The notes below the pieces were generated by a model. It was given only the letters and a program-made list of their open reading frames with translations, ran no database searches and was not told the origin of the DNA. Below are positions 1 through 64,000 of a stretch of 64,000 bases of DNA, piece after piece. Position 1 is the stretch's first letter. Every line of letters starts with the position of its first letter. The translations under genes and the position numbers were made by a program. The stretch comes from Fistulifera solaris (Eukaryota > Bacillariophyta > Bacillariophyceae > Naviculales > Stauroneidaceae): NCBI GenBank assembly GCA_030295235.1, contig AP026140.1, positions 496,001-560,000 of the forward strand, read 5' to 3'.

Positions 1-922
1 ACAGTTGAGGGAGATTTATCGGATTTTCTGGGAGTTAATATCAACAGGATCGGTGAATCAACAATTGAATTGAAACAGCCACAACTCATCGACTCGATAA
101 TCAAAGACATGAAATTCGACCAGAAGGAAGTTAAAACAAAGGATATTCCAATGGCATCATCGAAGCTACTTTCGCAGCATCCCAAATCGCCGCCATTTGA
201 CAAAAGTTTTCATTACACTTCAGTCATCGGAAAAATGAACTACCTGACGGCGAGGATCCAGGCCAGACATCGCCTATGCGGTACATCAATCGCCACGCTT
301 TGCATCAAACCCAAGGAAAGAACATGGAGATGCAATGAGATGGCTTACAAAGTATCTGATAGGGACAAGGGACAAAGGAATGATTCTGCACCCAGACGTC
401 TCTAGAAGCTTGGAAGTTCATGTCGGCCGATTTAGCAGGCAATTGGGATCCAGAGATCGCTTTTGAGGACCGAAACACAGCTCGCTCCAGACACGGATTT
501 TTCATCACCTATGCCGGAGTATTGTTGCATCACAAGAGTCAACTTCAGACAGAGATTGCATTGAGTTCCACCGAGAGCGAATTCACCGGATTGAGCTACG
601 CACTCAGAGATGCAATTCCTATCATGAACACTTTGAAGGAGATGCAATCACTTTCGGATTTGATGTGAAAGAGTGGAGGCCAAAAGTCCATTGCAAAGTA
701 TTTGAGGACAACTCGGGAGCTCTGGAAATCGCAAAAGTTCCGAAGGCTCGACCAAGGACGAAGCATTTGAATGTCAAACTGCACCATTTTCGGTCATACG
801 TTGACAGCGGAGATATAACAATCCACAAAATCGATACTCTCGAACAAGTTGCGGATATTCTAACGAAACCACTCACATTTGATCTCTTTGCCAAACATCG
901 GAAGGCAATTCTCGGATGGTGA
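1..922 (+). mobile_element. Ty1/copia retrotransposon remnant: end of reverse transcriptase and RNase H, frameshifted
   Basis: The sequence enters inside a copia-type pol gene. The end of the reverse transcriptase (DFLGVNI, then GKMNYL followed by GSRPDIAYAVHQ) leads into RNase H with ADLAGNWD, SSTESEF, EDNSGALEIA, TKHLNVKLHHFR and a C-terminal ADILTKPL motif, ending at a stop near 920. These motifs and their order are diagnostic of copia RNase H. The reading frame changes at about 246-254, 424-430 and 640-653, so no intact polyprotein is possible. This is a dead copy, probably of the diatom CoDi group. The 5' part of the element lies outside the window. ORFs in other frames here are shadows. 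Confidence 0.9.
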
Positions 923-942
923 GATCGCAGTTCGAGAGGGAG

Positions 943-1074
943 TGTTGAATAACCAGTCACGCACGTGTCTACAATAAACGGAAAGACATGTGCACTACAT
1001 ATTACATGATACTGAAAACGAGAAGCGAACAGCAATCTACCTAATCCCGAATCCTCGTTATTCAAAGAACTAAC
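943..1074 (+). repeat. Probable 3' LTR of the copia element (end uncertain)
   Basis: Twenty bases after the pol stop there is a purine-rich tract (GAGAGGGAG, 934-942), as expected for a polypurine tract. It is followed at once by TGTTGAATAA, a typical copia LTR start. A TG...CA pair would place the LTR end near 1074, but no second LTR copy is in the window to confirm it. Confidence 0.5.
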
Positions 1075-1421
1075 AGCTGCCGAAGGAACCTAAACTATTA
1101 CTGACAAAGAACAATGCCAGCAGCTTCTGCATATTCTACATGAATCAAATGAGAACAATGAAGAGACAAACAAGAATTCAAATCAATAGGATAACTTCAT
1201 TTACTAGCTCATAATTTTAACAAGCAATCCGTTTGCAGCAATCCGTTTGCACCAAGTTAATTTTGTCAAGCCCAATCCATAGACGGCTCCGGCACCTGTG
1301 GATTTCAAGATATGCGCATGAACATATGATAGGCAGCTACTGGCAAATAATACTTGTATCCGTACTTTTAGATAATCCTTTCCTTTTCATTTAAAACGGC
1401 CTATTTCCTTTCCGTATTTCG
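1075..1421. other. Intergenic region after the LTR
   Basis: AT-rich sequence between the retroelement and the zinc-finger gene. It contains a short direct repeat (GCAATCCGTTTGCA, twice around 1224-1250). I see no gene. Confidence 0.5.
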
Positions 1422-2523
1422 ATGGATCTCAGAATGACGAGCGAAGAGGACCAGGAAAACGCACGCGTCCTCCCGGAAAACTCAAAAGTCGTTGCATTTC
1501 GGGAAGAATACGAAGATCGATTGCGCACCTTTACCGTGGCCAATTATTTCGGTATACCACACTCTCTGTCTCCGATCGTTTGTGCGAGATTAGGGTACGT
1601 GTCCTACAAATGCTTTGTGAGGCTGTTATTTATTATGTGCACCATCTCATTTGGCCTGTATAGCTTTCGAAATAAAGGTCAGAATCAATTGCAATGTGTC
1701 GGTTGTCACGAGCCACTGTTGGTGCAATTTCCCGCCTGTCTTTTCCGCCACGGCGCGGTCAAAGTTAACCTCGCTCTATGAACAGCAACTCTGCGAATTG
1801 CACCGTGACAGTTGCCCGTTTCGTCGGGATGCCCAGAATTACAGGCTACTACTTGGCAACCAATCCGATCGGATCCCCGCCCTGTGGACCCAAGTATGGA
1901 GACCAAAGGAAGTATTGGAACTCTTGGATCCGTTACGACCCAGTGCCGTCGTGCGGGAACGGTGGGAAAAGGTGATACCTTGGCTGGAGTCGGCGGCGAT
2001 GGACTGCACATCCTGGAAATTACCACCAATTGATGCCACCGTGTTTCAACAATATGCCACCACTGAGGATGAATTATTGGAGAAATGCTGGAAACTGATT
2101 TGCGGAGAGACTCAAGATGGTGAGGAAATTCCAACGAGATCTCACGAATTGGAGTTGGGTGCGTTATTGGTGGTCCTTATGGGTTGGACTCCGGATACCG
2201 CGTCGGGCATGCACTGCAGCATATGCTTTGCCAAATGGACGAATTTAGGCTCTGTGTCAAGAGACGGTGAACCGCAGCCGAAGCGTGTTTGTTTGCGCAT
2301 GAACGCGCCCGTCGATTCGCACCGATATTATTGTCCATTTGTGCGTGGACTCCCTCACGCTGGGATGCGATTTTGCGATAGAATCATACTGCGTTTATTG
2401 AATGAAACAAACAACAAACAAGATAAAGATTCACCGCTGGTCGCCACGGAGTTTCGATTGGAGATACGAAAATTGTTGAAAGACGCTTTGTCCCCATCGA
2501 AACTTTCCGTTGTGAGCAAATAA
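1422..2523 (+). CDS. C3HC zinc-finger protein of the NIPA/ZC3HC1/Rsm1 family
   Basis: The N-terminal half carries the family signature: a TFTVANYFGIP segment, LSPIVCARLG, then C-x2-C (CVGCHEPL) and H-x3-CPFR. A second zinc module follows (GWTPDT, C-x2-C at CSICF, then HRYYCPF). This two-module layout is that of NIPA/Rsm1 proteins, which in animals act in an SCF-type ligase or at the nuclear pore basket and in fungi in mRNA export. A 69-nt GT-AG intron fits at 1595-1663 (phase 2), joining CARLG to FRNKGQ. The frame then changes by one base near 1728-1735: removing one C from the CCC there gives VQFPPVFSATARSK and restores the Y-x3-L-x3-H-x3-CPFR helix. The ATG at 1422 is the first in frame. 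Product about 340 residues. It faces CNOT11 tail to tail. Confidence 0.85.
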
Positions 2524-2662
2524 TTGAGTTTGTTCTATAATCCCTATTTTTATTGCTGCTACAATCTCGTTTTGAAATATGCATCCCTAGTAGATGGTAC
2601 AGAAGCAATCGTTAAATGGACTTGTGCCTCATTTGCGCGGTAAAAGTTACTGCCACTATTAT

Positions 2663-4089
2663 TTAACCGCCACTGGATCGCAGCATCTTGAACAAAGCCG
2701 CAGCTTCCCGGATGCGGGAAAATTCAATGCAAAAGGACTCCATCACCACATAGATATCTTCCACTTGAACAATTTGATTGCGTAACAGTGATTGCACAAA
2801 GACACAGACCAATCGTACCAAACGATTCTGCGCGTGCTGATCGGGTATATTTTCGCAACTCGCAATGCAAGATCCAATAAAGAGATGAATATATTCGGGA
2901 TGCAGCAAGCTGGATGAACCCGGATTGCTGTTGGCGTGCGTCGCCAATCGATTCACTACTTCCATGGTGTGAAGACTCATATCCATGCTCACCAAGCTAC
3001 TCAAATATTCGTTCTTGTCGTCTTCGGAATAAGAATCACTCGAGGGTCGTAAGATCCGCAACAAGCACTCGTGGGCGACCATGGGGTTGTTTTCCACCAG
3101 ACGGTGCAAATTTTGTGGATTGAGTCCGCATTCTCGCACCAAACGTTCCGAATCTACGGGAGGATCCTTCTTCGTGGAACCGTCTTCATTCAGAACTTCC
3201 ATAATCAAGCGTTGCTCATTGGGTGCGAGAGGCTTCAAGAATGCTTTGTTTCGCATCAAATCCAAAACTTGCTGAAATCGACTCTCCCTACTGGCATCGT
3301 GTGTGTCATCCAAGGGTAACAACATGAGGCGTAAATTCGACGGAGTGATCCATATCAGTTCGGCATGCAATTTTTCCTCGTCGTGATGATAAATCTCATC
3401 GTTAAAGCCACACACCGGTGGCAATGGTGGAGGTAATGGCCGAGCAAACGGAATTTCTAAAGACTTGAATGGCTGTAACAGGTCTGCTGCACGAACGGAA
3501 GGAGTAGTTTCTTCGTCTTTGGATTCGTCCGTGGAGAGAAGTTTGGCGAGTTCGGCGGCTTTGTTTTGTTCCGGGGAGAACAGTAAGAGCGGATTCACAT
3601 AACTATCGCGAGAAATAATAAAAGGCCGTAATGCCTCGTCCAGGAACTTTCGTATTTCCTCGGTCACAGCTTTCTGTTGCACTGCTGTTTGCAGAGCAGC
3701 AAATTGTTCGGGTTCGAGAATCTCCGGCAAGAAAGATTCAATGAGCTCGTACAAACACGAGATTACCCATTCATTTTCTTCTTCTATTGAGTCCTTCACT
3801 AATTGTTGTTGTAACAATTCGAGAGCATCGATGAGTAGCATTCGAAAAAGGGTGATTCACGGCGTTGCGGTGGACAACACGCCTCCAGAACCGCCAAACA
3901 GGCCAGTTTTTGCTTCACCGAAATTGTATAATTCGTCGACAGCAACATATGTGCGGCCCATGTGATGGGAAAGAGCGAATCGTGGGATCGAATGGCTTCC
4001 GTGGCACACTGCCGCAGAGCCGGAAACGTGGGTGGGGAACGATCGACCGCATTCCAATATTGCCGCCAGAACGGTTCGATGTCGGTCAT
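2663..4089 (-). CDS. CNOT11: CCR4-NOT transcription complex subunit 11 (CNOT11)
   Basis: The C-terminal half matches the conserved CNOT11 (DUF2363) domain closely: FARPLPPPLPP, ELIWITPSN, LVENNPMVAHECLL, MDMSLHTMEVVNRL, QNRLVRLVCVFVQSLLRNQ and FCIEFSRIREAAALF. In other eukaryotes CNOT11 binds the N-terminus of CNOT1 with CNOT10 as a module of the CCR4-NOT deadenylase. The N-terminal helical part (EAIRSHDSLFPITW, LACLAVLEACCPPQ) is in a different frame. The break lies in a run of five T (plus-strand A 3845-3849): one more T gives ESPFFRMLLIDALELL, matching the NPFxxxFxxLL motif of the family. I prefer the ATG at 4089 (MTDIEPFWRQ) over the upstream in-frame start at 4176. It is divergent from the CAF16 gene. 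Confidence 0.92.
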
Positions 4090-4570
4090 TGTCGTCGCGC
4101 GATCACGGACGAGTAGGAAACAGATGAATGATAGGAGCTGATAGTTGAAAACTTGATTACAAGTAGCAATGAGCAATGGATTTTATTTCCGGCTACCTTT
4201 ATTCAAGCCTTCGTTGTTTTGTTATTATTGTCATGCAATAATAGCAAAAACTGCCGCCATGCGAGGGACGAAGGACAGAACTCAACCGAAAGCAAGACTC
4301 GAAGATCTAGCTAATCACGAAGGTTAACCCTGTTCTTAATTAATGCTTTTTAGAAGGACTAACTAACTTGTTTCCCGTACTATTATGTAGCGTTTTTGAC
4401 AAAGAGCACGTTCCACTCTTTCGTGCAGTCACAAAACCACGCACTCACGATTTCACCACATGACTCATTTTCTGCCTCATCGATCGCTTATTCCAACACT
4501 TTTTATTTAACCCATCATTCGCACCATCATGTCATTATTATTGTGAAAACTGTCATAACTTTCGTCTATC
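4090..4570. promoter_or_regulatory. Shared divergent promoter region between CNOT11 and CAF16
   Basis: 481 bp separate the start codons of two divergent genes, so both promoters must lie here or overlap the 5' UTRs. The sequence is AT-rich with pyrimidine-rich patches. I recognise no specific element. Confidence 0.4.
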
Positions 4571-5620
4571 ATGGAACCCATTCAACCCAAGCCCCTCCCG
4601 GATATCCCTCCCTACGGAGAGAACGCCATTGATATTCAAAATCTCACATTCGCTTACAGTGCCGGATCCAATGGCAGCAGTCTCGACAAAATCGATCCCA
4701 ACAAATGCATTTTGCGTGATTTGAACCTCTCGTTGCGCAAGGGATCGCGTTGTTTACTTATTGGTGGAAACGGATCGGGAAAAAGTACTTTGCTCCGAAT
4801 CCTCGCCGGCCGACATTTGACCAAAAATCCCAATCCTCACTCGCACGTCAAAGTCCTCGGCTTGCACGCCTTTCACGATACGCGCCTCAATTTTCATCGC
4901 GCGTATCTCGATTGCGATTGGGGCATGCGCAACGTGGCCTTTGTCGGAGCCGCTGTCCCACTCATGGCCGATATTCCCGTCCATAAAATGATGGAACGCT
5001 TGCAAGCGTCGTATCCCGAACGACGTCAAGAGTTGTTGGAAATGTTGAACATTGATGTTAACTGGCGGATGCACCAGTTATCGGATGGACAACGCCGTCG
5101 TGTACAAATCTTCTTGGGGCTCATTCGTCCCTTTCAGATTTTGTTGTTGGATGAAATCACAACCAGTCTCGATGTGTGTGTCCGACAGGATCTCTTGCGT
5201 TGGTTGGTCCGCGAATCCGAGGAAAGGGGTGCCACCATCATTTATGCGACGCATATCTTTGATGGTCTCGATGATTGGGCGTCGCATCTGTTCTATTTGA
5301 CCAACAAAGGCCAGTGCGGTTGGCAGGGCCAGATGGAAGAACTGGAAGTCTATCACCAACTCAAGGCGGAGAATCATCCGTGCAAAATGTTGGCGATTGC
5401 GGATCACTGGTTGCGGGCCGAGTTGAACGAAAATCGTCGCTTGCGGCAATTCGAGCCCGCACAGGGCGCGGCGGTCCGTTTACCGGATCCTACCGACATC
5501 AGTCAAGGTGGGTACGCCAGTGGACGCTTGCAAACGGATGAAGAGATTGCGGCGAGAAAGCAACGTCACGAACGTGCCGCTGCGTTGCATGCTATTAAAA
5601 TGCAATCCATGGAGCAGTAA
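4571..5620 (+). CDS. CAF16: CAF16-type ABC ATPase (soluble ABCI family, CCR4-NOT associated in yeast)
   Basis: A single-exon 349-residue soluble ABC ATPase with no membrane segments. Walker A is GGNGSGKST (residues 65-73), the signature is LSDGQRRR (170-177, unusual LSDGQ) and Walker B is ILLLDEITTSLD (190-201). These are followed by a switch histidine in IIYATHIFDGLDDWASHLFY. LSDGQ plus THIFDGLxxW is characteristic of the yeast Caf16 and plant ABCI19-21 group. Yeast Caf16 associates with CCR4-NOT and the Mediator side of RNA polymerase II. Whether this one does is inference, but the divergent neighbour is a CCR4-NOT subunit. The C-terminal 60 residues are charged and probably helical. The ATG at 4571 is clean. 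Confidence 0.93.
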   Translation: MEPIQPKPLPDIPPYGENAIDIQNLTFAYSAGSNGSSLDKIDPNKCILRDLNLSLRKGSRCLLIGGNGSGKSTLLRILAGRHLTKNPNPHSHVKVLGLHAFHDTRLNFHRAYLDCDWGMRNVAFVGAAVPLMADIPVHKMMERLQASYPERRQELLEMLNIDVNWRMHQLSDGQRRRVQIFLGLIRPFQILLLDEITTSLDVCVRQDLLRWLVRESEERGATIIYATHIFDGLDDWASHLFYLTNKGQCGWQGQMEELEVYHQLKAENHPCKMLAIADHWLRAELNENRRLRQFEPAQGAAVRLPDPTDISQGGYASGRLQTDEEIAARKQRHERAAALHAIKMQSMEQ

Positions 5621-6268
5621 TTCCATAATGATATAGCCACTTCTCGATCTCGATTGTGTTTGTTATCGGCGCATTCATCGGTAGTATTAGCCTGAGCCAC
5701 CGGAAGGACGTTCAGTACTAGAGTTTCACCGAAGCTGCTGTTAGTGACGATGACTCATGAGAATAATATTGGATGATCAAGTGCGTATGTTACGTTGCAA
5801 CCGCTGCATCGCAGTAAACTATTTTTTATGAACCCTAGCCCAAAATAATCGCGACTCATTTCGATTCCAGTCCCGAATCCGTCGACTTTTCTGTTTTCTT
5901 CAATTATTGAACCAGTAGTCGACTTGTCAGCGATCATTATCAAGCCATCTGATTGATAGCACTCTTGGGTTTGTTTCTTGCTATTGCTTTTGTGGCTGAT
6001 AAATTTGATAATGAATGACGAGCCTCCCTTAGCATCGTTGAGGAATGACTATAGAACAAGAAGTAGACGACTTTTTCTTGAACGACTCGATCAAGATTCA
6101 GTCGCGGACAGCAACTCATTTTTTTCATCGTGTTGCAATCGAAAGTTGCCGAATTATTGACGATAAAGGAATTGCCGTTCTCTCTCTTTTGACTTTCTCG
6201 CAATAAAAACATCGATTCAAGTCAAATGATTCCCCATCTCGTTTATCGCTATCAAAGATAGACGGAGA
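5621..6268. other. Intergenic region
   Basis: 648 bp between CAF16 and the patatin-like gene, both on the plus strand. Only short incoherent ORFs are present. I see no RNA gene or repeat. Confidence 0.5.
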
Positions 6269-7165
6269 ATGCTTAACATCAATCGTCTCAACCTTCTGAC
6301 ACCCTTTCGGCTGATAATACTGCTCAATTCCTTCGTCTGGGTTTGGGTGGTTGGTTACTTATCCACTTCAACGACTCGAATGAGGGACTTTCGAAATCAA
6401 TTCACAGCGATACGCAGCACGAATAGTCCCACGCATCTCGTGTTTCCAGGAGGCGGAATCCATTTCTACTGGCAGGCCGGGTTCATTTCATATTTGAGAG
6501 AAGTCGGTTACGATCCTTCCGCATGCACTGCTACTGGTGCTTCCGCGGGAGCCTTGGCCGCCACCTTGACCATAACGGGTGTGGATTTTTATGAGGCGAC
6601 AGATTTGGCGTTGCGTCTTGCGAAAGAGGCGGGTGTTTGGGATCGCAAGAACGGATTACAGGGAATTTGGGGTCCTATGATCCACGATTGGCTCGATGAA
6701 CTCCTTCCGGACGATGCCGTCGAAACGTTGTGTCGAAGCAAGGATCCACCCGAATCGAATCTCACGCTCCTGCTGACTCCAGCTCGCAATCTGTTGGGTC
6801 CGAAACGGCGTGTTTCCAGCTTTACCAGCAAGGAGGATTTGATTCAGTGCAACATGGCCAGTGTACATTTGCCATGGTTTCTCAATGGCAAGCTGACACG
6901 GAAATTTCGGAACCGGCGCCACATCGATGGTAGTTTTCTTTCCAAGTCGTCCGATTATCGATCTCATCAAGATGATGATGTTCGAGAAATCATCATTCAT
7001 CATTCTCTGGATCCAAAGTATCAAAAGAGGCGAATGTTCGATTTTGTGGATGCACTTTCACCCAGTGGGATTTATGATATGCTAGAAGATGGCAAGTGCT
7101 ATGCAAAATCGTTGCACGAAGCTGGTCTATTAGACGGCATTCCGAAACGCTGTGATACCAGGTAG
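6269..7165 (+). CDS. Patatin-like phospholipase with N-terminal membrane segment
   Basis: 298 residues in one exon. A hydrophobic stretch (about residues 10-31, LLTPFRLIILLN onward) looks like a signal anchor. The patatin domain follows: oxyanion loop FPGGGIHF (59-66), nucleophile elbow G-A-S-A-G with Ser92, and the dyad Asp220 in HIDGSF. Patatin lipases hydrolyse acyl esters of glycerolipids with a Ser-Asp dyad, and all three elements are present, so the enzyme should be active. The cellular site is likely a membrane facing the ER or another secretory compartment, inferred from the N-terminus only. The protein is short for the family and ends soon after the dyad. Its 3' end faces PAF1. Confidence 0.88.
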   Translation: MLNINRLNLLTPFRLIILLNSFVWVWVVGYLSTSTTRMRDFRNQFTAIRSTNSPTHLVFPGGGIHFYWQAGFISYLREVGYDPSACTATGASAGALAATLTITGVDFYEATDLALRLAKEAGVWDRKNGLQGIWGPMIHDWLDELLPDDAVETLCRSKDPPESNLTLLLTPARNLLGPKRRVSSFTSKEDLIQCNMASVHLPWFLNGKLTRKFRNRRHIDGSFLSKSSDYRSHQDDDVREIIIHHSLDPKYQKRRMFDFVDALSPSGIYDMLEDGKCYAKSLHEAGLLDGIPKRCDTR

Positions 7166-7262
7166 TAATAGTTATTTCTCATGGAGAGGTTGTGCATTGT
7201 TTGAAATAGTTCATAGTACAGCGTATAAAACGAATCCAATAGAATAAAAAAACATCATTAAT

Positions 7263-8957
7263 TTAAAAGACTTGAGCGTCGTCCGAGTCAGAATCATCGT
7301 CGCCGAAATCTCCTTCGCCGTCGTCTCCATCCTCATTGGCGGCGGCCTTTTCAGCCGTCGGACTTTCTTCATCAATGTCCATTTTGTCGGCACTCGACGG
7401 TGGCACAGTCTCTGTGTACCGCTTTCGTCCAACTTCGTGTTTCTTGGCCATTTCTTGATCGACTTCCGCCATTCGTACTTCCATTTCGTTGATTTCGGCG
7501 TCGGTCGCCTCCCTGCGCTCAACGCCATGTGCGAGGGGATTCACAACAGGGCGCCCCATCGACAACTGAATTCTTGACGAAAGAGGCAGATAAGTCGCCA
7601 CTCCTTTCTCTTTATCAACCCATAAACAAAAATTAACATGAGGAGAATCTTCGTCCTTGAGTGGCAGAATGTCCAGATCGTATGTTTGAATGGGAACCAA
7701 GTAGTCTGTGTCGCCATTGTCTTCGCTGCTCTTCTTCTCCGTAGCAAGTACTTGACACGCCATTCGATTGCTGTTGCCTTGCTTTTCCACGTTACCAATA
7801 AATGCACCATTTGCAAAATGATTGACAGAAAACCCCTTAGGTAGATTGGTTGGTACTTTGTCAATGACGACTTGCGTAAAAGCACGTCCCCAATTGGCCA
7901 CGTTCGGCAGAACATCCAACACGGCAACGGCTTTCAGCTTCTTATTGGTCGGGTGCTGAATTGTTTGTAGTGTTGTTTTGGTCGCGACGGGATCAAACGA
8001 CGTTTCAATCGCTTTCGAAGATCTGCTATGGGCCATGGCCTGTTGTTTGGCTTCTAATTCCGCGGCTAATTCCTGTTTTGTCTGGGCCAGCGACTTGAAG
8101 TCGTGTACCTTCCGCGAGTAATCATTCGACAAATAGGTTGTCTTTCTCATCCAAGTCTGCATTTCCTCATGCAGCACACGCGAAAACGCCTTCTTGCTCT
8201 GTTTCTTAGCACTCAACTTGCTTTGATTGCCCGGTACGGAATCTCCACTGCGCAACCATTGCTGTGCCGCCGCCCGCACTTGTTCCTGACGCTTGCTTCG
8301 CAAATCCGCCGCCGTATCTCCCATCGAACCCTGCCAATCCAAGAGAGCCTGATCATCGGCATGCAACGAACTGAGTGGTGGTAATGTATTTTTATCGGCC
8401 GTATTCTCCAGTGTATATGCTTTCAGGTCCATGGCCGACGATGCCATGGGCACTCCGAGATCCGGTTCACTGTGCAATTTCCAAGTATGATTCGCTTCTA
8501 CCGTATTCAACGGTTTGTACTGGCGACTTTGATTCAACAAAACCGCCTGGAGCGTGTCCCCCACAAAGCACGGCCCCACGGGTGGTCGAGGCGGAGCGTT
8601 GCGAAAGCGAAAGTCCACTTGAAATCCTTGCGCTCGTTGCGCGAAGAGTGACTGAAATGTCGATGGTTTCGGGGGACCAGGGGATTGACCTTTATGTCGT
8701 TTGCTCGCATCGGGAGCTCCTCCTTTCTGTTGTTGTTGCTGTAAAATCATTTGACGATATTCCTTTCCTTTTCGTTCTTTATCTATTTGTGCGCTCGATT
8801 TCGACATTTTGCTCGCCTGATGTTTGTGTGAGATATTATCTTGCGTTGATGCTAATAGTCTGTAAAACTCTCTTACCTTTCGCTTCGCGCGCCGTTCTTG
8901 CTCTTCGAGCCGATGGAGCTCATCGTTGGCTGGTGGTGCTGTTGCTGCTTCCGACAT
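7263..8957 (-). CDS. PAF1: PAF1, subunit of the RNA polymerase II-associated Paf1 complex
   Basis: Recognised by the middle region: FQVDFRFRNAPPRPPVGP, then YKPLNTVEANHTWKLHSEPDLGVP, and the signature EEMQTWMRKTTYLSNDY, equivalent to the WMRKTEYIS motif of animal PAF1. The C-terminus is very acidic (DDGEGDFGDDDSDSDD), as usual in Paf1 and Leo1. The Paf1 complex supports transcription elongation and co-transcriptional histone modification. I choose ATG 8957 (MSEAATAPP); an in-frame ATG at 8975 is also possible. A 60-nt in-frame GT-AG segment at 8817-8876 (GTAAGAG...CATCAG) looks like an intron. If it is spliced, REFYRLLASTQDNISHKHQA is removed and the product is about 544 residues. Confidence 0.9.
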   Translation of the reverse strand: MSEAATAPPANDELHRLEEQERRAKRKVREFYRLLASTQDNISHKHQASKMSKSSAQIDKERKGKEYRQMILQQQQQKGGAPDASKRHKGQSPGPPKPSTFQSLFAQRAQGFQVDFRFRNAPPRPPVGPCFVGDTLQAVLLNQSRQYKPLNTVEANHTWKLHSEPDLGVPMASSAMDLKAYTLENTADKNTLPPLSSLHADDQALLDWQGSMGDTAADLRSKRQEQVRAAAQQWLRSGDSVPGNQSKLSAKKQSKKAFSRVLHEEMQTWMRKTTYLSNDYSRKVHDFKSLAQTKQELAAELEAKQQAMAHSRSSKAIETSFDPVATKTTLQTIQHPTNKKLKAVAVLDVLPNVANWGRAFTQVVIDKVPTNLPKGFSVNHFANGAFIGNVEKQGNSNRMACQVLATEKKSSEDNGDTDYLVPIQTYDLDILPLKDEDSPHVNFCLWVDKEKGVATYLPLSSRIQLSMGRPVVNPLAHGVERREATDAEINEMEVRMAEVDQEMAKKHEVGRKRYTETVPPSSADKMDIDEESPTAEKAAANEDGDDGEGDFGDDDSDSDDAQVF

Positions 8958-8975
8958 GTTTGTATTATCGTTCAA

Positions 8976-10192
8976 GAAAGGACTGATGACTCGAAGAAAA
9001 AGATACCGGCGACTTTAACCACAACGCGACTAACGGCTGCGCTTCGACAATTGAAAAATAAAAAGATTATAACGTGAACGACCTTTAATAAACTCAAGGT
9101 CGTAACTATTCCCCATCAAAGCATTGAAATAATAATCATCGCTTTTTATCGCATCGCATCGACATGCCAAACGGCGGATCAACGACAAAGAGATGTTTGC
9201 AGCGCGACACCGACAACGGCAAGACGATGTGTGACATCATATTCATGTCTCACGACTAAATAATACTCCGTACAAGACTCCTCATCTATGGCGCCGTGCA
9301 AAGGTTAGCTGAAGCAAAAAAATACTCCGCGAATAAATAGATACACAAACCGCACACATGTGACACGTTGTAGTAAAAACAGTAGATAAGACATACATTT
9401 AAAGGCTATACTGAGGATTCTCAAACTGAGAAGGACTTAAGTGACACGAGGGAATGACGCATGACCCGACGCGCGCGCCGCAGTCGGTCTTCGGTCTTCA
9501 TCTTGAACATTGAAGAAGAAACGAAAACCTTAGTATCAAGTAAAGTGTAATTAGCCTACTCTTTGGAGTGTTTTCAAGAGTGATAAACACTTCTGGATGA
9601 TTTCTATGCGGTTATCTCTTTCGTTAAGTATCTTATGTGTTCTGTACGTGGAAGCTAAAAGAGCGATGACCCAATGAGCCGGAAAGAACAAAAGTGCTTC
9701 CTTACGGTCACTGAAGTATACGTATTCTCTACATTATGGCTTATTGAAAAATTTACTTCAAAAACCTTTCTCGTTAATGTTCGGCACTACATTTTATCCT
9801 TATACATAAGATTTAATATGGAAATGAAAGTTTCCAACTGAACAATGACGACAGCGGTGTCTACTGTTTAAGCCTTACAAGATAGACTATCATGTACGAT
9901 GTATTATCTAAGGATGTTCTTTCCTGCGCTCCACTGTCCTCTTCACAGTCCATTCTTAAAGTACTGTAGTCGAAAGTCGAATTGAGAACTGAAGAACTTG
10001 TTTGTTCTTTTCGGATGAGGCTGTTGGTTTGTTTGTACGACCGTGATACAGTAAGTGCTAGCTATCCTTCGCTTTCACGTTGATCGTTGCGCTGGTCGAA
10101 TAAATCTCTGGCAAATGAAATGAATGTTGCTTGGGCTTGAGCATTATTTGCTTCTCGCGTCCAGAATCTGTTGGCCTCATAAACAACCGAAG
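8976..10192. other. Gene-free region of about 1.2 kb
   Basis: AT-rich sequence upstream of both PAF1 and the TPR-like gene. It carries TACTCCGTAC at 9264-9273 and a related AATACTCCGC at 9321. No coherent coding frame, tRNA or repeat array is visible. Confidence 0.5.
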
Positions 10193-10962
10193 ATGAATTG
10201 CGTAACCGCGGCGGAGCTGAACAATTTAGGGGCTTTGCATTTGCAAGGCGGCCATCTACGGACGAGCCTTGATCTCTTTCGAGATGCTCTGAGCTTGACT
10301 TTGCTCGACCTTGAAGCAGAGCAACGCTCTTCTTGTTGCAATGATATAAGTGATGAATCAAGAACCGCTTCTCCGCAAACGAGTGATGAAGTAGCAGCTT
10401 GTAGCGCATCACCGAACCAAGCAGCATCCGCAAGTTCATGTACGGAAGAGGCAGATTGCCTGCAACCTTCGCCGTCCTCGACAGCATTCGTTCAGTCGCA
10501 AGCCATCAACGTCATTCCACTACCGAACGCTTACTCGCATGATCCGCTCGTGAATATGACGATCGTGAGTAGTATTGTGCTCTTTAATTTAGGAATTGTG
10601 TATCACCTCAAGGGTCTAGAAGGAACGAACGAAAGCTCGTCGTACCTCGTCAAGTCCTGCTCTCTTTACCAAAAGAGTCAAGTCCTTCTCGCGGACAGTG
10701 GCGTCCCGCTGAACTGCACCGGCAATCCAGTGATTGATATTCTATCCATGGCGATCAACAACAATTTGGCACAAGTCTTTTTGAATTGTCCATGTACGAT
10801 GATTCGCGACAGCACTTTGAGCAGCTAATTGCCTTTGCCGTGACCGTGGTACCAGCTCGATACGGTGACCTGGCCATTGGCAATCTGATAGATGAACAAA
10901 AATCCAAATTTCTTCTCAATGCTATGATCTTGCATGCGCCCAAACTGGCACCAGCGGCTTGA
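10193..10962 (+). CDS. TPR-like protein of a diatom family
   Basis: The N-terminus contains a tetratricopeptide-like helix pair (AAELNNLGALHLQGG, then SLDLFRDALSL). A Ser/Gln-rich linker leads to a second pair (SSIVLFNLGIVYHLKG) and MAINNNLAQVF. The expected continuation, ELSMYDDSRQHFEQLIAF up to FLLNAMILHAPKLAPAA and a stop at 10960, is in another frame. The break is in a run of five T at 10778-10782, and one extra T gives AQVFFELSMYDD. The alanine-rich C-terminal tail after a hydrophobic stretch resembles a TPR family I associate with diatoms. The function is unknown. I choose ATG 10193 (MNCVTAAELNN); an upstream ATG at 10124 is possible. Confidence 0.7.
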
Positions 10963-11209
10963 TCCATTAACGTTATATCTGCTTACATATTTTGTGCTAA
11001 CGGTGACAAACATCCGCTTTCTATTTCCTACTCTAAATACTAAACTTTTGATTAAAAACTTGCATCCTAGGCTATTAGACTCCTTTAATGTCGGAAGTTA
11101 CGAACAAGTAGTGATCACGGAGTAATAAGCAAAGTGCAAGTGCAGTTTACAAAGAATCCTATTAATATAGTTTGCTAAAACCAAAAGCAACAATCAAGCT
11201 GGATGACCT

Positions 11210-12862
11210 TTAGGCAGCCGCTGCGCTAGGGGCGCTGGACAGAGTCGAACTGACAGGCGCGGTGCTTCCTCCGGATGCACTCGAAGGAGATGTCGTGACC
11301 GTCGGTGCCGCCGTTCCAGCTGGAGCCGGAACCGTGCTACCCGATACAGGTGATGAAGTCACCGTCGGTGCCGCCGTTCCTGCGGGGGCCGGGACGGCGC
11401 TTACCGTCGCACTTGTAGGCACCGCCGTGACGGTTGGTGCAGTCGTTCCTGCTGGGGCTGGAACATCACTTCCTCCCGATGCACTTGAAGGCGAAGTTGT
11501 GACAGTGGGTGCCACAGTTCCTGCGGGGGCTGGAACGGTGCTTCCCATTGCACCTGAAGGAGACGTCGTGACAGTCGGCGCCACGGTTCCAGTTGGAGCT
11601 GGAACGGTACTGCCCGTAGCACCCGAGGGAGATGTCGTAACTGTCGGTGCGACCGTCCCTGTGGGAGCTGGAACGGTGCTGACCGTGGCACTCGAAGGAG
11701 ATGTCGTTACGGTTGGCGCAACCGTGACAGTCGGTGCCACCGTACCTGCTGGAGCCGGCACGTCGCTTACCGTCTCGCTTGAAGGCACCGCCGTGACGGT
11801 TGGTGCCTCTGTTCCGGTTGGGGCTGGTACAGTACTGCCTCCCACCACAGTTGGAGCAGGGCTGACGCTGGGTGAGGCGGTTACCGTCGGCGACGCAGAC
11901 ACTGTGGGTGCGCCCGTTGCATTAGTTCCAATGATGGTCGGTGCAAGTGTGCTCGAAATCGGCGAAGTCGTCACGGTGGGTGCGATTGTTCCTGCTCCAG
12001 TCGGAACCAACGATTCCGTAGGCGTGGTGATGGCCGGCTCTGTAGTGGGTGTAGCGGTACCACTTCTCGTCGGGCGAGCGCTTATACTGGGGGCAGGACT
12101 CACACTGGGCGAGGGACTTCCCGACGTGGTGTCACCGGCGGAAGGACCAATGGTAGGCGAATCCGTGGGGCTGCCTGGCAATACAGATGGCCCGGGAGAA
12201 CTCACGTCGGTTGTCGGGGAGGTCGGTGAAGCGGTTACGGAAGGCACAGTCGTGACAGGGGCAGCTGAGACTCGTCCCGACGTAGGCGCCCCAGTTTGGC
12301 CAACGAATGTGGGAGCGCTGGAAATTGTCGGTGCAAGCGAAGGAGTGGACGCTGGCGGCTCGCGAGGTGCGAAAACACTCAAAAATATAGACGAGTAGCT
12401 ACCTTCTGGCTTCGGCGTCCAATTGTCGGGGAACACCGAGAGAAAGTCTTTTACTGTGTCCGTGACCAATTTGGCGCTGACAGGCGAACGTGTGGGCGTA
12501 GTTTGCTGAGCTTGCGACTCGATCTCCGAATCAGGCTCGGGGTCGCGGTTGCCGCTGAAAATATTTGTAAAGATATTCAAATAAGTTCGAGTGCTCGTTT
12601 CTGGTACATCGGTATTCTTTTTAGTAGATACTGATGACTCTTCTTCACCAAAAACGGACCGAATATTGAGTACATTGAAGAGCCTACGCTCGTAAGACTC
12701 TGATTGCTGGGGTTGCGACGAGATAAGTGTCTTTCGACTTGATCGTACGCGGCCTTTCACGGCATCTTCCCGTTCGGGTCCTGTTTCTTGGCCGATGGCA
12801 ATTTGCGCCGCGACTCCAAACGTCGCGTGTAACGCGATGACCAGAATCGGCAGATTTCGCAT
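11210..12862 (-). CDS. Secreted Pro/Thr/Ser-rich repeat protein
   Basis: 550 residues. A signal peptide (MRNLPILVIALHATFGVAA) is followed by about 150 residues of mixed sequence. From about residue 170 to the end the protein is a mucin-like Ser/Thr/Pro/Ala/Val tract. The last 250 residues are imperfect repeats of about 22-25 residues built on VPAPxGTxAPTVTxSPS, ending with SAAAA. No Cys-rich or enzymatic domain is seen. Such Thr/Pro tracts are normally heavily O-glycosylated and occur in cell-wall or extracellular mucilage proteins; that role is inference. The codons show a matching DNA repeat. The start ATG at 12862 gives a clean signal peptide. Confidence 0.8.
   Translation of the reverse strand: MRNLPILVIALHATFGVAAQIAIGQETGPEREDAVKGRVRSSRKTLISSQPQQSESYERRLFNVLNIRSVFGEEESSVSTKKNTDVPETSTRTYLNIFTNIFSGNRDPEPDSEIESQAQQTTPTRSPVSAKLVTDTVKDFLSVFPDNWTPKPEGSYSSIFLSVFAPREPPASTPSLAPTISSAPTFVGQTGAPTSGRVSAAPVTTVPSVTASPTSPTTDVSSPGPSVLPGSPTDSPTIGPSAGDTTSGSPSPSVSPAPSISARPTRSGTATPTTEPAITTPTESLVPTGAGTIAPTVTTSPISSTLAPTIIGTNATGAPTVSASPTVTASPSVSPAPTVVGGSTVPAPTGTEAPTVTAVPSSETVSDVPAPAGTVAPTVTVAPTVTTSPSSATVSTVPAPTGTVAPTVTTSPSGATGSTVPAPTGTVAPTVTTSPSGAMGSTVPAPAGTVAPTVTTSPSSASGGSDVPAPAGTTAPTVTAVPTSATVSAVPAPAGTAAPTVTSSPVSGSTVPAPAGTAAPTVTTSPSSASGGSTAPVSSTLSSAPSAAAA
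11280..11860 (-). repeat. Degenerate tandem repeat, unit about 66-75 bp, inside the Pro/Thr/Ser-rich gene
   Basis: Successive copies of a GTGCCNCNGTTCC...GCTGGAAC block (read on the plus strand) recur about every 66-75 bp from 11300 to 11850. The repetition is in frame and keeps VPAPxGTxAPTVT in the protein. It also produces a long open frame on the opposite strand, which is an artefact. Confidence 0.75.
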
Positions 12863-13900
12863 GGAATATCGCTTTTGATTAGAATAGCAGATATGAGGTC
12901 TATGTTTATTGATTAAGAGTAATGAATCTGCCCATCACAAAGGGACGAATGAACAACCGCTTCGTTTGGTGAACGAGATAAAAGAAAAAACTTCAGAAGG
13001 CAAGGTTATCTTGAGTATTTAGGAGATTTTATGGTGTTTTCGAGATCTTTCAAGATGAACGGAAAGATTTTTACGTAAATACTACTAATTTTTGCTGATG
13101 GTGATACTCCGATGTACTAATTGCAATCAACCTTTAAAACTTTTTGATACACCAGTGTACGCGTCACGGCTGCTGACAAATTTCAAAAACAATAAGTCCA
13201 TAACTTGATACCTGATGGGCTGATGGGGAAATCAATCACGAACTTGGTTAGTCCCGAGCTTGTGCTGGTCGGTCGTCGGTCGCTGTTCTCTCGCTGGTCG
13301 TGGCCTCGGGAATCCGGAGATGATGAGTCATGAGTCTAGTGTCATTGTGGCACAATTCACCGGTACTGTACCTGGAACAGTAGTCTGACTCAGAGCTCAG
13401 AGCTCGGAGCTTCCGAAACTTACGGACGTTCCAGTTTTAGCACAGAAATAAAGTTCTACAATCTACTATAAAACAATAAAACACGTAGTAGGGATATTTA
13501 CTACTCTTAAAAAAAAAATAAAATAAAAATAAAACAGTGTTATTTCCTTGCTATAAAAGACACAAAGTCCAGTCACTTTTATTACTCAAATGTCTCCAGC
13601 CAATAAGTACAAATTACAAATTACTGGATCTGTAACCTATAAGGCCGTTTCTAACACGTAATAGTGACTGTGTGGACGGTGGACGCGGAATAATTTTAGG
13701 CCTCAGCAAAAGACAAAAGACCGTCATCGAACGACGATGGACGAATGGCTTCTGCCTTCTAAAGTTTAGAGTGTTTAGAAGATAGCCGTCGCAGCCTTCT
13801 GCATCCTGCATTCCGGCACGCGGTGGAAAAAATTACTCCGTGCTTCGCATGAAGCTGAGATTCGCCTGGTGAGCTTTCATTACTTTGCAACTAACCGACG
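12863..13900. other. Gene-free region of about 1 kb
   Basis: AT-rich, with an A-rich simple stretch at about 13508-13535 and TACTCCGT at 13834. I see no gene. It holds the promoters of the divergent secreted-protein and F-box/kelch genes. Confidence 0.5.
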
Positions 13901-15538
13901 ATGTCTGCATTGGTAGCTTTACCGGATGATGCGCTGCAGCAAATTGCGGCGTTTTTGCCACCCAAGGCTATTGCTCATTTTCTTTGCTGCAGCCGAAGCT
14001 TGCACAGCAAGTTCGATACTTCTGATCTTTTCTGGACTCGTCTTCTCCGTGAGCAATTTCCCCAAACAAACCTCGAAAAAATATGTTCTGTGACGAAAGA
14101 TCCGAAAGAGGCATTTTTGGTACAAGTGGGTGCACGTGATCTGAACGCGGTCAAATGGATTCGCCTGGAGCAAGGAGATACGTGGCCGTCTGATCGAGAA
14201 GGACACCTGTGTGCGAGAATGGGAAACTCCATTGTTATGACAGGTGGTTTTACAGACGATGATGATGTCTATGTCTTTGACTTATCGGCAGGTAATACGA
14301 GCAAGACCTTTGCTCGAATTAGACCTACCGTGGAGGCGCATCAAGTACAAGAATCAGCCGATCCTACTAGCAGCCCTCAACTAGCCGCTTCTCAATTAGC
14401 AATTCTCCGGCCTCTGTTTGTCTATGGGGCGTCTTTCACGGCTCTCGACTCAAATAGAGCAGTACGTTTCGGGGGTTTCTGTTCCGGTGGCTATTCCTCA
14501 GAGACCAGTCAGGTTGTGTTGCTCACGTTAAATGGTACAACCGCGTCGTGGCGAGTCGTTTCCTGTAAGCGGCAATCGGGTGGTGACCCGATGAGCCAAG
14601 ACTGGTCGCTTCGGTTGAGTCGAGCGTATCATACTGCGACTTTGCTATTTGATCGGTATTTGTTAATTCTTGGAGGTATGCAGAGAGGTGAATCCACTTG
14701 GGAACCGGCCATTCTCGACACACTGACATGGACCTGGCTAGATCAAGATATTTCTCCATCTGCAGCAACAGCTGTGCATCCATCGAATCGACATGGACAT
14801 TCGGTAGTTGTCGACCCGGTCCGTAATAGATTAGTGCTGTTCGGAGGTGGCAATGGGTCGGATTTGCTACGATCCGGTAGAGATAACACCGAAGTTTGGG
14901 AATGCCCACTGCCTTCGCTGCATGATGACCTCGGTATTTTTCTCAGCACAATGTGGAATTGCCTTCAAGAAGATCAGATAGCGACCATCCTTGGTCATGC
15001 AAATGGGGGAAATGGTGAGATGATGACTGGAGATGACGGTAAAGACTCCCGGCGTCTTACCGCTGTAGAAGCACTCTGTCTTGGTAGATGTCATTCCGCT
15101 TTTCGTGTGAGTCACGACAAGGTGATATTAACATTTGGATCAGGTCGACCATCTACCAATGGGATTCTGGGGTATGACTTGGCTGAGAATGTCTTTTGGA
15201 GGCCCAAGATATTGGGGAAACCTCCACTACCTCGGTTTACTTTCGCGTCGGTTTTTTTGGAAGAATACGGGTACGTCTTCATTCATGGTGGCTTCTCTAG
15301 TCAGTACGGATCTAGTATCGCGGATGGTTGCTTTCTTGACCTTGCTGGAAGTATTGATCGCGCTTGTTCACTAATGGGAGAAAACACTGATGCTCTACCA
15401 CATCCGACTCCAACGAATGCAACGGCGCTGCAGGAGCTAGAGTTTCTCTATTCTGATTCTCGGATCGGTGATCGGTCAAGATCACTGCTTCAATACCTTC
15501 AGGCGCTGGCTCAGGGGGGAATTTGTGGGCAGCGATAA
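13901..15538 (+). CDS. F-box protein with kelch-type repeats
   Basis: 545 residues, single exon. An F-box sits at residues about 5-50 (LPDDALQQIAAFLPPKAIAHFLCCSRSLH, then FWTRLLREQFP). It is followed by kelch-like blades with the usual hydrophobic-GG pattern and downstream W: GNSIVMTGGF, AVRFGGFCSGGY, RYLLILGGMQRGEST, NRLVLFGGGNGSD, and YVFIHGGFSSQYGSS. F-box/kelch proteins are substrate receptors of SCF ubiquitin ligases; the substrate here cannot be read from sequence. ATG 13901 directly precedes the F-box. The gene is intact and converges on the giant minus-strand gene, 135 bp away. Confidence 0.9.
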   Translation: MSALVALPDDALQQIAAFLPPKAIAHFLCCSRSLHSKFDTSDLFWTRLLREQFPQTNLEKICSVTKDPKEAFLVQVGARDLNAVKWIRLEQGDTWPSDREGHLCARMGNSIVMTGGFTDDDDVYVFDLSAGNTSKTFARIRPTVEAHQVQESADPTSSPQLAASQLAILRPLFVYGASFTALDSNRAVRFGGFCSGGYSSETSQVVLLTLNGTTASWRVVSCKRQSGGDPMSQDWSLRLSRAYHTATLLFDRYLLILGGMQRGESTWEPAILDTLTWTWLDQDISPSAATAVHPSNRHGHSVVVDPVRNRLVLFGGGNGSDLLRSGRDNTEVWECPLPSLHDDLGIFLSTMWNCLQEDQIATILGHANGGNGEMMTGDDGKDSRRLTAVEALCLGRCHSAFRVSHDKVILTFGSGRPSTNGILGYDLAENVFWRPKILGKPPLPRFTFASVFLEEYGYVFIHGGFSSQYGSSIADGCFLDLAGSIDRACSLMGENTDALPHPTPTNATALQELEFLYSDSRIGDRSRSLLQYLQALAQGGICGQR

Positions 15539-15673
15539 TGAGAGTGAAGGCAGTGGTGACGTACCCCCATGATAAGTGACAAGCTATTGATTAGTCTAGA
15601 CAAATTTTTTAAAAAAATTACTTTTAGATAATTGTTAATTTTGAATGATAGCCTCCTGTTGCTGTAGCCACAT

Positions 15674-18600
15674 TTACGAGTTCGTGTTACTGTAGTCTTT
15701 CAAAAAGAATCTGCGGCTCTTAAGATCGTAAGGCCGTCTTGCTGGTGGGTCTGAACCACTTACGAAACCAACGAGATTGAGGGAATTGAACTTCCAAATG
15801 CTACCTTGTCGTCCAGAGGAACCACTGTCATCCCAAAGCTTCTGCATCTGCGTGCTCTCCTTGCACCACTCGCGTGGAACGCATCGCATAACGTCAACTT
15901 TCGGCTGTTGATCGGTCTTCGATCCGATAAAGCCTAAAGCGACAAACTCTTCTCCTGGTGGAACTGGTTCCCAAGCATAGAAATGGTTGTTACCGTGTGT
16001 CAGACTCCAGGCCAGGCGGAACCTGGCAGGATGGGGCAGATACTTGTTCAAAACATGCGGTAACCAGCTACTACCCCCAACCCAGCCGCTCGAAGTATCC
16101 GTAATCTCGAGACAGAGGCGTTCATTGCCGTCACGAAGCGGATTATCATACCCGTATCCAGCGAAGTGTCCTAGGCAAATTGCGGCTTTGTTTTGCTTGA
16201 AGCCGCCAGCTTGAATGGAAGGATTCCAAATTGAAATCTTGTCTCTGCTCATGCTTCCCTGGCTATTCCAAATCAAGTTGAATTTCGTAATCTTCTTCAC
16301 TTTTACTTTGATAGAGGCCAAAACAGGTTCTGGGATCACAACTTTCAGCGTGCCTGAATCCTCGGAAGGCATCGGTGGAAGAGGAACCCCTGCGTTGAAT
16401 GACATAGATGGGGCCATATCACTCTCGTCTTCGAAGCCAACGGCGGCCTTGAACTCCTCCAGATTGATGAATCCATCGCTGTCTTTGTCAAGTTCTTTCA
16501 TAAATCCGGCGACAAGCGCCGGGTCAAGTTTAAGACCCAGCCAATCCATACCTTTTCTCAAGTCTTCTTGGTTCAACAGACCATCCCGGTCTCGATCAAT
16601 TGCTGCAAACGCATCCCGCGGATACATTCCCCTCGATTTCAGCAAAGCAGTTATTCGCCCTGCAGCAATCTTGTAGTTAAGTAGATGGTGCTCATCGGCT
16701 GTGATGAAGACCTTCGACAGCGATGTGGTTTCTGGGGCAATTTCCTTGCGCCTTCTATTACTTCGTACTTCGCAGAAAAAGTTGTACCGTCTTTCTAAAT
16801 CGTTGTTCTGCAATGACCTGAGCAGAAGCGTCAATTCTCTTGGCCGGTAGTTGACTTGGCTATCAATAAAGCGGTAACAAGCCTGTGCCGTAGAATCCTG
16901 GAAGCTCTGTGCTGCTTCGTAACCATGTGTGGAATCTAGCGTCGTGCGTTCAGTTCGAAGAGATACGGCGGTGTCTCTTCCTGGGATAAGGGGAAGCATA
17001 GACTGCTGGTGAATAGCAGCTCTCATACACTCAGCTTCAAAAAGAGATAGCGCAACATAGAAGCGGCCTGCTTGCACTCTGTAGAACATCCGCTGTGTTA
17101 GGTAATGCTTGAGCTCGTCAAAAGTGATCGTGCGAGATTGCAAATCAGGTAGGTTTCCAAAAATTTGTCTCCGTCGTCACCGTCGACATCAACGTCGACA
17201 GCTCGAAGCACCTCCCGCAGCTCAGCTACTGAGATTGTCGCAGACGTTTCTAATTTGTCACCAGCTGACCCTAAAAAGGCTGTTTTCAACATCTTCTCCT
17301 GTTCGCGAGTGAGCGGTTTACCGACTGACGCAATTTCTTGCAGTGCACTTTTGGATGGGTAAAAATCCATTGTAACAATGACATTCTTGAGCCTTCGATG
17401 AGTTTTCGTACTCCACTGTTTGTTGTAGTAGTTGCGTGAAATCAGCATGTAGTCAGGGAACTCAAGGGAGACGCCTTTAGAAAATATGTAGTTTTTGACG
17501 GAAAATTCGGAAGCGGGGTAGAAGTACTTTTGAAAAGGCTTGACTTCATTACCGTCTGTCTTGGAGTTCACGTCTGCATTGTGAGCTAGCGACTCGATTT
17601 GCCAAGGAGTAGGCATTTCGTCATCTCTGGAGTATTTCTTCTTTTCGCCGATTCATTTACCACTTCTTCTTCCTCTTCTTCCTCTTCCTCTTCTTCTTCC
17701 TCCTCCTCTTCTTCTTCCTGTTCACATAGAGCATACAACAATGAGTTACATCTAGAGAAATTGATTCTTGGCACGTAATAATACAAACCTGTTCTTTCAA
17801 GACTTCTTCTTCCGCGACTTGTTCTTTCTGAAGCTCGGCGTCCTGATCTTCCTCTGCTGCTTCTGCCACAGAGGGCTCACCAAATTTTTGCTTCGCAAGC
17901 CCTTCCGAATTGACAAGAACCATCAAAATCTTATCAATGACAGCTTTGTCATAGTCAGACTTGATGAACTCCTTTCTTCGTAGAACAGTGTTACGCAGTT
18001 TTTCCGACAGGGGGGTTGGTATAGGAATACTGTTAGGAACGAGGAAGTCAAGTCTTTCGGTGAGAACATCCAAACACTTCTGGATACTGTCGATTCCAAT
18101 CAGTTTGGTTGCTGTCGATGATCCAACTGTTCCAGCTTGGACTACCGCTAAGATCGCGTCGAAATCTTCAGAAGAAAAGTTCGTTGTTTGAAGATCAAGT
18201 TCGAGATCTCCGTCAATGTCGTTTCCGGATTTGTTTGGTCCCCTATTGGCCAGAGCGGCAAACTCTTTGACGCGATGTGCGAATGCAAGCTGTGTCAATT
18301 CGCGGTAGCTAGTTGTCAACAAGCTATAACAACGCTTTCTCGAGACGTTGTCGATACTCTGGTGGCATAACATGCGAAACTGCATGTTTTCGCTTTTCAT
18401 TCCATTAACAGTTAACCACGCGGCGACATTAACGAGAAGCTGTTTGTTGCTAGTCTGAGAGACTAGCGCGTTGCTAGTTGGCCCAGTCGGTAATGGAGAA
18501 GCAATACCAAAGGGGTCGGAGGTTGCATTTGGGTAAGAGTGGACTCCATGGTTTCCGTGGACAACATTACTGCTGAGACGACGATACTGGTCGTCCACTA

Positions 18601-21600
18601 ATCTCATTACCTCAGGAATAATGAAAAGTTCAATGGTCTGACCTTTGCCGATACCGCGCATACGGAAAGCACCTTGAGCATAATCGCGGAAAGTCATATC
18701 TTTTCCAAGAGTGAGAGCGGCTCGCGCATCGATCGCTTGGTGAATATCCATTCCCGTTGTGTGAATTTGGTCGTAAAATGAAAATCGGCGGTGGGGAGGG
18801 ATTCCAGATTGGTTTAGTCTGACCACATTCATGCCGTTTCTCATCAAAATCATTTTGCGATCTTTGTGGTCGAGGAAAACAACACCATCGAATTCTGTTG
18901 GAAGCCCATTATTAAGCAAAAACTTCGCGACGTCGAAATTGCTCATGCCAGTCACGAGTGCTCCGCAGTCAAGCAGAACATGGAATGGAGGCCGTGCGGT
19001 TGCGATGTCAGTTAACAACTTTGCGACAGACCAGTTAGCGTCGAGCAAGCGGCTGCTCACGATTGATTCAGATGTAAGATAATCAATTATCTGACCATCA
19101 ACACCCTCATCATACTCGCATTGACCAAGTTCTTCTGGAAGTAAATCACTCGGTGTCCCGCTAAAGCCAACACGTTTGCCAAACAACATGTCGCCGCCCA
19201 GGTCCTGTCCAGATGCACTTATCTTGTCGTGATGATGTTCCATCGTCAGCGGGAACACAAAGGTGTGCAAATAATACTGGAGAACGCTTGGGATATTTTG
19301 AAGAAGTTTGTAAGTGACACTCATGTGCTGGTCGTCTTTTACGTCAAGAAGATGCAAAGGCCAAATATCATCGGCGCCTCTAGCGCCAATCCGTCCAACT
19401 GGCGCCTTGAAAAAATCTGCCTCTGGATCATCTTTGTTGCCGCTTTCGCCTTCACCTTCCCTGGGGCCCCGCACTTTCCCACCAGCCTCCTCGACCCAGG
19501 CCTTGTACTTGAGGGCTGCCGGTCGCTTGTGAAAAGGACCAAATTCAGAATCAAGCTGTTCTCGAAGAACTCCGATTACGTTTTCGAAATCAGAAAAACG
19601 CAAGCCTTCGTAGCGGTATGCCAAAATCGTCAATCCAATGACAATATCAGGGTGGGAAAATTGGCTTGCTCTGCTGGGGATGTCCTTTCCAACAAAGGGA
19701 ACAGCAGCGAGACGTCGCGCTAAGGAAACACTGGATTCCGTTTCTAGGGTCAATTTTAGATCGAGCTTTGACAGCAGCCCATAACTTACGCGGTTGATCT
19801 TGCTTAGAACGTGAGGCAGAAAGTTCCTCAGCAAGTCGTGGCTTAAATTCAACATTTTCATGTAGTCATCGTCGAGAGCAACATGAACAGCAGATGCGGC
19901 TTGGCGATCCTTTAACGGTCCGTTAACCATGTATGATATCAGATGTCTATCCTCGACCGTCGGAAGACGCTTGTGTCTGAGATAGAGAAGCTGCCACCTC
20001 GCCATGAGAGGTTTCAGTTCTCTATGATAAAAGGCCTTGTTCAACAAAACGAGGTGCGGAGTGTGCTGAAGATGCTTTTCAACAATTCCTTTCCGAATAA
20101 CAGCGGCAATTTCTTGCAAAATAGTTATGGCCTCTCTGCTGTCCTTGAAATCGACTGACATCTTTCCAACTGACGCATAAAATACCCCATCAATAAGATG
20201 CCAGAACAGGTCCCAACGAATTCCGATGCCCAGCTTCCCGCGCGAGTAATCGATAGGATCTTTGTGACCGATTGGCCAATTTAGTTCCGATTTCAAGGGG
20301 TGCAAGATCAAGTCCACTTCGTCTAAAAGTAAACAGCCACTTTTGAAAAGCTTCAGAATCTCGGTGCAATAATAAACATCCTGGGGCTCAACGTCGAATT
20401 CCACAGTCTCGACTTGATCACGGAAACGTCTGGCAATCGCCGAAAGAGAAAACGCCCCGAAGATTCCATTGTTTCGGGCTGCCCTTCTAGCAGCGCCAAA
20501 CTTCTTCTCCTCCAAAATCTTCATCATTTCGACAAACTTCAGCATAAAGGATTTAATACTAGTAGGTGTAGCACAGATGACAGCTTTGCTGTCTCGTGCT
20601 TTGCATAGCTTGAGGTAAAGGTCCCTTGTAATTTTCGTCCCGCGGCTGAAGCTGAAAGTGAATATGGGCTTCCTCACAACCGCTGCAGAATTTTTCTCGC
20701 ATCACACCCCGTGAAAAGTCAAGGAGTGCATGCGGAACAACCTGGGTGACCAAAGATTTACCATCAGCCAGAATGAGAGCCAGAAGCGGAGTAACAACGG
20801 TGGTCTTTCCAGCTCCCATGATCATTTGGTTGCACATCGATCGGCCGCTTTTCATTGCACCGATGAGTTTGTTTACCAGCAGAACTTGACTTTTTCGTAG
20901 CATTAACGAGTAAGTGAATTCAAATACAAGGTATCTTGGATCAAACTCGATAAAATTGCCATCGGGTGTAGGAGTCATAAAATACCTCTCATTCGAAATA
21001 TCAGCGGCTACTTTAGAGGATTGCAACTTGATTTCCTGGCTCATTCGTGATTTGGCGTTAGCATCTTTAGTGCCATTTATGCTGGAGAGAAGTTTATACA
21101 GCTTCGACAAACTGAGGCAAAGCAGATGGTGAGACAAAAAACTTGATAGGTTGAAAATCGGACTGTAATTCATACCTTGAAAGTGCACGGTGCGTTTGGG
21201 ATATTCTGATTGAGGTTAGCATCGCGACAACTGTCAAACTGGTGACTGTTTTGTAAGCGACAGGCGACATGTGCGGATTAAGTGATCGGATGTCATATTC
21301 AGAGTTTGTCGATAAGATTGAAGCAACCAGCAGTTCAAACCAGGGCACTGGTTCACGTTCGCCAACTTGTCCCAGACGAAATCTCAAGAAGTTAATTTCA
21401 TTGTGCACGTTGTCTGGCGAGGGCGTGTCGCTTCTTTCATCACTGGCGGCGATGGCGAGAGCGCGCTTCATCAGATTCCATAACGATTTCCTATCAAAGT
21501 GCATCGCTTGATTCAAAGATTTGATAAGCTTATTCAGCTGTTCCAAGGCCTTAGCCAGCCCAGCTGGGTTAGTGTGAAATGCGTCCACTTCAGCGGGCGT

Positions 21601-24600
21601 GAAGCCAATGAGCATAGGTGTCATTTCTGAGTTTGCTTTTTGTGCATATTTGAAAACGTCTGTCTGAACTCGTTGCATTGTAGCCTGAGAACAGTGCGTT
21701 TGCGATGCCCTCTCAGAGGATACGTCAAACGAGAGAGTGGACGACACCGGAGGCATACCGACTTGCATTCTCGACAGATAACAAACAAATTTTTCCAGTT
21801 GAATTGGTGCCAGCGGTTTCGATGCAAATGCTTGGAGTTGCTTGAACGGAATATTAACCGCAGCGCAGTTCTGAACATCCAAGTAAAACTTTTCTTGCGA
21901 ATAGTCAGATATGCGCGGTACAACCCACAACCGGTGTGAAGAAAATGATTCAGGTCGACTTAATATCATAGCGGAACGAGGTAATGATTCCGGGTAGACA
22001 CTTGTGTTCTTTATCATAGCCCGAACACCTTCCTGGTTTAGAAAAGTGTGCAATTCCCCAATCAGCCTGGTGACTGAGTCCTTGCCGGCAAACATCCCTT
22101 TCAGTTTACTCATTCCACTATCAGGCTGAAACTTTGGAATCGATGGATGCGATGCTACCGGCGGATTTTCGGCAAGAATTCTTAGAATTGACATCTCAGC
22201 GGAAAGCGTTTTGTAATCCGACGGCGGGATGAGTCTAAAAAGCATTCGGCCCCAATTATGTGGTCTATCAGCGGGATGAAGCTTGAACTTCACAGTGTTC
22301 GTAAGCAGGTCATAAAGGAGAGGAAAGCCATATCTAGATGATGCCATTTCCACCCCAGACGATACGGCATTATTTATGAACTCAAGAGCCTTTAGCCCTC
22401 CGTATGCTACATCGTCCTGAAGTCAACAAAGAAGGTCAACATTGGCAAAACATTGCAGCAGAATACTCTGTTCCAACAGACTTACCTCCTCTGGTCTACT
22501 ATACGCTGCCCCAAATAGCTTCGCCGATACCATTGTCTTCTTCGGATTTTCGATGATTGTAAAGTCCGCACCAAAGTCAAAATTTTCTACCAGCGGTGGC
22601 TTTTCTTTGCCCAATTGTACGGTGAGCGTCTTGTCTTTAGGCAATGACGAGAGGCTGGAAACCGCTCCCACAAAAGCCTTCCGATTAAGAAGCGTAAGCG
22701 AAAGTCGATCCTTACTTTCGGGTGTACAAAGCTGAAGAAGAAGCAACTCCTCTTCGGTTGTCAATCTACACGCCGAAGATACATATCCGTGTTTCTTCAC
22801 ATATGCCTCCATTTCCTCCGAGATGCTCCATGGACACTTCATTGTCGATTCCGAACCCAATCCTACCGTCACAACCGACAACTTTAACCTACAAGCATGA
22901 GCATCTGGGTGAAAGTCATTGCCAAGAAATTCAAGCTGGTTAAAGATTTGTTGCTAAAATCCTTAAAGCGTGAGCTGCATTTAGCCGTAAAGATTCAAGC
23001 AAGCAATTGATTAGGGACTCACCTCTTCTGCGTTCAGCTCTTCACTAACACATGACTCGACCATTTTGAACACCTCCGCATACGAACCGGTGATAAAGTA
23101 CATAAGCATCAAATAAAGAGAGGACGCCAGAGAAGGGGTGACAAGGAAAGACTGCGAATTGTGAATTGGATAAAGGTAGGACCGTACTTCCCCAATGTTG
23201 TTGTTCCAGTCTTTGTTGCGCCTGTCAAGAATGACTTGCACAGAAAGATGAGAGCCGTCTACATGGAGGCGCCGCGGTAAAGCACAGCTTGGCATCAAAA
23301 CGAAAAGATCATTGTCCGAATTTTGAAGAACGATATAATGAGCAATCGTACCAAGCAAACGCTCCGAGATTTCACGTGCTTCGGTCGATGTGGCTATGAA
23401 CAGACCGTCATAATCATTGCTGTAAATACGCTGCTCTACTTGCCCGTCAACCACTTCTTCAGTCTTGGCTTTGAATGAGAGATTTACTCGAGGTAGCTCA
23501 ATCAAATCGATGGAACCAGGATCGTGAGGGGTCTTTAATTCTTCTTTACTCCAAACAAGGACATGAGCAAGATTATCGAGTCGCGAGAGAAGCATGCCGA
23601 CTCGTTTCAACAATGAAGAAGGAGGCGCGGTAAGGATATTCAGTAGCGTGTGAGATGCTCGATTATTATCGAGTTGCTGAATTGAATGATCATATCCGAG
23701 CACAGGAATACGCTGGATGAGAGCTTCTGCGGCTGAATTACAGTAGCCAGTCTCGTCAAATTCGGAGCCCTTGGAAAGGATAATGCGTAATCTAGTCGAC
23801 GGCGTGTTTTCATCTATTGGTGGCTTTTCTACGTCATCCTCACTTCTTGTAGGCTCTTTCTCGTAGCCGATTATGTTGTCGTCTTCGCTTTGCCAAAAGT
23901 GATACTTCGCGACAAGTGCCGAAGGAAGTAAACCCGCTAGAAACCTGGGAGGAACGTAAGTCTGCAACCCCAACTCAGAATTCAATGCTCGAGTTACAAG
24001 TAGAGATGGTCCGGGGTCGACTGTAGTCATCGGAACACCCGCGGATAGGGATAAAATCCCGCCTACTCGGTCAGGATATGGCTCTCCCTTTACTTCATGC
24101 AGACACATAGAGATATTGGATGAGTATTCAAGGACACGCATGTGCCTCCTTCCATGCTCAACAACATTGAAAACAGCCAAGACAGGAGGATGCTGCCAAA
24201 CAACAACTTCCTTCAAAGTGTGACTACCTGGCGCCCCGTCAGTTGCTTTGTTGTTTTTCATCCAACCACTCAATACAACGAATGCTTCATCGGCTTGATT
24301 TTTCGGGCTCATGTACAAAGTCGTTTCCGGTAGAATTAGCGCCAACTTGTCCTTGAGTATATCAGCTATCCACATTTCATCCCTGTGAAGGTTATTTGGA
24401 AATTTCCGGGAGAGACGAGGGTCCAAAAATCCCTTTATGTCGTAGTAGTTTCGGCTATCAGGGCCCCAGGACAAAACGTCGTATCTTCGTCCCACAAGTC
24501 GCCACCAGTACCGATTGGTCGTGTGGACAACCTCAGCACATGCAACGTCCGAAGCATCTTTCAGAGCTGTGCTCCTTGTGGCTCTGAAGTCACGGTTTTC

Positions 24601-27600
24601 AATGATATGGGGATCAAGAAGTGACATTTTATGATTTTGCAAAGTGAAGTCACTGAGTTGGACATTCACTTCGATACCTACAGCCTTCGTCGTGACGTAG
24701 AGCATCCATTCTTCGTATGTTTGACCTTCTTTTGGGATACGGTAACTACCATCTCGTAAATTTTTATCTTCGGTGTCTGGGACAAAGCGACCATAACAAG
24801 TTTGGTGCTGAATACTCTGCCAATGGCGATTCTCCTCAGTGCTTTCTTCTCGTGTACCGGTACCTGTTGCAATGCGCACAACCGCTTCCATAGCTCGGTC
24901 ACCTTCTTTAGGATGCTCTCGAATGAAGCGTAGAATGTTGTATCGATGGGACTGGATACAATCGAAAATTTCTGATTGAGCTATCTGAATTGAAGGAGGT
25001 GGCTGTGTTGGGTTCGCTGTATCTTGCAAATCATCATAGACTTTACTGCTGAAGCGATGATTGATGGTAAGATAAACTTGCGACGACATGATGATCGACA
25101 CGGCTCTGTAGTCGAGATCCTCATAATCATAATTCTTGAAGAGGTACAATAGATGAGCGTGAGTGAGACATCCGGTGGTTACGTCTTTAGACCGTGATGG
25201 ATCAATCCAATACTCGAGAGTCGGAATAGCCTGAGCATCAAGAACGCCACGCAACTTCTTCAAAGCATTCTCCACCTTGATGTTGTCCAAGGATTCCAAC
25301 CCACGAGGCCGCGGCTGGCCGGGGATGCACTTTTTCAGAGCATACTTCAAGTACCCCTCGAGTCGAACAGCCAGTCGAATCGCATACAAAATCAATGGTC
25401 CACTTGCGCTCTTCTTAGTGTAACGTCCCACATCCATATCTAGCGCTCGTTCTAATATTTTGATGACACAACTTATCAGAACGTCAGGCGACTTGGCTAT
25501 TTCATTGAACAAAGTACCATGAGGTGTCGCAAGAAGAGCCTCAAGACGATCGATATCAATGACAGGAACCTCATTGATGAAGTCAGCGAAGTCTGCTGGT
25601 TTCCATCGTCCAGGTTCGAACAGTGCTGCATCCACAATGAGCTGCAGCGACTTAGTCTTCAAGGCCGACAATCTTGACGGATCTCCGTTCGCAAAAAAAT
25701 CTAAAATCAAAGGAATGCGTATGTACGGTACAGTTAAGAATTGCACGAACCGTTCAGAGTCAGACGGTGTTAGGACGTTGCCAAAAGTGGGAAGCTCTTT
25801 CGTTTCAAGATGTAACACATCATCCTCCGTAACCACTGAAACGGGCTTTGACCTGGACGAGTAGGATAAGATGGTGAGAACATTGTTAACAGCCCAATGA
25901 GCCAAATGCGACGCTCGACGCGTGCTTACCGCTTGGCCAAAAACTTCTCGCCGCAAGAATTAACAACTGTCGTGGCATCGGCGGATGATAATCGCGATCG
26001 TTCGATCTTCGACTTTGCTGAGAAAAGGGCGAGAAATCCTTTGAAGGCCGAAGATTTTTTCGTAGGCTCTTGTTGCGCAATTCGCTCAACGAACTGCTGG
26101 TCGTGACCTCGAAAAGCAGTGACATGGTAGGAGAACAACGGGTTTTCTTTCTCTTTCTCATTTCTCTTTACTTGCCAATGAAGAGTAGCATCAGATGGAA
26201 GCCATGTGTGTGTTTCCGGAACGTCCGGAGTCTGATCTTTGCCTGATACAGCGTGCTTGAAATGGAAAACTATATCCCGGAAATACTCGAACTCGGGCAG
26301 GACCTCGATCAGCGACCCATTTGAACCCCCAATCAGTCGAGCAGCATGGTTTGTCATTTCTTCGTCAGTGCGTGGATGAGGGCGCTGCATCGCCAACTGA
26401 ATAGACAGCTGATCTATCAAAGCCACATCACCCTTCATGGGGGAAAGGCTTTTGTCAAAATTAAAAATAGTATTACGGAAGGTACCATCGCGTCTCATAC
26501 TCAAGTTCCTCAGATAATCTAAACACTGGTATCGAAGCGAACAAACATTCGGATCGTAAATGGGAAGATTTGATCCCAGTGTATCGTACGCTCCAGCTTC
26601 AATTGCAAAGGGCTCGGTAGGACCCTCACATAGACCCGAATAATGCAAGGCAAAAGTACTGGGATCGTCCACAGCCACTGCCCGGCAGATGGCGTCGGCG
26701 ACACAAGCGGCTGCAGCAAAAGCGGTGGAACGGATGGCGATCAATCCTCTGGATTGCTGGACGCATGCGGTGGCCGCCGAATATATTCTGCAAAGTCTTC
26801 GGATGAGAAAAAGCAAATTTAACTGAGTTTCTCGGCGCATTTCACTTTTTCGCCAGAAGCAAAACTTAGGATCCAAGTTGGGCATGGGCAACACCGTGGT
26901 CAGCGCATGCTGAGCAGCCGACGCTGCGAAGGCGGGAGCATTTTTATCAGGCTTCGTTGCTGAAGAAGCAAACTACATGCGTCTGCAACACGTTGCAAGT
27001 AGGAACCAGCAGTTGCATAATCTTTGGCTACAGGGGGAAGGTGCTCATCCGTCAATACTGCTGGAATCAAGATAGGATCAGGTCGAGGGTCTCCCATCAA
27101 ACGCTTGACAACTTCCTCATAATTGTCCCTTCGTAAACGACCAAAGAGCGGAAATGCAGCAGAGCCAGCTCCAGTGCGCATCGAGACAATTTTGCCCTTA
27201 GAGAAGTCGTCGGTCATGGCAGCCGCAGTCAACCCGTGACTGTACTGATCCATTGGTTTTGCAGACGAAAAGTTAATCTTTTTCAACAGCTTGTCTAAAA
27301 GATCCCACGTATCAGACAGCGACGCACCAAGACTTCCGTCTCCAACAGTATTGGGATGAATTGTCGATGCAAAGTTTGCGATGTTTCTTCCTGCCAGCTT
27401 CAAGATTCGGGTATCTTCTGGATCCATGGAAGAGGGAGGAGCATGCTCAATTTCACCATAGGCAAGTTGAACGGCAGCGTTCATCAAAAGCAGGGTAGCA
27501 TATTTGGAGCTGCTAGTACCGGTTGCGGGAGAGCTCGTCAACGCTAGTCTCGCCAACGGATGGTACGACTGCGCCGATATTTCGTCCGGAACTTCCAAGT

Positions 27601-29402
27601 ATTCCGAGGGACCCTGATCCAAGTTGGAGAGTAGAGGACGCGAGTTCAAGGCCGGCAAAAGCTTGGTGTACAAGAAAGCCGCGTTGTTCTTATGACTCGG
27701 ATAAACTTGCATGCGAAACAATAGAGTCCAGAAAGTAGAATCCATAATACGAACACTCGGGATGTCCCAAATGGTCATGGCAAGCTGTTTCAATTCACGA
27801 CCAGTCTCGGGATCAAAGCTAGCTGGATGGTATTGCAGACCATCACGACCCGTGTTGCAAACGGTGAAACTCCAGCGGTTGTTTCCGCAGTTTCGAATGA
27901 TGTAAAGACACAAGTACGTGTAATCGGGCTGCTGCCAACCACCCGGTAACACGAGCTGTTGGTTGTCTTGGACCTGCTCCAAAAACGGCACAAAGACGTT
28001 GATGAAATTCATAAAAAGCCCGTCCAAAGCAGCCCCGGAAGCACCCGCCGAGTGCGGAAGAAGACTGATCAGCTTAATACACGCTTCACAAGCCATGTGG
28101 TTGTTGTGTAAGAATGCGATCGGATTCTTCCCCGCCCGCTTCTGAGCGGTCATGGCACACACATGACTGACAAAACTCAAAGCCTTGGAAAGTTGCTGAT
28201 AATTCGCGGATCGGTCCGCCAATTTTTCTTTCGGTACCGGCTTTTGCTGAATGTACGTGTTCAGATTCATCAAGGCCCAGAACGGTGGAACACGAAAGAT
28301 CGGAGCGAAGGTGCGTTCCGGCAACTTGTTGCTTCCCACCAAGTATTCGTACGGATTGAACGAAGCCATCGTCATATCGACTTCTCCGCTCGTCGTTGAC
28401 GACGACAAATGAAAACCACTCGTCCCCAAACCCGCCGTCGTGTCCGACACACGCGCCTTGCGCGATTCTTCTCGTTCTTTGCGCATTTGTTCCTTTTGAC
28501 GAGCTTCTTCTTGTTCGCGCAAGCGTCGTGCCTTGGCTTCAGCGTCCGGTGCGATCGCCAAAGACTGTCCGGTGCCCGCAAAGCTACTGACACTCGACAC
28601 GGCCGTCGCCGCGGGAGTCCGGGGGAGCGGATACTTGGTCGTATCTTCCGTCGGTGCTTTCGCCGGCGTCGTCATGCTCGGTGTTTTGGCGACAACGGGG
28701 GTACCCGTCGACTTGATCGACGACGTCAAAGGCGAACTGGCTCGACTCCCCGCCGGTGTCGTCGTTTTGCTACTACTCGGCGATGCAATGCCCAGGCGTG
28801 CCAAAGCCGCCTCCGCCGAAGATGGAGCCGCCGGTGAGTTTGACTTGGGGGTATGGCTGACGGGGGTGGCGACCGAGTTCTGCGAACCACTGAACGTACT
28901 AGAAGGAGTCGTCATCGCGGTAGGGGTAGACACTTGTGGTGGACCGGGAAAGGACATTCCGGACGTGGTGGTGGGTGCCGGCATACTCGACAAACCGAGG
29001 TTCGTCGAGCCAGACAAGTTGTTCGAAGGAGCATTCAATCCTTCCAAACCAGCAAAAGGGTCTTCTGGTTCGTAGCGAGGTTGCGGCATGGTAAAGGATC
29101 CTGTAGGAGCAAAGGATACCGGCGGCTGCTGCTGAGCTCGTTGCGGATGTACTTGCGGCACTGCGGAGGGGAACGAAGCTTGCTGCATACGCTGCTGCAT
29201 GTTGGGAGGCACAAAAGCCGGTGTCACCGGAGTCACGTAGGTCGGAGGAAACCATCCTTCCTTGTTGTTGTAGGATCCCCACCACCAGGCCCCCCTCCTG
29301 ATTAGGCTTGGCAAGAATGGTAGCACCCGGCGGGAAGGAGAGTTGCGACTGGCGCGGATCACCTTGAAACAGGTGTTTGGAGACGTAGTGCGCGGGCTGC
29401 AT
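15674..29402 (-). CDS. Giant DUF3638/DUF3645 ATPase-like protein with SH3, EF-hand and Vps62-like domains
   Basis: One gene of about 4,400 codons assembled from collinear minus-strand blocks. Domain order: SH3 (ATG 29402 to about 29200, ending WWWGSYNNKEGWFPPTYV); Pro/Ser/Gln linker; a large helical region; DUF3638 with LGNDFHPDAHACRLKL and Walker-A-like MIMGAGKTTVVTPLLALILADG (about 20770-20825); RKPIFTFSFSRGTK and ATPTSIKSFMLKFVEMM; Walker-B-like LLLDEVDLILHPLKSELNWPIG (about 20270-20330); a poly-Glu tract; YSRDDEMPTPW; two canonical EF-hands (DRDRDGLLNQED about 16562-16597, DKDSDGFINLEE about 16455-16488); and a Vps62/DUF946-like end (ISIWNPS, FRLAWSL, GEEFVALGFIGS). GT-AG introns fit at 25853-25929, 22954-23024, 22417-22485, 21113-21175 and 17718-17788. 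Single-base breaks lie near 29290, 20693, 17636 and 17161. The join near 26930-26990 is uncertain (53-nt intron or frameshift). Family function is unknown; the motifs suggest a SecA- or SF2-like ATPase. Confidence 0.82.
17657..17717 (-). repeat. GAA/GAG trinucleotide tract encoding poly-glutamate
   Basis: An almost pure (GAR)n tract on the minus strand just after the intron acceptor at 17718. Read in the frame that joins LKEQ to VVNESAKRR it encodes about 19 consecutive glutamates. A GAA-rich exon start of this kind can also act as a splicing enhancer. Confidence 0.85.
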
Positions 29403-30054
29403 TTTGGATCTTTGACGGACCCGATCTTTGTTGCTCAAGTTTTAAAGGCAAAATGCACGGCAATTTACAGTGCTTCAAGGAATAGAGAAAGTTTTTCAAT
29501 AACCGTTCACTTTCTTCGAATAGGAGGATGAGGAAAGCACCTTTGACCCAGGAAGCAAGAATGAAGATCAACGTTAACGGACCGCGAAAGGGGCATCATC
29601 GGTGGGAGGATCGTTTGTCGTTTGTCGTCCTCCTTGTTCACTCCACGCTCACAGTGAGCCAATGCCAGTTGACCGTCACTATATGTGTTAAAAGTGGGGG
29701 ACGTACGTCCTTCGTCTCGCCACGCAATTTAAAACATCAACGGCATTAAGGCGATCGATCGGCGACGAAACTCTAAGCAGAAAACCTGCTTACAAAATAA
29801 AAGTACTATCACCAGTGCCGCTCCAACGGTACTATACGCTTCTATGTAGACGACCTTTTGCAGAGCAATCATTCATCCCTCCATCACCCAAACCGTATTC
29901 CGAAAAAACGTGCTTCACGATCCAAGACAACGGACCGATTTCAACGCCAACAACAACAAACCAACAACCGCAACAAACCTGCCGCCAAACATGGCTTCGG
30001 AATAAGTGCATTATCTTCTTCTGTGACGTTTCCGGCTCACAATTGGTCTTCATC
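29403..30054. promoter_or_regulatory. Divergent promoter region between the giant gene and the 5-phosphatase
   Basis: 652 bp between two divergent start codons. Short ORFs here are incoherent. The region is A/C-rich from 29860 to 29990. No specific element is recognised. Confidence 0.4.
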
Positions 30055-32468
30055 ATGCAAACAACACTCCAACCCATCGAAGATGAAGTATTAGTGCCGT
30101 TACAGCCGGATGAAGAAACGGAAGATGGAAGGGTCCGCAACCGGGAAGCGATTGCGAAAATACGGGATATTTGGATTTACAGTAAAGTGCGGGCCCGACA
30201 AGAGGAATTTACGCAATATCGTAAGGTGCGTGTGCGTATTATAGGAACGCGAACAATGAAAAATGGCTACCTCGTAGTTGTGTGATATCTTCTTTCCTAC
30301 AATCCTTTACACTCTTTATACTCAATCGCTTTTCACTACACACAGGCACTTGTTTTTACCGGCACCTGGAATGTCAATGCCAAAGGCAAAGAAGAACCCC
30401 TCGATGAATGGTTGTGCGCCGATTGGGCCACGCAGGGATTGCCGGACTTGGTCGCCGTCGGTTTTCAAGAAATTGTCGATCTCAATGCCGTCAATGTCGC
30501 CGTCGATAACAAAACCCAACAACGTTCACAAGTTTGGACGGAACGTTTGAATGCCACGCTGAATCAACACGCGAATCAACCGGAGCGTCGGTATGTACTT
30601 GTGGCACAAAAAAGTATGGTCGGATTGTTGATTTGTGTCTTTGTGCGATTTCCGCATTACCCCAAAGTCCAGTACGTTCAAACGAGTCAAGTGGGAGTCG
30701 GTGTCATGGGTATGATGGGCAACAAGGGAGGTGTCAGTGTCCGGTTGCAATTTTACGATTCGTCCTTGTGCTTTGTGTGCAGTCATTTGGCCGCCCATCG
30801 TGAAAATGTCACCGGTCGGAATGCCGATTTTGCCAATGTCTTTTCCAAAACGGTCTTCGATGTCGGCGAAGCCGCCATTCGCGAAGTCATTCGGTCCGGA
30901 TCGTTGTCGCACTTTGCCAGTCAATCCACGACAGTCGGCTTGGCCGATCATGATCATACATTCTGGTTGGGTGATCTCAATTATCGAATTGATGAATCCA
31001 TGCCCACGGAACAAATATTAAAATTGTCGGAAACGTGTCAAAGTTCGCGCCATGTACCACCCGAGTTGCGTCAATTGGATCAATTGAATATGGAACGGTC
31101 CGCCGGTCGGGTCTTTGCCGGATTTCAAGAAGGGGTCTTGCACTTTGCTCCGACGTACAAGTATCAACCGGGCACCGATATGTACGAACAACGTCCCGAA
31201 AAGAAATTACGAGCGCCAGCCTGGTGTGATCGCATTTTGTGGATGTCGCAACAAGCCGAACACGTCCAGCAGTTGACCTATTCCAGAAGTGAACGACCCA
31301 ATTGTTCCGATCATAAACCCGTGTACAGTTCCCTGCAATTGACCGTCAAAGATGTTATTCAAGAAAAACGGGAAGCCATTTATGCCGAATTGAATGCCTT
31401 ATTGAGTCGGTATGAGAATCCGCAAACACTTCCGGTCATTGAATTGGATCAAGTGGCGTTGGACTTTGGACCCATTCGTTACCAGGAACGCAAAACGTTG
31501 TCAATTCGTATCACAAACATTGGGAGTGTCGTGGCCATTTTTCGGTTCGTTCCCAAAACTGATGAGGTACGTCAGTCATTCTTGCTTTGTAGCCGGTGGA
31601 TGCCGCATTTCTGACCTCTCGGTGACAGGTCGGTATCTGCAAACGGTGGCTTTCGGTCAAACCCGCATTTGGTATGTTGGTGCCCGGTGATCCACCTTTG
31701 ACGGTGAATTTCACCATTACGATTGACAGCTACACCGCCCAATTACTCAATTCGGGACGCGAAGTTCTGGATGATATCGTGATTTTGCGTTTGGAAGATG
31801 GTCGTGATTATTATATCACGATCAAAGCATCGTTTGCGCGATCGTGTTTTGGCATGGCAGCCGATGAGCTCGTCATGTATTCCGATCCGATCCGTAGTAT
31901 TCCCATTGATCCCCTGGAACGGGCCAAAAGATTGACCCGACCAACACGAGTACCGCGTTATGTATTCCCAAAGAACTTTGGCGCTGCATTGATGCCATTT
32001 ACCAAAAAGGTTTGGCGGAACCTCATCTCTTTGTCGAATCGGGCATCCCCGAAGAAACGGCCGCTATTCGCGAATGTCTCGACACCGGAACGGCCTTTGG
32101 GCGTTATTCCATCCACTCCTATGCCGACACGTTGGTATCATTCCTTTCCAGTCTTTTCTTCTCCGGTCGTACCGACCAAATTATTTCCGACGGTCGAAAT
32201 TGATTCGCAAACGATCCAATCGAGTGCCCGACGACTGATTGAAGATCTTCCTCCGATTCATTACAATATCTTTGTGTACGTGATTTCCTTTTTCCGTCAC
32301 GTGTTGGCGTTTCGGGATCGCAACTTGTTGACGGCCGCCAAGGTGGCGCGGGTGTGCGTGAACAGTTTGGCGCCCGGTCGGGATTTGGATAATACCGCGG
32401 CGTCCTTACAAAAACGCACGGGCATGCAGTTGATTGTCTTGCATCTGTTGGAGACGAGTAGTATTTGA
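30055..32468 (+). CDS. OCRL/INPP5B-type inositol polyphosphate 5-phosphatase with ASH and RhoGAP-like domains
   Basis: The 5-phosphatase core has all family motifs: TGTWNVNAK, VGFQEIVDL, MMGNKGGVSVR, CSHLAAHRENV, FWLGDLNYRID, APAWCDRILW and NCSDHKPVYS. It removes the 5-phosphate from PI(4,5)P2 and related lipids. An ASH domain follows (LDFGPIRYQERKTLSIRITN), then a RhoGAP-like domain (IPKELWRCIDAIYQKG, DTLVSFLSSL, LIEDLPPIHY). That is the OCRL layout, including a possibly inactive GAP. Introns fit at 30226-30345 and 31567-31628. Within the RhoGAP part the frame changes near 31962 (one G missing: RYGIPKELW) and in TTTT at 32154-32157 (one T extra: SSLSSPVVPTKLFP), after which the frame returns. 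ATG 30055 gives a short N-terminus without a PH domain. Confidence 0.92.
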
Positions 32469-32549
32469 TGAATCTACTACTACTCAGTAAACGTCAAATT
32501 TTATGAATTCTGATATTTACTGTTCGTGTGTTATGCATTTCGATGGCTT

Positions 32550-33029
32550 CTATTCTTCCGCATCTTCATGAAAGGCCTCCAACGCCGCTACAAAATCCGG
32601 TTGCGACCGCAGGTGGGCGGACAGCTTTCGACAAAATTGTACAAAGGCCGGATCGTGCAACAATCGAAACAAATACTGCTGCACCACCGGTTCTTCCAAC
32701 GCTTGGGGTTCGAATGACGTTACAGAAGAAGGATTGAGACTCCACCATTCATCGGTAAATTGCAAACACTGCGGTAGGTCTTTGAATTGCAACACCAACA
32801 CCCGTACCCGCTGTTGTTGGGAATAAATTAAAAGACAGCGTCGACGACGGAGGACCGTCGTATGAGCAGGATCAATTTGGATGCGAATGTGCAACCGCGG
32901 CAAGACCAAACCACCGGCGCGGGGAATCGCTCGTATTTGAATGTTGCGCTGCACGCGCAATCGTTCGTAACCGCCTTCGGGCGTTTGACGAAAGACACGG
33001 ACGGGCCATTCGCGTTCTCGGGAGGCCAT
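32550..33029 (-). CDS. Hypothetical protein, about 159 residues
   Basis: An intact single-exon frame starting at ATG 33029 (MASREREWPVRVFRQ). The first half is basic and beta-like (LRVQRNIQIRAIPRAGG, HIRIQIDPAHTTVLRRRRCLLIY), reminiscent of a PH-like or ubiquitin-like fold. The second half is helical (LEEPVVQQYLFRLLHDPAFVQFCRKLSAHL) with an acidic end. I do not recognise a family. Coding support comes from length and composition, and from tight placement against the 3' end of the 5-phosphatase (about 80 bp). A longer upstream frame to 33149 lacks an ATG closer than 33029 in good context. Confidence 0.6.
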   Translation of the reverse strand: MASREREWPVRVFRQTPEGGYERLRVQRNIQIRAIPRAGGLVLPRLHIRIQIDPAHTTVLRRRRCLLIYSQQQRVRVLVLQFKDLPQCLQFTDEWWSLNPSSVTSFEPQALEEPVVQQYLFRLLHDPAFVQFCRKLSAHLRSQPDFVAALEAFHEDAEE

Positions 33030-33579
33030 GGTTGATTTAGAAGAGTGTGTGCGTAATACTACTTTTTCTTTACTCGATTGAATAGCAGTAGCTTGGGGAA
33101 CAACGAGGATAACACGACATTCGTGATTGTTCTTTCCTGAATAAATCAAGCTATATTTTCTTTGTTAGAGGGATTGTTGCTGAACGAATGAATGAATGAA
33201 GGAAGAGTGATCGTGATATCGTAATAGTCGTGTCCCTTTTCCACAGTGTCAAAGAAAAACGGACGAAAATCATCGCGCCCATTTTGGATGAGAAATAGCT
33301 CGGTACTATCTTGTATCGAGATACTCTCTAAGTGACCACCTCCACGTAGGATTCGTACCAGCCATTATGCTAATGATGAAACGTCTTTCACGCCCGTCAC
33401 TCCTTTCTCGATTGTGTCTCCCCTTCTTCACTGTTCACCTCGTTCGAAGATGATTTCGACGTTTGAATGAAGCAATAAGTGATGATCAGAGCAAGGGACG
33501 ACATTCAACTTGATAACTCCGTTTTTATTGACTCTGTAGTCGTCTCGAAGTTGAATTATTATTTCAAAAAACAACAGAA
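33030..33579. promoter_or_regulatory. Divergent promoter region upstream of the Eco1 gene
   Basis: 550 bp between divergent starts. It contains a short GAAT simple repeat (about 33184-33200). Nothing else is recognised. Confidence 0.4.
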
Positions 33580-34408
33580 ATGACATCGTGTATTATAAAG
33601 GAGAAGAAAGACACGCAACTGTCCATCTGCCACTATTTCGGCGTCCGCCCGTCTCAGCCAGTCCAGAAAACCGCTCCGAAGAAGAAGAAACGCAAATTCG
33701 AACAATTGTATTTGGATTTGGGACAACGCGATTTTGGAAAGCCTGTTCATTGTCATACGTGCGGAATGATGTACGTGCCGGGTGTCAAAGAAGATGGCAT
33801 GACGCACGCGCAACGGTGTCACGTGTTTCAACACGGTGTGCGATGGACACCGACACCCGCGATGCGCCTGGTCAACAAGGTATCGGCCGACGAATGTATT
33901 CTCGAAGTACGTATTTTATTACTTGTGTTGTCGTGATAATGGCGCGCGAAACTCACATCTGGCACTTTCCAAGATACGGCACACCGATCCCCGGATTCTT
34001 CGCAACAAACTAGCCGCAGTATTGGATGTGGTCCAACGAGAATTGAGTTTTGTGACGGATACCGATGGCCTCACGCCACAACAAACGGCCTATCTGTATA
34101 TCGTCCAGAACCGTGTCGTGGGACTCATCGTGGCCGAAACCATTGCTGAAGCTTTCACCGTCCATTCATCCGAGCGCCGTGACGCGCTTATGGGTATCTT
34201 TCAACTGTGGGTGCACGCCAATCATCGACGAAAGGGCATCGCGTCGCGATTGGTGACGGCCGCCCGCGAGCACAAAGTCTTTGGTATGGTCGTACCTTTC
34301 CACCAGACGGCATTTTCCAGTCCGACCCAATCGGGCCTGGAGTTTGCCAAGCAATATGCCAATGGTCCTGTTTTGGTTTACAACTGTGCGTCTCTTGAAT
34401 TGAAATAA
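33580..34408 (+). CDS. ESCO: Cohesin acetyltransferase Eco1/ESCO with PIP box
   Basis: Acetylates SMC3 to establish sister-chromatid cohesion at replication. Three parts are visible. First, a PCNA-interacting PIP box QLSICHYF at residues 13-20, fitting Q-x-x-I-x-x-aromatic-aromatic. Second, the ESCO C2H2 finger, CHTCGMMYVPGVKED with a distal H-x3/4-H pair. Third, a GNAT domain with the acetyl-CoA loop RRKGIASRLVTAAR and the C-terminal AFSSPTQSGLEFAKQY and VLVYN. A 67-nt GT-AG intron fits at 33907-33973, joining ADECILE to IRHTDPRIL in phase 0. The protein is short (about 253 residues), close to yeast Eco1 in size. Both exons are intact. Confidence 0.93.
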
Positions 34409-35252
34409 TTGATCATGCTGATATCCCGGATGTGGCGCCAAACGTGTGCAACTGAAGAATTCAAGACAGCGAACTACTAAAAGTGCACGAGGCGGTGGCT
34501 ATCTTCACTCAGGTGAAAAGAGCTATCTTTGTTCTTCATTGTTAGCTGAGGTAACATTAGGTAGACGAATTGATAGGTTATTGCATAAATAATAAGGAGT
34601 TAATGATTGTGCACCCTAGTTTTTGCGGCGGATGACAGACGACCGCACAGCATGTCGAGCTCACGTGTTCTGCGGTACGTTTCGTACACGTTCATTACTT
34701 TGTCAATCAACTGCAATGAAACCCCGACTTCAAGTTGGAGAAGCGTGAAGAACAGTTATTATCATAGCCCTTATGATTATTCAGTAATTGTCCAGTCCTA
34801 GTGATAGCTAAATAATTCTTTAACTGGCAGAATTACAATGATTTGTTATGTACTTGAGGGAGAATACCAGTACCGGCAAAGGAAAAGAACATGGAATTGC
34901 GAAGAAGGTCGAGCAGCGAACAGAGAACAAGAAATTATTGGCCAGAATGGATTTCAATCGTATGCCGTTCGTATCGTTCACGTGGCTCCCAGTACAAAAA
35001 TTGTGTAGGCCATAGAATATTCTTTATCGGTGTTCTCTCGTGTTCGCATTAGCGCCGTCGAAAGTTGAAACGCCGCATTGCGAAGGAACTTCGGATGGTC
35101 GTCTAATAAAATCAATCTTATCTTTGGCAACGTTTGCATTCCTTTGTTCTACAATCTCCTAATCCCTCCACTTTCAAACTCACTTATCAACATCCTCTTC
35201 ATTGCATCTATTGCATTCCCGTGTTCCTCAATACGTACTAACATCAATTTGA
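34409..35252. other. Gene-free region of about 840 bp upstream of the HSF gene
   Basis: AT-rich and without a coherent ORF. It contains the promoter and 5' UTR of the heat shock factor gene. The last 150 bases before its start are pyrimidine-rich (CATCCTCTTCATTGCATC). I find no clear heat shock element here. Confidence 0.5.
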
Positions 35253-36244
35253 ATGACGATGCAAGAATCCTTTTTCTCGATGGATGGCAACAATGGCAAC
35301 GGTTTCGTTGGTTTCGATCGTATGAACAACCAGAATAATTCATTTCGGCCTCCGTCAAGTCAGGCCGGACCGCCGCTGGACGCCAATGCGATCGCTTCCA
35401 TGCTCCAGCAACAACAACTGCAAATGCAAATGAACAATTCCCAGTCACAAATGATGCCGACACAGGGGAATCAAAGTGAGCAGCAATCGAGTTTAAACAT
35501 TTCGAACGAAATCAAACGTTTACAGCAATTACATCAGATGAACTCGACCGGTGTTGCTGGAAATGCTCTGCTGATGCAGGGAAGTCAACGCAATACCAAC
35601 GATGCGTCGTTGTTGCAGTCCATGTTCGAACAGAAAACGCCAAACCCTCGTTTCGACACGTCTTTATCGCAAGGTATGGTCAATGGGGGTGTCAATCAGA
35701 TGCTGCAGCCTGGTTTCTTTCAAGATTCTCGTCTTTTCATGAACCCGATGAGCCAATCGAACGGTATGAATTCGAACTTTTGCCGCAGTCCGACAATTCG
35801 CACGCACTCTTTCATCGCGATGCCAATCGCCGCATGCGCGGCGGTGTCATTGAGCCATTTCCGGAGAAATTACACCGCTTACTGCGGGAAGTGGAAGCGG
35901 CCGGTCGATCCGATGTGATTTCGTTCATTGCCGGTGGCCGCGCGTTTGCCATTCACAACTCCGATAGCTTCTTCAAGGATATTGTGCCGCTCTATTTTCG
36001 TCAGAGTCGATTGAGCTCCTTCAAACGGCAGCTCAATTTGTACGGATTCGAATTGATCAATGCCGGTCCGGCTCGCGGCGGTTATTTTCATGAACTGTTT
36101 GTCAAGGATCGTCCGGAACTGTGCCGGCGGATGAGACGAGTGGCGGTTAAGGTTTCATCGAAACAAGATCGGGGAGATGATTCGGAGAATTCTCCCGAGG
36201 AGGCTCATCGCCGCAGCAAAGATGATGGCGAACCTTTGATGTAA
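35253..36244 (+). CDS. HSF: Heat shock factor (HSF-type DNA-binding transcription factor)
   Basis: The C-terminal third is a full HSF DNA-binding domain: PFPEKLHRLLREVE, SDVISFIAGGRAFAIHN, FFKDIVPLYFRQSRLSSFKRQLNLYGFELI and GGYFHELFVKDRPEL. The recognition helix SFKRQLNLYGF is intact. An N-terminal 170-residue Gln/Asn/Met-rich segment (QQQQLQMQMNNSQSQ) looks like an activation or low-complexity domain. This N-terminal extension and the lack of a clear HR-A/B coiled coil after the DNA-binding domain are common in the expanded diatom HSF family. The frame breaks in TTTT at 35778-35781; one more T joins MNSNF to LPQSDNSHALFHRD, which leads straight into the DNA-binding domain. Start ATG 35253. 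Confidence 0.92.
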
Positions 36245-36613
36245 TCACTATGTGCTTGAATCTCCGTAATTAACTACTTGTTTGTGTATTATAAATGTTT
36301 TCTGTAATCGAAAATTGCATCTGTAATGACTTTCCTTGATCCGTCTCGAGGCAACTACTTTTGCCGGAATGATTATTTGAAAACATTAGTCCGTATTGGA
36401 CTCTCTAGTATAGTGTTTAGTCTGCTCCGGGTGATAAATAAAAGCGTCATAGCTGGATGCCCACTCGTGACTAAAACTCGTGACACGCAATGAGCAAGAA
36501 CAACGACAAAACGAAAAAATGATGCGAGGAGTCGTCTTCGATATAACCACTTCTATGAAACAAGCAATGCATTTATGCATTCATCCATCCATCCATTCAT
36601 TAATAATAAACAA
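36245..36613. other. Intergenic region with a CATC simple repeat
   Basis: About 370 bp between the HSF and RAD51-paralog genes. Just before the chosen RAD51-paralog start there is (CATC)n-like sequence (about 36580-36600), which keeps an upstream frame open artificially. Confidence 0.5.
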
Positions 36614-37621
36614 ATGCCGACATTCCAATCCATTCGCTTTCATCCGCAATTACGTCTCGTATCGGGCGACAATCACGTCCTAGAAACACCGCAAGCGTTG
36701 TTGTCGCGGCATCCCGCGCAGTTGCAATTGCGTCAACCCGACGGTACTTTACAAGACGTCGCGTGGCCCGTGATACAAAAATTGCGGTACGATGTTGCAC
36801 AGGCGCTCCTCGAGCAGTCTGCAACCGGACAGAAGGTCCGCGACATTGACGAACGCATCCAAGGAACCGATGACAATGACAAGATTCGCTTTCCCGGCAC
36901 GGTGTCGCTGCACCAATTACTCCAATACGAGGCCTCGATACGACCACCGCATCCTCTCACGACGGGATGTCCTACGTCGGATACTTGGTTGGATTGGGGT
37001 CTCGTCGTACAAATTGCGGGTCCATCGGCGGCGGGGAAAACGCAACTGATGTTACAAGTCTTGGCCCAAAATGGAGGTCACTATTGGTCCAGTGATCCGG
37101 CCTTACGATCTATCGCAAAACGATGGCACGAGTTCGGTTCCTCCCGTGAAGTGTCCTTTTTCTACATCCAAAATGAATACGATTTGTTGCGACAATTACA
37201 AGAAATCACGTACGACAATGCCCCACCCATCCTCGTCATCGACTCCTTTTCGACATGTTTGACGAATGTCGAATATTCCGATACTCCGATACGGCAACAC
37301 ATCACCCATGCGGTGCGATCGGTCGCGCAACAGTACCAAATCACAATATTTCTGGTCCACGGGACCGTCGGGGCGGCCAAACATGAGTCTTCGTCCATGG
37401 TCGACGATGATGAAAACGACCTTCCGAGCGTCCCTCGTTCTTCTTCGGCATACAAACCGGCCCTTTCGTGGTGGAAGGTCGACGATATTCGGATCTGGAT
37501 GGAGGCAGGTACCGTTCGATTGGATCGACATCCCACGCGAGCGCCGCAGTATGACACGTTTCCGGTGCGGATCGATAGTGCCGGAGTGACGGAGTTAGGA
37601 ACGAACGATCGTGCCATGTGA
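36614..37621 (+). CDS. RAD51 paralog (RecA-like ATPase, RAD51D/XRCC2 type)
   Basis: A RecA-fold ATPase with LTTGCPTSD, Walker A GPSAAGKTQLMLQ and Walker B PPILVIDSFS, followed by IRQHITHAVRSVAQQYQITIFLVHG, as in RAD51 paralogs. The end (KPALSWWKVDDIRIWM) is the usual paralog C-terminal strand with a Trp and an Arg-Leu/Ile motif. These proteins assist RAD51 in homologous recombination. No helix-hairpin-helix N-domain is evident. I assign the paralog group rather than a specific subfamily. I choose ATG 36614 (MPTFQSIRFHP) because the 13 residues before it come from a CATC repeat. The gene is intact; about 335 residues. Confidence 0.78.
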   Translation: MPTFQSIRFHPQLRLVSGDNHVLETPQALLSRHPAQLQLRQPDGTLQDVAWPVIQKLRYDVAQALLEQSATGQKVRDIDERIQGTDDNDKIRFPGTVSLHQLLQYEASIRPPHPLTTGCPTSDTWLDWGLVVQIAGPSAAGKTQLMLQVLAQNGGHYWSSDPALRSIAKRWHEFGSSREVSFFYIQNEYDLLRQLQEITYDNAPPILVIDSFSTCLTNVEYSDTPIRQHITHAVRSVAQQYQITIFLVHGTVGAAKHESSSMVDDDENDLPSVPRSSSAYKPALSWWKVDDIRIWMEAGTVRLDRHPTRAPQYDTFPVRIDSAGVTELGTNDRAM

Positions 37622-37879
37622 GAGGCGGTATTTGAAAACGAAAAAGGCTGTCATAGAAGCACTTTTCTCTCCCGATTCTAATCTTTTTATCATTTTGTAA
37701 ATAAGCTATAATGCTATTCCGATGCACCGTAATCTCTTTTCACCGTCAAAAGCATTACTCCAGTATTCTCTGTTTATTGACAAAGAATAGAGAAAATCAA
37801 CATGATCCACTCCTCCGAGGGCCGTGCTCGACAAGGACCCTCTTCACAATCTTAAAATATACCCACATCTTGTTGACCT

Positions 37880-38200
37880 TTACTTCTTAATCCGCCCAAA
37901 CGGATTCTTCAAATTCAGTTTCTTTTTGTTATCATCCTCTTTCAAACGCGCCATGACACCTTGCATCCGCACATTCGTCGTGTCACTGCCACTCGACACC
38001 GACTGCCGCGCCATTTGTAATTCGGCCAGGCGTTCTTGTCGGTCTTTGGACTTTTCGACCAATTCCTTTTCCCGGGCCCGGGTGCGTTGGTTCAGCTGAA
38101 AGTTGCGTTTCGTCTTTTGCCCTTCGCGGACGGCTTCTTCTCCGGCTCGGTACGTTCCGTATCCCACGGCACCGAGTGCGGCGGCGGCCAATAGAACCAT
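37880..38200 (-). CDS. Small basic coiled-coil protein with N-terminal membrane segment
   Basis: 106 residues from ATG 38200. A short hydrophobic Ala/Gly-rich start (VLLAAAALGAVGYGTY) is followed by a long Lys/Arg/Glu helix (EKELVEKSKDRQERLAELQMARQ) and a basic tail ending FGRIKK. It looks like a tail-out membrane protein of an organelle. I do not recognise the family. It is supported by a clean start, composition and gene-like position; expression evidence would be needed. Confidence 0.55.
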   Translation of the reverse strand: MVLLAAAALGAVGYGTYRAGEEAVREGQKTKRNFQLNQRTRAREKELVEKSKDRQERLAELQMARQSVSSGSDTTNVRMQGVMARLKEDDNKKKLNLKNPFGRIKK

Positions 38201-39632
38201 CGTTTGTTGTTAATTGAAGGGATAGGAAAGAAGAAGAGAGAGAACGTTTATGAAATCAAAACACTAAACCGTCCAAAAGTGACTCTTGTTTGCGTTTCGC
38301 AGAATGTCCAGTTTTTCCGAAAACGATGAGCAGCGCCGTGACACGCGCGCCGCGCCGTGCACGAGTCACTTTTACTTAGCAATGAAACAAGTTTCTGGTA
38401 CCGGTACGATGACAGCTGTTTTCTCGTCCGCCGTTAACATGGCTCATTTTCTACGTGAGGCTTTCCCTGTCAGTCGACCGTAAAAATGCTCCAAAACACT
38501 CGTTTCTGAAATGTTTTCCACCTGCGGGACAGAAAAAAGCACGCACATTACCGTGCAAAAAAGATGTTGTAATTGGTAGACCATATCATTTGAAAGCTCA
38601 GTCCTCATGCTACTTCACTTCGTAGAAGTCACAAACACAGCATGACAAGGCAATTTGCGAAGCAGGGTAGATCCATGTTGCCGGCATCGTCAGTTGTGCG
38701 AGCCCTTTAGTGCAACATTCTTTCGACCAAAATGTGCCATCATTGGCACCGTAGTGCCACCCGTTGTCGACTTCCTCGCGAATCAATCATGCTTTTTGAT
38801 TGTTATCGAAAAGGATCATACTTCTGTAGCATCAGAGTAAGATTTGTCAAAGATATGACGAAGTTATCTACTTTCTCGTTGCTCATCGAAGAAAAAATGC
38901 GTTTAAACTGAAAAATCAAACTTAAAACTCTAATTATTTAATAGTTCTACAATTCTGTATAACGTGTCTCTTATGTAAATGAGCAGATAGGCGCAACCGC
39001 AGCAGTGGTTTGCGATCTTTGATTAGAATATTGCATTCTTTCCGACCGACGACGAAAAGGTTGATTTTCCTATGAGCCCAAAGTACCGGTTGATTGTTGC
39101 ATTTTCGCTGATTGCGACCGAAAAATAGCAAGTCTTTTGCTTTTAGTGGCACTGTAAGCTGTCAGCAGTCCCCTACGTCCCTTATTGGAGCAGCGAAACG
39201 TCAGAACGATTCCGCGAGTCTTTCACGACAAATAAAGTGCACGATAAGTTCAATTCAGCCGATGAAATCGCGCCCGCGCATCACCAATCGCATCTGCTTT
39301 AATATTAGAAGATTCAAACGTCGTACTTTTTATGAATGAAGGTAAAGAAAGACACGAAATTGTGCTGCGTAGCACTTTTGTGATGCTCATCGTCAACGAC
39401 GAAAAAAATTGCGAGGAAAAAAGCATGCTCAAACCTTTCTACTTATTTTATTATAGTAAAAGTCACGTAGTAGGAAAATAGCGTAGAAAAATGCGTATGT
39501 AGAAATTTCCCCCCTTTTGTACGAAGGCTGAGCCATGCGTATAGTTATTGTTTCTTATTGAGAAAGAAGAAACACGCAAACAAAATAGACCTACAACGTG
39601 CAATAAACAAAAGAAAGCGAGGTAACGAATGA
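38201..39632. other. Gene-free region of about 1.4 kb
   Basis: Only short ORFs of random composition occur on either strand. The sequence is moderately AT-rich and lacks tandem repeats, LTR-like ends or tRNA boxes that I can see. It may contain a long 5' region of ATG10 or an uncalled non-coding RNA. Confidence 0.45.
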
Positions 39633-40289
39633 ATGATACCCCGGAGTAACAGGGACCATCCTGCGCCCATGCTCAGAATGATGTGTTTAACGGATTTCGA
39701 GCACGGCGCTCAAACATTATGTCAAGTATTACAAGAAGAAAGCGGAGGTGGTGCGTTACTGCAGTGGTCGATCGAGCCATCGTCGGTCGATGAAAGCATC
39801 TATTTGCAACATCCACCGGTATATTCTTCGCAGAAAGCGGATGCGACAATACACGACTCTGCAGCAATGGAAGAATCGCTCGTCGAAGATCCGGATGTGA
39901 TTTACGAACATTTACCCGATTGGGAATGGAGATTTACCATAGTCTACAGTGAAACATGGAATGTTCCGGTGCTCTATTTTCAAGTCTTTCAAAACAAGAT
40001 GCTTTGTTCACGAGATCATGTTTTGACAGTCCTGAAAGAAAATGTACATGATACGTGGGAATTTGTATCGTATGAAGAACATCCCGCCACCGGAGTTCCT
40101 TCGTTGTTTTTGCATCCGTGTCGAACGCAAGAACGAATGAAGTGCTTATTCAACGAAAGCGACTCTTCTCCCGCAAAACAGCTCTGGAGCTGGATGTCTT
40201 TGATTCTACCCACGGTCGGCTTTTCTATACCGTCTCCCATCTATCAACGCGTATGGCAGAGGTTACAACAACAAGTAGAATTTGCGTGA
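39633..40289 (+). CDS. ATG10: Autophagy E2-like conjugating enzyme ATG10
   Basis: 218 residues. The core matches ATG10/ATG3-like E2 enzymes: DWEWRFTIVYSETWNVPVLYFQVF, then FVSYEEHPATGVPSLFLHPCRTQERM, whose HPC holds the catalytic cysteine, and SWMSLILPTVGFSIPS. ATG10 transfers ATG12 to ATG5 for autophagosome formation. The family is highly divergent, so the match rests on the VPVLYF strand and the HPC-T motif. It is intact in one exon. Its last 46 bases overlap, on the opposite strand, the 3' end of the Tat-SF1 gene. Confidence 0.85.
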   Translation: MIPRSNRDHPAPMLRMMCLTDFEHGAQTLCQVLQEESGGGALLQWSIEPSSVDESIYLQHPPVYSSQKADATIHDSAAMEESLVEDPDVIYEHLPDWEWRFTIVYSETWNVPVLYFQVFQNKMLCSRDHVLTVLKENVHDTWEFVSYEEHPATGVPSLFLHPCRTQERMKCLFNESDSSPAKQLWSWMSLILPTVGFSIPSPIYQRVWQRLQQQVEFA

Positions 40290-41809
40290 CGAGTGATTCG
40301 CCTATTCTTTTGCAGTTGCAACTCTTCCGGTAACTCTTGCTCATCCAGCCAGTTGCCGAATTCTTCGAGTCTCTGTTCCGTCTCGACTTGTTCTTTCTCT
40401 TCATCACGCACCGTAAAATCCGTCACTCCATCCCAATACATGGCTTCGACGCGACGTCCGTTCCAAAGCTTCCCGTCCCAGTCCTTCACCACGGCGCTCG
40501 CGGCCGACGGTTGCGTAAATTTCACAACGACCACGGCACGTTGCGAAAACACGGTAATTTTCTCCACCACACCCAACACTTCGAGTTCCGCTCGTAAGGA
40601 ACGTTCCAATTCCGCAAAGAAAACATCTTCTTGTACTTCATCCTTCCACACGTTCGGTTCAAACAAATGCTTCAATACAATAATCCGCAGACCCTTCCGT
40701 CCACCCACCAGTCGACTATTCGAATCATCCCAATCCCGGGCTTGCAAGGCCGCCAATTTGGCCACTTTGCGTTGCGCATTTGAAATGCGATTCCGGCTGT
40801 GGAGTTCTCCCTTTGTTCAAATTGCGCGGGTTGCACTTTCATGCGGTGACCGGGACTGTACTCGGTTTCGTCCAGTAACGTCAGGGCCAGGGCGACCGAC
40901 TCGGGACGGGCGTAACACAAACTCGCGTCACCCTTGCACTGTCCGGCGAAGGGGTGATCTTCTTTGTGGCGATACACTTTGATTTTGGGGCGTTGCGTCG
41001 TCGGATCGAGATCCAAGATACCGGCTTTGACAAAGATTTGTGCCAACTGTTCTTCGGTGGTATCAAGGGGAAGTCCAGTAATGTAGATCCAACACCGAGC
41101 ATTGCGGGCGGCGAATTGGGCCTTTTTCTGTTTTTTTCTTTTTCGGTTGTGTAGTCGCTTCTACTTCTTCAGCGCATTGTTCTTCCTTTTCTTTTCGTGT
41201 CGGCATCAATGCTTCATGAATCCATTTTCCCGTTCGATAATCTTTCACATAACGAGTACCGTGATCGCTTTCGTACGACGCATCGTCGTCTTGATTCGTG
41301 GACGATCCCATTCGCTCTGTCGGCGAAAGAAATGCTTCCAGCTCCTTTTGTGCTTCGGTAGGAGGATCGACTGGATGCATTCGTTCTGGATAAAAGACTT
41401 CCAATGCCATTTGTAGTTCCGCATCGCCTTGAATGCATTTCCATGTGTTGGTGAGTTGCGAGTAGACACGGGTCGTGGGCACTATTACCGATGCTTCTTG
41501 ATAAAACAATTCCGCGAGCTGTGCACACGAAATGGGTCCCTGGGTCGTGCTGGAAGATGATTCGTAATACCATGGCTCGACGATGCATCGTACAATCGAC
41601 ACGGATCGTGCGATTCGCCACTCGGAAGCATACGTTTGATCTGGTAATACTTGCAGTAATTGCGTTTCCGGTGTCAAAACGGTCTTGCTCAATAGTAAAC
41701 AAATTTGTCGGGTCGTGAGAGGATGTTGCGAGGGTTGCCCGGTCGTCGGATTTTGGTAGAGCCAATGCGTGTCTAAGTTAACCTCGTTATCTCTTTCTCT
41801 GCGTTCCAT
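40244..41809 (-). CDS. Tat-SF1/CUS2-type splicing factor with N-terminal GYF domains
   Basis: Two RNA-binding (UHM/RRM) domains match HTATSF1/Cus2: CWIYITGLPLDTTEEQLAQIFVKAG with KVYRHKED, GDASLCYARPESV and ALTLLDE, then LRIIVLKHLFEPNVW, EVLGVVEKITVF, WDGKLWNGRRVEAMYWDGVTDF. These factors help U2 snRNP engage the branch site. Upstream is a GYF_2-like domain (EPWYYESSSSTTQGPISCAQLAELF...TWKCIQG) and before it a second similar block (THWLYQNPTTGQ...PLTTRQICLL). The frame breaks twice: in A7 (plus T 41131-41137; one A too many, KKQKKAQFAARNARCWIY) and in A3 (plus T 40812-40814; one A missing, FEQKGELHSRNR). Start ATG 41809. It shares a divergent promoter with the twin-CX9C gene. Confidence 0.9.
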
Positions 41810-42001
41810 TTTCTCCAAAGACTGTATGTGAATTGATAAATTTTATTTCTTAGTTGATAAGATCAATACAATGTTCCATGTTATCCGTATTTAGTTGATA
41901 TTGTTACACTCATTCGCCGTATTTCGTTTTTGTTTTGTGGTTGTTCTACCAGGTATTTTTTTCGAAACGACCCGGAGATCAATTTTCGCGTCGCACCGAC
42001 G

Positions 42002-42156
42002 TTCCAGAAAATCAGGAAACTGGGTTTATTAGACTAATCCGACACATATAATCTGTAAATATTAATTCCAGAAAATCTGGAGACGTTGGTTTTTCAATCA
42101 TACAGGAAATCTGTGTAAGTCTAAGCCTGTCTGTATATTTTCCAGAATTTCTGGAA
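42002..42156. promoter_or_regulatory. Cluster of three HSE-like palindromes
   Basis: TTCCAGAAAATCAGGAA (42002-42018), TTCCAGAAAATCTGGA (42066-42081) and TTCCAGAATTTCTGGAA (42140-42156) are near-palindromic copies spaced 64 and 74 bp apart. Each contains the heat-shock-element core TTCnnGAA, and the third has two cores. They lie in the 424-bp divergent promoter of the Tat-SF1 and twin-CX9C genes. The binding factor is inferred. Confidence 0.6.
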
Positions 42157-42233
42157 GTGGTGTTATAAACGGCCAACATCGCGTTCGTTATACCCTTCCA
42201 TTCCATTCTTCCTATTATTTTAAAAATACTACA

Positions 42234-42692
42234 ATGACAGAAGCACGCAATAAACCTCCTCCCAAAATTGATGGCATGGTACATCTCGCCAACAATCGAC
42301 CTTCGTTTACGGACGAAGAACGACAACGCATGCTGCAATCGGTCGAAGGACAATGGTTGGCCCGGGCCATGAAACGGTGTGAAGGACACGAACGGGCGAT
42401 TCGAGAAGCACGTGCGGAATGGCTAAAACAGCGAGACAATTCACAAAAGCGCACGCAGCTCGAAGAGGAACGTCACAAATATATTGAATGTTTGACCTAT
42501 GTCACGTGTCCGGAAGGTTGGCGACAGTATTCGCAATGTTGGAGTCAATCGTTAACTTATCCTTCGACACTGCCACCCGAAGCTGTGTGTCAGTACGAAC
42601 GACTATCGTTGGAATTGTGTGTGGGAAATGTGGTGTCCGGTGCGGTGCGAGCGGCCGTGCCTGCAGGAAATGACGAAGAAATGGTTCTGTGA
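42234..42692 (+). CDS. Twin CX9C (CHCH-type) protein, probably mitochondrial intermembrane space
   Basis: 152 residues, one exon. Cysteines at 92, 102, 119 and 129 form two exact C-x9-C pairs (CPEGWRQYSQC and CQYERLSLELC) separated by 16 residues. This is the hallmark of CHCH proteins oxidised by the Mia40 relay in the intermembrane space. The N-terminal 80 residues are highly charged and helical (ERAIREARAEWLKQRDNSQKR). There is no cleavable presequence, in line with Mia40 substrates. I cannot assign it to a named respiratory-chain subunit or assembly factor; NDUFA8-like or COX-assembly roles are possibilities. Confidence 0.72.
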   Translation: MTEARNKPPPKIDGMVHLANNRPSFTDEERQRMLQSVEGQWLARAMKRCEGHERAIREARAEWLKQRDNSQKRTQLEEERHKYIECLTYVTCPEGWRQYSQCWSQSLTYPSTLPPEAVCQYERLSLELCVGNVVSGAVRAAVPAGNDEEMVL

Positions 42693-42750
42693 TACTTGAC
42701 GTATCGTTGAATTGCCTCTATTTTGAACTTAAATAATGTGCAATGTATCA

Positions 42751-43811
42751 TTAGTTCATGCTACTAGACAAACTCAATCCCGACTTTTCTAAATCTTTCT
42801 GGCATACTTCCGCCAATCGCGGCTCGATCACCAGTGCCTCCTCGGGGGACAGCAATTCAAAGCGATTCTCGACGTCGTCTTGAATGTAGCGACCCACAAT
42901 CACATAAGGTCTCAGAAGTTGCACCAATGTGTACGATTTACCGCCCGGTATTATGTATCCCACCAGTTTCAACGTTTCTTCACCCTCGACCTTTCCAAAT
43001 TTTTCCAATTCCTTGAATTGCTCGTCGGGATCTTCGTCCAACATCGATTTCATCAACTCTTCCAAACCTTCTTCATCATTCTTATTCAATCCCGGGATAT
43101 CAAAAAGTGCCATCATTTCATCATCGACATCCTCGTCATCTCCATTCATTGTCTTTTGAAATTCCTCTTCGCCCAATTCCTCCCTCATGACCTTCAAAAA
43201 ATACTCGACCGTATCTTGTTCATCGTCGCGTTCCAGAAGTTCCTTGGCAGTAAACGGCCGCGGCAATATTTGATTCTCCCAATTCCTTGTATAATTGTTC
43301 AAAGGCCCATCGACGGTCAACACCCGTGGCGTCCGTTTGAGTTGCAAGTCTTTGCCCAAATGCTCGTGCAATTGCGCTGCCATGAGTTGCATCAATTCTT
43401 CATTTTCGTCATCGTCCGGTGACAGAAATTGGGCCGCGCTGTCCTGGCTTTCAATGACGACCGCCACGGAGGGATCAAGGGCACACCGATGCCGTACGTG
43501 ACACCATCGAGTTCGGCCATGAAGGCGAGTTTGACGTCAATGTAATTTTCGTTTTCAAAGAAAGGTATGCGGGCATTCATAATTTCGGGATCGGCTTCGA
43601 GTGAAAGATCCATCAGTGACTTGTATTGTTCTCGCCAAGAATCGACTGGTTCTTCATCAATTTCTTCTTCTTTTTGAGTTTCTTGGACGCGTTCAAATTC
43701 GGCGTCGACATATTTCGTCATCCTGTTCGGCGTCGAAACAAACGGTAGAGTTGGCTGTATCCATGCTCGACAGGATACTACGACAAGAAGTAATATACAA
43801 GTGCTTAGCAT
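42751..43811 (-). CDS. Plastid-targeted DUF3727-family protein
   Basis: The N-terminus MLSTCILLLVVVSCRAWIQPTLPF is a signal peptide followed by an aromatic residue after Ala and a transit-like stretch. This resembles the diatom bipartite plastid presequence (ASAFAP-type, here with W). The body has the DUF3727 pattern: MAELDGVTYGIGVPLDPSVAVV, then acidic helices and KSYTLVQLLRPYVIVGRYIQ, FELLSPEEALVIEPRL. DUF3727 proteins occur in plastids and cyanobacteria with unclear function. The frame breaks near 43475: the codons read CTTGATCC, and one more G (TTGGAT) joins GVPL to DPSVAVVIESQDS. Inferred length about 353 residues. Confidence 0.8.
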
Positions 43812-44145
43812 GTTGCAAAATATGTTTATCTAATCATAAACGGAAAGTATGAAGTCAAAAATTGGAATGCTGAGTTTTTTCTTCTTATTGCGAAAGAAAA
43901 GTATGCGGTTATTGCACTTTTTTCGATGGTCCGACGTCCGACGCGGTCCGACATTTTGTTTGTGCGGATCGTATTGACGAACAGACGTCTCGGGACTCGC
44001 GCAACTCAACACGCAACAGGCCAATAAGAAAACCAAGGCAGTCACGCGGTCATTTTCGAGTACTAAGTCTTCGTAAAAACTTTATTTACGTCTCATTATT
44101 TCATAATCTATCCATAACCAGCCATTAGAATCACTATTTAATGAA

Positions 44146-45773
44146 TTACATATCCACGTGTTCATGCCATTCTTGAACAAGTTCATGATCTTTCGTGTTG
44201 TCTTCCATTCCTTGCCACTTGAGTAGTTGCTGTCCTTCCGCTTTTCGTTTTATTCGGTACAGGACAGCCGCCATGACGAGGCACAGCCCGAAAAAGCCGG
44301 TGGCGGAAACTTTGTGTCCATAGAGTATGCACGAGAGAGCGATACTGAGGAGAATGCGCGTCGTCATGATGAGTGTGAACACGACGGCCCCAAAGTTTTT
44401 GATCGTGTAATAGATAAACAGCTGTCCGATGGTGGAGCAAATGGAAAATAGTAGGAAATGAACATGAATCTCGGAATGATCCCGCACAAATTTCAAGGCT
44501 GGATACAATTCCTTCGTGTGAATCAACGTCACCAGCGACAAGACGGTCGAAAACGCGGATGTCGCAAACATGAGTTCTACCATACTCAAATCGCGATGTC
44601 GTTGAAACATTCGACTTTGAAACTGGCTGGTGAAGCTATCAAAGAACAGAAACAGGAAGAGGAGCATAATACCCGTCCAGGTGGTGTTTGTTTCGTATCC
44701 GAAACTGTTGGTACCGAATTGAAGATCATCCGTGGACGTCATGAACATGGTTATACCGACTCCGATCATCAGTGCTACGAGATAATCATACTGAGGATCT
44801 GTAAATGACAAATAGTATTAGTTCCGAAACGGCGAAGGTTGACGTTTTCTTTTTTTCAATCAACTTACAAGACTTGTTCCCCAAAATCTTCCCCATGGCC
44901 ATGACCGGCGCCAATTTGAATGATTTGAACAAAGTTGTCGCCGGAAAGGATACGTAATGCAACGACTCGTATTGACACCAACTGCTCAACATGTTGGAAA
45001 TCGCGGGAAACGAATACTCGTAAATGACCGTCGTCCGACTGCTCCGTGGTTTCAAATACAACATGAGCATCCCCGACATGACCAACGTCCAAAAACGGTT
45101 GGTAAAGACGAGGGCGTACGAGTACGTAAAGTATTCTCCAACATAACGCGGATAACGTCGCGTGAGCATGCGTTCCTGTTCCGAGAAAGATACGGGAGTG
45201 AGTGACCAAAGCAAAAAGACAACTCTTTCCTCAATGTATGAAAGTACTCACTTGAATCAAACCCCACAAAACAAAAGTCGCATTGAGCATGAGAGAACAA
45301 AAGACCAATCGACGGAGTACTTGCATTTTCGATAAACTTTCGTTCGGTTCCATGAAATCGTAAACACGACGATCCCGTTCGGAATCACTCTGCAACAATT
45401 CCTTCTCATCTTCTGTCTCATCGTCCGAAAAGTTGTTTTCACTTTCTTGTGTCGCGACGCGGTATTTGAAACTGCGGGGCGTCAATGCGGACGTATCGCG
45501 TTCCAGCCATTCGGGGAAATAGATTTTCGCCACTAATATGGTGATAATGACCAAGGCCACGTACAGCAAAAAATTGGTGGCCAGTAAATACAGTTCCGCT
45601 TCGGCGGTTTTCGACATGAGCGGCGCTCGAACATCTTCCTGCTGTAGAGACGAATAAATGGTCGAAGTGACATCGCCGTTTTGCGTCGGATCGTCATCGT
45701 CATTCCAAACTTGATCGAGTTTTCGCAAAATGTGACGCGGATTGGTTTGTGTGGCGAGTGTTATAAAATCCAT
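44146..45773 (-). CDS. SLC35B-type nucleotide-sulfate (PAPS) transporter
   Basis: A multi-pass membrane protein of the SLC35B2/B3 type. The conserved block is ERMLTRRYPRYVGEYFTYSYALVFTNR..., then YEYSFPAISNMLSSWCQYESLHYVSFPATTLFKSFKLAPVMAMGKILGNKSYPQYDYLVALMIGVGITMF, closely following the PAPS transporter signature (SNxxSSWCQYEALKYVSFP). It probably moves PAPS into the Golgi lumen for sulfation. Introns fit at 45176-45251 (LWGLIQ to ERMLTRR) and 44799-44868 (GNKS-Y-PQYDY). An N-terminal 150-residue extension with one membrane segment and an acidic loop precedes the core. The C-terminus is short and cytosolic. All exons are intact. It is divergent from DCC1. Confidence 0.88.
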
Positions 45774-46114
45774 TCTTTTTTCTTATTTGCAATTGATTAA
45801 TGTAGAATGAATAATGTTGTGTTGCAACTTCTTGCAACGCAATAGTCTAATAATTTGTCATTGCGAACAAAAACACGCGAGCGAGAGCTCGCAACAAGGA
45901 TGACGGATGGACGCTACAAGCATTTCACCGTCGCCGCGACGCACCGGTATTGACATTTCTCTCTTCGATCATTTTTTTTGCGACAAAAATAACATCGACC
46001 ATGGACGACGCGACGCGCCGCCAATAAAGCGCGACAATTATACAGCATTTGCATCCAACCAAACACTCGACCACAGAAGAACAATACTACTTTGATTCCA
46101 TAAAATACAACAAA
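45774..46114. promoter_or_regulatory. Divergent promoter region, SLC35B and DCC1
   Basis: 341 bp between divergent starts. AT-rich near both starts and GC-rich in the middle. No element is recognised. Confidence 0.4.
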
Positions 46115-47370
46115 ATGGACTTATCGAAACTCTCAAATGACGGAAAACCCAATTTACTGACCCTCCCCCGCGCCGACTTGCAAGGGAACACGGCTTCATC
46201 GTTTCGCATGATGCAACTGCCCATCGGATGGAAAGCTGAAGATCTTGCCGATTCGCAATTCATTTCGAAACCGCAACAACAAGTGGCTCTCGTTTCCGAA
46301 GCGAAAGAAATGAGTTTTCTGGTATCGAATGTCCAGTCATCCAATTGTTTTGTCTTAATACCTCCGCCTGACGAAACCGACGAGGAGCCTGTCGCGAAAA
46401 AAAGCCAAATCGTCTTCCTTACGAACGATTCCGACGCGTTTATTAAAACCGGGTGGATCCGGAGCCACTTTTCTGGAATTGCGCGTCAAAGTACTCAAAG
46501 TCACTGATTTGCAATCCGCACTCGCTCACGCGATCTTGGATCGGGACGAAGAGAATCACGCTTCACCGATGACCATCGATGCATTGGCAAAAGAATTGCA
46601 ACACAGTAAGATGGAAATTCGAAAGGGTTTGTTGGCCATGGAACGGGCCTTTGTCACTTCAAACGAGAGCGTCTACTTATTGTCGGAAGAAATTCAAATG
46701 ATTGTCCAACACGCCATTGTTTCGACCTTGGCGGAAGATTGTGAGGATTATGCGGGTCGTGGGGTTCACGTGGAAAGCTGTGTCCAGGCGATTGTGGAAC
46801 GAATGAGTCCCGAAGAACGATTTCGTCACGACCAGGATGTGATTCATTACTGTTTACGGCGTCTCGCGCACCCAAAGAGTGATGCGAACGCCGAAATCAT
46901 TCAGTTGGATGTTCCCAAGGTAAGTTGTTTCTAGTTGGGTGGCGAATGTCAGTGTTTTTCTCAACCATTCTTTGCAGGTCGCGCAATGGGTCGCCCGTCA
47001 TTTGTTTTCGTTGCAATCGACTCCCTGGGACGAATCGCTCTTTTTGACACGGTGGCAATCCCAAACCCCGGGGGTCGGTGACGCGTATCGCGTGTCGTTC
47101 GACATGCTCCGGGGACTCGCGGTGCACCGCGGTACGCTCTGGAAGTATTTACCGGCCGATCAAATCATGACGACCGGTGGTTCCGTCGAAGATGCCTTTA
47201 CGTTATTGTTTGAATGGAAAGACTGTTGGGAATTGGACGAATTGCAACCGTATTTGGATGCCATGGTTGACGCTACGGCCATATCGCAAGGCGATCTAGT
47301 GTTGCAGTATTTAAAAGTGACGACCGAAACGATCAACGGTAGTTCGTTGAAGATGTGCCGAAAGCGATGA
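46115..47370 (+). CDS. DSCC1: DCC1/DSCC1, subunit of the alternative clamp loader CTF18-RFC
   Basis: The layout matches DCC1: N-terminal beta region (FRMMQLP, AKEMSFLVSNVQSSNCFVLIPP, SQIVFLTNDS), central winged-helix-like part (IDALAKELQHSKMEIRKGLLAM) and C-terminal repeats (LFLTRWQSQTPGVGDAYRVSFDMLRGLAVHRGTLWKYLPAD, FTLLFEWKDCWELDELQPYLD). CTF18-RFC loads PCNA during cohesion establishment, the same pathway as the Eco1 gene 12 kb away. A 58-nt intron fits at 46920-46977 (DVPK to VAQWVARH). The frame breaks at GGG 46451-46453: one G fewer gives IKTGGSGATFLELRVKVL. ATG 46115 is the first in frame with coding character. Confidence 0.87.
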
Positions 47371-47800
47371 CTTTTTGATACTCTTACATCGAGTTTACGG
47401 TTCTACGAGATCATAGTCTATTGTGAAGGTGAACATTGGCTAGACGTGACTAGACTAGACTAATATTATTCGTTATATTTGTTTGTTCTCATGTTACCTA
47501 GTTTCTGCTTTCTACAGCTCTGAATCAGAAAGTACTTCGTTCACTTTGTTTTCAACAATAACAACGGATACCGGATGATCCTATAACGTTAATATCTACA
47601 TAGATTGGTGTTTCCGTTGTAGTGTCCGTTGAAAAATAGCTCGGACCTGGACATTGGAGACGAGAATAAAAAGCAATGAATAATTTGCACTCGGGTTGCT
47701 GTCGTTTCCATCACTCCCTATTGCTTATTGTCATTAAGCTATTGGTTGCTTTGATCATCGCTCCTACCAATTACACGAGTACAGCGGCACACGTATAGCA
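47371..47800. other. Intergenic region
   Basis: 430 bp between DCC1 and kinesin-13, both plus strand. AT-rich, no coherent ORF. Confidence 0.5.
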
Positions 47801-49732
47801 ATGGAGCAGTCGAAAATGAGTTCGAAGCGAAAGGTGCGTTTTTCTACCGACTTCGGAACGTGTTGTGTCGACATGTCTCGAGACAAATAACTTACCCTCC
47901 TCCTTCTTAGTCCATCGTCCCTAAAAAGGACCAGACATGTCTGCGAATTGAAAAGATGAACGCAGAACGCGAAGAACGCCGTCGCACGATGCTGGAGGTA
48001 GGTTGTTCGCGCTGTAACAACCATCGAAACGCACGTTTTCTCACTCACTCTTTTGGCAGCGCAAAAAGCCCGAGCACAAGAAGAGCAACGGAATATTGCG
48101 GCTGGCAATCCCGGAGATGTTGACTTTATCGGCATGGTCCGTGAATGGCGGGCCGCCCATGCGGATCAGGCTCAACCGTTGGATGCTGGTCCAACGGCAC
48201 CCCCTAAAATCTGCATCTGTGTCCGGAAACGACCCATCAGTGACAAAGAACGGAACAAGAACGATCACGATTCGGTGACCTGTCTCAATCCCGAAGTCTG
48301 GATCCATAGCGCTAAGCTCCGTGTTGATGGAATTACGAAATATCTGGATCATACGTCGTTCCAGTTTGATTACACCTTCCATGAAGACAATACGACGGAA
48401 GATGTGTACAATACCACGACACTGCCGCTCATTGACTTTGTTTGTAGCGGACACGGAGGACGGGCCACCGTCTTTGCGTACGGTCAAACGGGCAGTGGGA
48501 AGACCTATACCATGAGCGGTATCCAAAACATGATGTGTGAAGATTTGTATTTTTTGTTGAACTCTGCCGACAGCGCCTGCACGAAAGAGAATACGAATGT
48601 CATGGTGTCATTCTTCGAACTGTACGGTGGTTACGTGCAAGACTTACTGAACGATCGCAATCGCGTCAAAGTTCTGGAAGACGGGAAAGGAGAAGTCGTC
48701 ATTGCCGGATTGACGGAAGTGGAGAGCTATGGACCCGAGACATTCTTGGAAATTCTGCGCCAAGGGAACAGTGCCCGCACCACACACATGACCGAAGCGA
48801 ACGACGCATCATCACGTTCACACGCCATATGCCAGATTATGTTGCGCGATGCCAAGACCAATAAATTGAAGGGAAAGTTATCGTTGGTCGACTTGGCCGG
48901 AAGTGAGCGCGGATCCGATACCAAATCACACAACTCCCAACGACGCGCCGAAAGTTCCGACATTAATACGTCTCTTCTTTCACTGAAAGAGTGCATCCGT
49001 GCTCTGGATCGTGATGCATCCAAACATGTACCTTATCGTGGATCCAAGCTGACTTTGATTTTGAAAGACTGCTTTACATCCGATCGGGCCATGACGACCA
49101 TGATTGCCACTGTTTCTCCGGGGGCGTCGGCTGCGGACCACTCGCTCAACACCTTACGTTACGCGGACCGCATCAAAGAAAAACGATCTACCGCGCCAAC
49201 GCTTTCTCCTCGACCCCTGGCGACAACACGAAGGCGAAGACCCTCGGCGATGACCAACGTGACAAAGGCGAAAGCTGAAAGTCCGGTCAATGAAATGAGA
49301 ACTAGTCAATCTCGATCGATGGCAGTGTCACGCGTTGAGGTACCGGAGACTACCATGGCCAATGACGACTTGGATTTGGCCGAAGAGAATCAATCTCGTC
49401 CAGAGTCAGAAACAGCAGATGACGATTTGCTGTTTTCTGAAGACGAAAAGGAGGAACCCGCCAAAGACGAGGAATTGAATCAGACTGTACGTGAGTTATT
49501 TGAAGAAGAAGAGGGTGTTTTGAACATGCACATGACTTTTATTGCGGAAAATGCGAAACTTCTTTCCAAAGAAGGAGCCCTATTGCAAGATGTGCAACGA
49601 CCCAACGTTTCGGATGAAGAAATTGAGCGCTATGCCAGTATGCTGGAAGAAATACTCGATCGGAAGGAAGATATGATTGCTGCTTTGCAGCGAAAGCTCG
49701 CCGTGTTTGAATCTCATTTAGAGGCAAAGTAG
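47801..49732 (+). CDS. Kinesin-13 (MCAK/KIF2-type microtubule depolymerase)
   Basis: The motor domain has Walker A GQTGSGKT (about 48482-48505), NDASSRSHA and DLAGSERG. Kinesin-13 hallmarks are the neck GDVDFIGMVREWR and KLRVDGITKYLDHTSFQFDYTF, where VDxTKYL is the family-specific loop 2 region. Such motors depolymerise microtubule ends in mitosis or flagella. Two short first exons fit: 47801-47833 (11 codons, MEQSKMSSKRK) and 47911-47997 (SIVPKKDQTC...RRRTMLE), with introns 47834-47910 and 47998-48059. At the third exon the frame fits only if the A5 at 48063-48067 is one A longer (MLERKKARAQEEQ), another homopolymer break. The C-terminal 180 residues are acidic and end in a coiled coil (EEILDRKEDMIAALQRKLAVFESHL). 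Confidence 0.92.
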
Positions 49733-50003
49733 ATGAAGTTTGACTTGTTATCGTTTATGTCAGTCATGAGTACTGAGTACTGTGGATTGAAGTTTCACGA
49801 CTGACAGTCATTCACGCGTCCACGAAAATCATTTGACACCTTTTTGTCACGCCTTATTTTTGCGAAGCCAGCATGTGGATTTGTTCTTCGTGTTCGGTTC
49901 CGTGTATTCAAACATGATAAAACAATAGCAATGTGATTAGCGTTTCATTGACCCATTGCGTTATCAGCTTATTTGAAATCATTATTTTATTCATATTACA
50001 ATC

Positions 50004-50351
50004 ATGCGCAACCTTCTTCAACTGATTCTATTCATGCGAGTACCAGCAGGCCTTTGTTTACTATCTCCACAGCACACAATCAGTCGCCGTTTCTCGCAGA
50101 TGCGTCTCTCCATGGGCTTAGAAACCGAAAACCCGCACTGGCAGGAGCTTTACGACGATGAGACGTTAATGGAAACGATTGTGGCGGCCTCGTTCATTCC
50201 GGGCGATTGGATCCAAAGTTTGCCCGACATTGACGATAATACCAAAACGGAGCTTCCTGCGGATCTCAATCTTCCCGAAATTCGTCCCGAAGCGGATATC
50301 GATCATCCCGATTTGATGGATTTCATTCATTCTCATCAGCATCCGAAATAA
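50004..50351 (+). CDS. Small hypothetical protein with targeting sequence
   Basis: 115 residues. The N-terminus (MRNLLQLILFMRVPAGLCLL) is a signal peptide or anchor, followed by basic SRRFSQMRLSM, which could make it a plastid or mitochondrial precursor. The mature part is acidic (NPHWQELYDDETLMETIVAASFIPGDWIQSLPDIDD) and ends in a His-containing tail. I do not recognise the family. The ATG at 50004 gives the clean N-terminus. Confidence 0.55.
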   Translation: MRNLLQLILFMRVPAGLCLLSPQHTISRRFSQMRLSMGLETENPHWQELYDDETLMETIVAASFIPGDWIQSLPDIDDNTKTELPADLNLPEIRPEADIDHPDLMDFIHSHQHPK

Positions 50352-50622
50352 TTATTTCAGCACATTTTTGTAGAAAGAGCAGCAAGTTCGTTCGTGAATG
50401 TGTTGCAAATGAAGAATCGAACGAAATATACTTGGCTAACTTCTTTGCAGCATCTATATCATAGACAATATCAATATGCTATATGATGATTTCATTATAA
50501 ACTTAATCTGCACTACAAGAACTTTATGAAATATTTTTGAATAGACCATTCCGAGACTGAAAAGGAACTTCCTTTTCACATCCTCAAGAACGGATCTGGA
50601 CACAAAATCAAACAGACAATCC

Positions 50623-51444
50623 TTAGCCCAACATATCGATTGTGAATTCTCGTTTGAACATGGATCGTAACTTCTTGCGCGATCGCGCAGAAAGACGCAT
50701 GGTCTTGCTGTGCGAGCGTTTCAAGCCCATCTTCTTGTCCCAGTCATGAATGGACTGTTGCGTGTACTGACTGCGTTCCATGGCCGCGCGGAAGGCTTGT
50801 ACAATATTCTGGACTTGAGTGGGATCGACCGTAGCGGACTCGACAGTGGCGGGATCGACAGTGGCGTCGACGGGATCGACGGGAGAGTCAACGGCCGGAG
50901 CGTCGTCGACCGCGACCTCGTCGTCGACCTCGTCATCCGTCTCGGCTTCCGTGACCAAGGTCGATTCGGTCTTCTTTTCGAGTTGTTGATCGGTCTTTTC
51001 TTTCTCATCAATCAAACTACTCGCGTCATCAAAATCGAGCAATTCGAAATCGAGTTCGAAGGATCGTTCACTCGATTCACTGAAATCGGGTTTCAGGTCG
51101 TCGTAAAGACTCGACTTGCACGGGGTCACGATTGTTTTTCGTTTCTTGGGATCCTGTTTCGTAAAGGATTTCATCTTCATGTCCAGATGATCCAAGCTGG
51201 GCAGTTCGTAATTCGTCGAATTGGTCGCGTGCGACGGAAACATCTTGTCAATGCTCGATCGACGATTGAAGACGAGTTTCTCAAAGCCACAGTCATTTGA
51301 AGAAGTGTTGGGTGTGTTGGCAGTATTCCATTTCAAAGATGGAGTAGTACCGTACTTCATTTGACTCAACAATTCCCTTTGAGACTGAAGGAGAGCTTCA
51401 AAGGCGTGGTCGTTGGTCGTGTCGTTTCTCGATGCAATTTGCAT
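50623..51444 (-). CDS. Diatom-type nuclear protein with GLKRSHSKTMRLS motif
   Basis: 273 residues, intact, one exon. The C-terminus carries a strongly basic conserved block (VQAFRAAMERSQYTQQSIHDWDKKMGLKRSHSKTMRLSARSRKKLR, about residues 210-260, written here in pieces: QSIHDWDKKMGLKRSHSK, TMRLSARSRKKLR). I recall this DWDKKxGLxxSHSxTMxxSxRSRKxL motif from several proteins in diatom genomes; no function is established. The middle is acidic, with Val-Asp-Pro repeats (about residues 165-205). The N-terminal half is Ser/Asn-rich. A nuclear, possibly nucleic-acid-binding role is inferred from composition only. Confidence 0.72.
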   Translation of the reverse strand: MQIASRNDTTNDHAFEALLQSQRELLSQMKYGTTPSLKWNTANTPNTSSNDCGFEKLVFNRRSSIDKMFPSHATNSTNYELPSLDHLDMKMKSFTKQDPKKRKTIVTPCKSSLYDDLKPDFSESSERSFELDFELLDFDDASSLIDEKEKTDQQLEKKTESTLVTEAETDDEVDDEVAVDDAPAVDSPVDPVDATVDPATVESATVDPTQVQNIVQAFRAAMERSQYTQQSIHDWDKKMGLKRSHSKTMRLSARSRKKLRSMFKREFTIDMLG

Positions 51445-52359
51445 GGTCGGAATATATCTAGAATAAAAGAGGGCGAAAGTTGTGCGACGGCGTGATATTC
51501 CAAGCTGGGTTGTTGCTGGAAAGACGACGGATTGAATGGTTTGCTGGGTAGCAAATCACAATCGAAGGAATGAAAGGAAAGAAAGGAAAATGAACCTCCG
51601 ATGTCGTGTCGTCGCAATGGAGGGAGGAAAAAACCTCCATTTCCCGCACGCCAAAGAAAAATTATTTCACCCTTGAACCAAGGGCATCAGGGGCTTTAAT
51701 AAACCTCTCGTAGTAACTGAGGTCATGGGCATTGTGGAAGACATTATTTTGAGACGCCAAGTATTGCCCTAAGTCATAAACATATTGCAGCTAGATTATA
51801 TTACGGAGTATATAACAATAAGCGGCCCAATCTTGTTTTGTGAAATGGAACTACAGTCGTTTCAATATGTAGCGGCGGTTTCGAGTCTTTTCAATACACA
51901 AGAAAACATAAGCCCAAATTGGTCGTGTGTCTTGCTTCGTACTGCAAGGTAGAGTCATATTTCGCAATTATGGAATTTCCGCGTTGAAGATGATACCACA
52001 ACAAGAACCTACCATAAGATGTTTCATGTTTAACATAAACATCTGGTACGACAGCTTGTCACTAAGTGGAAAACAGAATATGTTTGTCGCATAATGTCAT
52101 GCATCATGTGGACGAGACGTGTTGGGTGGATTTCACGAATACAGGAAACCAGTTCCCACTTTGCTTCCCACATCGTTGCATCGAGGCTTAACGAGACAGA
52201 GTCTTGCCACGAGTATACAGTGACAGAAACAGCTAGGAAAACGACAAACGTGCAAGAACGCGATGTCACACAATAAACACATTATGATAGATCTCGCGTG
52301 GGAAAACCGACAATCATTCTTTGCAGAGCACGTTTCTCGCTCCAAAAATCGAACCTTGT
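51445..52359. other. Gene-free region of about 900 bp
   Basis: Promoter of the upstream minus-strand gene plus AT-rich sequence with a TACGGAGTA motif at 51802. ORFs here are short and random. No RNA gene is seen. Confidence 0.5.
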
Positions 52360-53672
52360 TCACTTAAAAACATTCGTTTTGCCTCTCGTTATAATTTCCC
52401 CCGTTGGCAGCATGAAACGAGTCGGTAATTGCCAGCCGATGATAGAAATGTCACCTTGCGCATCCTCTAATGCATCCAATGGGGCGTGGCCGAACCAATA
52501 TAGGACAAGTCCGGGACCAAAGCGATGAATATAAGATTCCGCCTGCGCCAAGACCGAAACACGATGCGTATCCACGTCACCAAATAGCGCCTGAATAGCC
52601 GAATGAGCAACAATGGCAAATGTCAACCACCCACAACAATACACTTACCTTGGAATCGATCCAATAAACCACTTTCCACTCGGTGCCATGTTTGGTAGAG
52701 ACCTCGACGGACAGAGGGTAGGACAAGAGAATATCGGGCGTTCGAGAAGTACCGCGATGTCGTAGCTCGGTCTCTGTTTCAAAGGGAATATCTGAAAAAC
52801 AACAGGGTCAGAGGGTCGCGAATTGCATCACACAACCAATCGTTGGCGTCTTACTTAATTCTTTGAGCTGATATTCGAGAAGCACTTCGTATTCGACGCC
52901 GATAAGATGGCGCTGTCGGTCGTGCGAAGGCCCGTACATCGGATCGCAGTCAATGGCTCGGAGTACTTCGGCCGCTAATCTCGTACCATCTTCCGTATTC
53001 GAACCCACTTCTTCACTGTACGCGTATTGCTGTTTCAAGTCCTCTTTGGTTTTCAAAACCGCAGCAGGATGTTTCATCGTGGCCGACAAGGATTTTTTAT
53101 TGCTTCCGTGTCGCGAGATTTCTTCCACCAAAAAACGACTCAATAGGTACGGCGGATAATTGACTTGCCCGGCGAGAGCCACAATCGACTGACCGTCACA
53201 ATAGCGCTGAAGAATGCCCTTGAGTGTTGATTTGACGCGCGGAGCTGCTTTTTGACGTGATGCAAATGAAGATTTCGCAAAAACGACACGAGAGACTGGA
53301 ATGGTACAACGAGCTTCTTTGAGATTACATACATACAACTATACCAAGAAACAACTCTTTCTAACGTACATCGTACGGAAAGCCGTATTTTGTTTCCAAA
53401 TTCAAGAGTTCTTCGTTGAATTTGACACTGTCAAATAGGAAATCCTGGCCCTCCGAGACACTTTTTCGAAGCAGTTTATCGACAGTTCCATAATGTCTAT
53501 GCTCCGGTGGGAGAGAATCCATAACAGCGTATTTATTATTTTTTCGGTGTTTTGTGTCAAACAGTTCGTTCGCTACAGGATTGCAGGATGGTGATATTGG
53601 ATGAATAACAAGCACGATGATGGTCGCAAGTGTCGAAGCAACAGAAAAAGTAAAAGGTGCAAAACGCTCCAT
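52360..53672 (-). CDS. CDIN1: CDIN1 (C15orf41)-type PD-(D/E)XK nuclease
   Basis: The C-terminal exons carry the CDIN1 nuclease core: IPFETETELRHRGTSRTPDILL, WKVVYWIDSKALFGDVDTH, AQAESYIHRFGPGLVLYWFGH. The TPD and IDSK pairs are the D and E/D-x-K of the PD-(D/E)XK fold. Human CDIN1 partners codanin-1 and is linked to congenital dyserythropoietic anaemia. The N-terminal helical part (LKGILQRYCDGQSIVALAGQVNYPPYLLSRFLVEE) also matches. Introns fit at 52792-52854 and 52591-52648. A third intron lies near 53290-53375, but its exact sites are unclear: GTACGT and a CTCAAAG acceptor do not keep frame, so another one-base error or a GTTAGA donor is possible. Start ATG 53672 gives a hydrophobic N-terminus, unusual for the family, so the true start may differ. 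Confidence 0.85.
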
Positions 53673-53806
53673 AAAACAATAAGCACATTAGCGATAGTGT
53701 TAGAAGATACTTCCCCGTTCCCCCCTTCATTTTTGATTTTCACTTAGCAAATTATTAGTCGTACTGGTAGCGGTTATAGATTGTTTCGCGGCGAGGATTT
53801 TATTCC

Positions 53807-53887
53807 GGAAACGACGTTAAAATTCTGCCTCGCCGTAGGGTCTACGTAGAAAATTGTACCTAGAGGCAGAATTTTAACGTCCTTTCC
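53807..53887. repeat. 25-bp inverted repeat with 31-nt loop (hairpin)
   Basis: GACGTTAAAATTCTGCCTC (53813-53831) is perfectly complementary to GAGGCAGAATTTTAACGTC (53863-53881). Allowing one mismatch extends each arm by six bases to GGAAA/TTTCC, giving 53807-53831 and 53863-53887. It lies in the 376-bp divergent promoter between CDIN1 and the cytochrome b5-like gene. It could be a very small MITE or a cis-acting hairpin. Confidence 0.85.
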
Positions 53888-54048
53888 CCGTTCGAAAGAC
53901 CGCGAACACGAGACGACGAAGTACCTTTTAATCGCTTGCTGGAGCGATTGTTATTTATTTTGTTTCGTTCTCAAAACATCTCCTCGAACACACTATTCAT
54001 GTCTCAACCCTTTCATATTGACAATACACCACGGACATAGTTGGAAAG

Positions 54049-54678
54049 ATGTCGGTTGGCAAACACATCCCAACTCTTTTCTTTTTCACGGCGGCCTTGG
54101 TGTTTGCGTTATTTCGATGCAAAGACATGATACTAGCCAGCAACAATGAATCGACTACTGTTCCAACTGTGCCATTGAGAGTTGTTACGCCGGAAGAATT
54201 GGCTACCAAGACCGCAGAGCACGGCGATGTCTTATGGCTCTCGGTCATGGGAGAAGTCTTTGATGTCTCGAAAGGGCGGGAATTCTATGCCGAAGGTGGA
54301 TATTCCGTCTTTGCGGGTCGAGACGGCAGCGTCCCATTTGTAACGGGAAAGTTCACTCCCGAAGAAGCCGAGAAATCCATCGAAATTTTGGAACCCGCAC
54401 AGCTCAAAGCATTGGATGACTGGCGGGCATTTTATGTGAAAGAGGAAAAGTACCCACAAATCGGTTGGCTGGAAGGTTATTTGTATGACAAGGAAGGCAA
54501 TCCCTCCGAATTGCTGCAAAAAGTACGAAAAATAGTAGAAGAACAAAAGTTGATCGCCAAAGATAAAGAAGCGGAACGACAAGAGAAAATTAAGGCCCGG
54601 AAAGAAAGAAAAGAAAAGGAAAAAGCCGAAAAGGCACGGAAACAGAAGTGGCAGCAGGAACAAGCACAAAAAAGCTAG
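54049..54678 (+). CDS. Neuferricin-like cytochrome b5 heme-binding protein (MAPR family)
   Basis: 209 residues. An N-terminal signal anchor (TLFFFTAALVFALF) is followed by a MAPR-type cytochrome b5-like domain: LRVVTPEELATKT, VLWLSVMGEVFDVSKGREFYAEGGYSVFAGRDGSVPFVTGKF. The YxxGGxYxxFAGRDxSxxFxTG pattern is diagnostic of the PGRMC/neudesin/neuferricin group, in which Tyr residues bind heme. The spacing is closest to neuferricin (CYB5D2). The C-terminus is a long Lys/Glu coiled-coil helix. Likely in the secretory membrane. Intact; ATG 54049. Confidence 0.9.
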   Translation: MSVGKHIPTLFFFTAALVFALFRCKDMILASNNESTTVPTVPLRVVTPEELATKTAEHGDVLWLSVMGEVFDVSKGREFYAEGGYSVFAGRDGSVPFVTGKFTPEEAEKSIEILEPAQLKALDDWRAFYVKEEKYPQIGWLEGYLYDKEGNPSELLQKVRKIVEEQKLIAKDKEAERQEKIKARKERKEKEKAEKARKQKWQQEQAQKS

Positions 54679-55354
54679 AGGTGGCCAAACAGACACGGAG
54701 CTTTGACCTCGCTAGTTGACTAGAGAACCAAACATGGAAGTTGTGATGTGGAAAGCCAGCCAAAGACTTGTCTTAAAAAAATTATCACTTTTCGATGATT
54801 CATCGCCCTTCATCCATTAGCTGCTCAGAAGCATATTGTTAGATTTATCTAGACACATTAAAGAGTGCTCCTTCACCTATCTCTTTAGTTCCCTGCGTGA
54901 GAGCTCGGGAAGCGACATCGACATCATGGGTGGATGGATGAAGTTGCATGACGTCATTATGACGGAGGATCAAAATGTTTACGTAGAGACGGAGTACTCC
55001 GCATTTTGTATGGTATTTATCGCACCGATACTAACTAGTAGGAACGTGCACAGCCCACTGGCTTTCTTAAAGTACGATCGGCGAGGCGAATACAAAATGC
55101 TATGCTGGGCTGACGCGAACCCTTGATAAAAATAGCCATCAACACGTTCCTCGCACCTCTCTTTCGACATATGGTTGATGGTCCTGGTGAAAGAGATTCG
55201 TTGTGTGATGAATTATCACGGAAGTGCTCCTTAGAATCTTATTATCCAGTTAGCGCTACAAGAATCTTGTTGAAACAAAGGAAATCCGGAAGGCCCGCTA
55301 ACAAAACATAGAGTGGCGTTCGATACCTTTCCAATTTACGATCCAACGAAAACA
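54679..55354. other. Intergenic region
   Basis: About 680 bp before the cytidylyltransferase gene. It contains ACGGAGTACTCCG (54989-55001), a short palindrome. No convincing gene. Confidence 0.5.
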
Positions 55355-56761
55355 ATGACTACCTCCGACCCTTTCGGATTGGCTTCCGATGATTGCTGTT
55401 CACCAATGCATCGGATACTGTGGACGTATGTGAAAGAATATTTCTACTCGGTCTGTGCCATCGCGCTGACATCGGTTGTCGTGGGTGGTTTTCTTTACGT
55501 CAGCAATTCGAGGAGGAGGAAATCTCTCGCTCGCGAGCTCGAAGATGCACGAGCGAAACTTCATTACTTGCAAGAGAAGTTGCTGCGAGAAGAAGAGGAC
55601 TCAACGAACAAGGAAAAGAAGAAGAAAAAAGAAATTAGAATATTCATCGATGGGGCGTTTGACATGCTTCATTTTGGCCACATGAATGCGTTCCGATTGG
55701 CTCGATCGCTCGGCACGAAACTCATCGTAGGTGTCAACTCCGATGACTCTATTACTCAGTGCAAGGGTTCACCTTTGATGAGTGAAGAGGATCGAATTGT
55801 TATGGTATCTGCCTGTAAATTCGTTGACGAAGTTGTTCCGAACTGCCCTTACATTATGAATGAACAATATCTCGACTGGGTCATCAAAACCTACAACATT
55901 GATTATGTCGTCCACGGATCGGACCCATGCATTGTGGATGGAAAGGATGTTTATAAGGCTGCGAAAAGACCGGAAAATATCGCAGCATACCTCGAACGGA
56001 AGGCGTTTCGACGACGGATATCGTTGGACGTATGCTGCTGTTGACGAAGCAACATCATTACCAAAACGTCGACGACGAAGCAGGCGATAGTTGTAAGCAA
56101 GAATCTGCTAGTCGTCAATCCAAGTTTCTGACGACCAGTCGTATGTTGCAGCTGTTTAGCGCTGGTGTTCATGCACCAAAACCTGGTCAAAGGGTAGTGT
56201 ATGTGGATGGAGCATGGGACCTGTTCCATCCGGGTCACGTTTCCTTTTTGAAAGAAGCGAAAAAGGTGAGTTAAGACCGTTCCTCATTCAAAGCTTGTAA
56301 GCAAAGAATTTGCTCTAACAACTTTTCATCGCACACAGAGGGGTGATTATTTACTAGTGGGAGTTCATGGTGATAACGCAGTCAATCGACAACGAGGAGG
56401 AAACCTGCCGCTTATGAATCTTCACGAAAGAGTTTTGGCTGTTTTAGGGTGCAGATATGTGAACGACGTCGTAATTGATGCACCATACAATATTACACAA
56501 GAAATGATTCAAAGCCTAAACATATCCGAGGTGGTAAGAGGCTCGTGCAGTGACGATTTATCTCTCGCCAAAGACGACGCGATGCGTTATGAGGTGCCCA
56601 TAAAATTGAACATGTTCACAGTCATCACGAGTTCCAACTCTTTCAGCATTCACAACATTATTCGGCGGATACAGAAGAACCACGACTCTTTTCAAAAGCG
56701 GTTTGAGTGCAAGCAAGAAGCAGAGAACGAGTTCTACCGTAGCCAAGTTTCTTCCCGCTGA
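55355..56761 (+). CDS. PCYT2: Ethanolamine-phosphate cytidylyltransferase (PCYT2/ECT) with N-terminal membrane anchor
   Basis: Catalyses CTP + phosphoethanolamine to CDP-ethanolamine in the Kennedy pathway. Two nucleotidyltransferase domains are present, as in ECT: the first with IFIDGAFDMLHFGHMNAFRLA (HFGH), the second with YVDGAWDLFHPGHVSFLKEA (HPGH), and the linker TEGVSTTDIVGRMLLLTK. A transmembrane segment (SVCAIALTSVVVGGFLYV, residues about 31-48) and a basic coiled coil precede the first domain. The frame breaks at CC 55970-55971; one more C gives KRPGKYRSIPRTEGVSTTD. A 73-nt intron fits at 56266-56338 (KEAKK to RGDYLLVG). I choose ATG 55355 (MTTSDPFG); the frame opens upstream without an ATG. 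Confidence 0.92.
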
Positions 56762-57064
56762 TCAAGGTCGTGACCTACAGTGCTTTGTATCAAAGCGTGC
56801 GCCTGGACTGAACTTCGTTTGATCAATATTTTTTATTGTTGTACTTAATATGCATGGTGAGGAGTTTAAATCTTAATTAGTATTTAGATTATTATGGATA
56901 GGTCAAGGGGTAGTTTAATGTGGCAGTTTTAATATCTAGCCTGCCAGGTCGGTTGTGACAGCTTTATAATCAACAAGAATTGAACATGTATCACGTTTGT
57001 GTGGTACCAATCTGCATACTCGTGTTATTGTTGGCTGCTATTGACAATGTTGAGCCAAACGCCT
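56762..57064. other. Convergent intergenic spacer
   Basis: About 300 bp between the 3' ends of PCYT2 and the KWT-family gene. AT-rich, nothing recognised. Confidence 0.5.
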
Positions 57065-58954
57065 TCAGTCTCTTCGCGTTTGCTGTTTTTGTTTGTGGCG
57101 CTTTCTCGGTGGTCCCTTGCTGGAACTTCCGGCTCTTCGCTTTTCATCAACCGCGTCACTTCGTCTGTGTGGATTCCAATCCACTTCTTCAGTAGAGCTG
57201 CCGTGTTGCGAAACCGAAGACGTATCCGTGACAGTTGGAACTCGAGTAGCAGTTTGTCCCAAAGTAACCCGCGGGTCTTTTCCAGCTTGTTCTTCATCTT
57301 GTGATTGCAGAGCCTTTAAGTAAGACTCTTTCAACGAAGACAAAAAACCGACTAATATGGAACCATCGGTCTGGCTCTCGTCGTTTCTCTCTTGCCATGA
57401 AGGTCGTTCTGGGAGTGATGACGACATCGGTTTCTGAACGGGAAGCGATGAAACAGACGCGTTTGCAGCTGGTAGTTTTGACGCGATTGTCATCGGTTGG
57501 TTAATGCGCTGCCCATGCGTTGACGAAGGCGCCACAGGCTGCCCAAGTGATGACACGTGCATGTCATAAACGTTCTTCAGTTGACTGATAAATGGATTTG
57601 TCACGTTTGGGTTCTTGCCCTGTGAATTTGTATCTATAAAAGTAGGCGCCAAACCTTGGGTGCTGTGCGACGTTGTATGGGCGTACGCCGGCGGATTAGG
57701 CATTTGCGGTAGCGAGATGGAAGTGGATGGCATTTGTGAAGATGGCGCCATTTGGGTAGAAAGAGGTGGGGCTGCTTGAGGTTGTGGAGTAGCAGAAGCA
57801 GCGCCAAGAAGACCGGCAAGAAGCGGTAAAAGCGCGGCAGAAGCATTGGTGTTGCTTGGTTGATAGGAAGCAGTACCAGCAGGCGCAACTGGGGCACTGG
57901 CTGTGGCTAGTAGTTGTGCCAAAATCGGAAGGAGGTAGGAAGTATTCTGATTTTGAGCAAAAGAAGTTTCGCAAGTTCGAGCGCATTTGATTGCTGCTGC
58001 GGCCTGGAAAGAGAAATTAACGTGAGTATCACCATGATTCAACTCTACGAACGTCTGCGCGATAACTCACATCGAAGGTGCGGTTTGGTTTTGGTACATG
58101 GTTGCTACATTCGAATGATTCCATGATGGGGGAGTTGGGATTTGATTGTGAGTTTCAGAGGGCGGCCGGCTGGTGCTTGCGAGACTGTTGAAAGCATTTT
58201 GCAACCCCATTACTGAATTCATTTGATCAAGCATTTGCGTCACATTTGAATGCGTCGTTAAAGGAACTGCATCATCTTGGACACTGGTGGAAGCAAATGG
58301 GAGACCCGAGTAACCCTCCTCGACTCTCATTCGGAATCGATGCTCCAAGTCGTCTAGCTGAGTTCTCGCAAGCTGGATTTCTCCTATTGTCGGCGGAGCA
58401 TGCTCACGGTATTGGTAGGCTCGTCTTCCGAGACAAGCCGCTCCAGCGTATTTTTGGTGATCCTCATGGGATCACAGTTAAGCTTTTCCGCCAGATAAGA
58501 GCGCAGGGTGTATCCTTCAGGTAGGATCAGCAAACCAGTACTAAAATAATGGATGATGCGGGACGTATATTCCTCTTCCTCCGGCTACAGACGAGCATAT
58601 TAGCTACTGTTTATGCAACGATGAAGCATCCTGGCGCTGACAACTTACCGTCCATTTTCCTTTACGAAGCATCGATCTTTCTTTCGCACTGATTCCTTTC
58701 TTCTTCTTTGGCAATTTTAATGTAGAAGAACCTTCTTTGCCCACACTAGCCTCCTCCTCGTCCCCCGATATATCCGAAGTCTGTGACGAGCTCGCAATCG
58801 GAGGGCCATCCTCTGAATGTGTTCTTGTCATTCCTTGAAATTCCACTGTCCTCGAGACCACCGGATTCGATGGCCCACCCTTCCGTTGCAAAGGCTCTGC
58901 TGCTGATCCTGATTCCTCTTCAGACACTTGAGCCGTCTCATTTAAATCGGACAT
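57065..58954 (-). CDS. Diatom-type nuclear protein with KWT...CDPMRITKK domain
   Basis: Three exons. Exon 1 (ATG 58954) is Ser/Glu-rich with a basic KKKKGISAKERSMLRKGKWT end. A 64-nt intron (58585-58648) joins GKWT to PEEEEYTSRIIHYFSTGLL, then YTLRSYLAEKLNCDPMRITKKYAGAACLGRRAY. This KWT-EEE-YT...LAEKLNCDPMRITKKxAG block is a conserved domain I know from diatom and other stramenopile proteins of unknown function. It looks like a compact helical nucleic-acid or protein-binding unit. The frame breaks inside it at A5 (plus T 58451-58455; one A missing). A second intron fits at 58004-58070 and a second break at T4 (plus A 57959-57962), after which the long Ser/Pro/Gln-rich tail ends in a basic nuclear-localisation-like RKRHKQKQQTRRD. 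Confidence 0.75.
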
Positions 58955-59732
58955 GGTGTGGTGGTGGATAATGGATTGGTTTTTTTTGGAAGGGTTTGTA
59001 TTTGTTACCCTTGATTCCAGGCATTTCTTCAACTCCAATGTGGTTGCACACGGTAATTTCCAACATAACGTGTTTCCATCTTGCACACAAAACACACCGC
59101 ACTCGCCGTCCTCAAAGTAACGAACGAACGAAAGTTTGCAGTTTCAAACTGTCAAACAGAATGTACCCCAATTCTTACATCAGAAAGAACAAAGAGTACT
59201 CACTACGTACGTCATTTTGAATGTTTCTTATTTTGAATTGAAATTTCTACAGAAAGACAGAAATAACGAAGGTTTCTGAATGAAGTAAGTACGCACAACG
59301 ATGAGGTAGGAAACTCAGATCTGACGTATGAGAGTGAATGCTTGTCCGAGTGCCGGTTGAAAGCCGTCAAGCAGGAATGTAAAAAAAAGTGTACGATTTG
59401 ATGGTAGTGATACACGTCGGACAGTGTGCGTTGTCCGTTTCCCGAAACGTGGTGATAAAGGCAAGGGAGCCGAAAACAGTTAAGGTTAGTGTTTTAGTTG
59501 TAAAACCGGGTCCTGCTTCCTGCCACCTTCGTACGTCCAACGTTCGTCTGGAAACGAACGTCCAACGTTCGTCTGGAAACGAAAAAAAGAAATGCAAGCC
59601 AACCAAAAATATCGTCCGCGACGACGAAACCCGAGAACATTGCAAAACCAAAGTTTTTCTTTCTCCCAATTCAATTCAAAAGAAGCAGTTGTTTTCAATT
59701 TCTTGTTGCTATTCTTTCTTGATCAGTCAAAC
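58955..59732. other. Divergent promoter region upstream of NOG1
   Basis: 778 bp between divergent starts. It contains a 25-bp tandem duplication listed separately. No other element is recognised. Confidence 0.45.
59533..59582 (+). repeat. Perfect tandem duplication of 25 bp
   Basis: ACGTCCAACGTTCGTCTGGAAACGA occurs twice back to back (59533-59557 and 59558-59582), about 150 bp before the NOG1 start. It sits in a promoter or 5' UTR and may double a regulatory site. Confidence 0.9.
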
Positions 59733-61895
59733 ATGCCCGTCTACAATTTCAAGTCGATGAATCCAGTGCCGACGGCATCGGAGTTGATCGACATTGTCCT
59801 CATGAGGACTCAACGAAGGACCCCCACCGTGATTCACCCTGGATACAAGATCACACGTATTCGATCATTTTAGTAAGTTTGTCTATGAGTGAAGGCGTTT
59901 CTGTGATTTGTATTTCTAACAGAGACTTTTATCGATCCCTACAGTATGAGAAAAATCAAGTTTACGCAACAGACCATTTCGGAGCGTCTGAGCAACATTC
60001 TGATGGACTTTCCTCGCCTGAACGACATTCACCCGTTTTATGCCGATCTCTGCAATACGCTCTATGATCGCGATCACTACAAATTGGCCCTCGGTCAGAT
60101 TAACACGGCTCGCTCACTGGTGGACTCGATTGCGCGGGACATGCTCCGCATGGTCAAATATGGAGACTCGCTCTACCGGTGCAAATGTCTGAAGCGTGCG
60201 GCGTTGGGACGCATGTGCACTGTTCTCAAGCGTCAAAAGGCTTCTTTGGCATATTTGGAAGAAGTTCGAAAGCATTTGTCGCGTTTGCCCGCGATTGATC
60301 CCAATACGCGAACCTTGCTCATGTGCGGGTTGCCCAACGTGGGCAAGTCGAGTTTCATGAACAAGATCACGCGGGGCAATGTCGATGTTCAGCCGTATGC
60401 TTTTACCACAAAGTCTCTCTTTGTAGGTCACTGCGATTACAAATACTTGCGTTGGCAAGTCATCGACACTCCTGGTATTCTGGACCATCCCTTGGAGGAG
60501 CGCAATACCATTGAAATGCAGGCTATTATTGCTCTCGCACATTTGACATGCAGTGTATTGTACTTTGTTGACATTTCGGAACAGTGCGGATACACCATTG
60601 AGCAGCAATGCTCCTTATTCCGCAGTATCAAGCCGTTGTTTGCGAACAAGCAGCTCATTGTGGTGGTCAATAAGGTTGACCAGCAACCCTGGGAAACGCT
60701 CGACCCGGTCAAGAAAGACATGGTCGAAGACCTGGTCAAAGAATCCAACTGCTCCTTGATGACAATGTCCAATATTTCGGAGCATGGCGTTTCGGAGGTC
60801 AAGATGGCAGCCTGCGACAAATTGTTGGAATCTCGAGTCGACTCTCGTATTGCGGGCAAGAAGATTGATGGCGTCATGAATCGCTTGCAAGTCTTTTATC
60901 CGAAACCTCGTGACCATGTCAAGAGAGAAGCCTATGTCCCGGATTCCGTCTTGAATGACAAGTCGAGCGTCCCGCAGCGTTCGCGTGTCGGATATGCTCC
61001 GACCGTCAACGATGACGATGACGATGTGGACATGCACGACACGCCGAAATTGGCCCGCGAACTCATGTGGGAAAACGGTGGCCCCGGTGTGTGGGCACCG
61101 GATTACCGCGATATTTACGATCTCAAGGACGATTCGTGGAAGTACGACGCCATTCCCGAGATTATTGACGGCAAGAATATTGCCGACTTTGTCGATCCGG
61201 ATATTTTGCGCAAATTGGAAGAGTTGGAACGAGAAGAAGAGCAGATTGTGTCCGAATTGGAAGCGGCCAAGATGGGCGAGGACCCTGAGTCCGATTTGGA
61301 CAGTGAAGAAGAAGCGGCAGTAGAAGCGATCCGCGAGCGCAAGAAGACCATCAAGATGATGAAGTTAGCCAACAATAGCCGCAATAAGCCCGTTGTGCCG
61401 CTGGAAATTCGCGGAAAAGCCAAAGACAAACACGATAAGGGAGCCCTTGACGGCCAGGAAATCAAGAAGAAGCTCGATAGTTTGGGCATCGAATCTGAAA
61501 AGATTGTCGAGAGAGGACGCAAAATGGCGGTAGAGCGCGGCCGCAAGAGAGAAAGATCCGTAAGCCGTCTGCGTGGAGCACAAGACGATGCCGAGATGGA
61601 AGATGTTGTTGACACGGAAGGTATGAGCAACAAACAACTCAAGAAAGTGAAGAAAGACCAACAGAATGCCAAGAAGGACGAATTGAGTCGGGCACGCAGC
61701 CATTCTCGTCCCCGAGAACCCTCTCAAATGGGTTTGAAGGACGAAAAATCGGTGAACATTGCGTTAAAGTTGGAGCGTGAAGGTCGAAAGGCGTGGGTGG
61801 GAGGCGCCGGAGAAGGAGATCAACGCAAGGCGGTCCATCTTGTGAAATGGTGTAACACGGGCAAGAAAAGAAACGGAACCCATTACCAGAGATAA
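59733..61895 (+). CDS. NOG1: NOG1/GTPBP4, nucleolar GTPase of 60S ribosome biogenesis
   Basis: Starts [15 protein letters not shown] and, after a 72-nt intron (59873-59944, phase 2), continues [20 protein letters not shown], the classic NOG1 N-terminus. The Obg-like G domain has G1 GLPNVGKSS, the switch TTKS, G3 DTPGILD and G4 NKVD, followed by [11 protein letters not shown]. The C-terminal 250 residues are Lys/Glu/Asp-rich with [18 protein letters not shown] and a basic tail, as in the family. NOG1 acts in nucleolar and nucleoplasmic maturation of pre-60S particles. Both exons are intact; about 696 residues. Confidence 0.96.
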
Positions 61896-62292
61896 GTTGA
61901 ATGGTTTGAAAGTTTAATAAGCTGTTATATTTTAATTAGACGAAGTTCGATCCCAATCATGCATGTCGACTTATCTATTACTTCGTTCCTCGATCGTTTG
62001 CTCTAGCTAGGTACCGCATTATTTCTTACAGTAGTACTCCGTACTTCTTTTCCTAAGAGTGCATGTAACCGTTCGGACATTGTAGTCGTATACGATCGCC
62101 AACCGCCGCGTCAGCACGTCGTCACGTCTCCTCAGACGATCGAGAGATTCACCACCCGAAGTAGTTTGCGCGATAACAAAAAAGATAATTATATTATTGT
62201 CTGTTTCCGGTGCATAGAGTTCCTTTCTTATTACGATACAATGCTGATTTGAATTTCAATTACACAAATTAATTAATAAAACACATTTGACT
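61896..62292. other. Intergenic region
   Basis: About 400 bp before the EF-G2 gene, with TACTCCGTAC at 62035-62044. No gene is seen. Confidence 0.5.
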
Positions 62293-64000
62293 ATGTTACG
62301 CGCGGCTGCGAAGATCCCTCGTCGTTGTTGCCGTTACAAATCGAGCGTTGCGACGATCGAAGACCCGGCGTCCGCTCTGAGTGCCGAAATCAAACGATTG
62401 CGTCACATTCGCAATGTCGGAGTCTTTGCTCACGTCGATGCGGGAAAAACGACGGTAACAGAACGCATGTTGGCGTTGGCGGGGATTGTGCATCGCGCCG
62501 GTTCGGTCGATGAAGGAAATACGGTTACGGATTGGTACGTTGGAGTGACCATACGTTTCCTTCTCTGGGAGATTTTTCGAATGCTAACATACTATGTTTT
62601 CGTACTTTAAGGCTTCCCGCCGAACGAGAACGCGGAATTACCATTCAAAGTGCCGCAATCTCATTTCAGTGGGATTGGCACAACAATCGGAAAGGAGATG
62701 ATTACGAAGCGAATGATAGCGTATCCATTTCGTTAATTGATAATCCGGGACATGTGGATTTTAGCGTCGAAGTGAATCGTACGGTGGCCGTCTTGGATGG
62801 TGCGGTGTTGGTGGTCGATGCAGTGGCGGGTGTCCAAGCGCAAACGGAGACCGTGTGGCGTGCCATGACCCGGCCATCCCTCAACAATCACAATCCGGTC
62901 GAACATAAAGTCGAACGACAAGATCATGCCCATGAGCCATTGCCGTGTTTGGCAATGGTGAACAAAATGGACAAGGAGGGATGTCATTTTGGCAACGCGA
63001 TCGCGTCGTTACGGCAAAAACTTCCGGGGGCCAATCCCATTCCCATTCAAATACCATTGTTTCGTTCGTCGTCGACCCAGGCCGGAATATTCCCTTATGG
63101 CGTCGTCGCGGCATCGGCGAATGATGATGGTGGAGGTTTGAGTGGCGAATTTGTCGGTTTGGTCGATTTAGTGCACATGCGGGCCGTCTTGTGGCCCGAA
63201 GGAAACAATGTGGTCGAAAATTGCGTACCGCAAACCATCCAGCTACTCCAACCGGTCACTCACGAAGCGGTCGATCCGAATTGTTCCGTCACACAGCAAG
63301 CATTGCGTGCACGTTCGAATTTAATAGAACTGCTGGCCGATTGTGACGAAGAAATTGCCGAATTGTTCTTGGCGGAAGAGGAACCCGATAATGCCACGTT
63401 GCGAATGGCGTTGCGGAGAGCGACGTTGTCTCGGAAAGCGTTACCAGTAGTAACAGGTGCTGCGTTGCGTGGAAAAGGCATTGAGCCGCTGTTAGACGCC
63501 ATTGCTGATTTGTTACCGAGTCCACTCGATCGCCTACCACCCGCGCTGGTGTCCTTGGAGCAAGGCCATAATGAAAAGCCCGGAAGTATCACCGTAGGCC
63601 ATCCGTTGCATTCCCAGGTTCTCGCGTTCGCATTCAAGGTCGTGCATATGAAAGGACGGGGAGGTAGTGGCGATGGACGCGTGGTGTTTGCTCGAGTCTA
63701 TTCCGGAGAACTCCGAGAAAGGGATTGTCTTCGCGTACTGAGTCCTCCATCGCCGGGGGGAACGTACGGTTGTCCCCCGCATCGAGCGTATCGGATCCAT
63801 GCTGGAATTGGCCGGCGGTCGTTTTGATCGTCTGGAATCCGGCGTTTGCCGGAGTGGCGAAGTCTGCGCATTGGTCGGACTCAAGTCTGTCGTCACAGGT
63901 GATACGATTTTGATGGGACCTGAGAAAGGAAACAAGAAACAACAAAAGAAGAATAATCCCTTGGTCTGTCTTGCAGGAGTGGCAGCACCCAAGCCAGTTT
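62293..64000 (+). CDS. GFM2: Mitochondrial elongation factor G2 (GFM2, ribosome recycling), partial
   Basis: The N-terminus [18 protein letters not shown] is a basic presequence. The GTPase domain has [14 protein letters not shown] (G1), [24 protein letters not shown] (G2), DNPGHVDF (G3) and NKMDK (G4). NTVTDW followed by QSAAISF with W is closer to GFM2/RRF2 than to GFM1, so a recycling role with RRF is likely. A 77-nt intron fits at 62535-62611 (TVTDW to LPAERERG, phase 2). The frame breaks in G6 at 63755-63760; one G fewer gives [23 protein letters not shown], the start of domain II, which continues as [13 protein letters not shown]. The gene runs off the window end. Confidence 0.93.

Follow-up and report, generated by a model that had tools for sequence, protein, structure and literature searches.

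A set of collinear blocks occupies the minus strand of the window, by which we mean the whole 64,000-nucleotide stretch of Fistulifera solaris DNA analyzed here. The blocks are real and run from an ATG at 29402 down to a stop codon at 15676-15674 (15674..29402). They can be joined in frame over six predicted GT-AG introns of 53 (26924..26976), 77 (25853..25929), 69 (22954..23022), 69 (22417..22485), 64 (21112..21175) and 71 nucleotides (17718..17788), all on the minus strand, one of the six having an alternative acceptor 18 nucleotides further on. Joined via the predicted introns, the blocks from 29287 to 20689 are stop-free over 2,755 amino acids, and those from 20686 to 17661 are likewise stop-free over 985 amino acids. 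The 53-nucleotide intron is the weakest and least secure; between the homeologous copies 6 of its 53 sites differ and none is gapped, and it may instead be a plain frame break. The complete read-through runs to 4,435 positions, counting an X at each of the four frame breaks left in the window, near 29295, 20690, 17650 and 17162. These results indicate a nuclear gene that is continuous apart from the four frame breaks. An Rfam search of the window returned no match.

Two DUF3638 matches were found in the genome, and they are the two homeologous copies of this gene. Strong purifying selection acts on both homeologs: the dN/dS between them is 0.036 over 4,366 of 4,390 codons and is low in every block, ranging from 0.013 to 0.124, the latter value being that of the N-terminal linker. 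In the coding part, eight single-base indels separate the copies, two of which break the window copy and six the other copy (as judged from the ORFs), with a further single-base gap at the stop codon. The 11 longer coding indels are all multiples of three and all fall within the N-terminal linker; none of the five indels in the introns is a multiple of three. The homeolog is free of the frame breaks near 29295 and 17162; those near 20690 and 17650 are common to both copies, and the former interrupts the DUF3638 core. The single-base indels confined to one copy are consistent with errors of assembly. At 20690, a tiny intron was rejected because the alignment of the relative L011 leaves no space for one there, and the relative L021 reads open across the same break. 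Programmed frameshifting was considered at the two shared breaks, systematic base-calling error beside A-runs being the simpler view. The exon stretch 17661..17717 (minus strand) encodes the greater part of an 18-residue Glu run after the motor and is followed by the shared break near 17650; in the gene model, the next frame in use begins only about 18 nucleotides beyond this run. The length of the read-through, the in-frame introns and the purifying selection bear out the initial annotation, in which the collinear blocks made one protein of about 4,400 residues, and the blocks very probably form one gene. A chance origin is unlikely because of the Pfam E-values and the pattern of selection.

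The motor core carries two Pfam domains. DUF3638 (PF12340; E = 1.9e-15, 57.3 bits against a curated cut-off of 31) is matched at 20516..20939 on the minus strand, in two pieces split by the frame break near 20690, and DUF3645 (PF12359; E = 2.2e-13, 49.7 bits against a curated cut-off of 25) is matched at 19628..19720 on the same strand, between motifs II and III. Motif I, GAGKTT (20799..20816), and motif II, DEVD (20312..20323), are 164 residues apart when counted across the frame break, close to the 165 or so estimated earlier. Motif III, GFSGT (19154..19168), and motif VI, QGAFRMRG (18653..18676), were located by motif reading and the alignment of relatives; all four motifs lie on the minus strand. 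Among the aligned sequences that cover them, GxGK(T/S) at motif I and DE(V/A)D at motif II occur in 7/7 each and the motif VI residues are conserved in 6/6, and motifs III and V have drifted in L015 and L016, the two relatives that are most distant. The distance between motifs II and III is 385 residues in the window and 290-411 residues in the DUF3638/DUF3645 family (6/7 sequences; L010 ends too early). It is 162-179 residues in SecA (18/20), 26-33 in RecG (13/15) and 36 in PriA, where it was measurable in only 3/15 with a looser pattern. Motifs V and VI are 29-31 residues apart in the family, 30 in RecG and 36 in SecA.

We further compared the motor with known structures by profile. A PDB profile search with its first half (the N-core) found SecA as the best match (E = 8.8e-5). 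SecA also accounts for all three rows at E ≤ 0.001, and of the 58 rows with E up to 10, 52 bear the molecule name of an SF1/SF2 motor, MDA5, PriA and XPB among them. With the whole-motor profile, 21 of 23 rows are SF1/SF2 and SecA is again the best (E = 0.0027). In hhalign, the N-core scores 66.9 with PriA, 64.7 with SecA and 45.5 with RecG, compared with 17.6 for the AAA protein FtsH and 33.7 for the highest-scoring of 30 column-shuffled versions of SecA; known pairs give 70.4 (SecA-RecG) and 39.0 (SecA-PriA) for scale. The link to SecA is thus not exclusive, because PriA scores equally high. The alignment with SecA extends to motif II and covers 124 columns, against 73 for PriA. These results indicate that the first motor half is related to SF2 motors, namely SecA, PriA, MDA5 and, less strongly, RecG. 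The second half fits SF2 in motifs V and VI and in their spacing, and its assignment as a RecA-like half is putative. A PDB search with this half found no SF2 structure (the five rows with E ≤ 10 all being Dps/ferritin-like, the best at 0.18), and hhalign gave nothing significant for it against SecA or RecG, the known SecA-RecG pair scoring 39.4 over the same region. When the insertion that separates motif II from motif III was aligned with the corresponding segment of SecA, no similarity emerged (hhalign E = 0.73). The single window sequence retrieved no structure from the PDB, and two AlphaFold models, of the relative L011 (mean pLDDT 38.7) and a second one (41.3), were both unusable. The earlier suggestion of a SecA- or SF2-type motor holds by profile for the first half, with conserved motifs, and the second half is compatible with it by motif and spacing. 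We regard an SF2-type motor as highly probable on this evidence, and an active ATPase as likely, if slightly less so.

Relatives of the motor can be found in both eukaryote-like and bacterial contigs. L021, a eukaryote-like ORF of 3,315 amino acids, aligns in four collinear blocks within read-through residues 1686-3769, and L024, a giant bacterial ORF, aligns to residues 2588-3491 (E = 1e-37). The relatives, giant bacterial ORFs among them, retain SF2-type motifs. Pfam DEAD or ResIII is matched under the cut-off in four of five distinct bacterial relatives (for L020, in a fragment and not the full ORF) and ResIII faintly in the window's own piece (E = 0.12); neither was matched in L021 or L026. 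The DUF3638 matches lie below the cut-off in five of seven genomes; L026 was listed among them, though a search of its full ORF up to E 1 did not return DUF3638. By our own reading of the motifs, the sub-threshold matches L018 and L019 resemble RecG. No relatives were found in scans of viral contigs, among plasmids and phages, or in genome contigs searched with the single window sequence, and an NCBIfam search on four proteins gave nothing useful. Giant bacterial SecA_DEAD ORFs were considered as a bridge and rejected; they match the DUF3638/DUF3645 family no better than ordinary SecA does.

The HMM searches proposed in the initial annotation put DUF3638, DUF3645 and the EF-hands over cut-off, Vps62 in part, and SH3 in the homeolog only. 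The SH3 domain (29228..29390, minus strand) spans the window-specific frame break near 29295. The claim of an SH3 domain stands for the homeolog, where the domain reads in a single frame and is the only copy to pass (22.3 bits against a cut-off of 21.8), and falls short in the broken window copy (SH3_2, E = 4.7e-4, 20.2 bits). It is followed by a linker rich in Ser, Pro, Ala and Thr (28300..29227, minus strand), the one with the in-frame indels, and by a long N-terminal arm (21000..28300, minus strand) in which no Pfam domain exceeds the cut-off. The second part of the arm is also present in L021 (blastp, from residue 1686 onward). Downstream of the motor, two canonical EF-hands (16442..16618, minus strand) agree with what had been noted at first: EF-hand_7 is matched at E = 3.8e-13, the 12-residue loops are canonical and paired, and the loop pattern, found twice here, occurs at least once in just 3 of 500 shuffles. 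The Vps62-like end (15791..16312, minus strand) is sustained as a Pfam match over cut-off (PF06101; E = 7.3e-10, 38.2 bits against 22.1) and not as a full domain, since it covers just model positions 28-185 (158 of 541). A passage in PMC7613979 describes the 'Vps62' matches in VPS13-type proteins as predicted beta-tripods and the link to Vps62 as a spurious alignment, and DxG(S/T)Gx3D is given in a passage of PMC8624791 as a beta-tripod signature. The strict form of this signature is absent here and a relaxed form occurs once. The region of the partial Vps62 match is perhaps of a beta-tripod-type fold. No chorein or VPS13 domain is among the Pfam matches up to E 1 in any block. Hydropathy stays below 1.8 in every 19-residue window and reaches 1.6 in five of them; with this and the passage on Vps62, the membrane association suggested earlier finds no support. 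Calcium control by the EF-hands and Pro-rich partners for the SH3 domain are plausible.

These features could be explained by a giant, soluble ATPase under calcium regulation that would thread a polymer, with a polypeptide as the most likely one, a reading to which we give an even chance. Two RecA-like halves would bind ATP between motifs I/II and III/VI, and opening and closing of the cleft would move the polymer chain; the large II-III insertion, including the DUF3645 stretch, may hold this chain. In SecA, the polypeptide clamp sits between motifs II and III. A polypeptide would be a likelier polymer than a nucleic acid, and we propose it as the substrate only tentatively, at somewhat less than an even chance. 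The N-terminal arm, the SH3 domain and the Vps62/beta-tripod end would hold partners or substrates. Calcium on the EF-hands downstream of the motor could tune its activity or partner binding, and such regulation seems to us an evenly balanced proposition.

It is possible, though rather unlikely, that the protein works on nucleic acid, as an SF2 helicase or an RNA-sensing ATPase resembling PriA, RecG or MDA5 and enlarged by a long insertion, and not as a polypeptide motor. The hhalign score of PriA just above that of SecA, the presence of MDA5, PriA and XPB among the N-core matches, and the RecG-like motifs of L018 and L019 would favor it, but the long distance between motifs II and III is SecA-like and not like the short ones in RecG and PriA, the alignment with SecA is the one that reaches motif II, and the window pieces contain no nucleic-acid-binding domain over the Pfam cut-off. 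It is improbable that the protein is instead a scaffold, in which the motor core is a nucleotide-dependent switch or inactive and the binding domains do the work: the very long arm and the SH3, EF-hand and Vps62 binding domains would suit a scaffold, whereas the residues of motifs I, II and VI are conserved in eukaryote-like and bacterial relatives, and the motor (dN/dS = 0.034) is as constrained as the rest. It is very unlikely that the blocks are two or more genes (e.g., one for the motor and another for the EF-hand/Vps62 end) or a pseudogene, for although there are four frame breaks, two of them in both homeologs, and neither EF-hands nor Vps62 are matched in the 3,315 residues of L021 (its contig ends there), the step of about 18 nucleotides after the Glu run, the low dN/dS in every block and the likeness of the copy-specific indels to assembly errors argue against both.

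Returning to a polymer-threading ATPase, this reading would place the DUF3638 family among SF2/SecA-type motors and allow a direct test of the role of these giant proteins, and, if the substrate is a polypeptide, eukaryotes would possess a motor for threading proteins that is separate from the AAA+ and Hsp70 systems. A more doubtful extension is that DUF3638/DUF3645 proteins might represent a second lineage of SecA-like motors that thread polypeptides, cytosolic and common to eukaryotes and to bacteria with giant proteins, with a clamp of their own replacing the SecA one, the diatom form being calcium-switched and maybe a non-AAA unfoldase. The question is testable in such a diatom, since the genome has two copies and a passage in PMC13276009 reports knockout of both homoeologous copies in the allodiploid Fistulifera solaris.

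A passage in PMC12615304 describes the DUF3638-type family as widespread among eukaryotic proteins with an undefined mechanism. Passages of the articles that mention DUF3638, one of which also names DUF3645, give no mechanism, and the Pfam and InterPro accessions sought turned up in none of the literature searched, in line with the earlier remark that no function had been described. Searches on SecA-like families yielded nothing specific among the matches listed, nor did Dependentiae with SecA. Like DUF3638/DUF3645 proteins, the diatom protein has both domains over cut-off in the same order, and it adds SH3, EF-hands and a partial Vps62 match. It resembles SecA in the N-core profile match, the DEVD motif II, the long distance between motifs II and III and the (S/T)GT-type motif III, and differs from SecA in that this distance is longer still (290-411 against 162-179), the intervening segments are dissimilar, the Pfam matches of the window pieces up to E 1 do not include SecA_DEAD, motif VI is written differently and the size is giant. 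PriA, RecG, MDA5 and XPB share the N-core profile match, RecG and PriA differing in their short distance. The Pfam 'Vps62' match, partial in the diatom protein, has a counterpart in plant VPS13M1/M2, whose 'Vps62' domains are predicted beta-tripods according to a passage in PMC7613979, whereas VPS13 and chorein domains are not among the Pfam matches of the diatom protein up to E 1. Effectors of Amoebophilus, an amoeba symbiont, carry 'SecA-like helicase-related domains' as described in a passage of PMC3482391, and these SecA-like domains in a bacterium living inside a eukaryote can be set beside the diatom protein by that description. The diatom protein belongs to a family that is already known but uncharacterized.

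The minus-strand reading frames described in the initial annotation are present in the window, and six predicted GT-AG introns link them in frame into one giant gene (29402..15674, minus strand), whose read-through comprises 4,435 positions, four of them X. Its homeolog on contig C20 shares 92% identity with the window copy over a 16.3 kb alignment. Among the coding indels between the two copies, 11 are multiples of three and located in the N-terminal linker, whereas 8 are single-base indels, each of which disrupts just one copy and most of which, by eye, lie within or adjoin homopolymers. The dN/dS between the homeologs is 0.036 over 4,366 of 4,390 codons (first 36 SH3 codons excluded), with block-wise values ranging from 0.013 to 0.124. 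The indel pattern and the low dN/dS indicate, at the sequence level, that the giant protein is maintained in function in both homeologs. The breaks near 20690 and 17650, in contrast to the rest, are shared by the homeologs, whose sequences around each are identical; these breaks may reflect either systematic base-calling error or real frameshifting.

Fistulifera solaris is described, in passages of PMC13276009 and PMC5935921, as an allodiploid with two homoeologous chromosome sets. A profile search of the 51.7 Mb, 61-contig genome that contains the window (C19:496001-560000) yielded 23 matches to the silicon transporter family, the best at E = 3.5e-222; several lie on paired contigs (e.g., C15/C16 and C23/C24), and 1 of 14 control genomes gave a match, below the cut-off. 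On this evidence the source is probably a diatom, and an allodiploid of the F. solaris type would suit the data. The segment 30060-36290 aligns in reverse to the homeologous contig, with both flanks forward, and is an inversion between the homeologs with one edge close to the giant gene's 5′ end. Part of the ORF at 31626-32468 reads unlike the homeologous copy, a difference that a pair of compensating frame errors would explain; the adjoining gene presumably encodes an OCRL-like inositol-phosphatase. Another ORF (11210-12934), a low-complexity Thr/Ser/Pro/Ala/Val repeat with a signal-peptide-like start by eye, differs in length between the homeologs (574 and 564 aa). In an exon-by-exon search of the genome, in which match counts are lower bounds, DUF3638, DUF3645 and Vps62 were each found in the giant-gene pair only. 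The giant protein is predicted to be soluble, because no 19-residue window reaches a hydropathy of 1.8 (five reach 1.6).

Viral contigs were scanned, as were plasmids and phages, and no relatives turned up. Five stretches on genome contigs carry the DUF3645 DNA pattern, two of which encode relatives and three of which do not. PABI01000099.1 (L011/L021), a contig filed under an Anaerolineaceae MAG, carries a 3,315-aa ORF for a giant protein of eukaryote-like type (39% identity over 1,110 aa) and is probably misbinned eukaryotic contamination. A further relative, L010 (JAGYJO010000129.1), is listed as bacterial under the name "Bacterium isolate M30B43", and DUF3638 matches were found in 7 of 74 genomes searched from its phylum, over the cut-off in 2. 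One genome, G014, has two DUF3638 ORFs (3,940 aa, and 2,037 aa running to the contig end), and the weak matches of G017 and G027 lie within ORFs of 3,540 and 3,802 aa. Three other weak matches (L017-L019) look like other SF2 helicases by motif, two of them RecG-like. We infer a bacterial origin of the giant DUF3638 ORFs because they are intron-free and, for the relative L025, because an AbiEii gene lies beside it. ORFs of 2,276 to 7,197 aa with SecA_DEAD over the cut-off, the longest barely so, were also seen in the bacterial phylum that includes G001 (L047-L055, in G029, G075, G072, G043, G040, G068, G035, G071 and G030); the same genomes also have SecA-sized ORFs.

In the alignment of the relatives, an LRxxQ-like motif, GxGK(T/S), DE(V/A)D, (S/T)GT and a D.G(A/G) stretch are visible. 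QxxxRxR is found in all six sequences that cover it, and HTTG.D in four of the six reaching that region, having drifted in two relatives (L015 and L016). A profile of the first motor half (N-core), which holds GAGKTT and DEVD, retrieved SecA first from the PDB (E = 8.8e-5), followed by MDA5, PriA and XPB. Among its 58 rows with E up to 10, 52 are SF1/SF2 motors by molecule name (22 SecA, 12 MDA5, 5 PriA and 13 others) and 6 are not; the only three at E 0.001 or better are all SecA. With the whole-motor profile, 21 of 23 rows are SF1/SF2. The single window sequence gave no match in the PDB, and profile comparison did not recognise the second motor half. In hhalign, N-core scores 64.7 with SecA, 66.9 with PriA, 45.5 with RecG and 17.6 with FtsH, against at most 18.5 for reversed profiles and 33.7 for the best of 30 shuffles. 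Accepted relatives score 70.4 (SecA-RecG), 39.0 (SecA-PriA) and 211.8 (RecG-PriA), and FtsH pairs 28 to 35. Set against these known pairs and controls, the scores show N-core to be SF2-related at roughly the SecA-to-RecG level; by themselves they favour neither SecA nor PriA.

No mechanistic study of DUF3638/DUF3645 proteins was found in the open-access papers searched, and passages of PMC12615304, PMC5423893, PMC6237848 and PMC6627653 give no mechanism for DUF3638. A nucleic acid is a possible substrate of the motor. A polypeptide is favoured because of where the insertion lies, between motifs II and III, and the absence of any nucleic-acid-binding domain over the cut-off. In the proposed SecA-like cycle, ATP would close the two RecA halves, and the insertion would grip a chain and move it. 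A link to ubiquitin is no more than a lead, drawn from two observations. One relative, L025 (3513-14132), whose 3,540-aa ORF matches DUF3638 weakly, has a sub-threshold OTU protease match (E = 0.063) close to the N-terminal end, and a passage of PMC3482391 reports ubiquitin-related as well as SecA-like domains among the effectors of an amoeba symbiont.

The motor resembles SecA in the DEVD form of motif II and in the wide separation of motifs II and III, and the N-core match to SecA extends to motif II over 124 columns, whereas that to PriA covers 73. The insertion of the giant motor has no similarity to that of SecA, which, like the failure of profile comparison to recognise the second motor half, is a genuine gap. 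In SecA, the insertion is the polypeptide clamp.
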